Source: Desulfosporosinus sp. FKB (GTDB lineage Bacteria; Bacillota; Desulfitobacteriia; Desulfitobacteriales; Desulfitobacteriaceae). Taken from it: a stretch of 64,000 nucleotides of DNA. The notes below the pieces were generated by a model. The model was not told the DNA's origin. It did not search any database and saw only the letters and a list, made by a program, of their open reading frames with translations. Position numbers and translations under genes: made by a program. Below, one piece after another: positions 1 through 64,000 of this stretch; position 1 is the stretch's first letter, and every line of letters starts with the position of its first letter. The stretch covers positions 1 through 64,000 of the forward strand of contig NZ_NADJ01000016.1 in NCBI RefSeq assembly GCF_002196705.1, read 5' to 3'.

Positions 1-113
1 ACCTCAATTTTGGTAGATTTGTACGCAATCAAATTATACCAAAACCCTGTGTTCATGCGGAATTTTTATATCTGTTTGACCCAATTAAGCCGGAATTAGA
101 GCTGATTTATTAG
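1..113 (+). CDS. 3' end of an unidentified protein (partial)
   Basis: An open frame enters from the left edge in frame 3 and stops with TAG at 111-113, giving 36 residues that end in ELELIY. The composition looks protein-like (aromatic, charged and proline-containing), but nothing identifies a family. The start lies outside the window. It converges on the minus-strand acetyltransferase at 181-504. The fragment is short and could be chance. Confidence 0.4.
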   Translation, partial: LNFGRFVRNQIIPKPCVHAEFLYLFDPIKPELELIY

Positions 114-180
114 GTGCGAAACTTCAGTGATTAATATACTAGTTGCAAACTTCGTTTTTGTCAATTCTAATTTAAAAAGT

Positions 181-504
181 CTAATGCTTCGAATTAATTT
201 TACAGGCAACAGCTTGATCAACCATATCCTTTGCTAAGATATCCGCATACACTTCTTCGTGTCTTTTCAGCCAGCTATTAGCATAGGTACACGTAGCCGA
301 AGCCTTAAGACCTTTTTCTCTTAAATAATCAGCTACAACCTGCATCATCTTGCCGGCCACACCTTGCCCTCTCAAGCTTGGATTTACATAAGTATGGTCT
401 ATATCTAACTCGCCATTCTCCTTAGAAACAAATGTTGCTTCACACATTAGTTCGCCTTTTTCATCAGTTGCATATATACGTCGATCTTCATACTGCCAGT
501 TCAT
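181..504 (-). CDS. small GNAT-like N-acetyltransferase (YjdJ/Acetyltransf_CG type)
   Basis: A 107-residue protein with the acetyl-CoA binding signature of the compact GNAT branch. VNPSLRGQGVAGKMM near residue 42 matches the V-x-P-x-x-R-G-x-G/A loop, and a C-terminal CTYANSWLKRH segment follows, as in the YjdJ/YidJ group. This family consists of a minimal acetyltransferase core. The substrate cannot be read from sequence. It is monocistronic and starts at ATG 504 with a ribosome-binding-like AGGAGG stretch (minus strand) just upstream. Family assignment is confident, function is not. Confidence 0.85.
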   Translation of the reverse strand: MNWQYEDRRIYATDEKGELMCEATFVSKENGELDIDHTYVNPSLRGQGVAGKMMQVVADYLREKGLKASATCTYANSWLKRHEEVYADILAKDMVDQAVACKINSKH

Positions 505-738
505 AACTAATTCCTCCTTGCCTGAATTTGCGATAGTTTCGTTTGGCCTCTATCGGGCCTAGGTCTTACTTTAATTACTATTGAACTCTTCTGATTTACC
601 AGTAGTATTCTTTACGGAAGTTTAGTTGATACAAGTTTACCAGGAAACTAAGGATTTTTCACTATTAATTGTTAGATGATCCCAATTAACCGCCTATTAT
701 TACCAATAGCTATTCCGGTTTATCATGATATAATACAT

Positions 739-968
739 TCAAGGGGAAAGTCCCTTAGTCTTTTTCATGGTACTTATATTGCCCTCCGGGGACAGCAATT
801 CGGAGGGACTTTTTTCTAAGAGCTCGTCTGACATCAAGTTAGGCATGTCTCTTTGCGTAAGATTAAGGGGGTGCTGCCAATCAAGTTCCTTTGGCAGCAC
901 CCCCTTTCGGATGTTGCATTTTATAATTTCGTTAGTCACATTTTTCAGCAGCCTTAGAGGCTGCTTTT
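739..968 (+). other. cluster of four consecutive hairpins (terminator-like array)
   Basis: The gene-free stretch 505-1338 holds four stem-loops within about 230 bases. They are a small GGGA/TCCC hairpin before TCTTTTTC near 742-765, CCCTCCG/CGGAGGG (782-807) followed by a T run, a 13-14 bp GGGGGTGCTGCC stem (867-905), and AGCAGCC/GGCTGCT (947-964) followed by TTTTTTATTTTTT. The last is a textbook intrinsic terminator for plus-strand transcription. No gene precedes them, so they may belong to a small RNA or be remnants. A weak GTG-started minus-strand frame across them has no ribosome-binding site. Confidence 0.6.
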
Positions 969-1338
969 TTATTTTTTAGATAATTCCTTCAATCATTCTT
1001 CCGCTCACAGTACTGAATTAATTTACAAATAGGTGCTATAAAATACCCATAAGCTCACTACCACTTAAGGAATTTTCAGCCAACATTCAGTAAGTTTTAA
1101 GTTTTACTTCAGTCCAAATTCAGCTAGCAGCCGTAGAATGTTTGTTTCATGTTCCTGGTCATTTAATTCATTTTAGGGGCAAATTTCATTAACTCACAAT
1201 TATCCTTAGAACTCCATTTGTAGGCATAGAAAGACAAGGGAAGAAAAACGGGTTTTGAGAAGATACAAGTTTTCTTGTCCGAAAAACAGCTAAATGATAT
1301 ACTAATTTTCCTAACTTAGAATCAGGAGGATGAGAGAA

Positions 1339-1908
1339 ATGGAGCTTTTTAATCAGCTTCAATTAGAAACCGAACGACTTATACTAATGGTATTGGATGA
1401 GACCTTTGCCGATTTAGTTTTGGATTATTATAAGCGTAATAGCGAGTTTCTCCAGGAATGGGAAGCTAAAAAGGAACCTGAATTTTATACGATTCGTTAT
1501 CATCAAGAAGCGCTGCGCAAGGAATTGTCCAAAATTAATGATGGGGATGCATTCAGGGTCTGGCTTTTTATAAAAAACGAGGCGTTGTCCAAAACAATTG
1601 GATCAATTGGCTTAAACAATATCATACATGGAGCCTTCCTCTCGTGCCACCTAGGCTACAAATTGGACCAAACCGAAATCAACCACGGCTATATGACCGA
1701 GGCTCTAAAAAGAGTTATTGAATTCGCCTTTACAAAATTAGGGCTTCATCGTATTGAGGCCAATATTTTGCCGCGAAATGCACGATCGATGCGAGTAGTA
1801 GAAAAACTCGGTTTTTATAACGAAGGCCTTGCCAAGAAATATTTGCGAATCAACGGCAAATGGCAAGATCATATTCATATGGTTCTTCTAAATGAAGCTA
1901 TGGAGTGA
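1339..1908 (+). CDS. GNAT acetyltransferase, RimJ/RimL type
   Basis: A 189-residue protein of the ribosomal-protein-alanine acetyltransferase-like GNAT group. It begins LFNQLQLETERLIL, the usual RimJ/RimL opening. It has a central GYKLDQTEINHGYMTEAL (motif A region) and ends with NARSMRVVEKLGFYNEGL, the N-x-x-S-x-x-V-x-E-K-x-G-F hallmark of the family. The ATG at 1330 overlaps the end of AGGAGG, so the ATG at 1339, nine bases after it, is the likelier start. Related proteins acetylate protein N-termini or small metabolites. The real substrate is unknown. It converges on the minus-strand gene 1917-2354. Confidence 0.88.
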   Translation: MELFNQLQLETERLILMVLDETFADLVLDYYKRNSEFLQEWEAKKEPEFYTIRYHQEALRKELSKINDGDAFRVWLFIKNEALSKTIGSIGLNNIIHGAFLSCHLGYKLDQTEINHGYMTEALKRVIEFAFTKLGLHRIEANILPRNARSMRVVEKLGFYNEGLAKKYLRINGKWQDHIHMVLLNEAME

Positions 1909-1916
1909 ACTCTAAT

Positions 1917-2354
1917 TCATTGCAACTCTTCAACAAGCCATTCTTTTTCGCCGTATTTAATAAAGTACTGACCATCACGCTCGATCAAGTTTTTACACAA
2001 CTCGCTGTAGGAAGAACGGGACAGTTTCGTATCACCCGGCCAAAACAAAGAAATGTAAGGGATCTGATTCTTTATTAAAATATTGCCTGAAGACAAGGGG
2101 AATTCTCGCCCATCATAAAGTTGCAATATTATCTGATCAGCCTGTACAGTTACCGATTGAACAAAAAAGGGGACGTCTTCTACTTTTACAGGGTACAATT
2201 GATTCTGCCATTCTATATTAAAGTTATTAAGATCATCTTTCTTGAGATTAGAAGCAAATAAGTTGACAATTTCTTTTCTGATCATTACCAAACCATCAGC
2301 GTACCATAGACCATTCCTATCAATAAAGAGTTCTGGGGCACGTAAATTACTCAC
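1917..2354 (-). CDS. conserved hypothetical protein, DUF1285-like
   Basis: A 145-residue soluble protein. Near the N-terminus it reads ELFIDRNGLWYADGLVMIRKEIVNLF and later PVKVEDVPFFV. This resembles the DUF1285 pattern (rDG-W-y-dG-x-I-x-r-x-i-v-x-lF ... V-e-D-a-P-F). The family comparison is from memory and needs a profile search. No catalytic motif, signal peptide or membrane segment is visible. It ends eight bases from the convergent acetyltransferase and is alone upstream of the divergent transketolase promoter region. Confidence 0.6.
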   Translation of the reverse strand: MSNLRAPELFIDRNGLWYADGLVMIRKEIVNLFASNLKKDDLNNFNIEWQNQLYPVKVEDVPFFVQSVTVQADQIILQLYDGREFPLSSGNILIKNQIPYISLFWPGDTKLSRSSYSELCKNLIERDGQYFIKYGEKEWLVEELQ

Positions 2355-2609
2355 GATATTGCCTCCTCGCCATAAAAATAGTTATTAACTATTGCCGATA
2401 AGATATCTTCTTAAAATCATTCCACGATTATCCTTTATTTCCTCCTTATCATAATGTTTTGCTCCAGGAATCGCTATCATAGTTATAATTATTTATAATT
2501 ATTCTTTTCCTTATCTCGCACCATTAGATTGCAGACTTTCGTTTTTTTTCATCGCGGAGTACAATTAAAATAGATCACAGAAAAGACTCAAGTTAAGGAG
2601 GAAAAAGCC

Positions 2610-3437
2610 ATGATCCAGGGTAAAGGCTTGTCCCATTCAGAGCTTAGCGAAGTTGCCCGGCGAATGCGCCGTCATATTCTGAAAATGACCCACAAAGCCA
2701 AGGGAGGACACCCAGGAGGCTGCTTGTCAGCAACAGATCTCCTTGACGTTTTATATATGAACGTTCTCCGAGTCGATCCGCAAAACCCTCACTGGGATAA
2801 ACGTGATTTTTTCTTTTTGTCGAAAGGACATGCGGCGCCGGCACTATATGCGGCCTTATGCGAACGGGGGTTTTTCCCGGAAGAAGAGCTTCTCACTTTT
2901 CGTGAAGCCGAGAGTCGGCTTCCTGCTTATCCAAGCTGTGAATCGACCCCGGGTGTTGATATGGCATCAGGTTCGCTGGGCCAAGGTCTATCTATTGCTA
3001 ATGGTGCAGCACTGGCAGCGAAACTTAAAGGTTCTGATCAACGTGCCTTTGTGATGCTGGGTGACGGAGAATTGCATGAGGGACAAGTCTGGGAGGCTAT
3101 GTTAACAGCTGCTCATTACCATTTAGATAATGTTTGTGCTATAGTCGACTACAACAAATTGCAGCTTGACGGTCGTCTCGACGAGGTAAAATCGTTAGGA
3201 GATCTGCCGGGAAAGTGGAAAGCTTTTGGCTGGAATGTCCTCGAAATCGATGGACACGACTTCCCACAGATTGAGAAGGCCTTTGCGCAAGCTCAAGCGG
3301 TCAAGACACAGCCAAGTGTGATCATCGCCCATACGATTAAGGGGAAAGGTGTATCTTTCATGGAAGATCAAGTGGACTGGCATGCGGCTGCTCCCAGTGA
3401 TGCAGAATTAAAAATTGCACTTGAGGAGTTGAAGTAA
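2610..3437 (+). CDS. transketolase, N-terminal (ThDP-binding) subunit
   Basis: A 275-residue subunit of a two-gene transketolase. It carries the thiamine-diphosphate/Mg signature GDGELHEGQVWEA near residue 151 followed by the N-containing VDYNKLQLDG stretch. SKGHAAPALYAAL near residue 70 supplies cofactor-pocket histidines. The start ATG follows AAGGAGG closely. The C-terminal half is encoded by the next gene with no intergenic base. Together they should catalyse two-carbon ketol transfer in the non-oxidative pentose phosphate pathway, although split transketolases are also found in other sugar pathways. The split arrangement is common in clostridia and archaea. Confidence 0.95.
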   Translation: MIQGKGLSHSELSEVARRMRRHILKMTHKAKGGHPGGCLSATDLLDVLYMNVLRVDPQNPHWDKRDFFFLSKGHAAPALYAALCERGFFPEEELLTFREAESRLPAYPSCESTPGVDMASGSLGQGLSIANGAALAAKLKGSDQRAFVMLGDGELHEGQVWEAMLTAAHYHLDNVCAIVDYNKLQLDGRLDEVKSLGDLPGKWKAFGWNVLEIDGHDFPQIEKAFAQAQAVKTQPSVIIAHTIKGKGVSFMEDQVDWHAAAPSDAELKIALEELK

Positions 3438-4379
3438 ATGACAAAGATTGCACCACGTCAAGCTTACGGGGAAGAACTTGTTCGCTTGGGGCAAGAGAAT
3501 CCTGATATCGTTGTCCTCGATGCAGACGTAGCCAAAGCCTCGATGACATATTTGTTTAAAGAAAAGTTTCCTGAGCGATTCTTCGACTTAGGAATTTCGG
3601 AGTCCGATATCGTGGGAACAGGTGCCGGCTTCGCCGTTGCTGGAAAAATTCCATTTATAAATGCCTATGCTAATTTTCTGCTTGGAAACGGCTGGGAGCA
3701 AATCCACATTTCGATTGCTTATGCAAACCAAAATGTAAAAATTGTTGGTCACAATATTGGCGCCTCTTCCGGCAAAGATGGCCCAACCCATTTACCCTTT
3801 GAAGATATTGCTCTAATGCGTGTTTTGCCTGGCATCATGATTGTGGAGCCGGCTGATGCCATAGAAATGCGCAAAGCGGTGCGAGCGGCAGTCCAGCACC
3901 AAGGGCCGGTTTATCTGCGAGTCGGGCGCTTACCGACACCCCTTGTCACCTGTGAAGAAGATCCCTTTGAACTGGGAAAAGCCCGTATCTTAAGGGAGGG
4001 ACAAGATGCAACCATCATAGCCACTGGGGCAATGGTTGCCAAAGGACTGGAGGCAGCCGAGAACCTTGCCTCACTTGGAATTTCAGCTGAAGTCATTAAT
4101 CTTCATACCATTAAGCCTTTAGACAAGACGACACTACTGCGCTCAGTTCGAAAAACCGGTGCCGTAGTCACTGCGGAAGAACATACGATCCTCGGCGGAA
4201 TGGGAAGTGCCGTAGCTGAACTTTTGGTTGAGGAATATCCCGTTCCATTACAAAGAGTTGGCGTTAAAGATCGTTTTGCCGTTTGTGCTCCCTATGATGA
4301 ATTGCATGATGTCCTAGGCTTAACGGCAGAGACAATTGTAAAATCCGTCCAAGATGTTATTTGTAAAAAGCGTCAGTAG
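3438..4379 (+). CDS. transketolase, C-terminal (pyrimidine-binding) subunit
   Basis: A 313-residue partner of the upstream subunit, starting immediately after its TAA. It contains the pyrimidine-binding domain with the conserved glutamate region (RFFDLGISESDIVGTGAGFA, about residue 47). A C-terminal transketolase domain includes the VVTAEEHTILGGMGSAVAE segment. The length fits the usual 300-330 residues of the C-half. Both genes are needed to build the active site between subunits. The two genes form a clear operon, and no strong plus-strand terminator was seen immediately after it. Confidence 0.95.
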   Translation: MTKIAPRQAYGEELVRLGQENPDIVVLDADVAKASMTYLFKEKFPERFFDLGISESDIVGTGAGFAVAGKIPFINAYANFLLGNGWEQIHISIAYANQNVKIVGHNIGASSGKDGPTHLPFEDIALMRVLPGIMIVEPADAIEMRKAVRAAVQHQGPVYLRVGRLPTPLVTCEEDPFELGKARILREGQDATIIATGAMVAKGLEAAENLASLGISAEVINLHTIKPLDKTTLLRSVRKTGAVVTAEEHTILGGMGSAVAELLVEEYPVPLQRVGVKDRFAVCAPYDELHDVLGLTAETIVKSVQDVICKKRQ

Positions 4380-4529
4380 TTATTAATTACATTTGAAATT
4401 TGATCCGTAATAACCTATTAAGATTATCCCATTGGATAGATACTCTTCTCTTGATCCCTACTTTAGTATGAGCTTTATGATTATTCTAGAAGTGAGAGGT
4501 AATGCTCTATCTATTAAACTCAAAAAAAT

Positions 4530-4552
4530 GCCCCCACCGTCCTGATGGGGGC
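4530..4552 (-). terminator. intrinsic terminator of the 4606-5139 gene
   Basis: GCCCCCATC...GGTGGGGGC read on the minus strand forms a GC-rich stem and is followed by ATTTTTTT. The T run is on the minus side, so it serves the minus-strand gene rather than the transketolase operon. Confidence 0.8.
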
Positions 4553-4605
4553 TAATCGAGATAAGACTAGTAATTTTTGAGGATGAATCGGTCACAAAAC
4601 CAAAC

Positions 4606-5139
4606 TTAGTAAAAGGCAGATGGAGAATTCACAGTATGACTAGGATCTGCTTCACCATAAAATACATGATTATCAGTTATTAACCCGGCAGCCTCATAGG
4701 AACACCTTTCAAGAACACTGGAATAGGCATTTGCCTTTTCAACAAAGAATTCAGCCATTTTGGCGGCATCTTCTAACGTGTCAAAAATTAAAAGAGTGTA
4801 GCTGTAGAGTACCTTGTTTTTAACGCGGAATATTGTATGTGACAGATTACTCTTCTGAGCCAGTGACATTAACACTGGCTTTCTGCCTATTCTCATTAAA
4901 ATGCTCAATGCCTCTAATGACACACAATTATTTGTCATCGATATTGATATAGCTTTCTGCATATTACACTTATTGTTAACTTTAAGATCGATATTATATT
5001 CTTTAGCCCACTCCTTGGTCATTTTGTTGTATAAATCGCGAACGCCTAAAACCGCGAGGGTATACTTGCCAATTAATGAATCAGGCATATTATCGAATTC
5101 TACTGGGGTAACTCCAATAACGATATTCCTTTTTCCCAT
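4606..5139 (-). CDS. hypothetical protein
   Basis: A 177-residue protein with no family that I recognise. It is soluble-looking and has scattered cysteines (NKCNMQKA, NNCVSLEAL, LERCSYEAAG) but no metal-binding spacing. It starts at ATG 5139 within an AT-rich promoter region and ends before a clear terminator at 4530-4552, so it is a complete single-gene unit. The 5140-5450 stretch upstream is very AT-rich and holds no other gene. Confidence 0.7.
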   Translation of the reverse strand: MGKRNIVIGVTPVEFDNMPDSLIGKYTLAVLGVRDLYNKMTKEWAKEYNIDLKVNNKCNMQKAISISMTNNCVSLEALSILMRIGRKPVLMSLAQKSNLSHTIFRVKNKVLYSYTLLIFDTLEDAAKMAEFFVEKANAYSSVLERCSYEAAGLITDNHVFYGEADPSHTVNSPSAFY

Positions 5140-5450
5140 TTAACGTCACTCCTATCATAATTTTTCTTTATAGATAAATCTTTAAACTTATTGAATATAA
5201 TTATTAAACTTTAAATATTTGCGATCTTAGATAATTATTTGCGCCTAAAATCAAATTTTTAATTTATTTATTTTTCACAATAATTTAATTTATTTAAGTA
5301 TAGCACTTTATTTTGCTGGAATAAAATTGCTATTTCGAATTCTGTGATAATATAATTTAATTCTGAAATTTTTTCCTAGTCATATACCGAGATTAAACGA
5401 ATACTTAATATCACCGGTACGGGTAATTTGGGTATTAAATGAGCGTTGAA

Positions 5451-5484
5451 AAAGAGGCCACTCTTAAGTTAGAGTGGCCTCTTT
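5451..5484 (-). terminator. intrinsic terminator of the flavin reductase gene
   Basis: An inverted repeat AAAGAGGCCACTCT/AGAGTGGCCTCTTT with a short loop. On the minus strand it ends in CTCTTTTTC, just downstream of the gene at 5508-6083. Confidence 0.85.
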
Positions 5485-5507
5485 CGAAAATCCATTTCTA
5501 TTTAATG

Positions 5508-6083
5508 TTACGTATCATTGCCTATCGCAAATGCCTGGGCAATTTGTTTACCGACAACATGGTAACCTCTGCTTTCAGGCGCAAATATTAAAGGTTTTAT
5601 TTGTTCGATAAGCGGGTGATCTCCTTTTTCCTGAAGGGTATCATCAATTTTCGCATCCAAAACCTCACCAATAAACTGAGTATGCAGGCCAATTTCAAGA
5701 ACGTTTATGATTTTACATTCTAAATTAACCGGAAATTCCTTGATATAAGGTGCATCAACCAAATCACTTTTTACCGGTGTTAGACCGGTATGAGCAAATT
5801 TATTTTCCTTTTTGCCAGATACTAAGCCAAAATAATCAGCTTCTTTAATATAGTTCTCTGACGGAACATTTAAAGTGAAGGCCTTTTTAGCTAGAAGGCT
5901 GCTGTAAGTATAAGTAGCTTTGCGTAGTGAAACCGCGACACAGGGCGGAGATGAACAACAAATACCTCCCCAGGCAGCAGTCATGGCATTGGGATTACCT
6001 TCATCATCATAGGTACATATCACAAATACCGGTGTAGGATAAACCAAAGTTCTAGCTCCCATACTTTTTTTCATCAATTTCAC
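5508..6083 (-). CDS. flavin reductase family protein (FMN-binding split barrel, flavoredoxin-like)
   Basis: A 191-residue protein of the flavin-reductase-like/flavoredoxin family. The N-terminal half has [23 protein letters not shown], the strand-turn typical of the FMN-binding split barrel, followed by [18 protein letters not shown], which contacts FMN. Family members bind FMN tightly and pass electrons in sulfate reducers and other anaerobes. The electron partner is unknown. It is monocistronic with its own terminator. Confidence 0.85.
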
Positions 6084-6373
6084 CTCTTATGTTATTAGCC
6101 AAGCCAATGGCAAGGTTCCTATTCTAAATAGTAAACAGTCAACCTGTTTAATTGAAGACGTATAGCCACAAATTTTAATTTTGAAAGATAAGAAATTAAT
6201 TTTGAAAATAAATAATGTTTCTTAAACGCTAAATTTCGACAACTTTTTCATATTTTTTATGACATAATTTGATCTATACCCACCCCGTAATAAGGGAAAC
6301 TGATATTTCCACCTTTCCCCCTCTTCGCGAGGGGCTTTTTTTTGCCAATATCCCTGCTCTATTAGTTTGCAAG

Positions 6374-7274
6374 CTATGCTCTAATTTTAATGACATTAGC
6401 CCAATCAGGGGCTATTCCATCTCCGAACAATAATACAATAACTTTCATCCTTTGTGGGGGACGATCGGGCCATGGAGTTTGTCCGTCAGTAATGACAATT
6501 CCTAGTTGAGGTAAAGGCTTTAATCTTGCCGCGGCTTCTAAGCCAACTCTCATATCTGTTCCGCCGCCTCCCGTAAGTTGAATCTGTTCTGGACGAAACA
6601 CTCGGCGACAAAACTCAACCGTCTGATCCACAGCCAAAACGTAAATTTTTTCCTTATGTGCCAAGAACCTTAAAATACCGAATATTTCAGCTAAAGCCTG
6701 GGAAAGCATTTTCTCAGACATGCTTCCACTGGTATCCGCCACCACCGCCACTGAAGGCAGGGGACAGCGCAGGGACGGAAATATAACATTTCCCTGTCCA
6801 ATCTGCCCATGCCGACGCGAGGGACGGCAGTATGAATAATCAGTTGCCCCAGTTGTATCTGCAGCAGCAAATCGTATAGCTGCAGCAAGCTGTTTTCGCC
6901 AGTCTACCTTAGGTTGAAGCTTGTCTTCTGCCCAGCGAGACCAATGTCTGGGAACACTGCCCTGACTTCTGGCATGTTCTCTGACTTGTTGAGCAACATT
7001 GCGGCGAATTAATTCTCCTTCAGTTAGACTGACTCCAGACGCAGACCCTTTGCTGGGTGGTTGATCCTCCCAAGACGCCATTTGACCGGTGGCACAAGAA
7101 CCGGACAGACCGGAACCAGGCCTGGGAGAGGAATCCAGACCATTGACCTCAACCGTTTTGCCCGTTTGCTCTTGAGCCGGTGAACCTGACGTTTGATTCT
7201 TCTTTTGATAAGCTAATGGCAACTGTTCCTGTTTCTCCAAAACAGCATAGTATTCTTCTGCCAAAAGGCTTTCC
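6374..7274 (-). pseudogene. VWA-domain metallopeptidase-like protein, N-terminus deleted
   Basis: About 300 residues of a DUF2201-type VWA protein. The linker LAEEYYAVLEKQ leads into a proline/glycine-rich stretch and then a von Willebrand A domain with the MIDAS motif VVADTSGSMSEKM (D-x-S-x-S) and the TGGGGTDMR threonine loop. In related two-gene systems the protein has an N-terminal predicted metallopeptidase-like domain before the AEEYY linker. Here that domain is missing, and the sequence immediately upstream is the start of the partner ATPase in another frame. I read this as one deletion that joined two neighbouring genes. The VWA part may still be translated from an internal start. Confidence 0.8.
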
Positions 7275-7461
7275 CAATTACCGGCAGACCTGAAAAATCT
7301 GAAGGTTCACGAATGGAGGCCAGGACAACTTCGAGCGGAATTCCCAAAACATCCGCGAGCTTAGTAATTGATGCCGTTTTTCCCACACCTGGAGGCCCCC
7401 AAGTTAGAACCGGAATTCCAGCCTGAACAGCGATGGCTAGAGCACAAACTGTACTAGACAT
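7268..7461 (-). pseudogene. MoxR-like AAA+ ATPase, truncated after about 63 residues
   Basis: Only the beginning of a MoxR-type ATPase survives. It has a Walker A (GPPGVGKTASITKL) and then SIREPSDFSGLPVIG, after which the frame runs into VWA-protein DNA and ends. Family members are about 300 residues or more, so Walker B, sensor and lid regions are gone. The probable original start is ATG 7461, preceded by GAGGTG. The reading frame can also be extended to 7530. Loss of the motor should inactivate the ATPase/VWA chaperone-like pair. Confidence 0.8.
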
Positions 7462-7619
7462 AACGTTCCGCACCTCTATATAGGCCCAAGCTGTGCTGTT
7501 ATCGTTACAGCAGTACCCCAGCCTGACCATTATTATTTAACTAAATCCTTTCCATTTCACCTTGATAATATAACGAAATTTTCTATATCATCTTTTGCCC
7601 CACAAGCAAGGGAATAAAT

Positions 7620-7643
7620 TAAAAAAACTGCCATTTTGGCAGT
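7620..7643 (-). terminator. intrinsic terminator of the flavodoxin gene
   Basis: ACTGCC/GGCAGT hairpin followed on the minus strand by TTTTTTT, 49 bases after the stop of the flavodoxin gene. Confidence 0.8.
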
Positions 7644-7691
7644 CTGTCCCTTGGGTCTAAAATTTTTCCTTAAGTTGTTATCGCTGGAAAA

Positions 7692-8231
7692 CTATTTTGT
7701 CCCATGGACATAGGCAACAATTTCATCAATTTTCGTTTTACATGTAAAATCTGTAGACTTGTCGTAAATTGAAAGCATACCTTTCTCATCCGAAGTTAAA
7801 GGCTTATTTCTTTTTTCTTTCCATTTTATAGATATCTTGAGTAGATTCATCAATACTTTATCTACAACGTTTAATTTCTTATAATCAAACCCACCCCGCA
7901 AATAAAAAAACTTTATTAATTTTTGTTGTTCAGGAGTGAAGTTCTTTTTGAACACATCATTTATTACTTCGTCTTTTGATAAAGACAGCCCTGTAGCAAA
8001 AACTACAATCTTTTTGTCTTTGAGCTTATCAAGGTTATTTGTGATAAATTTCAATCCATTGATACCTACTGCATATAAGCCGCCGCCATAAATGATAGTG
8101 TCATAAGCTTCTAACATATTAACAGTTACACTTGAAACGTCGAATCTATCAGCTGACAACTCCTTAGAAAGCCATTCGGCATATTTTTGAGCAAAACCTG
8201 TTTTCGACCTATATATCACCACAGTTTTTAT
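7692..8231 (-). CDS. flavodoxin-domain protein (HemG/Flavodoxin_5-like) with possible ATA start
   Basis: About 180 residues. The N-terminus IKTVVIYRSKTGFAQKYAEWL is the FMN phosphate-binding loop of menaquinone-dependent protoporphyrinogen oxidase-like flavodoxins, followed by YDTIIYGGGLYAVGINGLKF and KKIVVFATGLS. The frame can be extended upstream to 8291, but the only good ribosome-binding site (GAGGTGA, 8237-8243) sits five bases before an ATA codon at 8229-8231. That is exactly where relatives would have the Met of M-K-T-V-V-I-Y. GTG codons overlap the site or lie too far downstream. The start is therefore either non-canonical or mutated. A HemG-type role in haem synthesis is possible but unproven. 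Confidence 0.75.
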   Translation of the reverse strand: MKTVVIYRSKTGFAQKYAEWLSKELSADRFDVSSVTVNMLEAYDTIIYGGGLYAVGINGLKFITNNLDKLKDKKIVVFATGLSLSKDEVINDVFKKNFTPEQQKLIKFFYLRGGFDYKKLNVVDKVLMNLLKISIKWKEKRNKPLTSDEKGMLSIYDKSTDFTCKTKIDEIVAYVHGTK

Positions 8232-8275
8232 TAGAATCACCTCAACAGTTGGTATTTTGTTTATCCACTTGTAAA

Positions 8276-8299
8276 ACTCCCACTTCGACAAGTGGGAGT
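8276..8299. repeat. perfect 10-bp hairpin ACTCCCACTT/AAGTGGGAGT
   Basis: A perfect inverted repeat with a four-base loop (CGAC), 45 bases upstream of the flavodoxin ribosome-binding site and beside a hexanucleotide repeat. Such subterminal hairpins occur at ends of IS200/IS605-type elements, but no transposase is nearby, so this is only a possible scar. Confidence 0.6.
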
Positions 8300-8333
8300 G
8301 GTTCCCATTCCTTGCTTCCGTGGAGACGAGGTC

Positions 8334-8376
<43 letters not shown>

Positions 8377-8487
8377 ATATATTAACATACTCACAACTGC
8401 AAGTCTCCATTTCTTCAATTATCCATTTATCCTTTTCACCAATCCCCCCGGCCAACCTAAAAGGTGCTTTTTTTAAAAAGCAGGAAA

Positions 8488-8532
8488 AACTGTTAGCAAG
8501 TTGACCGCGGACACAGTCACTTGCTAACAGTT
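8488..8532. repeat. 14-bp inverted repeat
   Basis: AACTGTTAGCAAGT (8488-8501) and ACTTGCTAACAGTT (8519-8532) form a long stem with a GC-containing 17-base loop. It follows the stop of the 8546-8959 gene on the minus strand. It lacks a close T run, so it could be a weak terminator or a protein-binding palindrome. Confidence 0.65.
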
Positions 8533-8545
8533 AGGCTGCAACCTA

Positions 8546-8959
8546 TTATAAACTTTTCGTTTCGTCATACAAATAATCTACTACCGGTTCAAGAGGATCG
8601 ATGATATTGTCATCTTTCACTTTATAATTTAACTTTTTCCCGACAAGGCTTGAGAGAACCAGAATTATTTTTTGGTTTTTATCGTTAAAGAGCGGAGGGA
8701 TATCGTGTTCAACAACTTGTATAATACCTTCGGAATTAATCCTTAACTTACAAAGTAAGTCTGCTACATCCCACTTATCTTCATTATAGTAGTCCTTAAG
8801 GACAATGGTTGTAATTCCATTCTCTTCGAATATGTCCGAATCCACATAGCCCTCCACGGGCATGACTTCTTTCAGCATCATTTTTAAATCTTCCAGCCCA
8901 ATTGTTAATTCTTCAAAATAGCTATCTTTAACCTTTTGGATATAATTATTTTCTGTCAT
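8546..8959 (-). CDS. hypothetical protein
   Basis: A 137-residue acidic soluble protein without a family I recognise. It has an alternating strand-rich middle (ITTIVLKDYYNEDKWDVADLLCKLRI) and no signal peptide or membrane segment. ATG 8959 is preceded by an AAAGGAGCTTAAT-type ribosome-binding site on the minus strand. It stands alone between hairpins at 8488-8532 and 9107-9156. Confidence 0.7.
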   Translation of the reverse strand: MTENNYIQKVKDSYFEELTIGLEDLKMMLKEVMPVEGYVDSDIFEENGITTIVLKDYYNEDKWDVADLLCKLRINSEGIIQVVEHDIPPLFNDKNQKIILVLSSLVGKKLNYKVKDDNIIDPLEPVVDYLYDETKSL

Positions 8960-9106
8960 ATTAAGCTCCTTTTTTTCTCATAACCTCTAAGTAATTATTT
9001 CATCTATATTAAAAGTATATCCAGAATAAGTCGATATTCTCAGCACTATTTTAAATGAACAGAATCTCAAGGTTCAATTACAAATTGATGTTAATAAAGC
9101 AGCAAA

Positions 9107-9156
9107 GAATGACAGGGCTATTCCTAAGTCTAAATTAGGTATAGTCCTGTCATTCT
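9107..9156 (-). terminator. long hairpin terminator of the DUF4405 gene
   Basis: AGAATGACAGG(A)CTAT... and its complement form a stem of nearly 20 bp just after the stop of the 9172-10011 gene. T-containing flanks occur on both sides, so it may work in both directions. Confidence 0.8.
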
Positions 9157-9171
9157 TCTCAATACATTAAT

Positions 9172-10011
9172 TTAAAACCCGTCAGTAATGTGTTTCTTTC
9201 TGGTCAAGAATCTTTCCATATAATACGTTAAGATTACGAAGACACTCATTATTCCAGAGTATTCTATAATTATTGTAAGTACATTAAGTGCGTTAGGGCT
9301 TTGGAATTGTCCTTTGGCTTCTCCTGAGAATGAATGATCAGAATCGCCTCGAGAACCTCTTCCTCTAACTCGTTGTTGTTGGGTTTGCTGTTGAAACCCA
9401 TCATGCGTGGTTTGAGAATTAGTCATCGTAAAGACGTCGTTGATATTTGCAATTTGGTCCACAAAATTTGTTGCGGCTAGCTGATAACCACCGAACAGTA
9501 GGAAGATAATCATGAAAACCCTGGCAACAACTTCTGATGTCTTAGTTGATTTAATTTTAAAGGCGTTTTTGAAGAAACCCATAACCCACTTCCAATGTAA
9601 CCCAATATGAATACCAATCAGAACGAGAGTTAAATAAGAGACACTGACGTGTAATGTTCTAAACAATCCTTCATTACCAACGCGAAGATTGGGAAAGAGG
9701 ACTTTAGAAATAAGTATTCCGCTGACAATGATTAAAGCAAAGGCAATTAATAGAAAGAGATTAAGGACATATCCCAAACGAGTTTTAATGGGGAGTTTTG
9801 AATCAAACAGCCTCAAGCTTACCTTCCTTACCCATTGCAAATTTAGCAAGATATGAACTAGAATACCGAACCCGATGCCAATTCCGCATACTTCATGGAA
9901 AGGCAAGGCAATGACATGTGTATTAAAAAGCAATACGAAGATAACCGATAGAAGAGCATCAATTAACAGTTTTACTAAGTTTCTTTTCACAAACCTATCC
10001 TCCAAATCCAA
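9172..10011 (-). CDS. DUF4405 membrane cytochrome b-like protein
   Basis: A 279-residue membrane protein with about five transmembrane helices. Histidines sit inside or at the ends of helices (LPFHEVCGIGIGFGILVHILLN, FRTLHVSVSYLTL, IGIHIGLHWKW), the pattern expected for haem-b ligation in DUF4405/cytochrome b-like proteins. A polar, glutamine/arginine-rich loop around residues 200-230 (QQQTQQQRVRGRGSRGDSD) lies before the last helix. A role in membrane electron transfer is inferred. No redox partner is adjacent. It is monocistronic. Confidence 0.8.
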   Translation of the reverse strand: MDLEDRFVKRNLVKLLIDALLSVIFVLLFNTHVIALPFHEVCGIGIGFGILVHILLNLQWVRKVSLRLFDSKLPIKTRLGYVLNLFLLIAFALIIVSGILISKVLFPNLRVGNEGLFRTLHVSVSYLTLVLIGIHIGLHWKWVMGFFKNAFKIKSTKTSEVVARVFMIIFLLFGGYQLAATNFVDQIANINDVFTMTNSQTTHDGFQQQTQQQRVRGRGSRGDSDHSFSGEAKGQFQSPNALNVLTIIIEYSGIMSVFVILTYYMERFLTRKKHITDGF

Positions 10012-10094
10012 AGTTATTACTTGGTTATTATGGAGGATAAAACTTAAAAGAAGATGAGTAGTACCTGAAAGGTTACTGAAAGTTTAGGGTTAAA

Positions 10095-10118
10095 AGCCTG
10101 CCGCCAAGGCAGCAGGCT
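10095..10118 (-). terminator. intrinsic terminator of the Tat-exported protein gene
   Basis: AGCCTGC(T)GCC...GGCGGCAGGCT on the minus strand followed by TTTTAA, about 30 bases after the stop of 10150-11295. Confidence 0.75.
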
Positions 10119-10149
10119 AGTCGCATACATTTTCCTATTAGGCAAATAC

Positions 10150-11295
10150 TCAGACACTTTGGAATGTCTTATTATCTAAAGTTCCTTCTGTATAACCGAT
10201 ATGCCAAACCTTTTTCTTTGAGCAGGCTGAATACCAGATACGTAATTTCGTGGTATCTCCGTGCTCTATAACAAAACTGCTCCGATAAATGTATCCATTA
10301 TCCCACCTATGCCCTAAGCTAGGTTCAATTAAGGCCCTCTCATAAGGGATACTAAGCTCTTTTGGTTGTGCCATTGGTGCAGTTGCATAAAATAATTGAC
10401 AATTATTAATAGTTTCTCTTTTCGGCCAACCTGCAATTAAGAACTCAATTCTTTGTTCGGGATAATTGGGTTTGGCTGCTATATGCCAAGGAATATATCC
10501 CCCATTCCATGTATCCCAGGGAGCACTGCAAGGTTGACCTTCACTCCACATCAAACCGTTTTTCGAAGTATGCAAATACATTGTAAATCGCGAATCAGTA
10601 GTCCACATATACCATTCTTGAGCACTTTTACGCCAAACGGTAGGAGATAAGATTAAACCTGTTCTTGTAAAGTCCCAAGCTTTTTCAAAACAAAGGACTT
10701 TGTTACTTAACTCATGGGTTGGACTTATTTTTCTTGCCCATATTTTCTCAAAAGCATTATTACTATATTCACGCCAGTATAAAATCAGTATGTTATCACC
10801 AGGATCATAGACTAATTCAGGGTCGGAATTATAATTTTTGTCCAAAATTCCGAAGGGCTTCGGAGCTAAAGGGTTCTTTATACCCGGTGGATTAACCCAG
10901 TTGATCCCATCCATACTCGCCAGGAGACTTGGATTTTCGCAAGCACTATTAAAATTGGGATACGGTGTAAGGGCCATCCAATAACGAAAGTTTCCCCAAG
11001 CCTCCAGTCCATATTCCGTTTTAAAATCAATGACACTTGGATGAACAGCTTGGTCAGAATGATCATATGTCGGGGTTACAATGTAGTCAAATGCATTAAT
11101 TAGAGAATTGTTCAGTACTTTTTGGGGAAGATAATGTGGTTTAGGTTCCGAAGCAATTACTGAAACAGATTTCTGAGTAACAGATTTCTGAGTGAGAACT
11201 TCAAGAGGGCCATTCTTGAATGAAAATAACCCAAAAGAGTAAAAACCTGCGGCTGTCCCGGCGATCATTTTAATGAAAGTCCTTCTTGACGTCAT
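10150..11295 (-). CDS. Tat-exported protein of unknown function, possible beta-propeller
   Basis: A 381-residue protein whose N-terminus is a twin-arginine signal (SRRTFIK, residues 3-9) followed by a hydrophobic stretch, so it should be exported folded. The mature part is rich in tryptophan and has repeated aromatic/aspartate segments such as GINWVNPPG, SDPELVYDPGDNILILYW, EWYMWTTDSRF and KLRIWYSACSKKKVWHIGY. These resemble blades of GH32/GH43-like five-bladed propellers. I cannot assign catalytic acids. Sugar-active function is a guess from fold impression only. Confidence 0.75.
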   Translation of the reverse strand: MTSRRTFIKMIAGTAAGFYSFGLFSFKNGPLEVLTQKSVTQKSVSVIASEPKPHYLPQKVLNNSLINAFDYIVTPTYDHSDQAVHPSVIDFKTEYGLEAWGNFRYWMALTPYPNFNSACENPSLLASMDGINWVNPPGIKNPLAPKPFGILDKNYNSDPELVYDPGDNILILYWREYSNNAFEKIWARKISPTHELSNKVLCFEKAWDFTRTGLILSPTVWRKSAQEWYMWTTDSRFTMYLHTSKNGLMWSEGQPCSAPWDTWNGGYIPWHIAAKPNYPEQRIEFLIAGWPKRETINNCQLFYATAPMAQPKELSIPYERALIEPSLGHRWDNGYIYRSSFVIEHGDTTKLRIWYSACSKKKVWHIGYTEGTLDNKTFQSV

Positions 11296-11470
11296 AATTT
11301 AACCCCATTATTTATTATTATGAACTTGTTTGAGGCCAGGAAATTTACAGATATCGTCATATCAACAGTATATAGTTAAATAAAAACTCAATCCATACTC
11401 CAATTTCTGGCTTAATGTCAAGAAAATATTTCCGTAAATAATTCGAACATCTTTACCTTTACAAACAAAA

Positions 11471-11500
11471 TGCGTTGGCGAGAAGCTTCTTACCAACGCA
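11471..11500 (-). terminator. terminator of the SHOCT gene (TGCGTTGG-type)
   Basis: TGCGTTGG/CCAACGCA stem followed on the minus strand by TTTTGTTTG. A very similar hairpin with the same ACAAAATGCGTTGGCG flank occurs at 31081-31113 after the SDR gene. Confidence 0.8.
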
Positions 11501-11519
11501 TAAACTTTTTACCGACAAT

Positions 11520-11774
11520 TTAGTCTTTCCTTGATAAATCTTCCTTTTTTCTATTAAATTCCTCGACATCAATCTCGCCTTTAGCAAATCTTTCTCGAAG
11601 AATTTCTAATGCATAGTCATTTGGTCTTGTAACACCATGATGTCTATCCTTATGACTGCGAAATAGCCTTACAACGATCATAATTAAAACAATCCATAGT
11701 ACAAAATGTATCGCTATGCTGAGAAACCCCAAACCCATGATGAGACCACTGCCTAGAAGACCAAATCTAACCAT
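11520..11774 (-). CDS. SHOCT-domain small membrane protein
   Basis: 84 residues. One N-terminal transmembrane helix (about residues 10-38) is followed by RSHKD and a C-terminal SHOCT motif, ALEILRERFAKGEIDVEEFNRKKEDL. SHOCT domains are short oligomerisation modules found at the C-terminus of many small membrane proteins. ATG 11774 is preceded by GGAGG on the minus strand. No specific function is known. Confidence 0.88.
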   Translation of the reverse strand: MVRFGLLGSGLIMGLGFLSIAIHFVLWIVLIMIVVRLFRSHKDRHHGVTRPNDYALEILRERFAKGEIDVEEFNRKKEDLSRKD

Positions 11775-11872
11775 GTTAATTCCTCCTTTGTTGAGTTCAA
11801 TACGAACTATACACCTTATACAACGCCTATTGATGAATAAGTTATGATAAAATTGTTAAATATGTAATAAGA

Positions 11873-11906
11873 TCAGCCCCTACTCCAATGAAGGAGCAGG
11901 GGCTGA
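11873..11906 (-). terminator. intrinsic terminator of the sulfite reductase-like gene
   Basis: TCAGCCCCTGCTCC/GGAGTAGGGGCTGA stem about 55 bases after the stop of 11962-12627, with T-rich sequence following on the minus strand. Confidence 0.75.
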
Positions 11907-11961
11907 CCAATTGAGCGTTTAACTTGTCCCACTTTTGAGTGGTTCTACCCTAATAATACAG

Positions 11962-12627
11962 CTACTCTGCTAATACAGCTTTTTTAAATTCCTCAATTTC
12001 AATGCGCTGCATAAATCTAGCAGTTCTCTCATTAGGTTTCGCATTTTCCCGATAATATTCCAGGCATTTTTTAGTCAATTCAACCACCTGATCATCGGTT
12101 AAATTCTCAGCTATGACATCACCAATACGTGGATTTCTACCTGAATTTCCTCCAAAAACAAAGGTCCAACCCGTTCGTTTTCCAAAGACGCCAAAATCGC
12201 GCACAAAGCTCTCAGCGCAACATAAGGGGCAACCGGATACACCTATTTTTCCTTTTGCAGGGAGTTCTGCTCCCACTAAAAGTTCCTCCAAGCGCATTCC
12301 CAGACCGAGAGAATCGAGAATTCCAAATTTGCAAACGGTAGTACCTGGGCAGGCCTGAACATAATGAAAACATTTCTCAACTGCAGGTCCAATACCGGTA
12401 CCTAACTCTTCCCACACAGATTCGACAATCTCAGGTTTCATTCCCACTAAAGCAATCCTCTGAGCAGAAGTAATCTTAATGATAGGAATTTCGTATTTTT
12501 TGGCAACACTCGCGATCTTTTCTAATAATTCAGGGGTAACTATCCCGACCGGGGTTCGTGGGACAATGGCATAGGTTTCTTTATCCCTTTGAATAAAAGC
12601 TCCTCTTGGTGCATTCTGCTCTGACAT
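11962..12627 (-). CDS. small siroheme [4Fe-4S] sulfite/nitrite reductase-like protein
   Basis: A 221-residue protein. After an N-terminal ferredoxin-like half-domain it has CPGTTVC (C-x5-C) and GVSGCPLCCAES (C-x3-C counting outer cysteines), the four-cysteine arrangement that binds siroheme coupled to a 4Fe-4S cluster. The size fits the low-molecular-weight (about 25-27 kDa) sulfite reductases of anaerobes rather than the dissimilatory two-subunit enzyme. Likely activity is reduction of sulfite (or nitrite) at siroheme. Physiological role, assimilatory or detoxifying, is uncertain. It is monocistronic, ATG 12627 with GGAGGG upstream, and its neighbour at 12692 is a dead permease. Confidence 0.85.
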   Translation of the reverse strand: MSEQNAPRGAFIQRDKETYAIVPRTPVGIVTPELLEKIASVAKKYEIPIIKITSAQRIALVGMKPEIVESVWEELGTGIGPAVEKCFHYVQACPGTTVCKFGILDSLGLGMRLEELLVGAELPAKGKIGVSGCPLCCAESFVRDFGVFGKRTGWTFVFGGNSGRNPRIGDVIAENLTDDQVVELTKKCLEYYRENAKPNERTARFMQRIEIEEFKKAVLAE

Positions 12628-12691
12628 AGTAAGCCCTCCAAATCTGGTTCTATCAAATACTTTTAATTCGTTATAAATACGACTAATCCTT

Positions 12692-13014
12692 CTAGCACCA
12701 AAAATAATGTAATACTATAGGATTCATTAAATGGCAGTAAATTTTCATTAAGAAGAGGCTATACTTCTCAAAAAATGAAAACATAGCCTCTGGCAACGTC
12801 ATAAGTAAAGCGACCCCTGGACCAATACCCAAACCAAAGGCCATTAGTGATTGTACAATAGGAACTTCCCCTGCAGTTGGTATGATAAACAAAGTTCCGG
12901 CTATGGCAAATCCAATTACTGCCAGCACGCTGTCAGCCCACTCTGTGCCTATTGCCGGAAATAACCAGGCACGAATAGCCCCGAGAATAACGACAACGAT
13001 GAAATAAGCAGGAA
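12692..13014 (-). pseudogene. YraQ/ArsP-type permease remnant
   Basis: An uninterrupted frame from about 13014 gives transmembrane sequence (YFIVVVILGAIRAWLFP, VIGFAIAGTLFIIPTAGEVP, GLGIGPGVALLMTLPEA) that resembles the core of UPF0718/YraQ permeases. Both the N-terminal membrane half and the sequence after LPEA are lost, and the tail is unrelated. An AUG or GTG could still start a 78-residue peptide at 12928. It is a fragment, not a working transporter. Confidence 0.75.
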
Positions 13015-13053
13015 GCGTATCTCATCTAATTTCCTAGCGAATAATTTTTTACA

Positions 13054-13104
13054 GTTATAATGACAAAGCAACAGTTCATTCACTGCTGCTTTGTCATTAT
13101 AACT
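13054..13104. terminator. 23-bp imperfect hairpin, possibly bidirectional terminator
   Basis: AGTTATAATGACAAAGCA... and its complement TGCTTTGTCATTATAACT form a long stem with a short loop between the permease remnant and the slipin gene. T-rich and A-rich flanks on the two sides fit a bidirectional terminator. Confidence 0.7.
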
Positions 13105-13218
13105 ATTAGTTCCAATAGAGTTAGTTATTCAAGGAAAAACAGCCCATATAAATATAGAAAGCTGTGCAAAATACCCATAGTACAAAAATCTACTAAATAA
13201 TTAGGAAGGTGTTTGCCA

Positions 13219-14121
13219 ATGCCTAATCAAAATGTAAACCTACCCAATTTTGATTTTCGTGGACCTAGTCCTCTATCTATGTTATTAGGATTTATTTTTC
13301 TTTTAGTCGGTGGCTTGATTTGGTTTATGACTGGGTGGTTGGGCTGGATAATAATTGGAGTTTTCTTAGCCCTATTGTTTGGGTATGGTGTAAAAGTCGC
13401 TAATCAATGGGAGAAAGCCGTCATTCTTCGTCTTGGTAAGTTTAGCCACTTAGCTGGACCAGGTATGTTCTTTGTAATTCCAATAATCGACTCTGTAAGT
13501 AACTGGATTGACCACCGTACAATCACCACAACTTTTAAGGCTGAACAAACTCTGACAAAAGATACGGTTCCCGTTGACGTCGATGCTGTGTTGTTTTGGA
13601 CAGTAGTAGATGCTAAGAAAGCTTCATTAGAAGTGGCTCAGTATAGGGATGCTGTTTTTTGGGCAGCGCAAACGGCCTTAAGAGATGTTATCGGCCGAAC
13701 AAATTTAGCTGAAATGCTTTCTGACAGGGAAAGAATTGATCGCGAGCTAAAAGAGGTAATTGATAAGCGGACTGAGCCCTGGGGTATTGTTGTAAATGCT
13801 GTTGAGATACGGGATGTCGTATTGCCCTCAGGACTTCAGGATGCCATGAGCCGGGAAGCTCAGGCTGAACGAGAGCGTCGAGCCAGAATAATCTTGGGGA
13901 CTGCTGAGACAGAAATTGCGGCTAAATTCTCCGAAGCCGCCAAATCTTATGAGAATAATCCCGTTGCTTTACATCTGCGGGCGATGAATATCCTATATGA
14001 GGGTATCAAGGAAAAAGGAGCTATGGTCATAGTACCCTCCTCCATAGTAGAAACGATGGGGCTTGGTGCAGTCTCCGGTTTAACAAGCTTGGCTTCAACG
14101 GTTAAACCTTCTAATGAGTAA
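13219..14121 (+). CDS. slipin/stomatin-like SPFH (Band 7) membrane protein
   Basis: A 300-residue SPFH protein with two closely spaced hydrophobic segments at residues about 18-60, then VKVANQWEKAVILRLGKF, the start of the Band 7 domain. It continues with VDAVLFWTVVDAKKASLEVAQYRDAV, and a coiled region DAMSREAQAERERRARIILGTAE typical of bacterial slipins. A TTG at 13213 could extend it, but ATG 13219 lies seven bases after GGAAGGTG and is preferred. Family proteins scaffold membrane microdomains. Many bacterial slipins sit with an NfeD gene, which is absent here. Confidence 0.92.
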   Translation: MPNQNVNLPNFDFRGPSPLSMLLGFIFLLVGGLIWFMTGWLGWIIIGVFLALLFGYGVKVANQWEKAVILRLGKFSHLAGPGMFFVIPIIDSVSNWIDHRTITTTFKAEQTLTKDTVPVDVDAVLFWTVVDAKKASLEVAQYRDAVFWAAQTALRDVIGRTNLAEMLSDRERIDRELKEVIDKRTEPWGIVVNAVEIRDVVLPSGLQDAMSREAQAERERRARIILGTAETEIAAKFSEAAKSYENNPVALHLRAMNILYEGIKEKGAMVIVPSSIVETMGLGAVSGLTSLASTVKPSNE

Positions 14122-14124
14122 AAA

Positions 14125-14152
14125 GGCTCTCCTTCTACTAAAAAGAGAGCCC
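14125..14152 (+). terminator. intrinsic terminator of the slipin gene
   Basis: GGCTCTC/GAGAGCC stem starting four bases after the slipin stop codon, followed by CTTCATT. Confidence 0.65.
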
Positions 14153-14202
14153 TTCATTGGCAGCATCGGCCATAGATGAAAAATTTGCCTATTTTTAATT
14201 AC

Positions 14203-14544
14203 TTACTGGGTAAATACAACAGTCAAGATCATTTTGAATTTTTTAACCGCCAGCAACGCGTGTGGGACACCGGCTGGCATAACTATTGTCTCTCCCTTTT
14301 TTAAAGAGAACTTTTCTTCCCCAATCGTAATTTCCGCTTCTCCGTCTAGAAGATAGACTAACGCGTCACCGCTTGAGGAATGTGCACTAATTTCTTCCCC
14401 CTCAGCAAAAGCAAATAACGTAATACTTAGGGATTTCCCTTGGGTCAGAGTTCTGCTCACGACCTGACCCTCGGTGTACTGAACCAATGTTTCCATTGTC
14501 AAAGCCTTGGAAAAATCAATATTCTTAATAAAATGTTCAGTCAT
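14203..14544 (-). CDS. cupin-domain protein
   Basis: A 113-residue single-domain cupin. Motif 1 appears as EEISAHSSSGDALVYLLDGEAEITIG and motif 2 as GETIVMPAGVPHALLA. The first motif has one His and the second has His in PxGVPHA, giving a reduced metal site as in many small cupins of the 2-domain ReutB-like group. ATG 14544 is nine bases after GGAGGG and is preferred to the upstream TTG at 14553. Function is unknown. It might bind a small metabolite or act as a stress sensor. Confidence 0.88.
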   Translation of the reverse strand: MTEHFIKNIDFSKALTMETLVQYTEGQVVSRTLTQGKSLSITLFAFAEGEEISAHSSSGDALVYLLDGEAEITIGEEKFSLKKGETIVMPAGVPHALLAVKKFKMILTVVFTQ

Positions 14545-14637
14545 CAGCTGCAACCCTCCGCTTAAAATTCTACTTAAGTAGTAGTATGAATCACAACCTA
14601 TATTCTAAACGAAGCAAATAATAGATTAGTAACCAAA

Positions 14638-15444
14638 TTATTTATAATCATCATCATTTTCTGGCAGCAGGCTAAGGCCACCCAAAAATGCAAGATTAGA
14701 AAATAGCAAGGGGCCCAGTAATGGATTTCGATACATGATTCTTGCCCAGACAATACTCTGAGTTCCGGCTAAATCACCCCAAACGTGGAAACCAAATCCC
14801 AATAAACCTACGAGTAGGTTAAGTGTTACAATGCTTAAATAAAGATAAGTTTCTGTAGTGTTTACTTGACAAAAAGCCGTATAGAAACAGGCAATTGTGG
14901 CAAGTGAGCCAGACACGATAGGAATTAGGGTATAGACTGGTATAAAAGCCAGGCGTGCATGATCTAAAAATGCCGCGACAACCGCCCCTAAGAAGCCAAG
15001 AGCAACCAGCATCAGTAATTTTGATCGTCTCGCTGTTCCTCGATAACGTTCACTTACTAAGGCATAACTGGAAATCCCAGCAAAAGCGATCGGGGCAGCA
15101 ACTGGAGAGCCCTCGACTAAAAGTCGAAACAAACTCTCACGGCTGAATGTGGCGTTTCCCGATAGGTGAAAAAAAGTCCCTAATACACCAACAGCAACAC
15201 CTAACCACATAACTCCCTGGAAGACTCTCTTTACTCCTGTATTAGAGCCAAAAATGAGTTGGGCAAGAATAGCTAGAACGGCAAGCGGGGTATAAATTAG
15301 GGGAATTAGTTCCCAACGAAAGAAATTGTTTTGGGAGTGGGCAATGAAGACATCAACTCCCGTGAGCAGAAAATTCATACCCATCATACCAAGCAATAGA
15401 GAGGTCTTATAGCGAATAGCTATTTGATAGAACCGACGGATCAT
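14638..15444 (-). CDS. polytopic membrane protein, partner of the octaheme cytochrome
   Basis: 268 residues with about eight predicted transmembrane helices (for example SLLLGMMGMNFLLTGVDVFI, IPLIYTPLAVLAILAQLIFG, YLYLSIVTLNLLVGLLGFGF). It starts 15 bases after the stop of the octaheme cytochrome gene and is clearly co-transcribed. Histidines within helices (FFHLSGNATF, GFHVWGDLAG) could ligate haem or bind quinone. It resembles no named family with certainty, so an NrfD-like or quinol-oxidising role is inferred from position only. It ends in an acidic tail (PENDDDYK). Confidence 0.75.
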   Translation of the reverse strand: MIRRFYQIAIRYKTSLLLGMMGMNFLLTGVDVFIAHSQNNFFRWELIPLIYTPLAVLAILAQLIFGSNTGVKRVFQGVMWLGVAVGVLGTFFHLSGNATFSRESLFRLLVEGSPVAAPIAFAGISSYALVSERYRGTARRSKLLMLVALGFLGAVVAAFLDHARLAFIPVYTLIPIVSGSLATIACFYTAFCQVNTTETYLYLSIVTLNLLVGLLGFGFHVWGDLAGTQSIVWARIMYRNPLLGPLLFSNLAFLGGLSLLPENDDDYK

Positions 15445-15459
15445 ATCTCCAATCCTCCC

Positions 15460-16725
15460 CTAATGCTTCGCTTTCAAAGCATCGGCCTGTGATTGCATGT
15501 CAACTAATGCTTTTTCTTGCTCATAAATTCCATTCCAATTTACATAGTCTGCTCCCCCCATGACGGCTCCAAACCGTGCTCTACGGCCTTCATGATGCCA
15601 TAGTTCGAAATATTCAAAGTCGATCGGAGTGCCAAAGGGCTTGGTGCCTAGCAAACCAGAATTGCGCAGATCTTGGACAATCGATTTACCCTTCTGGACA
15701 TTTTGATTGGAAAGGGCAATGGTTTTGTCTGCTTTGCTCATGACATCATTGATAAACGACTGGACGTGACAATTAAGGCAAATTGAATTCATCGTTTGCT
15801 GGTGAACATCCCCATCCTTACGCAGTGAAGCAATTTCAGGAGTTAGGTTATCTTTCAGACGCTGCCCTACATCGTGAGTCCCTTGAACGCTGCCAAAGGC
15901 CGACATATGACAGGTGGCACAAGTTGGAGCCGGAAAATCATTTACAGTCAATGTTCCAGAAGGCGCGTCCATATTATATTTTGATTGATTTGCTTGATAA
16001 TAAGTTCCGTGAGCCGATTCGTTATATATTTCTGCCTGCGGATGATCGGGACCTAGATGGCATTGGGCACATGTTTCCGGTTTGCGGGCTTGTGCTACAT
16101 CAAAAGTATGCCTTAAATGGCACTTTGTGCAATCCCCAAAACTGCCGTCACTATTCTTTTGACCAACAGCATGGCAAACCTCGCAAGATTGAGCACTAGC
16201 ATCTTTACCGATGAGATTATAAACGGCATTAGCATTGCCCCCATTGAGAGGCTTGCCATTAGCATCGAGTAAATGATATTTAGCCAGTTCTTCCGATGTG
16301 AAATTTTTTGCTCCTTGGACCGCATACCATGATTTTGCAGAATGATTGCTTGCCTCGAACTGTTTGACTTCGGTTGCGTGGCATTGAGCACAATTATTAG
16401 GAGTCGGTTTAGAGATAATTGCAACATTGTAATGCTGTGTCGTTAACGTATCTTGCCCTTTCACTGCTTTGTGGCAATCGAGACATTGAACTCCACGGCT
16501 GGAATGTTCGCTGTCATGATATTGCTGGATAATTCCCGGATTTTCTTTCTGGTGACATTCTACACAAGCCTTATTGTCCCCAGTTGCAACCGCACTCAAA
16601 GACGGCACACTCGTACTTAGTCCTTCTGGGCCAATGATGTAGTGGTAGGTTAAGAATAATAGAGAACATACAAGAACAGTTCCCATTCCTAACAGAATAA
16701 TCATACGTTTTGAAGTCGGCTTCAT
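15460..16725 (-). CDS. octaheme hydroxylamine-oxidoreductase-type c-cytochrome
   Basis: A 421-residue protein with a single N-terminal membrane anchor (about residues 8-30) and exactly eight CxxCH motifs: CVECH, CLDCH, CAQCH, CEVCH, CTKCH, CAQCH, CATCH and CLNCH. The C-terminal segment ELWHHEGRRARFGAVMGGADYVNWNGIYE matches the conserved C-terminus of the HAO family rather than NrfA. It should sit outside the membrane and transform nitrogen oxides, probably reducing nitrite or hydroxylamine to ammonium as proposed for related enzymes in anaerobes. Direction of catalysis depends on the tyrosine cross-link, which I cannot settle. It is first in a two-gene operon, with a CRP/FNR-type palindrome about 330 bases upstream. 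Confidence 0.88.
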   Translation of the reverse strand: MKPTSKRMIILLGMGTVLVCSLLFLTYHYIIGPEGLSTSVPSLSAVATGDNKACVECHQKENPGIIQQYHDSEHSSRGVQCLDCHKAVKGQDTLTTQHYNVAIISKPTPNNCAQCHATEVKQFEASNHSAKSWYAVQGAKNFTSEELAKYHLLDANGKPLNGGNANAVYNLIGKDASAQSCEVCHAVGQKNSDGSFGDCTKCHLRHTFDVAQARKPETCAQCHLGPDHPQAEIYNESAHGTYYQANQSKYNMDAPSGTLTVNDFPAPTCATCHMSAFGSVQGTHDVGQRLKDNLTPEIASLRKDGDVHQQTMNSICLNCHVQSFINDVMSKADKTIALSNQNVQKGKSIVQDLRNSGLLGTKPFGTPIDFEYFELWHHEGRRARFGAVMGGADYVNWNGIYEQEKALVDMQSQADALKAKH

Positions 16726-17052
16726 TGTTAGGCCAATCCCCTCCTCATAAGTAATTTCCCATTAATAGTGGGTGTTTTTTGGTAATGACTATGTGTTTTA
16801 AATAAGAATAAGTACGACTATATTCTACATTCTTTAAGTAATTCTTAATTCCTTCCTGCTTTTAATCATAATTTTTCGTCAATTTTCGACGGTTGATTCT
16901 AAGTGCCTGAACTCGGCATGATTTCGTACCCCCTCTCCTTTTTCCTATAATTTTTGATTTTCTTACTAGTTGCTGACCTCCCTAACATAAGACTCTCTCA
17001 ACTGTCCTGATTTACCTATTAATTAATCATAAACTAAATTCTCTCATTGATA

Positions 17053-17068
17053 TGTGATTTAGATCACT
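17053..17068. promoter_or_regulatory. candidate CRP/FNR-family binding site
   Basis: TGTGA-N6-TCACT, a near-perfect dyad of the CRP/FNR type, lies in the 475-base gap between the octaheme operon (starts at 16725) and the anion permease (ends at 17202). A second AT-rich dyad (TTAATTAA) is near 17020. FNR/CRP-family regulators commonly control respiratory nitrogen genes, which fits the downstream operon. The distance to the ATG is long, so the promoter would have a leader. Confidence 0.5.
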
Positions 17069-17128
17069 AAATAAATTTCTTTCCGAAATATCCCCAAAAG
17101 TTACTTATCCAAGGAACACCCCGACAAC

Positions 17129-17165
17129 AAAAGGGCTGAATGAAACCTTATCATCCAGCCCTTTT
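17129..17165 (-). terminator. intrinsic terminator of the anion permease gene
   Basis: AAAAGGGCTGGATGA/TCATTCAGCCCTTTT stem about 35 bases after the stop of 17202-18479, ending in CCCTTTTGTTG on the minus strand. Confidence 0.85.
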
Positions 17166-17201
17166 ACAGATGAGTTGTCTTTTTATAAATCAAAAACGTA
17201 C

Positions 17202-18479
17202 TTAAACAGTATGGAATACTTTCGTTATAATTGTAAAATATGCAAGTGCAGCCGACACCATGAAAGCTGTCAAAGGAAGCCCTATTTTCAAATAGGTCAT
17301 AAAATTAATCTCCACATTTTCCTTTTTAGCAAGCTCCACGACAATCAAATTGGCGATTGAACCAGTCAGTGTCAGATTCCCTGCAAACGTGCTGAAAATA
17401 GCCAATGAAGCCCACCAAATATGTCCCATATGCAGCGGAACTAGATATTTCAGCAGCATTACAGCTGGTACATTACTAATAATATTGGAAAGTATCACAG
17501 TCAACATTGAAAATACCCATAAACTTTGGATACTTTTCATCCATGGCATATGAATAAGTAACATGAGCAGGCCACTATGCTCAATGCCACCAATGATTAC
17601 AAATAATCCTATGAATATGACTAAAAGATTAAAGTCAATGCCGCTGTATATTTTATTCGGTTTAATTCGACGAGTTATGAGCAAATATGCTGCTCCTAGA
17701 CTGGCAACAATCGCTGGATCAAATCCCATTAAAAATCCTACCAAAACTAGAAATACAACAACTAAACCCTTCTTGACTAAATATCCATGCACTACCCCCA
17801 TCATCGGCTGAACCTCTGGAAGGTGACCGCTCAGTTCCCCTTTGTACATCCAACTAAGCATAAGGTAAATAAGTCCAAGTCCTAAGAGTATAAGTGGAAT
17901 TGCCAGTGCCATATACCAAGCGAAATTGATGTGTGAAAGGCTGCCAATTAGGATGTTTTGAGGATTACCAATTAAGGTGGCTGCGCTGCCTATATTCGAA
18001 GCGGTTGCTACTCCTAGTAAGTAAGGTGTGGGATTTAACTTTGCCTGCCTGGTAATCATGATTACAATCGGGGTTAAGATTAAACAGATAATATCGTTAA
18101 TAAAGAAGGCAGACAATATACCTGTTATAAGAATGACCATAAACATTAATTGATTTTTGCTATGCAAACGATTTAGGAACTGATTTCCAGCTAGTTGAAA
18201 GAATCCTGACATATTTAAGTAAGACGTAATAATCATCATTGAGAATAAAAGGACTATCGTCCGGTAATCTACAGCCTGGACCGCCTGATCGAAACTCATT
18301 ACTCCTGTTCCAACTGTTAGAGCAGCACCAATAATTGCAATTCCAGCACGATCTACTCTAAACACCGGACTTTTCCCCAAAGCAAAAACTAGCATAGAAA
18401 TCGTTAGAATCAATCCAGAAATAATCAAAATTCGGCACTTTCTTTCTATAATGGCTAACAGGCGAAAAAAGTTGTCCAA
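17202..18479 (-). CDS. SLC13/ArsB-NhaD-type permease (divalent anion or arsenite/Na+:H+)
   Basis: 425 residues with about 11-12 transmembrane helices. Sequence signatures include FFINDIICLILTPIVIMITR near residue 125 and SNIGSAATLIGNPQNILIG near residue 160, which is the S-N-x-G-x-A-x-x-I-G-N-P-Q-N motif of the ion transporter superfamily (CitMHS/ArsB/NhaD). The second repeat has SNIISNVPAVMLL and TFAGNLTLTGSIANLIV. It transports an anion coupled to ions; the substrate cannot be chosen. It is followed (upstream on this strand) six bases after the chemoreceptor gene stop, so the two may share a transcript. Confidence 0.88.
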   Translation of the reverse strand: MDNFFRLLAIIERKCRILIISGLILTISMLVFALGKSPVFRVDRAGIAIIGAALTVGTGVMSFDQAVQAVDYRTIVLLFSMMIITSYLNMSGFFQLAGNQFLNRLHSKNQLMFMVILITGILSAFFINDIICLILTPIVIMITRQAKLNPTPYLLGVATASNIGSAATLIGNPQNILIGSLSHINFAWYMALAIPLILLGLGLIYLMLSWMYKGELSGHLPEVQPMMGVVHGYLVKKGLVVVFLVLVGFLMGFDPAIVASLGAAYLLITRRIKPNKIYSGIDFNLLVIFIGLFVIIGGIEHSGLLMLLIHMPWMKSIQSLWVFSMLTVILSNIISNVPAVMLLKYLVPLHMGHIWWASLAIFSTFAGNLTLTGSIANLIVVELAKKENVEINFMTYLKIGLPLTAFMVSAALAYFTIITKVFHTV

Positions 18480-18484
18480 GGAAA

Positions 18485-20260
18485 TTAAAGGTCAGATGTT
18501 CCAAAGATCTGGAACTTATTGATCATTTGGTTTAGCTCTTCAGCTAAATCACTTTGTTCCTCAGCGATCTTAGAAATATTTCCAATGGCTTTTGCTGTAT
18601 CATTCATGCTTATTGAGATTTGTCCTGAATTCGAAGCGCTTTGCTCTGTCGATGCAGCAACTGACTCAATAGTCCTTATAACTTGCTCGATTGAAGTAGC
18701 AATTTCCTCAGCATTTGATTCGAATTTCTGGATTAACTCATATACAAAGTCCATATCCACATCATACTGCCTACTCGTTTCAACCATCTGTACATAGTCA
18801 TTAGTTACTGGTCCATTAATATAATCCAACAGATCCCGTGCATATTCGGAGAGATTTCCGAATACAGTTTGGACCTCTTCAGTAACTGTTTGAATGCTTG
18901 AAACCGTTTTCGCCGACTGTTCTGCAAGTTTACGAACTTCTTCTGCTACAACAGCAAAACCTTTGCCGCTCTCTCCTGCCCTAGCAGCCTCAATCGCGGC
19001 ATTCAGAGCTAATAAATTAGTTTGGCTCGCAATATTAGAAATAATATCTGTCATATTGGTAATTTCGTTAACGATTTGGCCACTTTCAATGGCCCTTAAG
19101 ATATGCTCTTGTTTCTGTGTATAAATTTCTTTGCTAAGATTAGCTGAATTTACAGTATCGGTTTTTAGATTTTGAACTCGTTGCTTGATTTCACGTGTGT
19201 GTCCTAAACCTTTATCGGCCACATCAAAGAGCTGCTTGGTAGAATCTAATATAACCTGGCTTGATGCACTCACTTCTTCCGTCGCTGCAGTGTTTTCTTC
19301 CATGCCTGCAGCAATTTCTTGAGTCGATGCATTTACCATCTGAGTTTGGGCAGAAATTTCTCTAATAGACGATGAAATAGTTTTACTCTCTGTATTCAAT
19401 TGATTCGAGTCCTGCAGTATTTTTGTAAGCAACCCCCTGATACTTTCAATGAATTGATTAAAACTTTCGGTTAGCTGACCCAATTCATCTTTTTTGTAGA
19501 TCTCGCCCCTTATAGTAAGGTCCCCGCCCCCAGCTTTATCCATTAGCGTATTTAGTTGTCTGATAGATTTTACAATTCCCCTGTAAGTAGAAAATAGGAG
19601 AACCGATAGTACAATAGTTAAGAATATGCCGAGTCCACCTATTACTACTAAATCCTTTCTAAAATTATTGGCATTAATATCCGTATGCTTTACCATGGCT
19701 TCATTTTCTGAATTCGTTTTAGCGACAATTTGATTCACCAATGAATCCATATCGTCCGTTGGTTTTCGGTCAATACCTTTCACAAGCCCATCAACAATAT
19801 GTAAACTTTCCCTGTTATTCATATCGTAGTTTTTGATGGCCGAAGTATATTTTTCAAAAAGTTCTTTGTGATTGGCTATTAAGGCATCGACTGAAGTGCT
19901 ACTCATCCCTTGTTTAGCCATATCTTCTTTAAGCCTTTTCAAAAGAGTTTGAACAGTATTATTCTCTTGCTGAAACTGGGTGTAGTAATTTTGAAAAGAT
20001 TTTGGGTCATTACCTCTTATCAACGTATCCTTCCAATTTTGTACTTGCTTTTTAAACTCAACTTGAGCTTGTCTTGATTCGTTAACCATATTAGTAAATG
20101 CCATTGTTTTTTGTGCATTCTCTTGATTTAGCTTATTAAGGCTTTCAAACTTAGCAAAAGAAAAACTACTGGACCCTAGGATATAAATTAAAACAAATCC
20201 TAGCAATAAAGATAATCTGACACCAATCCCTTTACTATTCTTGCTGCGGCTATTCTTCAA
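18485..20260 (-). CDS. methyl-accepting chemotaxis protein
   Basis: About 591 residues. A first transmembrane helix, a roughly 170-residue four-helix-type extracytoplasmic sensor, a second helix ([19 protein letters not shown]), a HAMP domain, and a signalling domain with the hairpin tip [31 protein letters not shown]. The tip is followed by [18 protein letters not shown]. The start is best placed at TTG 20260, six bases after AGGAGG, rather than at upstream ATGs that lack a site. It senses an unknown ligand and signals to CheA. It lies directly upstream of the permease, so the two may share a ligand. Confidence 0.92.
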
Positions 20261-20491
20261 CTTTTTCCTCCTATTATCTAACATTATATTATTTTCAAGC
20301 TTATTGTAGCATATATCTATCATGAACTTAAGACATAACTGCGTTTGAAGAGAACCTCAACTTACCTTTTGTAGGTCTGCCATAAAAAACAGGCCCTATG
20401 GTTTTCAGGTCAATATTCGACATATTTCATTATATTCCTCTACAGTATACAATTAACTAAAATTCGCCTCACATGCTCTTTAGCCGACACT

Positions 20492-20522
20492 AAAGCTCTC
20501 TCCATTTTAAGGGGAGAGCTTT
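20492..20522. terminator. hairpin AAAGCTCTCTCC/GGGGAGAGCTTT
   Basis: A 10-12 bp stem followed by CTTATCTTTTT on the plus strand. It lies in the gene-poor 20324-20837 interval. No plus-strand gene precedes it, so it may terminate an unseen RNA or be bidirectional. Confidence 0.6.
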
Positions 20523-20837
20523 CTTATCTTTTTCAGCATCAGATACGTTGCTGTTTTTAAATAGTATTTTTGGCTGACCTATTAATTAAATATTTCTAGT
20601 TAAAATGGTGCAAAATAATACGGTTTAATTACTTGCTGGAACTTCTAATATGGGGAGGTCAAAATATGTGTCTAAATAAAATTACTTTTTGGGGGCTAAT
20701 AAATATTTTCATTCTGGCATTAAGCGACTACCCATGTAACCTCTCAGATTCCTTATTATCAAATCTACACAGTTCATCCACATGGAGCGGAAGGCAAGTT
20801 TTTGGCATTTGCCCACTCTTTAACCATAAATCCAAGA

Positions 20838-21203
20838 TTAACCTCTTTTACCAATTTCATCTGTGATCAACGTTTTAGCAATGTTCATCGCATCAATAAT
20901 CTTTTGAAAGCGCTTGTATTGAAGCGCTTCCATCTCATGTTTCTTCTGCCCCGCTTCACACTTACTTATTACAGATACTATCGGTCTTAGGGCATCAATC
21001 AGTTCTTCTTTTGAATATATCTCAATCTCACGATCCTCTGTTATTAGCGCCTTTGAGATATACATAGCCTTTATTCTATTCTTAAGGAGTGTGTGTTGAG
21101 AAGTTCCTTCTGCAAATTTAGGTCGTATCTTTTCACATTTACTAATGGTAGAGGATACGACTTGATGTGCTCCTAAAAGTTCTTGTCTCGAATATTCTAC
21201 CAT
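20838..21203 (-). CDS. small protein made of two tandem ~55-residue repeats
   Basis: 121 residues. Residues 4-58 (YSRQELLGAHQVVSSTISKCEK ... KAMYISKALITEDRE) align with 63-117 (YSKEELIDALRPIVSVISKCEA ... DAMNIAKTLITDEIG). They share Y-S-x-E-L, V-I/S-S-x-I-S-K-C-E, and the A-M-x-I-x-K-x-L-I-T-D/E block. It appears alpha-helical and soluble, with one Cys per repeat. No family is recognised. It is divergent from the SQR-like gene, with about 155 bases between starts. The duplication is visible directly in sequence. Confidence 0.75.
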   Translation of the reverse strand: MVEYSRQELLGAHQVVSSTISKCEKIRPKFAEGTSQHTLLKNRIKAMYISKALITEDREIEIYSKEELIDALRPIVSVISKCEAGQKKHEMEALQYKRFQKIIDAMNIAKTLITDEIGKRG

Positions 21204-21358
21204 ATCATTTTACCTCATTCTCTTATTCTATAACGATTTCTCCGGGTTTTGAATTCAACAAAACGAAAATGTAATTTTCGGATACAATTAACCAAGATTT
21301 ATTAAGGAAGGAAGAATAAGATTTTACTTAAGGGAAAACTTATTTATGAGGTGAGTTT

Positions 21359-22501
21359 ATGAAAACCCTGATTCTTGGTGGCGGAGTTGGTGGAATAGTT
21401 GCTGCTAATGCTTTAAAAAATACTATGGGTTCTTCAATGAAGGTAACTTTGGTTGATCGGGAACCAAACCACTATTTCACTCCTTCTTTTCCTCGCTTAA
21501 TGATCGGAGAAACGAAGCCCTCAAAAATAACCCGGCAATTAAATATTTTAGAAAAAAAGAGAATCGAAGTTTTACATAGAGAAGTTGAAAATATCGATCT
21601 TATCGGACATTTGGTAACTACTAATCGGGAACAACTAGAATATGACTATCTCATAATATCTCTTGGGGTAGAGTACCATCCGGAAACTGTACCAGGATTT
21701 AGTAAGTTCGCTTATAATGCTTACGATTTTAATGACGTGGTGAAAATAAACCAAAGATTAAAGAATTTCACTTCCGGCCAGATCGTATTTTTTATTTCCA
21801 GCTTACCTTATAAATGCCCCCCAGCTCCTTATGAAATGATGTTTCTTCTTGATCAGTTCTTCCGACAACGTGGGCTTCGCCATAAGATCAAACTCACAAT
21901 AGTTACCCCAGACTTTTCACCCGAACCTATAGCTCCACCAAAAGTTGGTCAAAGTGTCAGAGAAATGTTGAAAGATAAGGATATTGAATTGATTACTGAG
22001 GCCAAAGTTATAAAAGTTGAAAAGAACTTATTAATTTTAGATCACGATACAAAAATCTCTTCGGATCTTTTACTTGGGATAGCTTCTCATTGGACCCCCA
22101 AAGTAATACGTAATACAGACTTGATAGACAAAAGCGGATACATTGAAGTAGATCCATTAACTTTGGAAACGGGTTATCCGGGTGTCTATGCAATTGGGGA
22201 TGCAACAGCGATCAGGTTACCTGTATTAGGCGCCTATGCCCCAAAAGCAGGATCTTTTGCACATGCCCAAGCAGTTGTAGTAGCCAAAAACATTCGTCTA
22301 TTATCTCGAGAGTTGAAACCCAAATTTCGTTATGATGGGAAAGGCTTGTGTATTATGAATACCGGGTTCGGCCGAGCCCGGTACTCAACAGTTCATTATT
22401 ATAAGAAACCTCAACCTTATGTTACTTTATTACGACCTTCAAAATTATCCTATTATGCAAAATTAGCTTTTGAAAAATATTGGTTTAAACGATGGTTTTA
22501 G
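21359..22501 (+). CDS. sulfide:quinone oxidoreductase-like FAD flavoprotein
   Basis: 380 residues. It opens with the FAD-binding Rossmann motif ILGGGVGGIVAANAL, has DYLIISLGVEYHPETVPG (ATG-like motif), YKCPPAPYEMMFLLD near residue 157, and GVYAIGDATAI near residue 278. It ends with an amphipathic aromatic stretch (LAFEKYWFKRWF) of the kind used for membrane attachment in SQR. The KCPPAPYE cysteine matches one SQR redox cysteine. The remaining catalytic cysteines are not evident, so it may be an SQR-family protein with altered chemistry. ATG 21359 follows GAGGTGAG. It is monocistronic. Confidence 0.85.
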   Translation: MKTLILGGGVGGIVAANALKNTMGSSMKVTLVDREPNHYFTPSFPRLMIGETKPSKITRQLNILEKKRIEVLHREVENIDLIGHLVTTNREQLEYDYLIISLGVEYHPETVPGFSKFAYNAYDFNDVVKINQRLKNFTSGQIVFFISSLPYKCPPAPYEMMFLLDQFFRQRGLRHKIKLTIVTPDFSPEPIAPPKVGQSVREMLKDKDIELITEAKVIKVEKNLLILDHDTKISSDLLLGIASHWTPKVIRNTDLIDKSGYIEVDPLTLETGYPGVYAIGDATAIRLPVLGAYAPKAGSFAHAQAVVVAKNIRLLSRELKPKFRYDGKGLCIMNTGFGRARYSTVHYYKKPQPYVTLLRPSKLSYYAKLAFEKYWFKRWF

Positions 22502-22639
22502 CTTGGCACTTTGATATACCCTGTAATCGAATATCTGCTCAAGTTTGGAATGATTGTCTAGGATTGGCCAAAGAACATTTTCAACAAACCGGTAACTGGA
22601 TTAACCGCGGGATGTTGCATTTAGCTACACCCCTATCCT

Positions 22640-23085
22640 ACGGCGAAAACAGTGTTTTCGTTCTTATCTCATAATATCCTTCTTTTAATTCTTCTCCAAA
22701 AGCGCGTAATGAGAACTTAGGCTCTTTCTCAGCTTCCCGATAAACTTTAATACAAAGAAGACTTAATACAGAACCTAAAAATGTTAAAGCATCGATTCCA
22801 AATCCTACCGAATAGATATGAAGGCTTGAAAATATTCCTCCAATTACTGGTCCCAAAAGTGTAACAAACTGATTGGAAATTTCCGAAAGAGCATTGGCGG
22901 AATTTCGAATTTCTTCCTTATACAGACATAATGAATCCCATTGATAACAAGGAACCAGTAATTGAATAAACAATAAGGGGCAACATTAATTTCATTATTG
23001 CGTCACCAAATTTTGAAGTTAATTGTCCGATTAATAAAGCACTAATTTGTTTATACTTAAATGGTTTAAATAAATTCCCGAACAT
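22640..23085 (-). pseudogene. MFS transporter remnant with internal deletion
   Basis: A typical MFS start (MFGNLFKPFKYKQISALLIGQ) begins at ATG 23085 and continues to a TAA after about 55 residues. Just beyond, in another frame, sequence jumps to a later part of the same protein type (EEIRNSANALSEISNQFVTLLGPVIGGIF ... YREAEKEPKFSLRAF) and ends near 22640. The first helices and a later loop remain, while the helices between and the entire C-terminal half are missing. Enterobactin-exporter-like MFS_3 proteins have this ordering. The gene is dead. Confidence 0.75.
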
Positions 23086-23170
23086 GAATAACCTCTCTAT
23101 GTTCTAAAATTTGCCCCCCAATTAGATTCCCCTGTGAAAATAGCCATGGGGTGTTCATAGAATTTAAAGA

Positions 23171-23211
23171 TGCTTCATCAGGGCCGCGGAATTCCATGCC
23201 ATGATGAAGCA
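23171..23211. terminator. hairpin TGCTTCATCA/TGATGAAGCA
   Basis: A 10-bp perfect stem with a 21-base loop, in the gene-poor 23086-23347 gap. On the plus strand AAAATTT follows. Role unclear. Confidence 0.55.
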
Positions 23212-23338
23212 AAATTTAACATTAGATATCCATAGTCAAACCAGCATTAGTAATCCGCAACAAAACAATTATCAATTATGAACAGTCGCCCGCTAGATTA
23301 TGCTTACTTGTTTAGGAAGTTCCGGGGCGGGTCTATAG

Positions 23339-23370
23339 GACGTGGATTCAACTCCCGACTCTCTCCCCAC
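23339..23370 (+). other. sequence resembling a tmRNA/tRNA 3' end
   Basis: GGACGTGGATTCAACTCCCGAC followed by TCTCTCCCCA resembles the T-arm and acceptor end of ssrA (…GGGTTCAACTCCCG…). It has a TTCAACT loop flanked by a 5-base stem that is imperfect here (one mismatch at the loop-closing pair). No upstream tmRNA body is visible. Islands often integrate into the ssrA 3' end and leave such copies. It overlaps the last codons of the radical SAM gene. Confidence 0.35.
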
Positions 23371-24736
23371 GGAGCAAGGCCTGTAGGTCAGCCAGTCCTA
23401 CTTTACACCCATCAGCAAGTTGTAAGGCTCCCCTCTTGATCATCACATATCCCCGAACTACCTTCCACATTAAGGCCACAGTCGGGTCATCAAACGTGTA
23501 ATCACGTATCCACGGCTTGGGCTTGGTAAGCCGTCTCTCCTTCTCGAACAGTCGTTCCAAAGGAGTCCCGACCACAACCTCGATCTTGTTATAGTTGAAA
23601 GCTTCGGGGTAACCAACCGAGCGTAGGAACTCTCCGTTTTGCAAGAGTTCCGTAAAAGATATAGACGGATCAAACGGGATAAATCCAATTTTGACCGGCA
23701 ACCCCCACTCTTTGAGCTTGAGCAAAACCTCACGGTTTTGCTCAACTGTTGTCCCTTTGCCGTAACGGTCCAAGATACGTTGCACTCCTGACTCGATGCC
23801 CAAGCGAACCTCCACACACCCAACGTCACGCAAAGCCCTGAAGAGATCTTCCTCTACGTTATCAACCCGGCACTCTACCGAAAACTTGAACCGCAGGCCA
23901 CGCCGCCGCAACTCTTCGATGAAATCCCAAGCCCTCTGAATCCCTACCTCACCGCCGCCGAAGAAGTTATCATCCAGAAAATCCAGATGGTTCACATTGT
24001 AGCGCCGCTGCAGATCCTCCATCTCATCGACGACGTTGCCCGCGCTGCGCGGACGCCACTTTGAACCGGGCGACTTGGCATTCATTGCAGCCGGACAGCA
24101 AAAGACACAGTGCCCGTCGCATCCCCTAGAGGAGATGATCATTGGCAGACGGCCCCATCTGAGGATATGCGGGAGCGTATCTCGCGTCGGGAAAGGTAGC
24201 GCGTCGAGATTCTCGATGAGAGGGCGCGGTCCGTTGGTCCGAATCACGCCACCTTCACGATAGCACAGCCCGAGTATCCTTGAGAAAGAATCTCCAGAGG
24301 GTTTCGGGGAACCGGATGAGTTGAGGGCCGCCAGTAGCTCGGGCAGCGTCTCCTCACCCTCCCCCACCATGAGGCTGTCTAGGCCTTGGACTAAATTAAG
24401 AATCTCCGGCCCCATCATCGTGGCAACCGGCCCACCCGCCGTAATATGCCCCAAGTAGCCCCCGCGACGCAGACGCGCCACCAGGTCGATCGCGTATGGC
24501 ATGGTGACATCGAGCAGGCGAAAACCAATCACATCCGGCTGTTGGTCCTGGATACGTTTAAGAGTTGCGGACACATCGAGCCGGAAAAGTGACGCATCAA
24601 GGATAATCACCTGGTATCCCAATTGCCTGAGAACAGCAGCCAAGTAACCGAGGCCAAGGTTTTCGCTGTGCGGCTCCCAGAGACGGAGCGCCGCAGGTGG
24701 GTTTATGAGCATGATTTTCCGGAATGCAACGTGCAT
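23348..24736 (-). CDS. cobalamin-binding radical SAM protein (B12-binding/Elp3-type)
   Basis: About 462 residues. An N-terminal B12-binding-like domain (MLINPPAALRLWEPHSENLG, residues about 10-30, then GGPVATMMGPEIL and VGEGEETLPELL) precedes a radical SAM domain with CDGHCVFC (C-x3-C-x2-C, about residue 212). LDDNFFGG and VEVRLGIESG follow, with a TIM-barrel tail. The base D-x-H-x-x-G cobalamin loop is not evident, as in many B12-rSAM members. Targets range from methylation to ring formation and are not predictable. Codon use is visibly GC-richer than neighbours, suggesting transfer. ATG 24736 is seven bases after GGAGGG. No partner genes are adjacent. Confidence 0.87.
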   Translation of the reverse strand: MHVAFRKIMLINPPAALRLWEPHSENLGLGYLAAVLRQLGYQVIILDASLFRLDVSATLKRIQDQQPDVIGFRLLDVTMPYAIDLVARLRRGGYLGHITAGGPVATMMGPEILNLVQGLDSLMVGEGEETLPELLAALNSSGSPKPSGDSFSRILGLCYREGGVIRTNGPRPLIENLDALPFPTRDTLPHILRWGRLPMIISSRGCDGHCVFCCPAAMNAKSPGSKWRPRSAGNVVDEMEDLQRRYNVNHLDFLDDNFFGGGEVGIQRAWDFIEELRRRGLRFKFSVECRVDNVEEDLFRALRDVGCVEVRLGIESGVQRILDRYGKGTTVEQNREVLLKLKEWGLPVKIGFIPFDPSISFTELLQNGEFLRSVGYPEAFNYNKIEVVVGTPLERLFEKERRLTKPKPWIRDYTFDDPTVALMWKVVRGYVMIKRGALQLADGCKVGLADLQALLRGERVGS

Positions 24737-24984
24737 GTCAATGCCCTCCATTCAATTTATACATACAAGTAAACTAATCAATCATTTAACCTATTCCGCG
24801 CCTCTTGCCCCACCGCTCCGGGTAGAAGTGCCCCCTCGGGCAGACCCTACCAAGCAAAACTTGACACTCGCCTGCTGGGAAAAGAAAATGCGTCTAGCCT
24901 AAATTATGACATTTCTGAGCTAACAATTTACAAATTCCACATGTTTCCTATTTTTCCTCCCAAGACCGAGAAAATAATCTACGA

Positions 24985-25170
24985 AAAATCGAAATCGCCA
25001 GACTTCCATAAAACATGGAACATTCTGGCGATTCTTAGTCCCTGCTGTTGGCTAGATCAACAACAGTCCCAAGGGGAACCTAGTTTAGTATTTGCATTTT
25101 GCACCTTATTTCTGAAACTAGTGCCACAGGGGCCTTCAGAGTGTCGATTTCTTAACCCTGTCATTGTCTC
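24985..25170. repeat. decayed repeat, copy A (related to 32725-32890)
   Basis: Matches copy B in order: CATGGAACATTCTGGCGATT versus TATGGAACAATCTGGCGATT, then CTTCAGAGTGTC and TTTCTTAA. Copy A also contains a hairpin TCGCCAGA...TCTGGCGA (about 25008-25043). The intervening bases have diverged. The parent element is not recognised. It lies between the radical SAM gene and thiC. Confidence 0.55.
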
Positions 25171-25265
25171 AACGTGCATTGAGGATACAAAAAAGATGCC
25201 GTATGACGCTGAGATCCTCCTGGTGGCTGGGTATATTCAGAAATATAACACGCACGAATCCTTTA

Positions 25266-26576
25266 CTACAAAATATCGATATGCTCTCCTGCAAGTGCTT
25301 TGTTCATACTTCTTATCGCACAAAACTTTCCACACATGGAACAGGTGTCTTCATGCTCAGGTTTCCTATCCGCTCGGATTTTTTTTGCCGTTTCCGGGTC
25401 AATCGCGCACTCCCATTGTGCTTCCCAGTCAAAAACTTTTCTTGCATCTGCCATCCTGTCATCAATCTCCCTTGCCCCTCTTACACCCTTGGCAATGTCT
25501 GCTGCGTGGGCAGCAATCTTGGAAGCAATAATCCCCTGCTTTACATCCTCTAAATTCGGCAGTGCCAGGTGCTCTGCAGGTGTCACATAACATAAAAATG
25601 CTGCACCAGCTGAAGCTGCAATGGCACCCCCGATTGCTGATGTAATATGGTCATAGCCAGGTGCTATATCCGTTACCAATGGTCCTAATACATAAAATGG
25701 TGCCCCATTACAAATAGTCTGCTGGATTTTCATGTTGGCAGCAATCTGATCAATCGGCATATGGCCCGGTCCTTCCACCATTACCTGGACATCCTTTTCC
25801 CAGGCTCTTTTGGTTAGTTCACCGAGCCGCACAAGTTCCTCAATCTGACACACATCGGAAGCGTCTGCAAGGCATCCCGGCCTGCAGGCATCGCCTAATG
25901 ATATTGTCACATCATATTCACGGCATATATCAAGAATTTCATCGTAGTACTCGTAAAAAGGATTCTCTTCACCAGTCATGCACATCCATGCAAATACCAG
26001 AGAGCCTCCTCTGGATACTATATTCATTTTTCTTTTATGCTTTTTAATCTGTTCTATGGTTTTCTTGGTAATACCGCAGTGCAAGGTTACAAAATCAACC
26101 CCGTCCTCGGCATGAAACCTTACCACATCAATAAAATCTTTTGCTTTAAGGGTGCTTAAATCTCTCTGGTAGTGGATAACAGAATCATATACCGGCACCG
26201 TCCCTATCATAGCCGGACATTCCGCTGTAAGCTTTCTTCTGAAAGGAATTGTATTTCCGTGTGACGATAAATCCATAATTGCATGGGCGCCCATATTAAC
26301 TGCTTCCATCACTTTTTCCATTTCCATATCATAATCCTTGCAGTCTTTTGAGACTCCGAGGTTTACATTGATCTTTGTTTTCAGCATGGAGCCCACTCCC
26401 TGCGGGTCGATACATTTATGATTTTTATTTGCACATATTACCACTTTTCCTGCTGCAACCAACAGCTTCAGTTCCTCAACAGTCATCAGCTCTTTTTGGG
26501 CTACTTTTTTCAGTTCTTCAGTAATAATTCCTTTTCTTGCAGCTTCCATCTGCGTTGCATATTCCCTCATTGCCAT
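25266..26576 (-). CDS. thiC: phosphomethylpyrimidine synthase ThiC
   Basis: A 436-residue radical-SAM enzyme that converts aminoimidazole ribotide into HMP phosphate. It carries the C-terminal CSMCGKFC cluster motif (C-x2-C-x4-C, about residue 414). It also has VEGPGHMP (about residue 270), the substrate-binding histidine region. The length fits the short bacterial ThiC. ATG 26576 is preceded by GGGGGAGA. It is the last gene of the TPP-riboswitch-controlled operon and follows a thiD remnant. Confidence 0.96.
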
Positions 26577-26596
26577 TTCTCCCCCTTATTGATATT

Positions 26597-26680
26597 TCAT
26601 GCGCGGTTAAGCGGTCCTCTTCCTTTTTCCAGATCAATGCCTTTAGTAAGAACCAAAGCAATAGCACTGATAAAGCTCAT
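26597..26680 (-). pseudogene. C-terminal remnant of thiD (HMP-P kinase)
   Basis: 27 codons between thiE and thiC read MSFISAIALVLTKGIDLEKG followed by RGPLNRA and a stop. The GxGP-L-N ending preceded by an I-S-A helix matches the extreme C-terminus of ThiD proteins (…SGAI...GxGxGPxNH). The rest of the gene is absent and the sequence starts seven codons upstream after an in-frame stop. The order thiM-thiE-thiD-thiC is a known clostridial arrangement. The identification rests on only about 20 residues. Confidence 0.5.
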
Positions 26681-26704
26681 CCTGATCAAAGATTATACTC
26701 GTAA

Positions 26705-27346
26705 TCATGCCGTCACTATCTTTTCGGTTAATCCTTTCAGCTCAGATGCGGCCTTTTCAATGTCTATCTGAGCGAAGAATGCGCTGATTACGGCTATTCC
26801 GCATATTCCGGAACCTGACAATTCCATTACATTATCTTTGCTGATACCGCCAATCGCCACAACAGGAATACTGACAGCTTTACAGATTTCTTTTAAGATT
26901 TCAGAGCTCACATCCTCTGCGTCAGCCTTGGAGCCGGTAGGAAATACAGCCCCGACTCCTAGGTAATCTGCGCCTCTTTTTTCTGCCAATACTGCCTGTT
27001 CCACCGTCTGTGCCGATACTCCAAGAATTTTATCCTTGCCAATCAGTTCACGTACATTGCCTGCCTCCATATCATTTTGTCCTACATGGACTCCATCTGC
27101 ATCCACAGCAACGGCTATATCAACATTATCATTGATGACAAAGGGGACATGATATTTTTCACACAAGCCTTTTATCTCTTTAGCTTCTTCTAAGAATTTT
27201 TCATACTCCAATTCTTTTTCCCTAAGCTGTATAAAGGTTGCACCACCTTTCAGCGCTTTCTCCACCACACCTCCGAGAGTCCCATCACCCAGCCAGGACC
27301 TGTCTGTAACAGCATACAAAAGCAAATCCCTTTTATCGCACTTCAT
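26705..27346 (-). CDS. thiE: thiamine-phosphate synthase ThiE
   Basis: 213 residues. It joins HMP-PP and HET-P to thiamine phosphate. Motifs are FIQLREKELEYEKF (about 36), FVINDNVDIAVAVDADGVHVGQND (about 67), YLGVGAVFPTGSK (about 128) and PVVAIGGIS (about 166). The frame extends upstream inside thiM, but ATG 27346 has AAGGAGC upstream and matches the family start. It overlaps the end of thiM by 14 bases, indicating translational coupling. Confidence 0.96.
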   Translation of the reverse strand: MKCDKRDLLLYAVTDRSWLGDGTLGGVVEKALKGGATFIQLREKELEYEKFLEEAKEIKGLCEKYHVPFVINDNVDIAVAVDADGVHVGQNDMEAGNVRELIGKDKILGVSAQTVEQAVLAEKRGADYLGVGAVFPTGSKADAEDVSSEILKEICKAVSIPVVAIGGISKDNVMELSGSGICGIAVISAFFAQIDIEKAASELKGLTEKIVTA

Positions 27347-28154
27347 ACCTTGCTCCTTTTTCCAGTGTTTCCCCGTCCATGTTATAGATGGCATCAATAA
27401 TTCTGTTCCGGTATGTAGCATTTCCATCAGAAGGCTGCATATTGCTCCATCCGATTTCTCCTGCAAGACCCATGGTGCACACCGCTGCTGCAACTGCTTC
27501 AAGCTCATTTTCAGGATTGGCTGCAAGAAAGGCCGTCATCATTCCGGAGAGCTGACAGCCTGTGCCTGTGATTTTACCCATTTCCGATCTTCCATTTCTG
27601 ATGACATAGCACTTATCTCCATCCGTAACAAGGTCAATAGCTCCCGTCACTGCTATGATGCCGCCTGCCTTTTCCGCAAAGACTTTAACAAACGCAACAG
27701 TGCTATCAAGAGAAGCTTCCGTTATGGCATCTGCAACATCAGCGTCAACGCCCTTCGTACTCCCGCTTCCAAGTGCTAAGGTCTTGATTTCTGAAATATT
27801 TCCTCTGATTGCATTAAACTTGATCTCTTTCATCAGCTTTACTGCCGTATCTGTACGAAGCTTGCTTGCTCCTGCGCCAACCGGGTCAAGCAAAACCTTA
27901 TGTCCTAGTTCATTTGCTTTCTTTCCTGCAAGAAACATGGACGGTATTGTATTTCTGTTCAGCGTTCCGATATTAATGTTCAGACCGCCGCAAATGGAGG
28001 TAATTTCTTCCACATCTTCCAAATCATCCGACATGATCGGACTTCCCCCACACGCAAGAAGCACATTTGCAACATCGTTCACGGTTACATAGTTTGTAAT
28101 ATTGTGAACAAGAGGTACATTTTTACGGACATTTTCGATACATTCTTTAATCAT
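27333..28154 (-). CDS. thiM: hydroxyethylthiazole kinase ThiM
   Basis: 273 residues. It phosphorylates the thiazole moiety (salvage). Motifs are PLVHNITNYVTVNDVANVLLACGGSPIM at the N-terminus, VLLDPVGAGASKLRTD (about 85) and MGKITGTGCQLSGM (about 193), the last with the catalytic cysteine and anion hole. It is the first gene after the TPP riboswitch. ThiM depends on salvaged thiazole, and no thiG/thiH/thiS genes are seen in the window. Confidence 0.96.
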   Translation of the reverse strand: MIKECIENVRKNVPLVHNITNYVTVNDVANVLLACGGSPIMSDDLEDVEEITSICGGLNINIGTLNRNTIPSMFLAGKKANELGHKVLLDPVGAGASKLRTDTAVKLMKEIKFNAIRGNISEIKTLALGSGSTKGVDADVADAITEASLDSTVAFVKVFAEKAGGIIAVTGAIDLVTDGDKCYVIRNGRSEMGKITGTGCQLSGMMTAFLAANPENELEAVAAAVCTMGLAGEIGWSNMQPSDGNATYRNRIIDAIYNMDGETLEKGARYEVR

Positions 28155-28202
28155 AATATCTCCTTTCGCAAATACAAACTGAAAGGCATGTCAACATAAA
28201 AA

Positions 28203-28235
28203 ACTGCATACATACCAATGAAAGTATATATGCAG
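28203..28235 (-). terminator. terminator at the end of the TPP riboswitch leader
   Basis: CTGCATATATAC...GTATGTATGCAG on the minus strand followed by TTTTTTATG, 50 bases before thiM. This fits transcription-attenuation control by the riboswitch. Confidence 0.85.
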
Positions 28236-28244
28236 CAATCTCTG

Positions 28245-28337
28245 CTAAGTATATCCCTACGTTGGCATTACCCAAATCAGGTTACGGGTCTAAGCATACA
28301 GCTTACTCTCAGCCAGCTTATCGCAAGCTCCCCTTTG
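28245..28337 (-). promoter_or_regulatory. TPP (THI-box) riboswitch
   Basis: On the minus strand GGGGAGCTTGC..GGCTGAGAG (28336-28305) is followed by GACCCGTAACCTGATTTGGG and TAATGCCAACGTAGGGA (28292-28250). These are the conserved thi-box elements. The aptamer precedes an intrinsic terminator and thiM, so thiamine pyrophosphate should shut off the operon. The leader is a complete aptamer by eye. Confidence 0.97.
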
Positions 28338-28580
28338 TATTTTCTTGTAATTATACTACAGCATAACGAAAAATCAACCATGAATAATTAACATACGCAT
28401 TTTGAGTTTCGCATTTTAAGCCCCATTAAATATAACTTTTATGGTGGTACCTTTTCCAAGATTCAGAGTATGAGTTTTCTTAAACGATCAACGGTCCCGA
28501 CGTGGGTTGATGTAAATGTAATGAAATACAATTTGGGGCATGTAGTAGTCTAGCCAATCTACCGCAAGGTGTTTCGTTAA

Positions 28581-30809
28581 TTAAATCAAGGGGCTTTTAT
28601 CTCCTTTATAATAAATAACCAGTCGATGGAGTGCTCGTGTACAGGTAATGTACAGTAATTGTCTATCGAAATCACTCGCATAGTTTTCTTTACTAACATC
28701 ATAAGCGATCACAACATCAAATTCTAATCCCTTTGCCATATAAGTTGGAATAACCAATGTACCTTTTGTAACTTCCCCTCCTCGAGGTTTAATAAGTGTT
28801 AGTTGCACCGATTTTTTCAACCGACTAAACACCTTTTCTGCATCTTCTTGAGTTTTACATATGACGGCTACGGATTCATACCCTTGCTCTGTAGACTTCG
28901 CTATATCTTCAATAATCGACTGATCCATTGCCTCTAATGTTTCTCGAGGGATAACCTTGGGTTCCTCACCATGCCGTTCAATAGAACTATAACCGTGTTG
29001 GGTCCCTTCACCTAGTAGAGACTGTGTGAAGGTGTTGATTTCACAGGTCGACCTATACCCTTTATTTAAAGACAGCTTAATCGTCTTACCTTTATTGAGT
29101 ATCTCTGAAATATCGTCGTATAGTGAACCTTCTGTTGTTTTTTCAATCGTCTGATTGATGTCTCCTAAGACAGTATAGGTTGCATTATTATACAACATCT
29201 TAAAAACCTCGTATTGCAGAGGAGTATAATCCTGGGCTTCATCAATGACCACATGTTTGATCCCCGAAACCACATCATTCCCTTTGATTTTTAACTTCAA
29301 ATAAAGAAGCGGGACATAATCTTCATAGTGCACTTGCCCCTTTCGTAGATTTTGAAGCGTTGTTGAAATAATTTCTTCAATAGTTTCCGGAAGTGTTAGA
29401 CCTTGCGCCAACTTGAGCAAAAGCCCACGGTTCTTGAACAGCAGCATATACAAGTCATTATAATCAATGTTCGTGAATTTTTGAATTCGTTCCCGAAAAG
29501 CCACTGCTTGTCTGATGGCTAACAATCGGCTAAAGGACTTTATTTCAAACTCATGCCCTTCACTTTTTTCCACAATCTTTTCCAAGCGTTGGAGTCTCTT
29601 TTTCTGTAATGGATGGACTTTTTTCAAGAGGAACGTCTCGATGATTTTGAGCTGTTTGGCCATCGGTATTCCAATTTCATTGTGCAGAAAACGGTTCTTT
29701 AGCTGTTGCCTCGTCGCTAGGATTGTTCCATTATAATAGACATCCTCAAAGAGAATAAGACGATGAGCGTAATACCATAATAGTCTATCAAGAATTTGCT
29801 TAAATACCCTCGAACCCTTGAAATCGATGCTTTGCCGCCGAACGTCATCACTCGCCTTCCCTCGGGAATGTATCAATGTTTCAATCTGCATATCCCTTGT
29901 TTCTTCCCCAAACCTGCCTTGAAAAGCCTCAGAGATTAAATCGTCAAAAACGCTTTGCTTCACGTTTTCTTCCCCCAGCTCAGGAAGAACACTCGAAATA
30001 TAGTGACTAAAAACGGTGTTGGGAGATATTATGACGACTTCATTCGATCGCAGATTGGAATTAAGACCCTCATAAAGGAGAAAGGCAATCCTATGCAGTG
30101 CAATCGATGTTTTGCCACTACCCGCTGCACCTTGTACAATTAAGAGCTCGTGATCCCTATCCCTTATAATGACGTCTTGTTCCTTTTGAATTGTTTCGAT
30201 AATATTTTTCATTTTGGCTGAAGTATTATGACTTAGTACTTCCTGCAGTATTTCGTCTGTAATTCTGACACCGCAATCGAAAAAGTATTTTAGCTTTGAA
30301 TCTCGAATCTTATATTGCCTTTTCAGAGAAACATCTCCCCGACTAACCCCTGCCGGAGTGTCATACATTACTTCACCTAGTTCATACCTATAAAATATAC
30401 TTGAAATGGGTGCGCGCCAGTCATAAACGTAGACTTGACCCGTGCTCCTATCCATTAAATTGTAAAGTCCAACGTATATCTTTTCTTTTTCACTCAAACC
30501 TTTCTCTATAAAATCAAACCGACCAAAGTAAGGTGAATTGATCATTTTCTTGAGGTTCTTGATACGCCGTGGATTGTAACTAGAGATATAATTATTAATT
30601 TGCATAGAATGCAGGTTTATATCTACAAGACTTTCAAAGTCACTCGAAGCATGAAGGGTGTTTTCGTACATATCCTTTCTAGCGACGATTAAATCACTCT
30701 TTTTCTCTTCTAAATTCTTCGCTTCTTTTTCCACTTCTTCCTCGATAAAAGCCAATGCCTTCCTAAGATACTCAATCTCCTCTTGATAATTTTCTTGGTA
30801 ACTGTCCAT
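28581..30809 (-). CDS. helD: RNA polymerase recycling motor HelD (UvrD-like helicase)
   Basis: 742 residues, close to the length of Bacillus HelD. N-terminal charged coiled coil (EEIEYLRKALAFIEEEVEKEAKNLEEKKSDL) that inserts into the RNAP secondary channel, then UvrD/Rep motor with Walker A IVQGAAGSGKTSIALHR (about 228), motif II VIDEAQDYTPLQY, motif VI region YITCTRALHRLVIYY. It removes stalled RNA polymerase from DNA or RNA using ATP. Monocistronic; the upstream leader region 30810-31180 contains two hairpins from other units. Confidence 0.93.
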   Translation of the reverse strand: MDSYQENYQEEIEYLRKALAFIEEEVEKEAKNLEEKKSDLIVARKDMYENTLHASSDFESLVDINLHSMQINNYISSYNPRRIKNLKKMINSPYFGRFDFIEKGLSEKEKIYVGLYNLMDRSTGQVYVYDWRAPISSIFYRYELGEVMYDTPAGVSRGDVSLKRQYKIRDSKLKYFFDCGVRITDEILQEVLSHNTSAKMKNIIETIQKEQDVIIRDRDHELLIVQGAAGSGKTSIALHRIAFLLYEGLNSNLRSNEVVIISPNTVFSHYISSVLPELGEENVKQSVFDDLISEAFQGRFGEETRDMQIETLIHSRGKASDDVRRQSIDFKGSRVFKQILDRLLWYYAHRLILFEDVYYNGTILATRQQLKNRFLHNEIGIPMAKQLKIIETFLLKKVHPLQKKRLQRLEKIVEKSEGHEFEIKSFSRLLAIRQAVAFRERIQKFTNIDYNDLYMLLFKNRGLLLKLAQGLTLPETIEEIISTTLQNLRKGQVHYEDYVPLLYLKLKIKGNDVVSGIKHVVIDEAQDYTPLQYEVFKMLYNNATYTVLGDINQTIEKTTEGSLYDDISEILNKGKTIKLSLNKGYRSTCEINTFTQSLLGEGTQHGYSSIERHGEEPKVIPRETLEAMDQSIIEDIAKSTEQGYESVAVICKTQEDAEKVFSRLKKSVQLTLIKPRGGEVTKGTLVIPTYMAKGLEFDVVIAYDVSKENYASDFDRQLLYITCTRALHRLVIYYKGDKSPLI

Positions 30810-31010
30810 CGGATCACGCTCCTATACTAAGAATCTTAAAGAAGCAGCTTGACATTTCTATGGTATTTGTGTTAAAATGTATATGAATAATGCAATATAA
30901 TTTGATTTATTGCATCTATTTCCTATTATATAATAAATCCATCTTCAAGTATAGTAAAAAAGCAAAAAACAATTTTGAGCGATGTCAAATAGACAGAGAT
31001 AACATCATCA

Positions 31011-31067
31011 TACTAAGAAGTTTCGACTCCGATAATCTATAGGAGTCGTACTTCTTAGTATTTTTTT
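31011..31067 (+). terminator. strong hairpin with plus-strand T run
   Basis: TACTAAGAAG(T)..CGACTCC/GGAGTCG..CTTCTTAGTA followed by TTTTTTTAC. It looks like an intrinsic terminator for plus-strand transcription, although neighbouring genes are on the minus strand. It may be left over from a lost gene or small RNA. Confidence 0.75.
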
Positions 31068-31080
31068 ACTCAAAAACAAA

Positions 31081-31113
31081 ATGCGTTGGCGTGAGAACCT
31101 CACGTCAACGCAT
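31081..31113 (-). terminator. terminator of the SDR gene (ATGCGTTGG-type)
   Basis: ATGCGTTGRCGTGAG/CTCACG..CAACGCAT stem followed on the minus strand by TTTGTTTTTG. It shares its outer stem and flank with the terminator at 11471-11500. Confidence 0.8.
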
Positions 31114-31182
31114 TAAATATTTCAACCGTATTATAGGCCCATAACAAACTTACAATGAAGTAACACTAACACACGCAGTAGA

Positions 31183-32028
31183 TTATTTATTGAAATAGTG
31201 GCCTTGCTCCAAATCCGCAATCAATCCTGGTTGCACCGGGTTCCACCCCAATATCTCTTTTGTACGTGCAGAGTTTCCCGGCATTAGACTTGGAATATCA
31301 AGTGCAGCCAATGCACCAAGAAATCCGAAGTGAGTATTTGCTTCTTCACGGGAAATGCTTACCACCGGAACGTTTAAGTGTTTTCCGATAGTACTGGCAA
31401 TTTCACGAAAGGGAATTCCTTCTTCGCCTCTTCCCGTAAAATATGAACCAGCCGGTGCTTTTTCTATTGCCAGACGAAAAAGCTTAGCAGCATCAAGCCT
31501 ATGAACAGCCGGCCATCGATTAGCTCCTTCTTCAACATAGGCAGATACTCCTTTTGAACGTGCAATACCGATAAGTTGTGGAATAAATCCATGACTATCC
31601 GCATCACTATGCACGGAGGGTGCAAGACTAATGACAGCGGAGCGAACCCCTCTCTCAGCTAAAGCTAATGTAGCCTTATCCGAGGCATCCCCATTGGCAT
31701 GTGCAGTGGTCATAAATGGTTTTCCAGTATCTATAAGGGTTTCACCTATTGCGTTAATTACATTTAAATCAATGGCAAGGGATCCTGCGAAATCTGAAAA
31801 ATCATGTCGAAAAGCCATATGAATAACACCTTCAGCCATGGAAGCACCTTTACAAAGACATTCCGTATCTTCCAGCGTCCCCATCAGTGCTTCCGCTCCT
31901 ATATTTTCTAATTTTTTGGCCCCCTCTTCCGAACGTGTTAATCCAATCACTTTATATCCAGCATCAATGAGTTCTTGGGCAACAGCAGAACCGATATAAC
32001 CTGTTGCTCCAGTGACAAAAATACGCAT
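31183..32028 (-). CDS. NAD(P)-dependent epimerase/extended-SDR family oxidoreductase
   Basis: 281 residues. N-terminal Rossmann motif VTGATGYIGSAVAQEL (G-x-x-G-x-x-G), then GTLEDTECL and VIHMAFRHD in the atypical/extended SDR pattern, but no clear Y-x-x-x-K at the usual place, so it probably belongs to the NAD-dependent epimerase-like group acting on small carbonyl or nucleotide-sugar compounds. ATG 32028 with AGGAGG upstream. Monocistronic, ending at the ATGCGTTGG-type terminator. Confidence 0.85.
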   Translation of the reverse strand: MRIFVTGATGYIGSAVAQELIDAGYKVIGLTRSEEGAKKLENIGAEALMGTLEDTECLCKGASMAEGVIHMAFRHDFSDFAGSLAIDLNVINAIGETLIDTGKPFMTTAHANGDASDKATLALAERGVRSAVISLAPSVHSDADSHGFIPQLIGIARSKGVSAYVEEGANRWPAVHRLDAAKLFRLAIEKAPAGSYFTGRGEEGIPFREIASTIGKHLNVPVVSISREEANTHFGFLGALAALDIPSLMPGNSARTKEILGWNPVQPGLIADLEQGHYFNK

Positions 32029-32983
32029 AGTATAATCCTCCTTAAAAGTTGATCAGTGAACACAAGTGCCTCACTTCGTACATTTTGTCGGATCATCCTA
32101 TAACAACTCCATAGTAACTTTCCCCCTTTTGCAACAATTGCATTCATATTACAAGTTAGATAATTTAATATTTGTAACTGCAATACGAATTATATCACCT
32201 CAAATCACAAATTACAACAATATAAATATGTAACTTGTAATAAAACTAATATTTATTTTCCGGATAATGAAATATTAGTTTTGATGACAGCTATTATGTA
32301 AGAACGTGTTATAAATGTTCGTCGCTTCCAGCTTAATTATGCTTTTGCAAAGCATGTGAAAAGTCTCGACATACAAATAACGCCCACAACAATTCCTATT
32401 TGGAACGTCAGGGGCTTAAAAGTTTGCTTCCATCGTATTTGGAGTTTTGTCAACCAAGTGCGGACCCTCAGGTAAGTGTTATGAGAGGAGAAGGCTAACC
32501 GTCCTCTCCTGCGCGATTCATTTATTAGGATTTTCAAGTCCTCTTATTAGAAGATTTACCACAGATTCTATGTTTTGTTTCCGATCAGGATCTTCGAATG
32601 AGTTTGGGTGGATAAAAACGCTGGTTGCAAGATATACAGATCTTGCCACACTGTTTTCGCCGTAGGATAGGGGCTTCCAGCAAGCCCAAAATGCAAGATG
32701 GTGAAAATAACCAAGAAAAAGCCAAAAGACCAGACCATCCTAAAAATATGGAACAATCTGGCGATTACTGTTTTCAAAATCATAACACTCTCAAGGGAAG
32801 CTTAGCTTGGTTATTATACAATTAACACCTATATTTTGAGAGCCGCATGTATGGGGAGCGGCTTTCAGAGTGTCCTTTTTCTTAAACTTGTGACAGTCTC
32901 CAAATGCTGCGTTCACAGGTACATATTGGATAAAATTATGTCTCTTAGCCCCGAGCACAATACCGAAGACCACTTTATCTCAA
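32029..32983. other. gene-poor stretch holding decayed repeats
   Basis: No convincing gene. It holds copy B of the decayed repeat (about 32725-32890, see 24985-25170), a small AGCCGCATGTATGGGGAGCGGCT hairpin (32842-32864), and a 25-base exact inverted copy of 22629-22653 at about 32648-32672. Short open frames on both strands (60-72 codons) are broken and lack ribosome-binding sites, and appear to be remains of an unidentified element. Confidence 0.5.
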
Positions 32984-33157
32984 TTATTTGTCCTCTTTTA
33001 TCCTCATAAGTATTCCTTGGTATCTATCCAAAGCTGTATGTAATTCGTGGCATGCTGCCACAGTTTCTGGATCAGTAAAGGAGTTATTCTTTTGTACGTT
33101 GATGGTGCTTGAGCGCAATTCTTTAATTTGGTTTATAATTTTATCTAATTCAGACAC
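32984..33157 (-). CDS. Spo0E-like sporulation aspartyl-phosphate phosphatase
   Basis: 57 residues from GTG 33157 (six bases after GGAGGG; ATG 33163 also possible). Two helices: SELDKIINQIKELRSSTINV and DPETVAACHELHTALDRYQGILMR. The second holds the family S/C-x-E-L-D/H-x-x-L-D-x-Y signature, here C-H-E-L-H-T-A-L-D-R-Y, with H in place of the usual first D. Spo0E proteins dephosphorylate Spo0A~P. The D-to-H change may affect activity. It supports a spore-forming host. Confidence 0.75.
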   Translation of the reverse strand: MSELDKIINQIKELRSSTINVQKNNSFTDPETVAACHELHTALDRYQGILMRIKEDK

Positions 33158-33216
33158 TAGCATCCCTCCCATTAGTTCAGTGATTAGTGTTTCCATACAC
33201 GATACGAAAATTAGGA

Positions 33217-33475
33217 TTACCAAATAGCCTTTTTGTGGGGACGTTTTTCATAATTCTTATCACTTTTATTAATATCAGCTGAATTTAATATTATTTCCAT
33301 AGTTTTTTTCGGACTTAATGATGGGTTTTCGACCATTATTGCTGCTGCTAAACAAATCACTAAAGGTGCTGCTGCAGAAGTTCCATTAATACGACATATA
33401 TTAGTAGTTTTATTTCCTTTTGAATCAGACATATATAATGCAGGATTGAAGGGGTACGCCAGCTGACCAGCGGCT
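33217..33475 (-). pseudogene. subtilisin-like S8 serine protease, C-terminal fragment
   Basis: About 80 residues remain. AYPFNPALYMSDSKGNKTTN leads to NGTSAAAPLVICLAAAIMVENP, the catalytic-serine motif GTSxAAP of S8 proteases. Asp and His parts are missing and the frame breaks at repeat F3. An ATG inside it could express 71 residues, which would be inactive. Confidence 0.75.
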
Positions 33476-33545
33476 AGCGTTTATGACATGGCGGGTATTT
33501 GGGCTTGAGGGTAGCGCGGTGCGGGATGAAAGATTGCCGAAATTG
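33474..33545 (-). repeat. F-type repeat, copy 3
   Basis: Minus-strand ..CTCAAGCCCAAATACCCGCC..ATAAACGCTAG matches the F core (CTCAAG-N3-AAATA-N-CCG..ATAAA..TAG) seen at 34809-34886 and 38643-38683. It follows the stop of the 33564-34172 gene by about 20 bases and abuts the subtilase fragment. Confidence 0.6.
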
Positions 33546-33563
33546 GCATTAAAACCACTCAGT

Positions 33564-34172
33564 CTAAAAATTTGGACTAGATACCTTTAATATATAAAAG
33601 AGCAAAAAGGCGAGAAATAATCCAATTAGAATAATTGCAAAAAGAATTCCAATCACTGTCCCTTCAATTAGAGTTTCATTTGCATAACCTTTAAGTTCTT
33701 CAGTATTGCTTCTATCTATTTTCTTGATATGTCTGTAGAATGAAATATTTGAAACTATTAAACTCATCAAAGCGCTCGGAAAAAAATAGTAGAACGCAGA
33801 TCTTCCATAACCAATCGGATGACTATTTGGAGTTACAATTCCTAGATATATTATAATGACTGCAAAAAACATAATAAATGTTAATTGTCTATTTTTTAGT
33901 TTATTATACTCAATGCCGAGTTTCTCACGCTCATAGGCATATAATGGCTTCAATGAGGGAATTAACTTACCTATAATAATTTCGCCATGACTACGGTTCA
34001 TTAATTCAATTATTATATAACATAAACATACTGCACCAGCTAAAATGCAAAATGTTTTTAATGATTTTATTTGTAGGCAAACGATACTAGTTATTGCTAA
34101 AACAAATAGCGATAGAATATAGTTTATGAGCATTTGTTTCCTACGCAATTTTTTTAGTACTAGCTCTTCCAT
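33564..34172 (-). CDS. hypothetical membrane protein, about 4-5 TM helices
   Basis: 202 residues. Hydrophobic helices at about 14-32, 34-53, 93-112, 123-143 and 175-200; a conserved-looking loop RSHGEIIIGKLIPSLKPLYAYEREKLGIEYNKLKNRQ between helices 2 and 3. No family recognised. ATG 34172 with AAGGTAGGAGAT upstream. A single-gene unit followed by an F-type repeat. Confidence 0.7.
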   Translation of the reverse strand: MEELVLKKLRRKQMLINYILSLFVLAITSIVCLQIKSLKTFCILAGAVCLCYIIIELMNRSHGEIIIGKLIPSLKPLYAYEREKLGIEYNKLKNRQLTFIMFFAVIIIYLGIVTPNSHPIGYGRSAFYYFFPSALMSLIVSNISFYRHIKKIDRSNTEELKGYANETLIEGTVIGILFAIILIGLFLAFLLFYILKVSSPNF

Positions 34173-34340
34173 CTAGATCTCCTACCTTAAAATGATAGCC
34201 CTTAATAATTTCCAGTACGTGCTTCATTCGGGATTTCTAAATAATACAACAATTCCACAAATGCCCTCTATTTCCTGCAATAAGTACGAGAAAAGAGCGT
34301 CTAAAAACGCTCCGCTTATTATGCACCAACACTCCCATCA

Positions 34341-34428
34341 TGTGACGCGCTCCCTCAGCCTCCAGCTTTCCGGTTCGGTGAGCGCCTTTGGATAAGTAAT
34401 GACATCCTGCGGGATTAGCTGTTAGGGG
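34341..34428 (-). repeat. E-type repeat, copy 1 (attC-like candidate)
   Basis: About 85 bases. Read on the minus strand it begins CCCTAACAGC 16 bases after the stop of the TfoX gene, continues GGATGTCATTACTTATCCAA, AGGCGCTCACCGAACCGGAAAGC and ends ..GAGCGCGTC. GCGCTC/GAGCGC and CCG-AAC-CGG stems are visible. It shares this order with copies at 37431, 38036 and 63924. Confidence 0.8.
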
Positions 34429-34443
34429 GTTCTTATTTCTGTA

Positions 34444-34773
34444 CTATGGATTATTGCTCTTTTTCTTCTTAGGCTTTGGAAGCGGAATTAACGGCTCTAA
34501 TATTGTTATGATCTGTTTACTAAATTCAGATTTATCTATGTCCAATATATAATGTTCCTTTGCTCCATCATATGGAAAACCCTTCTCAGCATCTTTCATC
34601 TTTTCACTGATAGGGTCAAGTATTTTCACAAAAACTGTATTGTCACAGACCAGAAGTAATGGTTTCTCATTCACATAAACAATATACTCTCCAAACATTT
34701 TCTTATATCTGATCGCGCCCACATTCGAAATCTGTTCGCAGACATAATCAATGTAGTCTAAACTAGTAGCCAA
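34444..34773 (-). CDS. TfoX/Sxy N-terminal-domain protein
   Basis: 109 residues. TfoX_N family: VCEQISNVGAIRYKKMFGEYIVYVNEKPLLLVCDNTVFVKI then the C-terminal basic tail KPKKKKS. In proteobacteria TfoX activates competence genes; stand-alone N-domains in Firmicutes are of unknown role. Likely TTG start at 34773, seven bases after GGGGGTG. Sits between F copy 1 and E copy 1, as a single cassette-like gene. A relative is at 56204-56581. Confidence 0.88.
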   Translation of the reverse strand: MATSLDYIDYVCEQISNVGAIRYKKMFGEYIVYVNEKPLLLVCDNTVFVKILDPISEKMKDAEKGFPYDGAKEHYILDIDKSEFSKQIITILEPLIPLPKPKKKKSNNP

Positions 34774-34808
34774 AATATTTCACCCCCATGGCATTGTAAC
34801 TAAAAAAT

Positions 34809-34886
34809 CCCCGCACCAAACACTCCGCCACTTGACTCCTAGATAACCTTTATACGTGGCGGCTATTTCTTCTTGAGGTTGCGGGG
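34809..34886 (-). repeat. F-type repeat, copy 1, nested palindrome
   Basis: Outer stem CCCCGCA (34809-34815)/TGCGGGG (34880-34886) and inner stem CCGCCAC (34825-34831)/GTGGCGG (34856-34862) are both perfect. The shared 20-base core CTATTTCTTCTTGAGGTT recurs at 38661. It lies 15 bases after the stop of the DinB gene. The nested imperfect palindrome with an unpaired CAACC/GTTTGG next to the outer stem is the architecture expected of an attC site, though boxes are not canonical. Confidence 0.75.
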
Positions 34887-34900
34887 CGCGAGGTGGCTAT

Positions 34901-35353
34901 CTATATTTCAGATGTTCCAAACATCTGGATCAAGTGATGATCTAAATGCCTCAAATAATCTTGAATAAGCTCTGAAAAAGTAAAGAATTTATTATTGCCG
35001 ATATCGCATGTGTATGATAATTTCTCTTCCGGAATATTAGAGACAACTCTAACAATTTGCCTATTTATAGCTGTCCAAAGTCCAATAACCTCATCAAACG
35101 GTATATTTTGATAATCCTGAATTGATACCCAGTCATTTTGTTTATATGGCACAACAACAAACGGCTGCTCTTCAAACTGAATCCTGATAAACCTATGGTA
35201 ATTATTCGTGGCGGAATCACACAAATGTCCAAGAATTTCTTTCTTTGACCATTTGCCCTTGGGCTTTGCAACAATTTCCTCTTCAGAAAATTGATTTACC
35301 CTACTTGGAAGTACTTCAATTAAGTAATTTAACCTTTTGATTATCTTTTCCAT
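34901..35353 (-). CDS. DinB-family protein
   Basis: 150 residues. Four-helix DinB/YfiT fold with the histidines WSKKEILGHLCDSATNNYHRF (about residue 43) and YLRHLDHHLIQMF near the end, which form the H3-type metal site. Family members are putative metal-dependent thiol (bacillithiol) transferases. ATG 35353, with GGGTAAAGGATGGAAAAG upstream. A single-gene unit followed by repeat F1. Confidence 0.9.
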   Translation of the reverse strand: MEKIIKRLNYLIEVLPSRVNQFSEEEIVAKPKGKWSKKEILGHLCDSATNNYHRFIRIQFEEQPFVVVPYKQNDWVSIQDYQNIPFDEVIGLWTAINRQIVRVVSNIPEEKLSYTCDIGNNKFFTFSELIQDYLRHLDHHLIQMFGTSEI

Positions 35354-35457
35354 CCTTTACCCCTCACTTTTGAATAATTCCAAATCTTTATGTTATGAAA
35401 TAATTAAACTCTCCCATCAACACATCCCCTCTACAGGATAAATATCTTTCCTTTAGT

Positions 35458-36190
35458 GCCCACTATGCCTTTTCCTTAGATCTCTGTAATCCTGCAAGTG
35501 GTAATGAAAAAGTCTTGTTGAAAATCTTGTTGGGACTCAAGAAGGAACTTCCTAGTCCCTGTTCCAAGAGTGGCAGATATTGAGGAATTAAATCATAAGC
35601 TTTGGGATGCTTGCATTCATTATCGCGAGAGCCATAAAGTACAACATCGTGCTGACCCTGTAAAAGTAATGTACCAAGAAGAGGTAAGGTTATTGAATCC
35701 AATACCCAGATTTAGGTTCGATACGAGTAGGACCGTGATAGCAAAGGTGGATGATTTTTCCACAGTACGCTATGAGAAAAACAACTACTCAGTTCCCACA
35801 AGATATCTTAGAAGAAGCGTTACCGTTAAAGGATACGCCAATAGCATTAGCATCCTTCATGAAGGAACAGAAATTGCTAACTTCTCCCGCCAGTATGGCT
35901 CAGGCAACACGAAGTATTGCTTAGAGCATTACATCGATCTTCTCGAAAGAAAGCCACATTTTTACAAAATGCTAAGCCTGTCAAGGAGACACTTACCCAA
36001 GAACTTCTGGCCTGGGGCAGTCAATTACCAGGTGGAAATAAAGAGATGGTTAAGCTCCTGAGGTTATGTGTCGATTATGGAGAGGAGCACATTCTAGCCA
36101 TTAAAAAACGTATTCCCGACCAGATCGTTCCTACCGTAGATATGGCTTCACTGACAACTACTGTCAGTGAAGCTATCATGATTGATAATA
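35458..36190 (+). pseudogene. IS21-family transposase IstA, C-terminal remnant
   Basis: Broken in at least two frames. HYAFSLDLCNPASGNEK at the start belongs to the core catalytic region, followed by VADIEELNHKLWDACI, then VDDFSTVRYEKNNYSVPTRYLRR..HYIDLLERKPHF (Mu-type C-terminal domain). After a shift at about 35970 TQELLAWGSQLPGG..ILAIKKRIPDQ completes it. No istB or terminal repeats visible. Plus-strand relic in a minus-strand neighbourhood. Confidence 0.8.
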
Positions 36191-37138
36191 TTCCATTAAT
36201 TCCGATGCAATAGAAATAAGCTTTTTCTTTAAACTCTGCGGTTCAATCACTTGAATAGCCTTTCCGTAAGATAAGAGAAAATGGGGTACATATGCATGAA
36301 GTGCTCTTTCGTCTAATAAAAAAACTGCTTGATTTGATGTACGCTCTTTCAGGTGATGACCTAAAAACCAATGAATACACAAATCGTCCAAAGCTTCTGA
36401 CCTGCCACAAATAATTATTGAGGCCAACCCATCCTTACTTTCAGAATCCGGTAAAAGATTTTGAATGAAAAATCTCCTGGCAGAAAAGGCTTCCGGCCTT
36501 TTAAACATCATTTGCGTCCGTTGTATCCGAAAAATCCGTTCTGCCCGAAAGCTTCTGATTTCATTTCGAAGATGGCAAAATCCAACCGTATACCATTTAT
36601 TGTTCCAATAGAGCATTCCATAAGGGTCAATCACTCTTGTCCGAGGTTGTTCATCATGGCTTGTACGGTATTCAATTTCAACAGAATATTCGTCTGCTAC
36701 AGCCCGCTCCAGTTCTTCCAATGTCAGCTTAACAGACGGGGCAATATCACGGTTTAACACTTCGAAACCGGCTAAGTGGCGATTGAGGATACTTTCCTGT
36801 TCCCGGTTTGAATACATTTTTAATTTTTGTGTTGCATTGTTTAACGACTCACTGAAAGGGTATCCCGCTTCGTTGGCAAATACGGCGGCATGAAGCAGTG
36901 CTTTTTGTTCTTCAATATCGAAAAACAAAGGTGCATGGATAAAATTACTCAGTAAACTATATCCACCGTTCTGTCCTGCATCTGATACAATCGGTACTCC
37001 GCTTGCGCAGAGCGAATCAATATAACGGTAAACAGTTCGTATATTTATTTCTAATTTTTCCGCTATTTGCTTCGCAGTTATTTTTGATCCAGAATTAAGC
37101 ATCCATAAAATCGCCAGCAAATTATCGTTTTTTGCCAT
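36176..37138 (-). CDS. YafY-type HTH/WYL-domain transcriptional regulator
   Basis: 320 residues. N-terminal HTH_11 (NLLAILWMLNSGSKITAKQIAEKLEINIRTVYRYIDSL), PIVSDAGQNGGYSLL wing, then a WYL domain (TRVIDPYGMLYWNNKWYTVGFCHLRNEIRSFRAERI). WYL regulators sense ligands, including nucleic acids, and control stress or defence genes. ATG 37138 with AAGGAGGATG upstream. Its target is not evident because no divergent gene remains; the istA relic overlaps its end. Confidence 0.92.
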   Translation of the reverse strand: MAKNDNLLAILWMLNSGSKITAKQIAEKLEINIRTVYRYIDSLCASGVPIVSDAGQNGGYSLLSNFIHAPLFFDIEEQKALLHAAVFANEAGYPFSESLNNATQKLKMYSNREQESILNRHLAGFEVLNRDIAPSVKLTLEELERAVADEYSVEIEYRTSHDEQPRTRVIDPYGMLYWNNKWYTVGFCHLRNEIRSFRAERIFRIQRTQMMFKRPEAFSARRFFIQNLLPDSESKDGLASIIICGRSEALDDLCIHWFLGHHLKERTSNQAVFLLDERALHAYVPHFLLSYGKAIQVIEPQSLKKKLISIASELMEYYQS

Positions 37139-37430
37139 TGGACATCCTCCTTTCCTACCTTTATTCTATCCTACCCAAATAAGAATTAGAGGAACTTGAC
37201 AGGCGACGCTATAAGAGAAGAATATGAATAAATGGCACAACATTTATTACATAGATTCAGAGGAAATTACATTCGTGATCGAGTATTGGGTGAAAATATA
37301 TCAGAGTTACTCAATCTATAAGTTTTCTAGGTCAACCTTTAGACCTACCGAGTCACCGAAGGAATTTCACCTTGTGCGGAACCTGTTGAGGCGGATTCCC
37401 AGCACCTACTCATTCACCCCATCACGATGT

Positions 37431-37500
37431 GACGATGTGACGCATCCCTCATCCCTTCAGTTTGGTGAGCGCCTTTGGGATAGGTAATGGCAGTTAGGGA
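37431..37500 (-). repeat. E-type repeat, copy 2 (shortened)
   Basis: Minus-strand TCCCTAACTGCC..ATTACCTATCCCAAAGGCGCTCACCAAACTGAAGGGATGAGGGATGCGTCACATCG. It lacks the 17-base AATCC..GGGATG segment that other copies have, so it is a deletion derivative. Follows the 37559 acetyltransferase by about 60 bases. Confidence 0.75.
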
Positions 37501-37558
37501 TAACTGGATTTTGTGGAGTTCGAGGACTTGGGTATTAACTGTGCAACCGAAGATCATG

Positions 37559-37978
37559 TCAAGCCAAATAATCTGAGTCATATGGATACTTAGCAAATGC
37601 AGTTTTATGATGCTTAAACCCTAACTTTCTATAGAACTCCTCGTTTCCAAAAGTCGATGTCAAATGAATGCATAGGTGCTCGTTTTCTTTTAGCAATCCA
37701 GCAATCAGACCTTTACCGATTCCTAATTTCTGATATTCCGGCAAGACACCTACATCAAAGATCATTCCATAACAAACTCCATCCGACAACATCCTGGCCG
37801 CTCCAATTAGTTTTTCATTTCTCCAAGCTGTTACTACCTTATAGCTTTGTTCAAATGCCTTACGAATCTTGTCATGATCCTTTGTTTTCCCATAGCCAGC
37901 AACTAATCCAACCTCATCATATATTTGAAAGAGCTGTTGCCAATCGATACAGTCTATACCAATCTTGTAGTTAAACAT
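37559..37978 (-). CDS. GNAT acetyltransferase
   Basis: 139 residues from ATG 37978, five bases after GGAGTG. GMIFDVGVLPEYQKLGIGKGLIAGLL is motif A (Q-K-x-G-I-G-K), and FGNEEFYRKLGFKHHKTAFAKYP forms the end. YafP/YhhY-like small acetyltransferase of the aminoglycoside-type fold; substrate unknown. An upstream extension to 38095 runs through repeat E3 and is not real. Bounded by E3 upstream and E2 downstream. Confidence 0.88.
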   Translation of the reverse strand: MFNYKIGIDCIDWQQLFQIYDEVGLVAGYGKTKDHDKIRKAFEQSYKVVTAWRNEKLIGAARMLSDGVCYGMIFDVGVLPEYQKLGIGKGLIAGLLKENEHLCIHLTSTFGNEEFYRKLGFKHHKTAFAKYPYDSDYLA

Positions 37979-38035
37979 GCTTTCACTCCGATTTAAAACT
38001 TTGCTCATTCTATCTGGATTTTTAACCAGCCCCAA

Positions 38036-38117
38036 CATGCAACCCATCCTTTCAGCTTTCCGGTTCGGTGAGCACCTTTGGATTGGTAAGGACATCCCGA
38101 AGTATTGGCTGTTAGGT
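38036..38117 (-). repeat. E-type repeat, copy 3
   Basis: Minus-strand ACCTAACAGCCAATACTTCGGGATGTCCTTACCAATCCAAAGGTGCTCACCGAACCGGAAAGCTG..GGATGGGTT. The 5' end is a full RYYYAAC heptamer (ACCTAAC), and GGAT-N2-GTT lies at the other end. It begins 20 bases after the stop of the 38138 gene and ends about 60 bases before the next start. Confidence 0.8.
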
Positions 38118-38137
38118 TACTAAATAGTAAACAGAAG

Positions 38138-38593
38138 TCATAATTCCTTCGTCATAAAAACACTATTTGGGTCCTCTATGTAATCCGCAAACGGCTTACA
38201 ATATTGGAACCCGAAATTTGTATATAATCTTCTAGCCGGTTCGAAAGCATTTATTGAACCCGTTTCCAAACTCAATCTCCGATATCCGCGCACCTTGGCC
38301 TCTTCAATAATATGTTGAAGAACGCCTTTAGCAATACCCTTTCTGCGATGCGTTGAGGAAGTTCGCATTGATTTGATCTCTCCGTGTTGTCTATCCAGTT
38401 CTTTTAGAGCTCCGCACCCAACTAATTCATCGCCTTCCCAAGCGCTCCAAAAAGTAACTTCAGGTTTTCTTAGGGATTCAAGACCGAGCGCATGCATACT
38501 CTCCGGCGGAGACTGAAGGACCATACTTTGAAGATGCTCTCTCACTAATTCAGCAACTTGTGGCCCAGATAAATCATCTATTTTAAGATACAT
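38138..38593 (-). CDS. GNAT acetyltransferase (YafP/PanZ-like)
   Basis: 151 residues. GEIKSMRTSSTHRRKGIAKGVLQHII (motif A, R-R-K-G-I-A-K) and SLETGSINAFEPARRLYTNFGFQYCKPFADYIEDPNSVFMTKEL, a tail typical of the YitH/YsnE-type acetyltransferases whose end is D-P-N-S-V-F-M-x-K. ATG 38593 is seven bases after GGAGG. Flanked by F2 upstream and E3 downstream. Confidence 0.92.
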   Translation of the reverse strand: MYLKIDDLSGPQVAELVREHLQSMVLQSPPESMHALGLESLRKPEVTFWSAWEGDELVGCGALKELDRQHGEIKSMRTSSTHRRKGIAKGVLQHIIEEAKVRGYRRLSLETGSINAFEPARRLYTNFGFQYCKPFADYIEDPNSVFMTKEL

Positions 38594-38642
38594 AGAAATA
38601 CCTCCAATGGATGGAACTTAGTTTATTGACCTGCTTGATCAC

Positions 38643-38683
38643 CAGCTAATCTTTATCCGGCTATTTCTTCTTGAGGTTAGCGG
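38643..38683 (-). repeat. F-type repeat, copy 2
   Basis: CAGCTAATCTTTATCCGGCTATTTCTTCTTGAGGTTAGCGG on the plus strand; minus strand CCGCTAACCTCAAGAAGAAATAGCCGG. Contains the F core. No intact gene lies directly before it on the minus strand; 38684-38902 has no gene. Confidence 0.7.
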
Positions 38684-38902
38684 AGGGCAGCGGACGGGGT
38701 GATTCACTCTCGTTGAAGTGTCAGAAATAATAATATTATAGAACAAGAAACTAAGTTGTATTGGATCAAAAAGATTAATATTAATATTAATACTCATGCG
38801 CTGTAAAGACCAGTTTAATTTTTATTTTTACAATACCATTTTTAAATAAAACTCAAAAAAACTCGTAAAATATTCAATGAATATTTATAATAAACTATTC
38901 TC

Positions 38903-39300
38903 CTAAGAATTCAAGTTAACTTGTTCACACATTCGAAAAATTAAATATTCTTGTTTTATCCAATACCCTTTTTGCTGGTTAATAATAAAGTCAATGGATT
39001 GTTTCATGATGTCACAAAAAACAGGATATAATTTGCGCAATAATTTGTCATGAGTTACCTCATGAATAGTTGGACAATTCTTATCATCTGGCCAATCTTT
39101 TTTATCATCTTCGAGCAAGTTTTTGAAATCTGGAATAGTAGATTTGATCCCCCAATAGTTGCATAATGAAGTATAGATAGAATATAGATGTAGGGTTAAA
39201 AAAAACTCACTGTCATGTACAAAGATAACAATATTCCTTCCTTAAATGCTCTTTCCATATTTCATACCTTTTATTGTCCTGGTTGCAGAATTCAATTATC
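38903..39300 (-). pseudogene. hypothetical protein with probable frameshift
   Basis: The frame ending at 38903 can be read upstream without a stop to about 39238 (IVIFVHDSEFFLTLHLYSIY..LCNYWGIKSTIPDFKNLLEDDKKDWPDD..). Beyond that, another frame continues as DNKRYEIWKEHLRKE. Together they look like one protein of about 130 residues split by a shift. No start with a ribosome-binding site. No family recognised. Confidence 0.4.
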
Positions 39301-39520
39301 ATCTGCGAGTTTGTGAGGGCCGTGGTTTCAGAGTTATATTACCTAAATATGGATAACGGAAAGTTGGGTATTGAAGTTTCACTTAAACGTTTTGGGCATT
39401 ACCGAGCTTCAGATCATATTCATCTTGCAGCAATGCCTTGTCAAAAGAAAGAAGTAACCGTTTACATTTAATTCAATCGACAAATATTTTTTATACGAGT
39501 ATTGGTCTATAAATATATAC

Positions 39521-40921
39521 TTAACTAACAAATTGCTGCGATATTTCTATCTTATCAAATAAATATTTAAGATGATCGCTAAAACCCCAATTTAAATTAC
39601 TCATAAGGTGATTTATATGTTCTAATCGTTGTTTATGATCGGATTCAATTTCTGGATTCTTTAAAGGCTCATAGTAATGTTTTTGGATAAAGTCATGAAC
39701 TTCTTTATTTTTGTTTAAATAGTTACAAACAGAAGACATAACATTTGCCTCTAATAATAAACCTATTTGTGTTTTCATAAAGACATATGTAGTATCCAAT
39801 GAGTATAAATATTCATAAATTTCTTCTTCTTTACATTGTCCTTGCTTAAGTTTCCTATATAAATCCGGATTATGATTCTTTAAGAATATTAGAAATACAA
39901 GAAGTACAGGATACATAAACTTATTATCTGGAATTGTTCTCAGAACAATACTTATTTGAGTAAAACACTGTTCTATCGTTCTTAGTGAAAAGTTAACTAA
40001 ACTAAAAAGATTAAAAGATATTTTTATAAAATGCTCATGATCATAGCGTAGTTCGGGATGTGTTCGCTTCTCGAAAAAGGCATTAAACTGGAATCGTTCT
40101 ACTAAAAACTTGCAAAATAATTCTGTATTAGGAGCCGGCAGATAATAGTTTAAGTCAATAAACCTTCGCAAATACCCATCTGTATCAAATTGATTTCCAT
40201 AAATCGCCTTTATTGAATAGCCTAATTCTATTTTATCTATGGAAATTACGAATAGAATATTTTTTACATTAAACAAGTGTTTGGCTTTTTCTAAAACTTC
40301 AATTGCGAAATTTGGTCTACACCTATCTAACTCGTCTATAAAAAAAATCAACGGTTTATTACTTTCGCCATATAAACTTTGAGCGAAATTTTCTAATTCC
40401 TGCTTAAAGTTCATAATGTCTTCTTGCCTTTTCTCATAGCTTTCTATACTATCAAGTGCAAATTTTTCTGTTGCAGACGAGATTAAGTCTTTAGCCATTT
40501 CATTAGTATCGATTATGCCGGCTGTTGCCAATTTAACAACTACAGGTATCGATCTTTTTAGTATTTTAGCACTTACTGTTTTAACATTACTAAACAACTT
40601 ACTTGACGTAGTCTCATCAGGTGCTGTTTGAATACCTTTTTTAAGCTCTGCTACCAAAGCAGAAAGTGCATCATTGCTGATATCGTTTTCCCACGCATTA
40701 AAGTGAATTACTTTATATTCGTTATTCTCTAGGTATTGTTTCCACATTGAGATGAAAGTAGTTTTGCCACTTCCCCATTTCGAGTCAATCGATAAGACAA
40801 AAGGTTCGTCTATTGTCGAAATTAACTGAGTTAATATAATTGCATTTTCTGCACGGTTAAGAACATCAAATTGAAAAGGATTGTCCTTTGGCACCTGTAT
40901 TTTTGGAGCTTTAACTAACAT
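39521..40921 (-). CDS. KAP-family P-loop NTPase
   Basis: 466 residues. VLSIDSKWGSGKTTFISMWKQYL is the KAP Walker A (about residue 43), and PLIFFIDELDRCRPNFAIEVLEKAKHLFNV is the diagnostic Walker B with D-E-L-D-R-C. KAP proteins differ by an insert between them, often with two TM helices; here the insert is short and only weakly hydrophobic (PVVVKLATAGI). Bacterial KAP NTPases are frequent in defence loci. No accessory gene is adjacent. ATG 40921 with GGAGGAATT upstream. Confidence 0.9.
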   Translation of the reverse strand: MLVKAPKIQVPKDNPFQFDVLNRAENAIILTQLISTIDEPFVLSIDSKWGSGKTTFISMWKQYLENNEYKVIHFNAWENDISNDALSALVAELKKGIQTAPDETTSSKLFSNVKTVSAKILKRSIPVVVKLATAGIIDTNEMAKDLISSATEKFALDSIESYEKRQEDIMNFKQELENFAQSLYGESNKPLIFFIDELDRCRPNFAIEVLEKAKHLFNVKNILFVISIDKIELGYSIKAIYGNQFDTDGYLRRFIDLNYYLPAPNTELFCKFLVERFQFNAFFEKRTHPELRYDHEHFIKISFNLFSLVNFSLRTIEQCFTQISIVLRTIPDNKFMYPVLLVFLIFLKNHNPDLYRKLKQGQCKEEEIYEYLYSLDTTYVFMKTQIGLLLEANVMSSVCNYLNKNKEVHDFIQKHYYEPLKNPEIESDHKQRLEHINHLMSNLNWGFSDHLKYLFDKIEISQQFVS

Positions 40922-40995
40922 AATTTAATTCCTCCACTTGAGAATAAATTAGTATTATCATCCTAGACCCCTCTCTACCACTATAATTAGAATTC

Positions 40996-41172
40996 CCATT
41001 AGTCGAGTAAACCCAGGGAATTTCAACCTGAGTTTCTCACGGAACCGAAGGTGAAAGTCTCCTTTCATTCGGCTCTTGTTATCCAACCGACGGGCGAAGC
41101 CCCATCCGCCAGTGGTAAAATAGATTTGGTTGCTCCTTACAAATGCGACCGAGCAATTTATGAGACTTCTAG
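40996..41172 (-). mobile_element. group II intron 3' fragment (copy 2)
   Basis: About 177 bases nearly identical to 45475-45650. Contains the last codons of the intron-encoded RT (FYHWRMG) then domain V-like GAGCCG..AAAGGAGACTTTCAC..TTCGGTTC and domain VI-like CTCAGG..CCTGGGTTTACTCGACT. Everything upstream of the RT tail is missing. Domain V has changes relative to copy 1 (CACCTT for CACGTT, CCGT for CTGT), so it is likely dead. Confidence 0.85.
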
Positions 41173-41261
41173 TTGGTTTGGTCACTTACACTTTTTCGAG
41201 GTTTTGGGGAGGTACTCCCCTATTTGTCCTAAGAAAGATCAGTAATATCAATGGGTTTGAG

Positions 41262-41549
41262 TTATGAAACTAATTCATATATATAAAAATATATAGAAAG
41301 TTCAAACAATGCGAGAGCGAAAGCAATAACAACTATCATCGAATAAGACGGTAACTTGATTCCGATTATGCTCTCCGTGGTCGTAGAAGAAGAGCCATTT
41401 GAAATAGTAGACTTGATATCAATCGGCAGTGCAAGAAAGAGATAAATAACGCTCATTTTGAGTTTCGCCCCGCAATGAGGACATGTACTGGCTGTCTTTG
41501 CCACTTCTTTTAAACATGTTTTGCATGTTGTCAATTGATTTGTAGCCAT
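41262..41549 (-). CDS. zinc-ribbon small membrane protein
   Basis: 95 residues. N-terminal zinc ribbon CKTCLKEVAKTASTCPHCGAKL (C-x2-C...C-x2-C) followed by two hydrophobic segments (SVIYLFLALPI and IVVIAFALALFELSIYFYIYEL). Such proteins are common in Firmicute genomes, function unknown. ATG 41549; ribosome-binding site weak (GAGGTATTACT). Confidence 0.8.
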   Translation of the reverse strand: MATNQLTTCKTCLKEVAKTASTCPHCGAKLKMSVIYLFLALPIDIKSTISNGSSSTTTESIIGIKLPSYSMIVVIAFALALFELSIYFYIYELVS

Positions 41550-41783
41550 AGTAATACCTCATCCGCTTTACTTACTTGTTCTTATGTATTCTCTGTTGTG
41601 ATTTCGAAATAATTTGCCAGCAAAAAAAATTTACATTACATTTTTGATCCTTGCGTCCTCTATAAAGAACGAAAGAACGTTACGGTGTTTTTTACTCCTT
41701 TCTAAATCTCTAGTTCTCTCCTTAACCGTAATTTTCTTCGGTATTCCTAACATACCCTGAAAGATTTACTATTCATAAACTAT

Positions 41784-42758
41784 CTATTCCTTCACATAGC
41801 GCCCGAAAACTTTTTCTTCCCTTTTAACTACGTACCCCATTGATTCATACAATGTAAGTGCGTTTCTGTTCTTGCTCATTACCTCTAGCCTTGCTTCTCT
41901 TAGGCCATGTTGAGCTAAGTAATTTAAGCCCTCCATAATTAAATATTTTGCTATTCCACGTCCTCTCCAATTGGGTATAACAAATATTTCCTCTGTAAAT
42001 CCGCACGTTTCAATTCCGTTATTGTTCAGGGTTTCATCCCAATAGACCATAATACTACCCACAATCTCTCCACTGATGTCAAAGGCACTAATTGCCGTAC
42101 CCGTTGCCCATTGCGGAGACTGTAACAAATACTCTAGCGCTTCAATAGTTGTAGGAGAATCAAGAAATGAAAGATTGTCTGCTTTTATGTATTTTTGTCG
42201 TTCTTCTTTTGTTTCAATCTTCCATTTTCTGATCTCAATATCTTTCGTTATTGATTGATTCGGAATCTGGATCGTCAAATCCCTAGTCATCTGAAACAAA
42301 CTTTCAGTATGAATGAACCCTCTGGAAAGGAAATATTTAATTGCTTCTATCTCACTTAAGAGAAGGCCTGTACATAATCGAACACTTCTCTCCGGTAACG
42401 ACTTGCTAATGGTAGCTACTCTTTCGAGTACTTTCTTAATCATGTTATCTTTTATTTCGTCTTGATTTTCCTGTATCGGATCGACCTTGACTTCAATCCA
42501 TAAACTATGAGGCAAATTATTTGGGACATCGTCATCGACTGGCCTTGGAAAAATCGAAGCATAAGCTATCATCTTATCTTTACTGTCAAATCCGCAGAAA
42601 ATGTTCTTTCCCTCTTCATAAACTGGATGAGCTGGATGCCTTAAATTATCATCTGTACATATAGATACCTCGGTATATATTCTACTGTACTTATTCTGTA
42701 ATTCCATTACTTGAGCAATGTCACCAGGAACATAATTTCGTATATATAAATCTTCCAT
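41784..42758 (-). CDS. tandem GNAT acetyltransferase
   Basis: 324 residues containing two GNAT-like halves. N-half begins IRNYVPGDIAQVMELQNKYS, with KDKMIAYASIFPRP; the C-half has IFVIPNWRGRGIAKYLIMEGLNYLAQHGLREARLEVMSKNRNALTLYESMGYVVKREE, a complete and probably active motif A/B. The N-half lacks the R/Q-x-x-G-x-G/A loop and may be structural. ATG 42758. Single-gene unit. Confidence 0.9.
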   Translation of the reverse strand: MEDLYIRNYVPGDIAQVMELQNKYSRIYTEVSICTDDNLRHPAHPVYEEGKNIFCGFDSKDKMIAYASIFPRPVDDDVPNNLPHSLWIEVKVDPIQENQDEIKDNMIKKVLERVATISKSLPERSVRLCTGLLLSEIEAIKYFLSRGFIHTESLFQMTRDLTIQIPNQSITKDIEIRKWKIETKEERQKYIKADNLSFLDSPTTIEALEYLLQSPQWATGTAISAFDISGEIVGSIMVYWDETLNNNGIETCGFTEEIFVIPNWRGRGIAKYLIMEGLNYLAQHGLREARLEVMSKNRNALTLYESMGYVVKREEKVFGRYVKE

Positions 42759-42833
42759 TTAAAATCAGCCCCTTCTCAAATTAGAGTTCAGCTATTTATA
42801 CTTCAAACAACGTTTAAAATAAGATCGGGATAT

Positions 42834-43262
42834 TCAATTTTCTTTTACGGAGGTACAATGAAAACCAAAGTGTTTCAGGATTTTCTCACTGGCAACATTG
42901 TCTACAATAACATCTGCATAAAAGATTGCAGATGTATATTTTGTTTGCATATAGTTTAAAAGCCATTCTATTGCTTGGGTGGCGATTCCTCTGTTCCAGA
43001 ACGTTTTCTTAAAGTGATAGAAACTGCCATACTCCTCTTTTATTTTACTGATACATGGGCAGCCAATTACACCTGCCAATTCACCTTTGTACCTGATCAC
43101 AAACACGTCAAAGACTGCCAGGCGACAAATTCTTTGCTGAATTTCGCTTAAAGAACAAGGGGCATGAATGTTGGTAAAACAAATTACATCTTCATCTCCC
43201 CAAAGGGACAACAAGTCCTCCGCGTGAATTTCTGCAAGGGGTTCATATTGCAAATCGTTCAT
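42834..43262 (-). CDS. GNAT acetyltransferase (RimJ/RimL-like)
   Basis: 142 residues from ATG 43262, preceded by AGGTGGTG. SFYHFKKTFWNRGIATQAIEWLLNYM is motif A (W-N-R-G-I-A-T) and DNVASEKILKHFGFHC is motif B. It ends soon after, so shorter than most family members (about 170), yet the core is complete. Confidence 0.88.
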   Translation of the reverse strand: MNDLQYEPLAEIHAEDLLSLWGDEDVICFTNIHAPCSLSEIQQRICRLAVFDVFVIRYKGELAGVIGCPCISKIKEEYGSFYHFKKTFWNRGIATQAIEWLLNYMQTKYTSAIFYADVIVDNVASEKILKHFGFHCTSVKEN

Positions 43263-43467
43263 GAAATCACCACCTAATATAAATAATCTGACACTCACAA
43301 ATTCTGAACAGAAAAAGATAAATGATCAATTCCCTTAAACTCTTTAACCATAATGGACTTGATGGAATTTTTATTTTAGGTGCAACATATGTAATGCACA
43401 TCTGACAACTTCCACCGATACTCCTACAATCATCTTCAATCAATATATCAGGCCGTACACTTTCAAA

Positions 43468-43719
43468 TTATGTTTTTATATTTTTGCCTTTTTTCTCTCT
43501 GAAATAAAGCTTTGACCCAGCAAACCCATAGTTTTTAAGCAACGAGGCAATCTCCTCAGCCTGTTTCCCCCTTCGAGATGTGCAAAACATTATTTTAGCA
43601 TTTTGCTGATACCAAGTTTCAATTAAGGAAACTACATTACCGATGGGGACATAAGTTCTGTGATTGTAAAGTGAGAATAGCGATTTGGGCTTTAATATAG
43701 TCCCTTCTGCAAAAATCAT
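43468..43719 (-). pseudogene. N-terminal fragment of a HAD-like hypothetical protein
   Basis: 83 residues. IFAEGTILKPKSLFSLYNHRTYVPIGNVVSLIETWYQQNAKIMFCTSRRGKQAEEIASLLKNYGF looks like the D/E-x-T...CTSRR front half of a HAD-type phosphatase (here A-E-G-T in place of D-x-D-x-T). The rest of the protein is missing. Family assignment tentative. Confidence 0.45.
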
Positions 43720-43891
43720 AATTCTAATCTTTGAATGTTAGGAATTTGATAATTCGATATGTGGCAACGATCCTTCCTCCTAACGTAAGAGTATGCTCAT
43801 AAGGGGAAACTAAACATATTTTACGCCTTTGGAAACGGAAGCTAACTAAGATTATATGGATTAATGCGGAACAATGCGAATTATAACAAGG

Positions 43892-44521
43892 CTACTCCTG
43901 TAATTTCGCTTCCAAATAAACAAGGGGAAAGGCTGCTTTGAGCACCTTCCATGTTTGTACGGAAAAACCGTTTTGATTGATGAAGTCAACATACTCTTCC
44001 GGTTTCCATTTGGAATAGGTTTCAAACCCAATCATCTTTAGCAAAAAAGCGTTCAACTTCCATGTTGAATCTCTCAAGTGACCATGTGAAAAGGTAGGCG
44101 CTATCAGTAGACCGTTTGGTTTTAGGACTCTTCTGATGTTTTTTAGTACCACTCCCGGGTCTGGCATGATGTGAAGAGCGTTTGATATGATTACAGCATC
44201 GAAAGTTTGATCTAAAAAAGAGAGCGCGGTAGCATTTTCAACTGAGAAATGCACGTTGTCGGGTGCTCTTTTTTTCATTGCGGCCTCTATCATTTTGGGC
44301 GAAAAATCAGTAGCCACAATCGATTGCAAGGAATCGGCAATATTAATTGCAATTAATCCGGTACCCGTTGCAATTTCAAGCACTTTCATCTCTTTCGTAA
44401 GTGCTCCCGATATAAGTCTGTACATTTCTGAATAGGCTGAACGGTTAAACCTGCCAATCTCAATATCATATATCTTCGCGTAGCGATTCCAGAAATTTTT
44501 ATTATTTCGATCTTTTTTCAA
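43892..44521 (-). CDS. class I SAM-dependent methyltransferase
   Basis: 209 residues. Motif I VLEIATGTGLIAINIAD (E-x-x-x-G-x-G), post-I IVATDFSPKMIEAA, motif II region FDAVIISNALHIMPDP, then VLKPNGLLIAPTFSHG. Ubiquinone/menaquinone-biosynthesis-like Methyltransf_11 group; small-molecule substrate unknown. ATG 44521 lies in a poor ribosome-binding context (AGAGGGAATAAATTTTG). Confidence 0.92.
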   Translation of the reverse strand: MKKDRNNKNFWNRYAKIYDIEIGRFNRSAYSEMYRLISGALTKEMKVLEIATGTGLIAINIADSLQSIVATDFSPKMIEAAMKKRAPDNVHFSVENATALSFLDQTFDAVIISNALHIMPDPGVVLKNIRRVLKPNGLLIAPTFSHGHLRDSTWKLNAFLLKMIGFETYSKWKPEEYVDFINQNGFSVQTWKVLKAAFPLVYLEAKLQE

Positions 44522-44611
44522 AATTTATTCCCTCTTTATATGCGCATTATAGCCATACTGTTTGTTAACTTTATCGCCTTATCGTGAATCTCCGATTATA
44601 TAAAAACCCGT

Positions 44612-44697
44612 CACTTGATAAACTCTGAGTACTTCGTATTTTTAGCCAAATGGCATATGGCTTAGCGAAGTTTATTGAAAAGAAAAGTACTAATGCG
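44612..44697. repeat. H-type palindromic repeat, copy 1
   Basis: Nested complementary segments ATAAAC/GTTTAT, CTTCG/CGAAG and TAGCC/GGCTTA give an imperfect palindrome of about 80 bases. The left half (CGTCACTTGATAAACTCTGAGTACTTCG) recurs at 48506-48535. It lies about 140 bases after the stop of 44837-45262. Confidence 0.65.
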
Positions 44698-44836
44698 AAG
44701 TCAATTATAAGATCCACTCCTAGTTATAAATTGGTCCCATTCCAAACCCTTTATGCTTGTTCAAATCATATACCCTGATAACATACTTGTTCTTTTCAAT
44801 AGTATCCGTAAACTCTTTTCCACCATCAACCTTAAT

Positions 44837-45262
44837 TTAATACTTGCTTGGTTGATCATCGGTAATCATACCGAAAAATACGCCATAAACTTTCTCTGAA
44901 TTAGTCCCTTCATTAGTAACCAATACCGAAGGGGACCCCTGAAAGAAGATATCATATTTGTATTTATTATTTGGAAGACGTTTAAACACTGCTAATCCAG
45001 TCACTTGAGGAAAATTCGGGGTTGGCGAGTATGCTAAAAGCAGTAAATGCAAATTGTCAATGTCTTTTTCTAACTCAATAGTAAAGTTTATTGGCTTACC
45101 CTGAAACCAGTATTGGTCAATACATTTCACTAGTTCATCGTGTGTTAAATCTTTGTTCGCAATGTATGCTTGACTATTGGGGTAAAAGGAAAATCCATAA
45201 GACCCAATTATCAGTAGGATACCAACTAATAGTATTAGAAATTTTGCTTTATCCTTTGTCAT
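44837..45262 (-). CDS. membrane-anchored hypothetical protein
   Basis: 141 residues from ATG 45262 with AGGTGGGAT upstream. One N-terminal hydrophobic helix (FLILLVGILLIIGSYGFSF), then an extracytoplasmic domain of about 115 residues. No lipobox cysteine and no family recognised. Single gene. Confidence 0.7.
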   Translation of the reverse strand: MTKDKAKFLILLVGILLIIGSYGFSFYPNSQAYIANKDLTHDELVKCIDQYWFQGKPINFTIELEKDIDNLHLLLLAYSPTPNFPQVTGLAVFKRLPNNKYKYDIFFQGSPSVLVTNEGTNSEKVYGVFFGMITDDQPSKY

Positions 45263-45474
45263 TAATATCCCACCTAACAGCAAAGATCAAGACGGCAATG
45301 CTCAATTGAATTAGGGCATCATTAATGTCATGTTCTTCGAGTTTAATAAGTGCCTCTTGAACTCTCGCACTAATCGCCATTGTACTGCACCCTTCCATAA
45401 CCCAAGCTTTTTACATATTTTCAACTTAATGAGTTACCCATTATTGAATATAATTACAAGTATCCTTAGTCTCC

Positions 45475-46205
45475 ATTAGTCGAGTAAACCCAGGGAATTT
45501 CACCCTGAGTTTCTCACAGAACCGAACGTGAAAGTCTCCTTTCATTCGGCTCTTGTTATCCAACCGACGGGCGAAGCCCCATCTGCCAGTGGTAAAATAA
45601 ATTTGGTTGTTCCAGACAAATGCGACCGAGCAATTTATGGGACTTCAAATGCTTTCTGCCTGTCGATTTATATTTGTACCTAATACACTGGATCAGCGTG
45701 AGATTTACATAATTGAGAACATTTCTTGTCTCGCCCGCACTGTATTTGTAAAAGTAATTCATCCAACCTCTAAGAACAGGATTCATCAATTCCGCCAACA
45801 CTTCAAGTAACGCAGTTTTGTGGTTTCTTCGTATCTCTCTGATACTGTCTCGCAGGTGTTGACTTGCTCCTTTGCTGACTGCTGGTGTAAAACCATTGAA
45901 ATAGTTGCCAAATTTGCTTTTCAATATGCACCTCCGAAAAGTGTATCCAAGAAAATCAAAGGACTCATGCTCATAATGATCTGGATTCACATCACTTCTG
46001 CAATATACAATTTTCGTTTTACCGGGATGTAATTCCAATTTGCATTCTGCCATGCGTTTATTGAGCTGAACCAGCAGCACTTTTGCTTCTTTCTCTGTCC
46101 GGCAATGAATTACAGCATCGTCTGCATATCTTTCCCAAGGATTTTGTGGATGCTTATGTTCCATCCACCAATCAAATGCATAATGCATAATCGTGTCAGC
46201 GCTTG
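45475..46205 (-). mobile_element. group II intron, 5'-truncated, with RT/maturase C-terminus
   Basis: The open frame 45556-46188 (210 residues) starts within the reverse transcriptase just before the YADD active site (WERYADDAVIHC), continues with FLGYTFRRC, PVLRGWMNYFYKYSAGETRNVLNYVN (maturase) and ends RICLEQPNLFYHWQMGLRPSVG. Downstream are domain V-like GAGCCG..TTCACGTTCGGTTC and domain VI-like sequences to the 3' end near 45475. The 5' RNA domains and RT0-4 are missing, so it cannot splice alone. Confidence 0.88.
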
Positions 46206-46221
46206 GATTTTTCGCTTATCA

Positions 46222-46656
46222 TCAAGGTTCAACTGTATTTACCGTCAATTGCTTTACAAAATAATGCCGTTTACTGGTTAGTGGATATTCCTCTAATGTG
46301 AAGACTTCCTGATATCCTGACTTTATATAAAAATTCTTGGCTTGAAAACTAAAAGTATCAACAAATGAATATTTACAACCTCTTTTTATTGCTTCTTCTT
46401 CAGCATCTTTTAACAGCTTTGAACCTATTCTCTGCCCTCTTATTTTCTCATCAATCCATAATAATGATATTTTTAACCAATTACCATGAGTTTCTGCTGA
46501 AATTCCCCCCATGGTATTGCCATTTTCATCATTAACGAAAATTGCAAGGGGTATAACCACATTTAACTCTATACGGGAAAGATTGTATTTTCTCAAATTG
46601 TCTAGAATTTCACCTATATCTTGGTCTTTTGGATTATCAGTCATCATATATTTCAT
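46222..46656 (-). CDS. GNAT acetyltransferase
   Basis: 144 residues from ATG 46656 (five bases after GGAGG). GGISAETHGNWLKISLLWIDEKIRGQRIGSKLLKDAEEEAIKRGC is motif A with R-G-Q-R-I-G, and FYIKSGYQEVFTLEEYP is motif B. This is the widespread GNAT group in which an FVN-NGxxxGG strand precedes motif A. It ends 17 bases from the truncated RT. Confidence 0.9.
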   Translation of the reverse strand: MKYMMTDNPKDQDIGEILDNLRKYNLSRIELNVVIPLAIFVNDENGNTMGGISAETHGNWLKISLLWIDEKIRGQRIGSKLLKDAEEEAIKRGCKYSFVDTFSFQAKNFYIKSGYQEVFTLEEYPLTSKRHYFVKQLTVNTVEP

Positions 46657-46775
46657 AAAATCCTCCATCTTTAATTGTAAGTTTCTGATTTCAATTTATA
46701 TACAGTTGTATGGTTCGTGGCGAAAAGTTGCTGGTTTTACTTGACTGCTTACACTTGCGTTCTATAGCGAAAGAT

Positions 46776-46815
46776 TATGACTATAGCACCAGCAATTAAT
46801 GCTAGTGCTACTTTT
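46776..46815. terminator. hairpin AGCACCAGCA/TGCTAGTGCT
   Basis: A 9-10 bp stem with a five-base loop just after the stop of 46808-47074, followed by CTTTTTATTG on the plus strand. Overlaps the gene's last bases slightly. Confidence 0.55.
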
Positions 46816-47074
46816 TATTGAGTTTATGACCTCTATTTCCTATTCCAAAAGCTAACCCATACACTACTCCAAAAGCTATTGCGTTAACCAAACTATTTTT
46901 ATCTGTCGATAATAAATTATCTTTTGTCATGAAGAATACAATCAAAATTCCTATGCTACAGACTAAACCTATAAATTCTTTTCCCTTCGGTATTAAACGT
47001 CCTATCTTTTGCCCTAGAAAGAAAGCTATTGCACAGAAGATTATCAAGCAAATTAAATTTATTACAGGAGGCAA
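46808..47074 (-). CDS. small membrane protein, three TM helices
   Basis: 88 residues; helices at about 3-20, 35-50, 60-80 with a GKEF..STDKN loop. Glycine-rich last helix (AFGVVYGLAFGIGNRG). Likely TTG start four bases after GTGAGG. No family recognised. Short gap to the next upstream gene (47137). Confidence 0.6.
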   Translation of the reverse strand: MPPVINLICLIIFCAIAFFLGQKIGRLIPKGKEFIGLVCSIGILIVFFMTKDNLLSTDKNSLVNAIAFGVVYGLAFGIGNRGHKLNKK

Positions 47075-47136
47075 CTTTCCTCACCCTTTTTTATCCTTAA
47101 GTCCGAGAAAGAAGGTTATGTTAAGCAACATAGAAT

Positions 47137-47589
47137 TCACTTATTATCAATCCTATATATCAGTTCGCTTATTTTTGTAAGTTGTTCGACTTCCAAATCA
47201 TTCTTCGTAACAATATTGCAAATTCGTTCATGCGCTGTATTGATAAGCCACTCCTCATTCCCTTTCAAGAAACATAAATCATCTGGTAGGTTTGGTGCAC
47301 GCCAATTGAATAATGAATTAGTTATTTCTTTAACTATATCTTTACTGTTCTCTGAAGTATAAAAATAATAGACTTTTGCGGTTGGAACGGAAAAGGTACC
47401 GGGCCATCGATTCTGTTCCTTAAAATAAATAAAATCTGGCTCTAATGCTTTCAACAACATATCAAACGATTTTTTATTATACGAGAGCTGACTATGTTTA
47501 ATAAAAAGAAATGTATCACATGTGTCAAAAGCAAGCTGGATCAGCTTTTTATAACTATCTCCTTTTGGCTCATTTAAAACAATTCTCAT
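47137..47589 (-). CDS. hypothetical protein
   Basis: 150 residues. FDTCDTFLFIKHSQLSYNKKSFDMLLKALEPDFI... and LFNWRAPNLPDDLCFLKGNEEWLINTAHE; soluble, no recognised motif. The W-R-A-P-x-L-P-D-D-L-C-F pattern suggests a conserved Firmicute family of unknown function. ATG 47589 with TGGAGGAAGATA upstream. Confidence 0.7.
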   Translation of the reverse strand: MRIVLNEPKGDSYKKLIQLAFDTCDTFLFIKHSQLSYNKKSFDMLLKALEPDFIYFKEQNRWPGTFSVPTAKVYYFYTSENSKDIVKEITNSLFNWRAPNLPDDLCFLKGNEEWLINTAHERICNIVTKNDLEVEQLTKISELIYRIDNK

Positions 47590-47604
47590 TATCTTCCTCC
47601 AGTA

Positions 47605-47690
47605 AGTTAATACAACTCACTTCCATGTTTTGGGGCAAAATTCCTCCCTGACTCGGTTCGCTAAACTCCCATTTTACGGAGTTATATAGA
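47605..47690 (-). repeat. G-type repeat, copy 1 (minus)
   Basis: Minus-strand AAAATGGGAGTTTAGCGAA followed by GTCAGGGAGGAATTTTGCC. The same two blocks occur on the plus strand at about 48947-48964 and 49191-49205, so G1 and G2 flank the 47695-48465 gene in inverted orientation. Confidence 0.65.
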
Positions 47691-47694
47691 ATCC

Positions 47695-48465
47695 TTATTG
47701 ATTATTGAATCTTAATGCTTCCAGCCTTTTCGCTCGTTCAAACGCTTTATGTAAAAATTTCTCTGCCGTTAAATCCTTATAATCCCAATTCATGGCCTCT
47801 ATTGAAGTCGCACCTGAGTAACCTGTTTCCGTAATTTTTTTCATGATTGTAGACCAATCAAGTGTACCGTCAAAGGGTAACCGGTGGATATGACTTCCAC
47901 CATTATCATGTAAATGTAGGGCCATCATCCGGGAACCGTACATGGATAATAAATCATTGCTCGGATAGTGGCGGTAGTGATGTGCGCAGTCATAACAAAA
48001 TCCGATACGAAGGAAATCCACTTGCTCCAGCATATATGATAAATTGGTTAGGTTCTGTAAATTCTCCAGCGCAATATTGACGCCAAGCTTTTCCGCTTTT
48101 TCAGCGATTCTCTTGATTCTATCCAGTCCCAATGCGTTGTATGGCTTGCCTTCATCGGGCAGATGCACCACCATTGTCGGAATCTCAAATTCGGCGCAAT
48201 CTGCAACGCATCGCAAATAGCAATTGATTGCTGATTCGCCGTTAAGATTGTCCAGCCAGATGTTGTCTTGGATTTGGAATGGTGTGTGGATATTTTCTAT
48301 AAAAAGACCAGCTTCGCGCACAATTTGCGGCCCGTTCCGGTAATCGTTCCGACCAAGGTGTTCGCTCCACCATAGTAAAACGCCATCAAATCCCGCTTCT
48401 TTTATTAACTGATAACGTTCCTTAATCGGCAATTCATAGTCAAACCAGTCATAAATAGTAATCAT
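47695..48465 (-). CDS. sugar phosphate isomerase/epimerase-like TIM-barrel protein
   Basis: 256 residues of the xylose isomerase-like/AP endonuclease 2 fold. Metal-ligand candidates: ENIHTPF, MVVHLPD, VNIALENLQN (E), GFCYDCAHHYRH (D..H), ALHLHDNGGSHIHRLPFDGTLDW and TSIEAMN. All positions expected of the IolE/IolI-like family are present, so probably active; substrate unknown. Single gene bounded by G1. The weak ribosome-binding site GGAAACTTGGATT precedes ATG 48465. Confidence 0.9.
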   Translation of the reverse strand: MITIYDWFDYELPIKERYQLIKEAGFDGVLLWWSEHLGRNDYRNGPQIVREAGLFIENIHTPFQIQDNIWLDNLNGESAINCYLRCVADCAEFEIPTMVVHLPDEGKPYNALGLDRIKRIAEKAEKLGVNIALENLQNLTNLSYMLEQVDFLRIGFCYDCAHHYRHYPSNDLLSMYGSRMMALHLHDNGGSHIHRLPFDGTLDWSTIMKKITETGYSGATSIEAMNWDYKDLTAEKFLHKAFERAKRLEALRFNNQ

Positions 48466-49403
48466 AATCCAAGTTTCCTTCGCTTATAGCGTTTGTATTA
48501 TATAAGTACCTGTCACTTGAATAAACTCTGGGTAACTTCGCATTTTAAGCCTAACGTAACCTCTCAACTTCGCAGATGAAACGGCTACAAAATGGACATA
48601 GGCACAACTCGATTTTACAATCAATTACGTTTTGTCTACTCACACTAGGATTCGAGAGAACTACACATCCCACTTTGTCATCTCCATAGAAGTTACCTCT
48701 ATGGCTTCCACATTCTTCCTCCATTTCCTCCTAAGATCACCATAAATATTCCAGGATCAAACAAAAAGCGCCAAGTCGTCAAACCTATCGTTTCTTGTAA
48801 TCATTAACTTGTCTTCAAACTTAGTCGCGCATCATATAGAATTGATAGTTTAAATAGAACCAATATACAGTTACGGAATAACGGCATAACGGAATAACGA
48901 ATTAACCTATTTTCTGTAAACTCATTGGGCTCCTACCTTCCCTAAATGGGAGTTTAGCGAAGCAAAAGTTTCGAGTTAAAGGGCACTGAAACTACTTTGC
49001 CATAGTGCCAAAGTATCCAAGAATGAAACTTTTTGTACGTCCTCGAGAGACAGTTAAGAAATCTTAACTATTGGGTGATATAGTGATTTAGCGTAAGAAA
49101 GGGAAAAACAGACTTTACCCTTCCAGAGAAAAACATACTTAGAATGCATAAATGAGATAGATTGAAAAACAACTTAATCACGGGTCAGGGAGGAATTTGC
49201 CATAAAACAGTGAATTAGGTTTCTGTGAACTTGTCAAAATGTTAGTTATCGGACGCATAAGGATATTTATTCCAATAAGTAAGGCGAAGACAAAAGTATA
49301 AAAATATGATGCTACAAGATATTTTTTACGGAAGTGGTGAATTGCAATCCTATCGGTTTGGGGAAATGCAATATTTTGTGCTGGTGTAGGTTTACCAGTA
49401 AAA
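48466..49403. other. 937-base gene-free stretch with repeat fragments
   Basis: Contains a partial H-type repeat (48499-48550, CCTGTCACTTGAATAAACTCTGGGTAACTTCGCATTTTAAGCC), the two blocks of G-type copy 2 (48947-48964 and 49191-49205) separated by about 230 bases, and a hairpin GGCACT..AGTGCC (48988-49013). No open frame with a ribosome-binding site. Confidence 0.6.
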
Positions 49404-49869
49404 ACTTACTTAGCCTTTTGTTCCAGTTCTGTAATTGGCAATAACGCCTCTTTGTTGGTTACGTATTCTGTGATAACTTTTGCGTTGAAACTATCTTTGC
49501 TATTTCTTACTCCCTCAAGACCACCAGATAATTTAGAGTCATACTTTTGCTTCTGTTTCCAGAACTTTCGGTTTTTTTAAGAGTATCTGCTTCCTGTTTG
49601 CCTAAAGTGAAAACACCCTTAAGTTTACTCTGTAGATTAAAGTTAATACTTACAAAATCACGGTTATAAACTCTTGTTTCTAATGGAAGACCATTCTTCC
49701 AAGAAACACTGCAGTGAGGAAACTGTGATTGATTGGCAAGAATATTACTTATTGTTGTTTTTCCAGACCCGTTTGCACCGAAAAAATAATTGAATTTCCT
49801 AAGGCCATCAATGACTTGAGAAACATTTCCATACGTAGCGGCGTTACAAATATTGATCTTCGAAATCAT
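49404..49869 (-). pseudogene. AAA_13 (RloC/PrrC-like) ATPase remnant
   Basis: Starts ISKINICNAATYGNVSQVIDGLRKFNYFFGANGSGKTTISNIL, the AAA_13 N-terminus with Walker A. After KKTESS the frame shifts (KYDSKLSGG... in another frame) to VRNSKDSFNAKVITEYVTNKEALLPITELEQKAK. The long coiled-coil, Walker B and nuclease parts are missing. Such ATPases occur in tRNA-cleaving defence systems; this is the remains of one. Confidence 0.7.
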
Positions 49870-50011
49870 TTGTTTGCTCCTTTCTAAGGTGTTTTACTAC
49901 CTACACAATCCTCCAAAGCTGCTTCTCACTTTTGGCCTGCTGTTCGAGCTTGTCTATATGCCATCTATAATCTTATCTTAGGCTCTCCAAAAAGCTCCTC
50001 TTATCTGGCGA

Positions 50012-50386
50012 TCATGGCCCGCATAATGAGTTTGCTTTACCGTTTAGATCGAAGTCAGCCTGAAGTTTGATGGAGGTTGAGAGGATTTTCATGGGGGCAT
50101 TACATTGTTGTGAAATATTATTCGCATCTCTTGCCATATTCCCAATTCTGATATTTTGCCATAATGCTAGAACCCCCAATCCGACTGTTCCCGAAAATGT
50201 TAATAATGAACCATAAAAGACGAGTGCATCACCAACCTTTAAACTTGTATTTATTAATATGAATCCATTATCGCCTATAAAATAGATAAACCATATGAGG
50301 AGTGGAAAGAAAATAATAAATAAGATGAACAAGAACCCATATAAATACGGTTTCTCTGCGGCTTCAACTTTACTTTTAAAACACAT
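50012..50386 (-). CDS. two-helix membrane protein
   Basis: 124 residues. Helices at about 17-39 and 52-73, then a short cytoplasmic tail with RIGNMARDANNISQQ. ATG 50386 lies just before the divergent amt promoter. The tail reading NSLCGP ends in low-complexity DNA and may be truncated. Function unknown. Confidence 0.5.
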   Translation of the reverse strand: MCFKSKVEAAEKPYLYGFLFILFIIFFPLLIWFIYFIGDNGFILINTSLKVGDALVFYGSLLTFSGTVGLGVLALWQNIRIGNMARDANNISQQCNAPMKILSTSIKLQADFDLNGKANSLCGP

Positions 50387-50479
50387 TATTTTAGTTAATA
50401 CTTATCGGATGAGTTTAATGTTTCAGTGGGCATAATATCTCTTGATAGCGTGAGAACAATTATCAAGGAGGCTTATACA

Positions 50480-51706
50480 ATGCCCAATATAAACTCCGGG
50501 GACACAGCTTTGGTTCTAATTAGTGCCGCTTTAGTATGCCTCATGACACCGGGTCTTGCATTTTTTTACGGTGGTCTGGTGCGCAGAAAGAATGTGCTTA
50601 CTATCATGATTCAAAGTTTTGTTTCCATGGGTGTAGTGACACTTATTTGGATTTTGGGTGGTTTTAGTTTGGCTTTTGGTCATGATATTCATGGGATTAT
50701 CGGAGATTTTACCCAGTACTTTGCCCTTCGTGATGTTACAATAGCCCCTAATCCTAACTATGGCCCAACGATCCCTTTCTTGGTTTATTTTCTCTATCAA
50801 GAAATGTTTGCAATTATAACGCCTGCTCTTATAACTGGGGCATTTGCAGATCGGATAAACTTTAAAAGTTACCTGAAATTCCTTGTATTATGGAGTCTTT
50901 TTGTCTATATCCCTTTGGTTCATTGGATATGGGGTGGTGGTTTCCTTGCAAAATTAGGGGTCGTGGATTTTGCCGGAGGTATTGTCGTACACGTTAGCGC
51001 TGGTATTGCAGCCCTAGCTTCTGTCTTTTTCGTTGGAAAAAGAAATATATTACCTGGAGAAAGCACGGCCCCCCATAACATTGCCTTCGTAGCACTCGGT
51101 ACTGGTTTACTCTGGTTTGGTTGGTTCGGATTTAACGGTGGCAGTGCATTAGCTGCCAACGGACTCGCAGCTACAGCATTTGTTAACACTGATATTGCTG
51201 GTTCCATCGCCATGATCAGTTGGTTGTTGATTTCCTGGATACACGAGAAGAAACCTACTATGGTTGGTGTACTTACAGGGGCCGTGGCTGGTCTAGCTAC
51301 AGTTACCCCTGCAGCAGGTTACGTTCAACCTTGGGCTGCAGCTATCATTGGCTTACTATCGGCCATAGTGTGTTATTCCGCTGTCCAACTGAAGATAAAG
51401 CTTGAATGGGACGATGCACTTGATGTTTGGGGGGTTCATGGGGTAGGTGGAATTCTAGGTTCAATCTGTGTCGGTATTTTTGCTGTATCATCTGTTAATG
51501 GAATTGATGGCCTCATTCAAGGAAACGTACACCAATTCCTCGTACAAACTTTTGGCGTGTTTTTTTCAACAGTTTATTCCTTTGTAATTACCTATTTAAT
51601 TTTATGGTTGCTAAATACCTTCAGTAATGTTCGTGTCTCGATTGAGGATGAAAAAGAAGGATTAGATGCAAAACTTCATGGTGAAAGTGCCTACGATCTT
51701 AAATAG
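50480..51706 (+). CDS. amt: ammonium transporter (Amt/MEP family)
   Basis: 408 residues, eleven predicted helices. DTALVLISAALVCLMTPGLAFFYGGLVRRKNVL at the start is the Amt signature; HWIWGGGFLAKLGVVDFAGGIVVHVSAGIAAL has the twin pore region, and ALDVWGVHGVGGILGSI carries the second conserved His. ATG 50480 is nine bases after AAGGAGG; an upstream frame to 50426 lacks a site. No glnK follows, which is unusual. It is followed by a terminator. Confidence 0.96.
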   Translation: MPNINSGDTALVLISAALVCLMTPGLAFFYGGLVRRKNVLTIMIQSFVSMGVVTLIWILGGFSLAFGHDIHGIIGDFTQYFALRDVTIAPNPNYGPTIPFLVYFLYQEMFAIITPALITGAFADRINFKSYLKFLVLWSLFVYIPLVHWIWGGGFLAKLGVVDFAGGIVVHVSAGIAALASVFFVGKRNILPGESTAPHNIAFVALGTGLLWFGWFGFNGGSALAANGLAATAFVNTDIAGSIAMISWLLISWIHEKKPTMVGVLTGAVAGLATVTPAAGYVQPWAAAIIGLLSAIVCYSAVQLKIKLEWDDALDVWGVHGVGGILGSICVGIFAVSSVNGIDGLIQGNVHQFLVQTFGVFFSTVYSFVITYLILWLLNTFSNVRVSIEDEKEGLDAKLHGESAYDLK

Positions 51707-51724
51707 CTAAACAGCTGAATTTTG

Positions 51725-51750
51725 GACGTCTTACTGTCATGTAAGACGTC
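51725..51750 (+). terminator. intrinsic terminator of amt
   Basis: GACGTCTTAC/GTAAGACGTC, 10-bp perfect stem with a six-base loop, 19 bases after the amt stop, followed by TATTTAC. Confidence 0.85.
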
Positions 51751-51937
51751 TATTTACTTTGAAACACCGAGAAGGCATCACTAACTACTTTAATTCTCCT
51801 AAACACCAAATCAATTAATAAACTTTGAGGAGATTTTACTCGAATTAAACTTCCAATGAAGTAACACCCACATGCCCGGAGTATCGATGTGTCGGTTTAG
51901 AAGCACCACGATCCAATTTCATGAAAATTAGCCATTT

Positions 51938-52300
51938 CTAAATCTTATCCAATATGTCTTTGAGTTTATCGAGATCAACCGGCTTTGCCAAATGACAATT
52001 TAAACCAGCTTCCTTACTTTTTTCTAAATCTTCCGGTTGGGAGTATCCTGATAAGGCAATCAAATAGATATCTTTCAGATGATCATCCTTGCGGATTTCT
52101 GTAGCCACTTCAAACCCGTTCATTCCTGGCAGTCCAATATCGCAAAAAACCACATCCGGTTTGAAGTCTTTCGCTCTGGATAATCCCTTGATTCCATTTA
52201 AGGCTGAAATAACTTCATGTCCTAAGTACCTGAGAAGGGAACAAATGATTTCTGCCACATCTTCGATATCGTCAATCACTAAAATTCGCCTAGTAAAATT
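51938..52300 (-). pseudogene. receiver domain, likely C-terminal remnant of a hybrid histidine kinase
   Basis: About 120 residues. RRILVIDDIEDVAEIICSLLRYLGHEV, then PDVVFCDIGLPGMNGFEVA (phospho-accepting Asp), LIALSGYSQPED (S/T) and HLAKPVDLDKL (Lys): a complete receiver. It lacks a start with a ribosome-binding site and the sequence resembles the receivers at the ends of hybrid sensor kinases. The kinase part is absent upstream (52301-52372). Confidence 0.6.
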
Positions 52301-52372
52301 TACGTTATTATAAGCTTTGAAAATTACGGCTTATACCGCTCAACTTGATGATTTCGTGCGATACAAGTTAAT

Positions 52373-52930
52373 TTATTTATTTGGCCATTTAAAACTGAAC
52401 TTATAGTAGAAATAATTAGCACCCTGATAAATAATAATGACTAATGGGAATGAATAGGCATGTTGCCAATGATACGGAATATAGAGTCCAACCCACACAG
52501 CAAACGGCTGCATTATAAATGAACCCAAAATCCCTAATACTAGAGACTTGATAATCGGGCTAATTGATTGGCAGTAATGAAGAAAGATCATCGTAATCAC
52601 AGGAATCACGGACAAATCCCATGTCAAGTATGGGGGAACAAGTGGCACTTCCTTTGTTGGATAACCCCAAAGGTGCAATGCCATCCCGATGGTGTCCATG
52701 TATGTTGCCGCCAACATCGTGAAAAAACAAGCACAAACCAAGCGATATGTATCTGTTTTTTTTCGTAAATAGCGACAGGAATAGACCCATGGCAATATCA
52801 TAATCGATATTTCTATCCACCATCGCCAAGTAAAAACGATTTGATTCACCCATGTTTTTAGCATGACCACATTGGCTTCATGTACCAAATCGTTGGCTTT
52901 TTCTATCCCAGTATGTGTAAAAGCCTTCAA
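52373..52930 (-). CDS. CBO0543-family membrane protein
   Basis: 185 residues with about five TM helices; W-RWWIEISIMILPWVYSCRYLRKKTDTYR and GYPTKEVPLVPPYLTWDLSVIPVI are typical of CBO0543-type proteins in clostridia. Function unknown. Paralogue follows upstream at 53068-53579. ATG 52930 with AAGGGGATC upstream. Confidence 0.8.
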   Translation of the reverse strand: MKAFTHTGIEKANDLVHEANVVMLKTWVNQIVFTWRWWIEISIMILPWVYSCRYLRKKTDTYRLVCACFFTMLAATYMDTIGMALHLWGYPTKEVPLVPPYLTWDLSVIPVITMIFLHYCQSISPIIKSLVLGILGSFIMQPFAVWVGLYIPYHWQHAYSFPLVIIIYQGANYFYYKFSFKWPNK

Positions 52931-53067
52931 ACTAAGATCCCCTTCCTATCTGCCATTAACTATAAGATTATTTCTATAGAGATATTTATTTATTAGTATC
53001 AGGAGGAATGATAATTCCCCCTGACCCATTTTACATAAACTTGACCTTTTCCACTTCTCAGGTATAT

Positions 53068-53579
53068 TTACTTCATCTGTGATATCGGAATTTTAAAGAT
53101 CAGAAATATCGTTGTGCCCAGTATCAGAGCAATAATCCATGCCAAAGGCGGATATTTTTGGTGAACTATGATCATAGGCAAAAATACTAAATCAAAAGAT
53201 GCAGACCACCAAATATTCCATCCATTACTGTATTTATAATAACCTAACATTAACATAATAAATTCGATTGTTGTCGCACCAGCTAACCACAGTATCAAAT
53301 ATAAACCTCGTTTTATCCAAGGCTTATTCTCAGGATAATTAGAAAGAAATAGAAGCCCCATAGCTGGAAAGGTTAATAAGTCAGTGATTAAATGATTAAA
53401 AGTTATGTTCATGATAGGTGCCGTTAGTTCCCACAATGATGGTTATATGTGAGTATGAAGTAAATAAGATCCCCTGTTATCCCGAATAGTATTGTAGAAT
53501 AATACTTGCGCCAATCACGCCAATGTCCCCACTTGTAAGCTAAAACTGTCCAGATAAACATTTTCACCAATCTAATCAT
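53068..53579 (-). pseudogene. second CBO0543-family gene, frameshifted
   Basis: The first part MIRLVKMFIWTVLAYKWGHW..GITGDLIYFILTYNHH (from 53579) runs to a stop at about 53430; one base away in frame the protein continues as LWELTAPIMNITFNHLITDLLTFPAMG..ISQMK to 53068. Together they equal a complete paralogue of 52373-52930. A single-base indel near 53440 is enough to explain it. Confidence 0.7.
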
Positions 53580-53694
53580 TCTAATTCACTTTCAATACTC
53601 ATCTTAAGTTCTAATACTTTACTGCATATGGCCAACTAGATTATTATGTCCGGAGTTCAATAAATTATCTAGTATATTTTACCTATTGCATCCC

Positions 53695-54123
53695 CTATAA
53701 AATCTCTCTAAGCTCCAATCCAGCCTTAAACACAAACTCCACCTCAACCATCGACTCAACTCTAACCTTCTCAACCAACTTTCTGAACAAATCACCATCA
53801 AACTTATCCAGCAGCTTGCCGTCCCTAGCATCCAGATAAGCCGTGAATTCTTCTATCATTCTACCCTTCCAAGCACTCTCAGCCTCATCGTTGAGTATTC
53901 ACAAACTCTTTTTCAAAATATATAGCGACCCCTTTCTCCTTAAGTTGCCGTACATATTTCAAAGTATCGAGAGTATTGCGAGCAAATCTGCTAATTGACT
54001 TGGTAATAACCATGTCAATCTTGCCTGCCATACACTCATCAATCATCCGGTTAGTTTTGCGGTAGCCTCTAAACCCTTTAACTCTTGCATCGGTTTAGCC
54101 GGAATAACTGTTACTGTTGCCAT
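53695..54123 (-). pseudogene. serine recombinase remnant (N- and C-termini fused by deletion)
   Basis: Starts MATVTVIPAKP with GGGAGG upstream, the usual opening of large serine recombinases, then a shift to NRMIDECMAGKIDMVITKSISRFARNTLDTLKYVRQLKEKG, part of the catalytic resolvase domain. Near 53890 it joins a C-terminal piece (WKGRMIEEFTAYLDARDGKL..LREIL). Catalytic Ser region and recombinase middle are missing. Confidence 0.8.
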
Positions 54124-54278
54124 TAATAAAAACCTCCCTAGAAAATATCGTGGCCGTGAGATTATTAAAGCTAAGGGTTTATTAATTAACTTTGAAGTAG
54201 TTTACCAAGAAGCATGTACCTCCTACCAATATTTTCATAACATATAGATATAATAATTTTTTCTTGGAGGGCAATGTG

Positions 54279-54842
54279 ATGAACGAAACTAATTATGAAA
54301 GACATAAAAGAGGGGAATACTCTGACCCATCTCCCTACCCTGAAGTGAAAGTTCTTAGGCCTAATCTCAGATATGCTGAAATATTAATGGACGACTATGC
54401 GGGTATAGTTAGTGAGTTTTCTGCCATTAGTCAATATCTTTATCATCATTTTCTATTCAGCCAAATTGATAAGGAGCTTGGGGATTTACTAAAAAATGTT
54501 TCAATTGCCGAAATGCTTCACATGGAAATACTTGCAGATACAATAATTAACCTTGGGGGAAATCCAGCTATAAGGGGTTCCAAAAGTTCACTTCAAGGGA
54601 ATTTTTGGTCTGGAAAATTCATTTATTATGGAACAAATCTATGTGAGCAATTGAAAGCAGACATTGATGCTGAATATAAAGCAATAGAAGAATACCAAAA
54701 ACACATTCGCTACATTGAGGATTTTCATGTACAAGCAGTACTTCAGCGAATCATATTGGACGAGAAGGTTCATATTTGTCTCTTTAGTAAAGCCCTTCAA
54801 AAATATTGTGGCTCTAAGTATTCCGGGAAAACAACTGATTGA
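54279..54842 (+). CDS. ferritin-like diiron protein
   Basis: 187 residues from ATG 54279, eight bases after GGAGG. Four-helix motifs: DYAGIVSEFSAISQYLYHHF (E), VSIAEMLHMEILADTI (E-x-x-H), DIDAEYKAIEEYQKHI (E) and RIILDEKVHICLF (E-x-x-H). This is a complete Ferritin_2/rubrerythrin-like site, often linked with oxygen or peroxide protection in anaerobes. It sits between two broken serine recombinases on the opposite strand. Confidence 0.85.
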   Translation: MNETNYERHKRGEYSDPSPYPEVKVLRPNLRYAEILMDDYAGIVSEFSAISQYLYHHFLFSQIDKELGDLLKNVSIAEMLHMEILADTIINLGGNPAIRGSKSSLQGNFWSGKFIYYGTNLCEQLKADIDAEYKAIEEYQKHIRYIEDFHVQAVLQRIILDEKVHICLFSKALQKYCGSKYSGKTTD

Positions 54843-54869
54843 TTTGATGATCAAATCTATTCAGCTTCA

Positions 54870-54899
54870 ATTATTCAGGTATACTGTTACTGTTGCCAT
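54870..54899 (-). pseudogene. start of a further serine recombinase (MATVTV..)
   Basis: ATG 54899 is preceded by AAGGAGG and reads MATVTVYLNN then stops. The upstream 50 bases match those before the 54123 start, showing that both were starts of tandem recombinase genes, and only 10 codons remain here. Confidence 0.6.
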
Positions 54900-54913
54900 T
54901 AACAAAGACCTCC

Positions 54914-56024
54914 TTAGAAAATATCATGACCTCGCTTCAAGGTGTACGTTTCCTCAAAAGCAAGGCCATTTTTTAAGTGAAATATTAATTTGGTTCGTTC
55001 TTTGACTACTATTTTTTCAACTAACTTCCTATATAAATCATCGCTGAATTCTATGAGGTTACCTCGTTGAGCCTCAAGTAAAGTTCCAAGCTCAAGAGTT
55101 CTCGCCATTCTGGTATCTCGATTGTTGATTTCAGCCATCCAATCGGATCGTTCTGCTTGAAGTTGTGTTAAGGTTTTGACCAGTTCTTCATGTTCTGACT
55201 TCACCAAATTGTGGTCTGCATAACCCTTTTCTTCAATTAAAAAGAGCGCTCGTTCTTGTTTGATGAGTTTCTCAATTTCCTCATTCAACTTCGCGATGCG
55301 CTCATTATCTAACCCAGTTAACTTTTCTCTTTCCAATTTGGCTTTGTAATCTCCCAGCAGCTTGGCCCTATCTGTATAAATCGCGTTAAACATTTTAACA
55401 AACAAGCCTTTAATTGTCTCTTCCTTAATCCTCCCTACCCCACAAGAAATTTTACTTCCGATTATATAGGCCCGTTGTAATGGTCTTTTGAAGTCGTGCG
55501 TCTCCGGCATACTTCTCATTTTTCAAAATATCGCGGATGCTTGATTCAACCCATTTAACTTTTCTGGAAATATTTTTAATTCCATCAGCTTCAAGAGCTT
55601 TGGCTATTCGGAAAGCACCCAGACCAGAAAGATAGTCTTTGAAGATTCGTCTCACTATGGCGGCTTGTTCTTCATTAATAATTAGGTTCCCATCTTGGCC
55701 TTTGTCATACCCCAGAAGCCGTTTTGTACTAACTGAAAATTTACCTTTCTTAAAACGCCGTTGGTTACTCCAATGCATGTTTTGGGATATGGACATTTTA
55801 TCGTAAGTTGAAAAATCAATTTCCTCAAATTCTACTTCCTTTATTTCATTTAACAATGATTCATAATATTCAACAGTTTTATCCATTTGTTTTGCTAAAA
55901 CACTTGAAAATATTTTTACAGATACAATGTCACTCTTATCCTGTCTGATATTTTCATATATTGTTCTTCTTCTGACTGCAATTTTTATGGTTTTCTCGAT
56001 TATATCCGCGACATTGTATCCCAT
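54914..56024 (-). pseudogene. large serine recombinase lacking the catalytic domain, frameshifted
   Basis: Recombinase domain: MHWSNQRRFKKGKFSVSTKRLLGYDKGQDG..IVRRIFKDYLSGLGAFRIAKAL..WVESSIRDILKNEKYAGD (55452-56024). After a shift near 55480 it continues with the zinc-ribbon/coiled-coil C-terminus (KLLGDYKAKLEREKLTGLDNERIAKLNEEIEKL..) to a stop at 54914. The N-terminal resolvase domain with the nucleophilic Ser is absent. It is the remnant of an integrative element. Confidence 0.85.
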
Positions 56025-56203
56025 AAACTCCCACCTCGATTAAGTAAAAAGCTTCTAATTATTTCCGATTGTAAAGTCGCTGTTTCAGCGTCTATCTAGG
56101 AGCGACACGTAATAAACCTGCCGTAAAATAATTAATAATTGACCTATATCAATACATCTCAGTTTTTGCCCGCTAGATTATGCCGACATATTTTAGACCT
56201 CAA

Positions 56204-56581
56204 TCAGCGTTGCGATAATCCTTCTCTTTTTGCAAGCTTCCGCTTCTTAGGCTTTGTGGGATTATTTCTAGGCACCATTAAAGATTTCATAGCCCATTCC
56301 GCTAACTGTTCTCTGTTTTCCAAAATATCAACTGGAACCTCATAATATGGCATTACCATAGGTTTGTCATCAAATGGTTTGAATGGTTTCATGCCTGCCA
56401 TTATATAATCTGACTTATTAGAGTCATCCACCTTAAAATAAAGGATGTCATCGGCTAGTAAACCGAAAATCAAACCGTCATAGTAAATACCAGCCCCACC
56501 AAACATCTTTTTGACCGTAACATACCCTAACTTTCCAAGTTGGTCCACTACATATTCTTTGAAGCTTTCGCTGACTGCCAT
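56204..56581 (-). CDS. TfoX/Sxy N-terminal-domain protein
   Basis: 125 residues. ESFKEYVVDQLGKLGYVTVKKMFGGAGIYYDGLIFGLLADDILYFKVDDSN is the TfoX_N fold, with a basic tail PTKPKKRKLAKR. Coupled to yjbQ, 18 bases downstream of its stop. ATG 56581 with CTGGAGGGACATC upstream. A decayed copy is at about 61975-62114. Confidence 0.9.
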   Translation of the reverse strand: MAVSESFKEYVVDQLGKLGYVTVKKMFGGAGIYYDGLIFGLLADDILYFKVDDSNKSDYIMAGMKPFKPFDDKPMVMPYYEVPVDILENREQLAEWAMKSLMVPRNNPTKPKKRKLAKREGLSQR

Positions 56582-56599
56582 GATGTCCCTCCAGTATTA

Positions 56600-57019
56600 T
56601 CAGGTCCTTACTACCATGTCATGGTGTAGAAACTTAACATAACAACTCCGCTCCCTCGGCCCATCGAATTCACAAAAATAAATCCCCTGCCATCGGCCCA
56701 GGAGCAATTTTCCGTTATTAATAATTACGGTTTGGGATGGTCCTACAGTGCTGGCTTTCAGGTGGGCAGCGGAGTTACCCTCACTGTGCCGGTCTTTTGG
56801 AGTCTCCTGTGGGTATATTTCATCAAGCCTCCGAAGAAAGTCTTTCTTTACATCCGGATCAGCATTTTCGTTTATCGTTATACCGGCAGTTGTATGAGGA
56901 CAATACACTACGGCAAGACCATCCCGGATATTTTGGGTAGTTACAAAGTTTTGTACTTGGGCAGTTATATCGATCATTTCGTCGTGCTTTTTGGTCTGGA
57001 GTTGGATTTCATGGATCAT
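56600..57019 (-). CDS. yjbQ: YjbQ-family (UPF0047) protein, secondary thiamine-phosphate synthase-like
   Basis: 139 residues. VVYCPHTTAGITINENADPDVKKD, then HSEGNSAAHLKASTVGPSQTVII and LGRWQGIYFCEFDGPRERSCYVKF: all family hallmarks including the conserved His. YjbQ has weak thiamine-phosphate synthase activity in vitro. Forms an operon with the TfoX gene. ATG 57019 with AGGAGAAC upstream. Confidence 0.95.
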   Translation of the reverse strand: MIHEIQLQTKKHDEMIDITAQVQNFVTTQNIRDGLAVVYCPHTTAGITINENADPDVKKDFLRRLDEIYPQETPKDRHSEGNSAAHLKASTVGPSQTVIINNGKLLLGRWQGIYFCEFDGPRERSCYVKFLHHDMVVRT

Positions 57020-57218
57020 TTATGTTCTCCTATTTCTTACAGATTAATTTCACCCAGCACATCTCTAAGCTTCCCAAGCTCATCTTTGGCAAGCGTTACG
57101 TCTTTGCGCATTTTATTGTGATCTGGTGACCATTCTTTCTATAAAGTTAATAATCTTTAGAAGCATCATAACCAAGGTGCAATTTTAAAACAAACCCTTG
57201 CCCTTCGGAATGCAGCTT

Positions 57219-57758
57219 TCAAGTTGGCATGGTTAAAAGTTTTTTAACTTCCTCAACTGATATGACTTCTGTGAAACGTTTATTCCAAATCTTATAGTTA
57301 TAAAACTCATAAAGTTTCTCTCCGGATAGATAATCATTATCAAAAGTTGTATTTGTTTCTTCAGGTATAATTATTTTATAATCATGATCAAAAGCACTTT
57401 TACAAGTAGCATCTATACAATATTCTGTTTGGAGCCCTACCAATATAATGGTATCTATTTCGTTTCGGTCCAAATACTCCTTTAATCCAGTTTTATGAAA
57501 GGCGCTGTTATACTTTTTTTCAAAGATTAATTCATTCTCGTTAGGTGCTATTTTAGAATAAATCTGCCATCCATCTATGCCTTTTTCAAGTTCAGTGCCT
57601 TTTCCGTCATCATGACGTACATACAGAACTTCTTTCTTATTATCTCTTGCAGTTGAAATTAATTGTCTTATATTTTCGATTACTTTTTCTTCATTATAAG
57701 GATGTTCATTTATCAATGCGTTTTGAACATCCACAACCAACAATACAATATTCCTCAT
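57219..57758 (-). CDS. isochorismatase-family cysteine hydrolase
   Basis: 179 residues from ATG 57758. VVDVQNALI (Asp), FEKKYNSAFHKTGL (Lys), and LVGLQTEYCIDATCKSAFDHDYKIIIPEE with the nucleophilic Cys give a complete D-K-C triad. Family members hydrolyse amides or isochorismate; substrate unknown. Single-gene unit, with GAAGGAAG at correct spacing. Confidence 0.93.
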   Translation of the reverse strand: MRNIVLLVVDVQNALINEHPYNEEKVIENIRQLISTARDNKKEVLYVRHDDGKGTELEKGIDGWQIYSKIAPNENELIFEKKYNSAFHKTGLKEYLDRNEIDTIILVGLQTEYCIDATCKSAFDHDYKIIIPEETNTTFDNDYLSGEKLYEFYNYKIWNKRFTEVISVEEVKKLLTMPT

Positions 57759-57865
57759 AATACGTACTTCCTTCACTTAAAGGTTCTCCCCATCGCTCCG
57801 AGCATGATGATTATTGTTTTTTAAACAAAAAACCATTGGCTATAATTATTACATTACTCATACAA

Positions 57866-58054
57866 TTACTCTAACATTAATTTCTTAAAGGATTCAAAAC
57901 CTTTTTGTGCAACTCTTCCATCTTCATCTGAGGCTAAACCTCTTACCCCTATTGCACCTAGGACTTTATCTTCATAAATTAATTGTATGCCGCCTTCAAT
58001 AGGCATACAGTTAGGAAGGCTTAGTATACCTAAGTTCTCATTTCCTTTTGACAA
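57866..58054 (-). pseudogene. GlcG/HbpS-like protein, C-terminal fragment
   Basis: 62 residues. MPIEGGIQLIYEDKVLGAIGVRGLASDEDGRVAQKGFESF matches the conserved C-terminal half (PI-x-G-G-x-x-I..G-A-I-G-V) of the heme-binding GlcG/HbpS family, usually about 140 residues. N-terminal half missing; TTG start only. Confidence 0.7.
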
Positions 58055-58112
58055 TAATTTCTCATGAAAAACTGTAATTCTCCTATAATTTCTGCATGGA
58101 AGGCTTTCTTTT

Positions 58113-58432
58113 GTGCTATACCTATTTATATGTGAACCATTCTATAGTGACAAAATCATATTGGTTACAGGTTCGCAGAACAATTCCACTCTAAGCGGTA
58201 TCACAGACGACGAGCTTAGAAGGCTACCTTTATTATCCTCTGCAATACTGACGGAACCTTTTCAAGAATGGTTCTACTCGGTTTTTCCAAAAAACTATGT
58301 ATATCCACTGGATATCAATATTAGCAGTAGCATTATTACATTTTTAAAAGAAGGGATTGGCTATAGCTTCATGATAGAGCCTGCCGCCAGGAGGTTTCTG
58401 GAAGAAGGTTCACTAGTGGAAGTAAAATTTCT
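58113..58432 (+). pseudogene. LysR-type regulator C-terminal fragment
   Basis: About 105 residues. LPLLSSAILTEPFQEWF..DINISSSIITFLKEGIGYSFMIEPAARRFLEEGSLVEV is the effector-binding domain end of LysR regulators. The HTH and first half are missing. It fuses directly into the opposite-strand CPBP fragment at about 58430. Confidence 0.75.
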
Positions 58433-58767
58433 ACTGGTTTCAGAACTGTCATAAGTATAGCTCCTGCTACAAACAATGAAAGAGAGTATACTATTAATTT
58501 TGTAACGTTCATTTTACTTTTTAACCCAAGTATTTTAAATATGTTGTAGCTTCCATCTTCCTTTTTTGCTACATAAAACAAAAGCCCAAGTTCTATAGGT
58601 ATTGTAGAAAAAACTGCGGACAGAGCTGCAATAACTACTTTGGGATATCCCGCCAACAGTCCTAACTTCCAAAAGAATATGTAGACTATACTTAATGCAA
58701 TCCCAGGAAACAAATGAAGAAATATTAGTTTCCCTATGTTTTTTATTTCTTTGTTTTTATTCAACAT
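58430..58767 (-). pseudogene. CPBP-type membrane protease N-terminal fragment
   Basis: About 112 residues with four TM segments (LIFLHLFPGIALSIVYIFFW, VVIAALSAVFSTIPIELGLLFYV, LIVYSLSLFVAGAILMTVL), like the N-terminus of CAAX/CPBP proteases. The EExxxR catalytic half is cut off at the LysR junction. ATG 58767 with AGGAG. Family tentative. Confidence 0.55.
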
Positions 58768-59315
58768 TACTACTCCTAGCATATATCTTTTTTCAAATGA
58801 ATTATACGCAGTAGTCAATTCATAGTGTGATTTTTGAAGAACGTATCTTTGGAAATAATTGATATGTCATTCGGCATCTTAATACCGGAAATATAAAAAG
58901 CGTACCTCCTAAACGAATTGATAGGATACCATCTGCCATTATCTCGGCAAAATCCATTCTCTCAAGGAAGCCCGGTATCAATCCTGTTCTCTCGCGAACG
59001 GAATACGACCTGATAGACTGATTTCCTCGCACAAGCAAAATCACGTTTTGAGTGTACAGTTTAAAAATCGCAAAACCACAGAAAGGGCTTATTTACTGGG
59101 TTTTCCGTACATTCAATTTTTTACCCGCGAGACATCAATACTACCGTCTCAACGTGCCTGGAGTTGCCAAATTGGCTCGATAGAAAACACATTGAAGCCG
59201 TTTAATGAGTCCGAGTCCCCTTGCCCTCCACTGTCAAATGACTCAATAATTGATACAAATTAACGATGCACCCACTCTATTTTAAAGGGGTTCATTTGCT
59301 TTTAGGGAGGCAAGT

Positions 59316-59501
59316 ATGGAGGTTAATGGTATATATATGTTTTTTCCACTAAGCAAAGTAATTCCTATGTCAATTACAAAAAAATGGCCACGAATAAGAA
59401 TGGAAATAAATGAATACAAGAAGAAAGGACTTTTGTATGCCTATAGGCGGAAACTAAATCAAGGGGTCTGTTGTGCTCTTCTTAACGAACTTGCAGAGTA
59501 A
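59316..59501 (+). CDS. small hypothetical protein
   Basis: 61 residues, ATG 59316 six bases after AGGGAGG. ITKKWPRIRMEINEYKKKGLLYAYRRKLNQGVCCAL looks like an amphipathic basic helix. No family recognised, and 58820-59315 upstream holds no convincing gene. Plausible but unproven. Confidence 0.4.
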   Translation: MEVNGIYMFFPLSKVIPMSITKKWPRIRMEINEYKKKGLLYAYRRKLNQGVCCALLNELAE

Positions 59502-59890
59502 TCTGTCTAGTTATACACTATGCCTCTGCTATTTGTTTTTTATCAAATGTAGCTGATAAATTTTTTCTTGATTAGTTATTCTGGAAATACTTAAACCTTT
59601 TTAAAGATTAAACAAATTAAACGTGTGTTTCATAGCAGTACAAAACTAAAGCCACAAAAAGCGAAAATCGATTTTAAAAGTAGCTCTAGCAAAACAACAT
59701 TTTTTGTACGCTTTCCTGTTACTGCCTGAGTTTTTACTCTTGTTCATGCATTTCACCCTATTTTTGTTAAGCTATTTTCCATAAGTATCCTTATTTAGAA
59801 GTATTTCTACATCTAACATCATAACCCTTCACAAACCGCGAATTTCTATAGGCTTTTAATGCAAAAAATTTCTCCTTCCGCATAAGCAAG

Positions 59891-60082
59891 ATGTCAAGTA
59901 AAGTTGTGATTAGTGACACAAGCACTTGGCTGGTGACACTTACAGAATACGGATTCTTAGCCTGGGTAGACACATCTTTAGATAAACCTCTCGGCTACTT
60001 TGATTCTTTTGACCTTGCAAAACAGGAGATACTAGATACCATAAATCCATCGTTTATTGATACAAAACCACATCAGAGTTAA
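59891..60082 (+). CDS. possible small protein
   Basis: 63 residues with a plausible amphipathic pattern (TEYGFLAWVDTSLDKPLGYFDSFDLAKQEILD) but only a weak ribosome-binding site. It could be part of a decayed gene. 59502-59890 shows no other gene. Confidence 0.3.
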   Translation: MSSKVVISDTSTWLVTLTEYGFLAWVDTSLDKPLGYFDSFDLAKQEILDTINPSFIDTKPHQS

Positions 60083-60178
60083 TCTAAAGGCCTAGGCTAC
60101 TGTGCCCTTATTCAGATAGTTATGTTAAATACATACAATGAATTAGCAAGTAAAACTAAATCAAAACGACACCCCAAC

Positions 60179-60213
60179 AAAACAAGGACCAAAATCGAAA
60201 TTGGTCCTTGTTC
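60179..60213. terminator. hairpin CAAGGACCAA/TTGGTCCTTG
   Basis: An 11-12 bp stem with T-rich TTCTTAATTG following on the plus strand, about 95 bases after the 59891-60082 frame. Confidence 0.65.
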
Positions 60214-60255
60214 TTAATTGTATTCGTACAACAGAATTAAACTTGATTTTAGTTC

Positions 60256-60447
60256 TTGGGCCAATTCCAGAAAGCATTTTACTCCCCGCTGCGATTTCTT
60301 CTATTGAAGCAAGAAAAAGATAAATTAGCCAGTCTTCACAAAATCGATTACATGTTGGATAAACCGTTTGATTTGGAACATCTAAGTGGTGTTGTTGATG
60401 ACCTATTGAATACGGCGAGTATTACCGTTAGCATTTTGGCAAAATAA
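60256..60447 (+). pseudogene. receiver-domain C-terminal fragment
   Basis: MLDKPFDLEHLSGVVDDLL contains the conserved K-P-F/F-D-x-x-x-L end of response regulator receivers. Only about 35 residues of the family remain; the phospho-acceptor part is missing. Confidence 0.55.
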
Positions 60448-60484
60448 ATCAAACCAGAACTTTTTAAAAGTGTGACTAATTATT

Positions 60485-60512
60485 AAGCCGTCCCTTTCTT
60501 GTGGGACGGCTT
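60485..60512. terminator. intrinsic terminator AAGCCGTCCC/GGGACGGCTT
   Basis: 10-bp perfect stem. TTTTGATTTT follows on the plus strand; on the minus strand it follows the diguanylate cyclase stop by about 60 bases. Confidence 0.8.
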
Positions 60513-60570
60513 TTGATTTTGTGGAACGTAATGGATCAATTTAAGCATTTTGAATGTTATGTTTACTAAC

Positions 60571-61674
60571 CTAATTTTCGTTTAAAACCGTTCCTTCATT
60601 ATTTGCCAAAATAACTCTGTTTCGGCCTGCTCTTTTGGCTTGATACAGTGCAGAATCGGCTTGCTCCACTAGCATTTCTATATTCCTCACTGTGTATGGA
60701 TAGATTGCTACCCCTATTGAAATAGTAATGTTTATTGTTTTATTATCCAGAAGGAAAAACTTATGCTCCTGGACTGCTTTTCGAATTCTCTCAGCCACTT
60801 CCAAAACTTTATCTCGTGGACACTCAATTAAAATTACCGAAAATTCTTCACCGCCATTGCGCGATACTATGTCTGAAGAACTCGTAGAACTGAGCAAGAT
60901 TTTACCTATCTCTTCTAAAACCTTGTCTCCATTTTGATGTCCGTATAGATCATTGACCTTTTTGAAATAATCAATATCAATAAATAGCATAGAAATTATA
61001 CTGTAGCTACTTAAGTTATCAATTAACTTATTGAGTTCTTTATCAAATTGTCGAACGCATAAAAGTCCGGTTCGATGGTCTCTGAATGATTCTTCTTTAT
61101 ATCTCTGATAGGTAAATCGTAAGAAATCAATATAGTGTAGATAAACATAGACCACAATTGAAGCAATAATAGTGCTAATCCAGTAAATTAAAATTGTTTC
61201 AATCAACAACTTACCATTCCTAATAGTAATAAGAAAAGTTAGAGTAGGGAATACGAGCGTGTAGATACTCATTGCTATCCATTGTTCCCTACCCTTTTTC
61301 ATATATTTAGATGTAAATGCACAACAAATAGAGATTAAAATGATATTTAAAGCTGCCATTAACGATGCAAACGTTAAGCCTTGGAATAATAGTCGAAACA
61401 AACTCAGGACAAGACCGGTTATTATTACTGACACTAACCCGCAGTAAGAAGCTGATAGCAAAATCGCTATATTCCTCAAATCCATAATCACATTTGGGGT
61501 AATTTCTATACTATAAGTCATCAAAATCATTCCAAGCATTGCTGAGGCAATGCCAAAAAAAATTCGTAACTTTAACGGCGAAAACGGTGTTATCTCCTTA
61601 TTGATGAGAATCTGATTGCCTATACTTATTGTTGCAATAATCACTGCAGCATTAATAAATAACTCGCTAATCAT
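60571..61674 (-). CDS. membrane diguanylate cyclase (5TMR-LYT plus GGDEF)
   Basis: 367 residues. Five to six TM helices (residues about 5-190) of the 5TM-receptor LytS-YhcK type, then a GGDEF domain: DHRTGLLCVRQFDKEL, IDIDYFKKVNDLYGHQNGD, and the active-site loop RNGGEEF (G-G-E-E-F). No RxxD inhibitory site before the loop (SSSDIVSRN). It should make cyclic di-GMP. ATG 61674 preferred over the TTG at 61686. Confidence 0.93.
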   Translation of the reverse strand: MISELFINAAVIIATISIGNQILINKEITPFSPLKLRIFFGIASAMLGMILMTYSIEITPNVIMDLRNIAILLSASYCGLVSVIITGLVLSLFRLLFQGLTFASLMAALNIILISICCAFTSKYMKKGREQWIAMSIYTLVFPTLTFLITIRNGKLLIETILIYWISTIIASIVVYVYLHYIDFLRFTYQRYKEESFRDHRTGLLCVRQFDKELNKLIDNLSSYSIISMLFIDIDYFKKVNDLYGHQNGDKVLEEIGKILLSSTSSSDIVSRNGGEEFSVILIECPRDKVLEVAERIRKAVQEHKFFLLDNKTINITISIGVAIYPYTVRNIEMLVEQADSALYQAKRAGRNRVILANNEGTVLNEN

Positions 61675-61904
61675 CTTTGAAATCAACCAATCCTAAATTT
61701 TTAAACCATTTTTGAGTATACCACAACTTAAACTCCAAATGGGAGAAATAAATATTTATTACAAAATCCTGTATAAGGTATCTTAATCGTATGGACACTC
61801 GATATCCATATGCAAACATTAATAGCCACTTTAAATTCAAGCAGACAGCCTGACTTAACTTAAACATCTAATTACCCATAATCGTGCCGTTCCTTATTAT
61901 ATAT

Positions 61905-62245
61905 TCGGCCTTTATCAATGAATCTCGGAGGTTGCCTGCAAGACTAAGCTGACATATTTTGGGCATCAATCAGAGCTGTAATGTTACTTTTCTTTCTTTT
62001 CTGTTTTTCGCCTCTTAGGCTTCGTGAGATTATTTCTTCCCTTTTGACCGTAACAAAACCCAACTTTCCAAGTTGGTCTAATACATATTCTTTGAAACTT
62101 TCGCTAACTGCCACGATGTTCCTCCAGAATTATCAGGCCCTTCCCATGTCTTGATGTAGAAACTTAACATAACAACTCCGCTCCCTTGGCCCATCAAACT
62201 CACAAAAGTAGAAATGGGCAACAGAGTTACCTTCAAGGTGTCGGT
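61905..62245 (-). pseudogene. decayed duplicate of the yjbQ-tfoX pair
   Basis: Same order as 56110-57019. The yjbQ part (KDRHLEGNSVAH then FYFCEFDGPRERSCYVKFLHQD) lost its middle, the tfoX part (AVSESFKEYVLDQLGKLGFVTVK then a shortened basic tail) lost about 75 codons, and the trailing intergenic sequence (CTGATTGA..AAAATATGTC..) is also retained. DNA identity remains high, so the duplication is old but recognisable. Confidence 0.85.
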
Positions 62246-62479
62246 CTTTTGTGATGAATTTAATTATACCACCGTACCTAGACAAATTGTTGTTCAACGT
62301 CTCCTGTTTTCGCTTATATAAGTAAAAATCCAGAACAACACGCCCTGGATTACATTCCCGCAAAGCCGTTTAGATTATTTGGTTTTCTGGCAGGTGGGGA
62401 TTTTTCTTAGTCTTCCTCAAACAGTGGATGGTTGACCTGATTAGTAGATTCACGAAATTTGCTGCGAAGAAATTGATAT

Positions 62480-63163
62480 TTATTTCCTTCCAAAAAGAAC
62501 TACAAAATTAAAATATTTATAAACGCAATCTACATCTAAGAAGCCACTATCCTTTATCCATTTCAGTTGGTCTGATAATGTTGACATTCTATCTAAATTT
62601 GCTCTTTCATATGCTGATTGAATTTCTTCCTTTGACAAGCCGCTGCTTCCGACCTTATTTTTCCAATCGTTTTTGTACAACGATTCCATGAAGTGGGTTT
62701 CCCCCAGAACTTGGTCTGCATTAATAAAAACCCCATCCTGATTTAAACTAGAATAGATATTTTGATATAACTGTTTTTTCTCATCACCAGATAAATGGTG
62801 TATTGAAAGTGAGGAAATCACGACATCATACTTTCTATCGAATTTATGCTTGGTATAGTCATCAATTATGTACGTGATATTCTGATTAGCGACAAACCTT
62901 TCTTTTGCCATATCTAACATTTTTTCAGACAGGTCAATCAAAGTCACAAATGCATCCGGATATTTCTCCAAAATGAAAGAAGATAATAAACCGGTTCCAG
63001 CACCAATGTCTAATATTTGGGGGTTTTTAGTTTTAGTTTCTGCGAGTGAAATTGCTATAAAATAGAAATCATCAAAACAGGGAATAAGCTTTTTTCTTTG
63101 CCCATCATACTGACTGGCATTTTCATCAAATTTAATTTTTACATCACTGCGTTCAAAACTCAT
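62480..63163 (-). CDS. class I SAM-dependent methyltransferase
   Basis: 227 residues. ILDIGAGTGLLSSFILEKYP (motif I), VTLIDLSEKMLDMAKERF, FDRKYDVVISSLSIHHLSGDEKKQLYQNIYSSLNQDGVFINADQV: a complete Methyltransf_12/25-like domain. Substrate unknown. ATG 63163 with AGAAGGTGCTCT upstream. Single gene. Confidence 0.93.
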   Translation of the reverse strand: MSFERSDVKIKFDENASQYDGQRKKLIPCFDDFYFIAISLAETKTKNPQILDIGAGTGLLSSFILEKYPDAFVTLIDLSEKMLDMAKERFVANQNITYIIDDYTKHKFDRKYDVVISSLSIHHLSGDEKKQLYQNIYSSLNQDGVFINADQVLGETHFMESLYKNDWKNKVGSSGLSKEEIQSAYERANLDRMSTLSDQLKWIKDSGFLDVDCVYKYFNFVVLFGRK

Positions 63164-63467
63164 AGAGCACCTTCTTCACTTTTTTCTCATCTTAAACTTT
63201 ATATTATTTAAGAAAACCTAATTGTCATGATATTTTAAAAATAAAACGATAGTTTCTCTTTAGGAAACATTATATCATAAAAATAAACAAAAAGTAAAGA
63301 TTGTTTTAATTGGGGTATTCAAAAAGGGTAAATATGACCTGCTGAGCAACTCACATATCCCGATATGTCGAGCATCTAATCTGGCAGGCCAGCCTACACC
63401 AACCCGTAGACCGATTTCAAAGCCGCTAACATCCTTAATAGCCGAACCGGACGTTGCACTGGCATCG

Positions 63468-63896
63468 TTATGAGTTTGAATCTTCTTGTAGTTTAATCTT
63501 CAAATCAGCAAGATAAGTCTTTTGAATCTTTTCTAGGTCCCAAAATAAATGGGACATCATTCTTATTATTGGATTCTTAATCAGAATATTTTCCGTGAAA
63601 ATTACTTTTGTACCTCCCGTTTCGGTAGGAGAGAAATATCCTGTCCAGTGGCCAATAAACATTTTGTTTTCCAGGTCAAAAACGTATTTGTTGTTTTCGA
63701 CCTTTTCAACAAGAGTAAATTTCGTATAAGTTTTTTCATTATAGTACTCCAGCCAATGGTTCCCATCGGGATAAACTTCTATTTTCATAATATCTGAACG
63801 CCATTTATAATCCACATTATTAGTTACAACATTCCACACTGTCTTAACATCTGATTTAAAATACGCAGTAATTTCAGGCACTCTTATTTTTGGCAT
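63468..63896 (-). CDS. SRPBCC-family protein
   Basis: 142 residues from ATG 63896. EITAYFKSDVKTVWNVVTNNVDYKWRSDIMKIEVYPDGNHWLEYY then FVLVEKVENNKYVFDLENKMFIGHWTGYFSPTETGGTKVIFTE: the START/SRPBCC helix-grip pattern for binding hydrophobic ligands. GGAG lies nine bases upstream. Followed at its start by repeat E4 of the preceding unit. Confidence 0.88.
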   Translation of the reverse strand: MPKIRVPEITAYFKSDVKTVWNVVTNNVDYKWRSDIMKIEVYPDGNHWLEYYNEKTYTKFTLVEKVENNKYVFDLENKMFIGHWTGYFSPTETGGTKVIFTENILIKNPIIRMMSHLFWDLEKIQKTYLADLKIKLQEDSNS

Positions 63897-63923
63897 ATCG
63901 TAGATCTCCAATCCAAACTATTA

Positions 63924-64000
63924 AAACGCATCCCCTCAGCATCCCGGTTCAGTGAACGCCTTTGGATAGGTAAGGACATCCCGCTGGATTGTCTGTTAGG
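63924..64000 (-). repeat. E-type repeat, copy 4 (runs off the window)
   Basis: Minus-strand CCTAACAGACAATCCAGCGGGATGTCCTTACCTATCCAAAGGCGTTCACTGAACCGGGATGCTG..GGATGCGTT. Starts with CCTAAC at the edge. Next to the SRPBCC start, so the preceding gene should lie just outside. Confidence 0.8.

Follow-up and report, generated by a model that had tools for sequence, protein, structure and literature searches.

How might a Gram-positive sulfate reducer deliver electrons to a multihaem cytochrome anchored in its membrane, and which compound would that cytochrome reduce? The question arises from a gene pair in Desulfosporosinus sp. FKB, located in a stretch of 64,000 nucleotides that was analysed as a whole and that we call the window (G000:C8:1-64000; genome 5.1 Mb). 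A first-pass annotation had recognised an octahaem cytochrome of the HAO family with an N-terminal anchor, adjoined by an 8-TM protein lacking haem motifs, and had proposed that the two form a quinol-linked, ammonium-forming module. Our analysis confirms the description of the two proteins and lends indirect support to the quinol link and to a role with nitrogen oxides, which comes from the exchange of the membrane partner in distant relatives and from an operator shared with hcp and asrABC. The features concerned are:

15460..16725, minus strand: octahaem c-type cytochrome of 421 aa, apparently of the reductive HAO type, with eight CxxCH, a PF13447 match and an N-terminal membrane helix
14638..15444, minus strand: 8-TM membrane partner of 268 aa, built of two 4-TM repeats, with invariant H36, H93, H162 and H220
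16057..16071, minus strand: sixth CxxCH motif, directly followed by G-P-D-H with the predicted catalytic Asp227-His228
16171..16185, minus strand: fourth CxxCH motif (Cys181-His185), corresponding by its order in the sequence to haem 4 in the active site of HAO
17053..17068, no strand assigned: Crp/Fnr-type operator AGTGATCTAAATCACA, 327 nt upstream of the cytochrome start

Results

An octahaem cytochrome of the HAO family

The partner gene starts 15 nt downstream of the cytochrome gene, and each of the two is preceded by its own ribosome-binding site (GGAGG in front of the partner). The pattern TGY-N6-TGYCAY matches eight times inside the cytochrome ORF and 13 times in the whole window, compared to a mean of 3.06 after shuffling, and 13 matches were reached in none of 100 shuffles. 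A downstream cupin gene (14203-14553) was rejected as a third member, since only the cytochrome and its partner recur in at least three of the 18 neighbourhoods compared. Elsewhere in the window, positions 11962-12627 (minus strand), 3 kb from the pair, encode a 221-aa NIR_SIR protein resembling the C-terminal part of NirB. A DUF4405 membrane protein encoded at 9172-10011 (minus strand) is weakly similar to cytochrome b561 and contains a Gln-rich stretch. The NIR_SIR protein has the same two domains as DEACI_1836, a nitrite reductase candidate according to the available part of PMC10949509, but DEACI_1836 is longer (300 aa).

The cytochrome scores 118.3 bits against PF13447 (cut-off 21.9), carries eight CxxCH motifs, as do all 17 relatives in which they were counted, and begins with a predicted helix spanning residues 3-31 of the structure model. 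Its nearest named relative, from Desulfosporosinus acididurans M1, is 96% identical. Among known structures, the best match over most of the length in both sequence (E 3e-65) and fold (Foldseek E 1.5e-16, with a model pTM of only 0.60) is 4qo5, an octahaem protein of Ignicoccus hospitalis with the PDB title 'Hypothetical multiheme protein', which we take to be IhOCC; in the profile search, and by fold as well, it is followed by HAO, KsHAOr and HDH (hydrazine dehydrogenase) chains. We know of no 8-TM partner for 4qo5, which is longer (521 versus 421 aa) and has Val in place of the catalytic His. The two cytochromes have in common a membrane association, named for 4qo5 in the title of its paper.

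A catalytic site is indicated by the residues after the sixth haem motif. Asp227-His228 is invariant in 16 of 16 sequences and in all 11 rows of another alignment; in the profile matches it lies opposite GVDH of Nitrosomonas HAO (1fgj/4fas) and GPDH of the Kuenenia enzyme KsHAOr (6h5l). We take this Asp-His pair near haem 4 to be the catalytic residues of HAO. Apart from the CxxCH motifs and His228, the 16 sequences show invariant or nearly invariant His at positions 74, 98, 128, 206, 239, 284, 377 and 378. By sequence, their number would allow seven haems to be bis-His ligated and one to stay open, the arrangement found in HAO, with the assignment of each His to its haem being predicted; one haem has no evident distal His.

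The first-pass annotation had further claimed an HAO-like C-terminus and had called for an alignment at the catalytic tyrosine. In broad terms the likeness holds, as this end is nearest to 4qo5 (E 2.5e-10), but the tyrosine is absent: the column occupied by tyrosine in Ruegeria HAO (gene beside haoB), presumably the residue cross-linked to the adjacent subunit's haem 4, contains N, Q, H or W in all 10 other rows. The presumed cross-linking tyrosine of oxidative, P460-type HAO was thus found in none of these 10 rows. The absence of this residue goes with a reductive role according to the accessible portions of PMC2628731 and PMC12758564. With Asp-His retained and the presumed cross-linking tyrosine missing, the cytochrome looks to be of the reductive type, and it resembles reductive HAO (KsHAOr and epsilonproteobacterial Hao) in its PF13447 domain, its GPDH motif and its C-terminal segment lacking the tyrosine. 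An assignment to NrfA is not indicated, with 23.5 bits against PF02335 (cut-off 24.1) and no CxxCK in the translation. A search for viral relatives found none.

An internally duplicated membrane partner

Known families did not account for the 8-TM protein. A Pfam search gave no family at E 1, a PDB sequence search no match at E 10, and two weak NCBIfam rows (E 0.6 and 0.85) were taken as chance. NapC/NrfH was rejected as its identity because there is neither a PF03264 match nor a CxxCH motif, and NrfD because PF03916 does not match, while the same profile does detect the neighbour of a related cytochrome in a Planctomycetota record. The structure model (pLDDT 84.9, pTM 0.86) consists of eight long helices in two sets of four. 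Foldseek returned nothing at E <= 0.001 from the PDB or from viral models. The top rows of VIA-align were the soluble four-helix bundles 3dby (Z 14.7, 219 aligned, 4.1 A) and 3d19 (Z 14.0), to which we gave no weight because such Z scores are common among helical bundles; otopetrin, carboxylase and rhodopsin rows ranked lower and were dropped.

The two halves of the partner are homologous to each other (hhalign probability 98.9%; E-values there refer to a single comparison). H36, H93, H162 and H220 are conserved in every one of 17 partner proteins; they mark the ends of helices 1, 3, 5 and 7, with H36 aligning to H162 and H93 to H220. If the positively charged N-terminus lies inside, all four His would be at the outer face of the membrane.

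Among 398 genomes of the phylum that were searched, 10 had matches. Five of them contain full-length copies, 12 in total, of which nine stand beside an octahaem and three beside a monohaem cytochrome c; the other five contain only a half-size unit of about 130 aa. This unit matches both partner halves (hhalign 98.4% and 97.3%) and retains both His. In four of the five genomes it precedes genes for Gluconate_2-dh3 and a GMC oxidoreductase, as judged from Pfam on one locus (L069), and the fifth match, which is weak (E 8.9e-6), has no such genes behind it. Thus, the Bacillota GMC dehydrogenase system and the octahaem pair have homologous membrane proteins, but the catalytic subunits differ and the 4-TM protein of the former is half the size and unduplicated. 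Judged from its sequence, the partner is an undescribed, internally duplicated family.

The 130-aa 4-TM protein before Gluconate_2-dh3 and GMC genes in Bacillota (L069-L072; genomes G196, G107, G050 and G383), without a Pfam match where the search was run (L069), may take the place that a cytochrome c subunit has in FAD-type dehydrogenases. A third full-length homologue of the partner lies downstream of a monohaem cytochrome c in three of three loci (L027:9108-9986, corresponding to G000:C27:221155-221946, and L041 and L043); it is interrupted by an in-frame TGA in the FKB genome and intact in the two relatives.

Conservation of the gene pair

Close relatives of the cytochrome were sought at E 1e-40 in 45 genomes of the family, 29 from one genus and 16 from other genera. 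They were found in 16 genomes, all of the one genus, and at this threshold in none of its 13 remaining genomes and in none of the 16 genomes of other genera. The first-pass annotation had considered that the membrane protein might not be conserved beside the cytochrome. Our comparison revealed the opposite, with the partner directly downstream in 26 of 26 cytochrome stretches (25 loci). One of these loci (L067/L068, on G407:C97) is a type-2 pair with both reading frames broken. Among 20 named loci, mostly from the same genomes so that the two sets overlap, the partner is present in all 12 with at least 40% identity, including a Sumerlaeia record, and absent from the other eight: two records lack the 8-TM protein (L018 and L019), and six (L020-L025) gave matches so weak (E 1e-5 to 5e-4) that they stand outside the linkage counts. 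One named locus, from a record titled Dermatophilaceae MAG (L016), shows a typical type-1 pair at 70% identity, and its contig may be misbinned.

Moreover, the distances of cytochrome and partner agree closely over 17 pairs (Mantel r 0.974; none of 9,999 permutations as high), and they do so within the 13 type-1 pairs as well (r 0.877). Two paralogous pairs, type 1 (that of the window) and type 2, occur in several genomes including that of strain FKB, where the second one (G000:C23; L026:2651-4837) is 43-45% identical to type 1 and may have a different role.

Partner exchange in distant relatives

The membrane protein had also been claimed to differ from the NapC/NrfH partner of known systems. 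This is correct for the subclade of the window, but two Desulfobacterota relatives have NapC/NirT in that place. A plasmid search returned three records; Desulfosarcina ovata and Desulfobaculum bizertense each have a plasmid on which a NapC/NirT gene is followed by the gene of an octahaem cytochrome with 34.5% identity, and in D. ovata the next genes are those for a ferredoxin, norR, nitric-oxide reductase and a hemerythrin. A Planctomycetota record (L018) has NrfD in the partner slot and an Rrf2-type regulator nearby, and in a Fermentibacteria record (L019) CopD and cytochrome b5 domains form one fusion protein with the cytochrome. Cytochrome-like matches were obtained in 16 genomes, five of which have the partner; we examined the surroundings in five of the other 11. 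One Bacillota genome (G111) has an octahaem cytochrome with Rieske and cytochrome b genes, and three others (L161-L163) show no evident membrane partner among ORFs of at least 80 aa. In the former locus (L164:1647-8263), Rieske, cytochrome b and HAO-type octahaem genes stand in a row and by sequence would encode a bc-like complex with an octahaem subunit; the next two genes, identified by eye, are for a molybdopterin-type oxidoreductase and an iron-sulfur protein.

With NapC/NirT, NrfD, CopD/b5 and Rieske/cytochrome b found beside or fused to relatives of the cytochrome, the slot of the 8-TM protein is occupied elsewhere by known quinol-linked proteins, which supports a quinol-oxidising role for the protein itself. 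The most serious alternative is that it serves only as an anchor, an assembly or a haem-handling factor and that the cytochrome obtains its electrons elsewhere, for example from a soluble cytochrome, or relies on its own anchor. The 8-TM protein matches no known redox family and its cofactor is a prediction, and stand-alone octahaem relatives with no evident membrane partner occur in the three Bacillota genomes. However, the same fold unit accompanies three redox partners (octahaem cytochrome, monohaem cytochrome c and GMC dehydrogenase), its His pair is kept in the N-terminal half, the C-terminal half and the half-size units, and the slot is filled by quinol-linked proteins in other lineages. 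Hence, we regard a purely structural or assembly function as unlikely.

A shared operator and the nitrogen physiology of the host

Of 18 type-1 genes, 15 have the sequence GTGA-N6-TCAC in the 500 nt before them, against a background of 0.043 per 500 nt; these are not independent cases because some of the 18 are close relatives. The sequence is missing upstream of the other three type-1 genes and of all eight type-2 genes (one of them with only 162 nt available). The copy in the window has one mismatch to the strict form TGTGA-N6-TCACA. Strict sites number five in the FKB genome, about as many as in the reversed control (4). They lie 108 nt before hcp, 65 nt before asrABC, before a NapH-like gene, between crp and transporter genes, and before a TauE-like gene. 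In six further genomes, strict sites outnumber controls (41 versus 14). A strict site precedes hcp in five of five Desulfosporosinus genomes examined (with two hcp copies in two of them), asrABC in three Desulfosporosinus genomes, and the type-1 octahaem gene in G003, G155 and G087. None of the strict sites examined in G279 and G087 stands beside hcp or asrA. As a separate observation, the gene for a NapH-like iron-sulfur membrane protein with an upstream strict site was seen in four genomes, one of another class (L093:5527-6592, L114, L116 and L131).

The strict sequence is also the consensus bound by Fnr of Bacillus. For HcpR, the consensus site is wTGTGAnnnnnnTCACAw (PMC1274295, in the part available), and an accessible section of PMC5701242 assigns the same operator to CRP-, Fnr- and Rex-type regulators. 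The operator is therefore no proof of nitrosative control, and the site alone cannot separate Rex, CRP or Fnr from HcpR; an HcpR-like regulator is our guess.

The FKB genome contains hcp. It has no match to NrfA (PF02335), for which an E. coli control was positive, and no narG above the cut-off (23 weak matches). Without NarG the cell does not form nitrite by that route, and the substrate of the pair would be external nitrite or NO, in respiration or detoxification. The available part of PMC10949509 describes nitrite reduction by D. acididurans and D. acidiphilus, in which NrfA was not found, and states that on nitrate Acididesulfobacillus raises hcp 30-fold and asrABC 29-fold. These Acididesulfobacillus genes are homologous to those of Desulfosporosinus. 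The pair is also carried by the genome G410 (a single contig of 5,863,081 bp), which we take to be D. orientis. In the same part of PMC10949509, D. orientis is listed as negative for nitrite reduction. This speaks against a simple link between the pair and nitrite reduction, as the pair of G410 probably resides in a non-nitrite-reducer. D. orientis is also described, in the accessible text of PMC7248197, as cytochrome-poor and without multihaem cytochromes. PMC10949509 was the only paper on Hao in Desulfosporosinus that our literature search found; in its available portion Hao is named only in the introduction and the octahaem pair is not discussed.

Since asrABC encodes an anaerobic sulfite reductase system, the operator set could concern sulfur, and the pair might reduce a sulfur oxyanion (sulfite, thiosulfate or tetrathionate) in a respiratory side branch of the sulfate reducer. 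Octahaem cytochromes may have broad specificity, as an accessible passage of PMC5276818 indicates. However, the cytochrome is nearest in sequence and fold to 4qo5 and HAO types rather than to octahaem nitrite or tetrathionate reductases, the operator is common to hcp, and the D. ovata relative adjoins norR and the nitric-oxide reductase gene. A sulfur substrate therefore seems to us quite improbable. Less probable again is a general electron conduit to the cell surface, serving ferric iron or electrodes, in place of a nitrogen enzyme; an outward-facing octahaem protein in a Gram-positive and relatives from acidophilic, iron-rich habitats (to judge by literature titles) would suit it, but a plain wire needs neither a haem without evident distal His nor an invariant Asp-His pair, and the operator common to hcp speaks against it too. 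Finally, the oxidation of hydroxylamine or NO with electrons passing to menaquinone, as in nitrifiers, is hardly credible despite membership in the HAO family, given the lack of the presumed cross-linking tyrosine in 10 of 10 rows, which the available part of PMC12758564 ties to reductive function, and an anaerobic host in which menaquinone is expected.

Discussion

Our favoured reading, which we consider probable, is that the two proteins form a membrane-bound, outward-facing reductase of nitrogen oxides that is fed from menaquinol by the 8-TM protein and represents a Gram-positive "reverse HURM". In this scheme, the 8-TM protein would oxidise menaquinol near the outer membrane face. Every 4-TM bundle would have a site for a cofactor or quinone, framed by the His residues of its helices one and three, and our first guess for the occupant is a bis-His haem b. 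Electrons would then pass to the anchored octahaem cytochrome, where nitrite or NO would be converted in the pocket of haem 4 into hydroxylamine, ammonium or both, and Hcp, preceded by the same type of operator, would deal with hydroxylamine or NO entering the cell. Ammonium as the product and hydroxylamine passed on to Hcp appear equally likely.

A reverse HURM composed of reverse-Hao, a quinol dehydrogenase and Hcp has been proposed for Nautilia, according to the accessible part of PMC2628731. Two of these components, a Hao-type cytochrome and Hcp, are present in strain FKB, and the partner would provide the quinol link. Such schemes involve a tetrahaem quinol dehydrogenase of the NapC/NrfH/cM552 type, which would here be replaced by the unrelated 8-TM protein. 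In Thermosulfurimonas and Dissulfuribacter, a HaoA-like cytochrome occurs with NrfD and without NrfA, and a role in nitrite reduction has been proposed (PMC5276818, in the part available). These bacteria likewise combine an HAO-like cytochrome with a polytopic membrane protein, but theirs is NrfD, whose profile misses the partner described here. NrfHA and NrfABCD reduce nitrite with a periplasmic multihaem enzyme from the quinol pool, and the Desulfosporosinus pair is predicted to work in a similar way; it differs in its cytochrome, which falls below the NrfA cut-off, and in a partner that is neither NrfH nor a recognisable NrfD.

A broader proposal, which we put forward tentatively and rate at somewhat under an even chance, is that the partner founds an undescribed class of membrane quinol oxidoreductases. 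Its four-helix unit, with one P-side His pair and probably one haem b, would be used singly with GMC dehydrogenases and in duplicate with monohaem and octahaem cytochromes c, and in Desulfosporosinus it would complete a reverse-HURM for nitrite or NO that dispenses with NrfA, NapC and NrfD.

Overall, the octahaem pair is a candidate for the nitrite reduction of acidophilic Desulfosporosinus without NrfA. If the partner is a quinol oxidoreductase, it would provide annotators with a new family by which Bacillota connect redox enzymes facing outward with the membrane, and partner exchange around a single octahaem enzyme would become testable.
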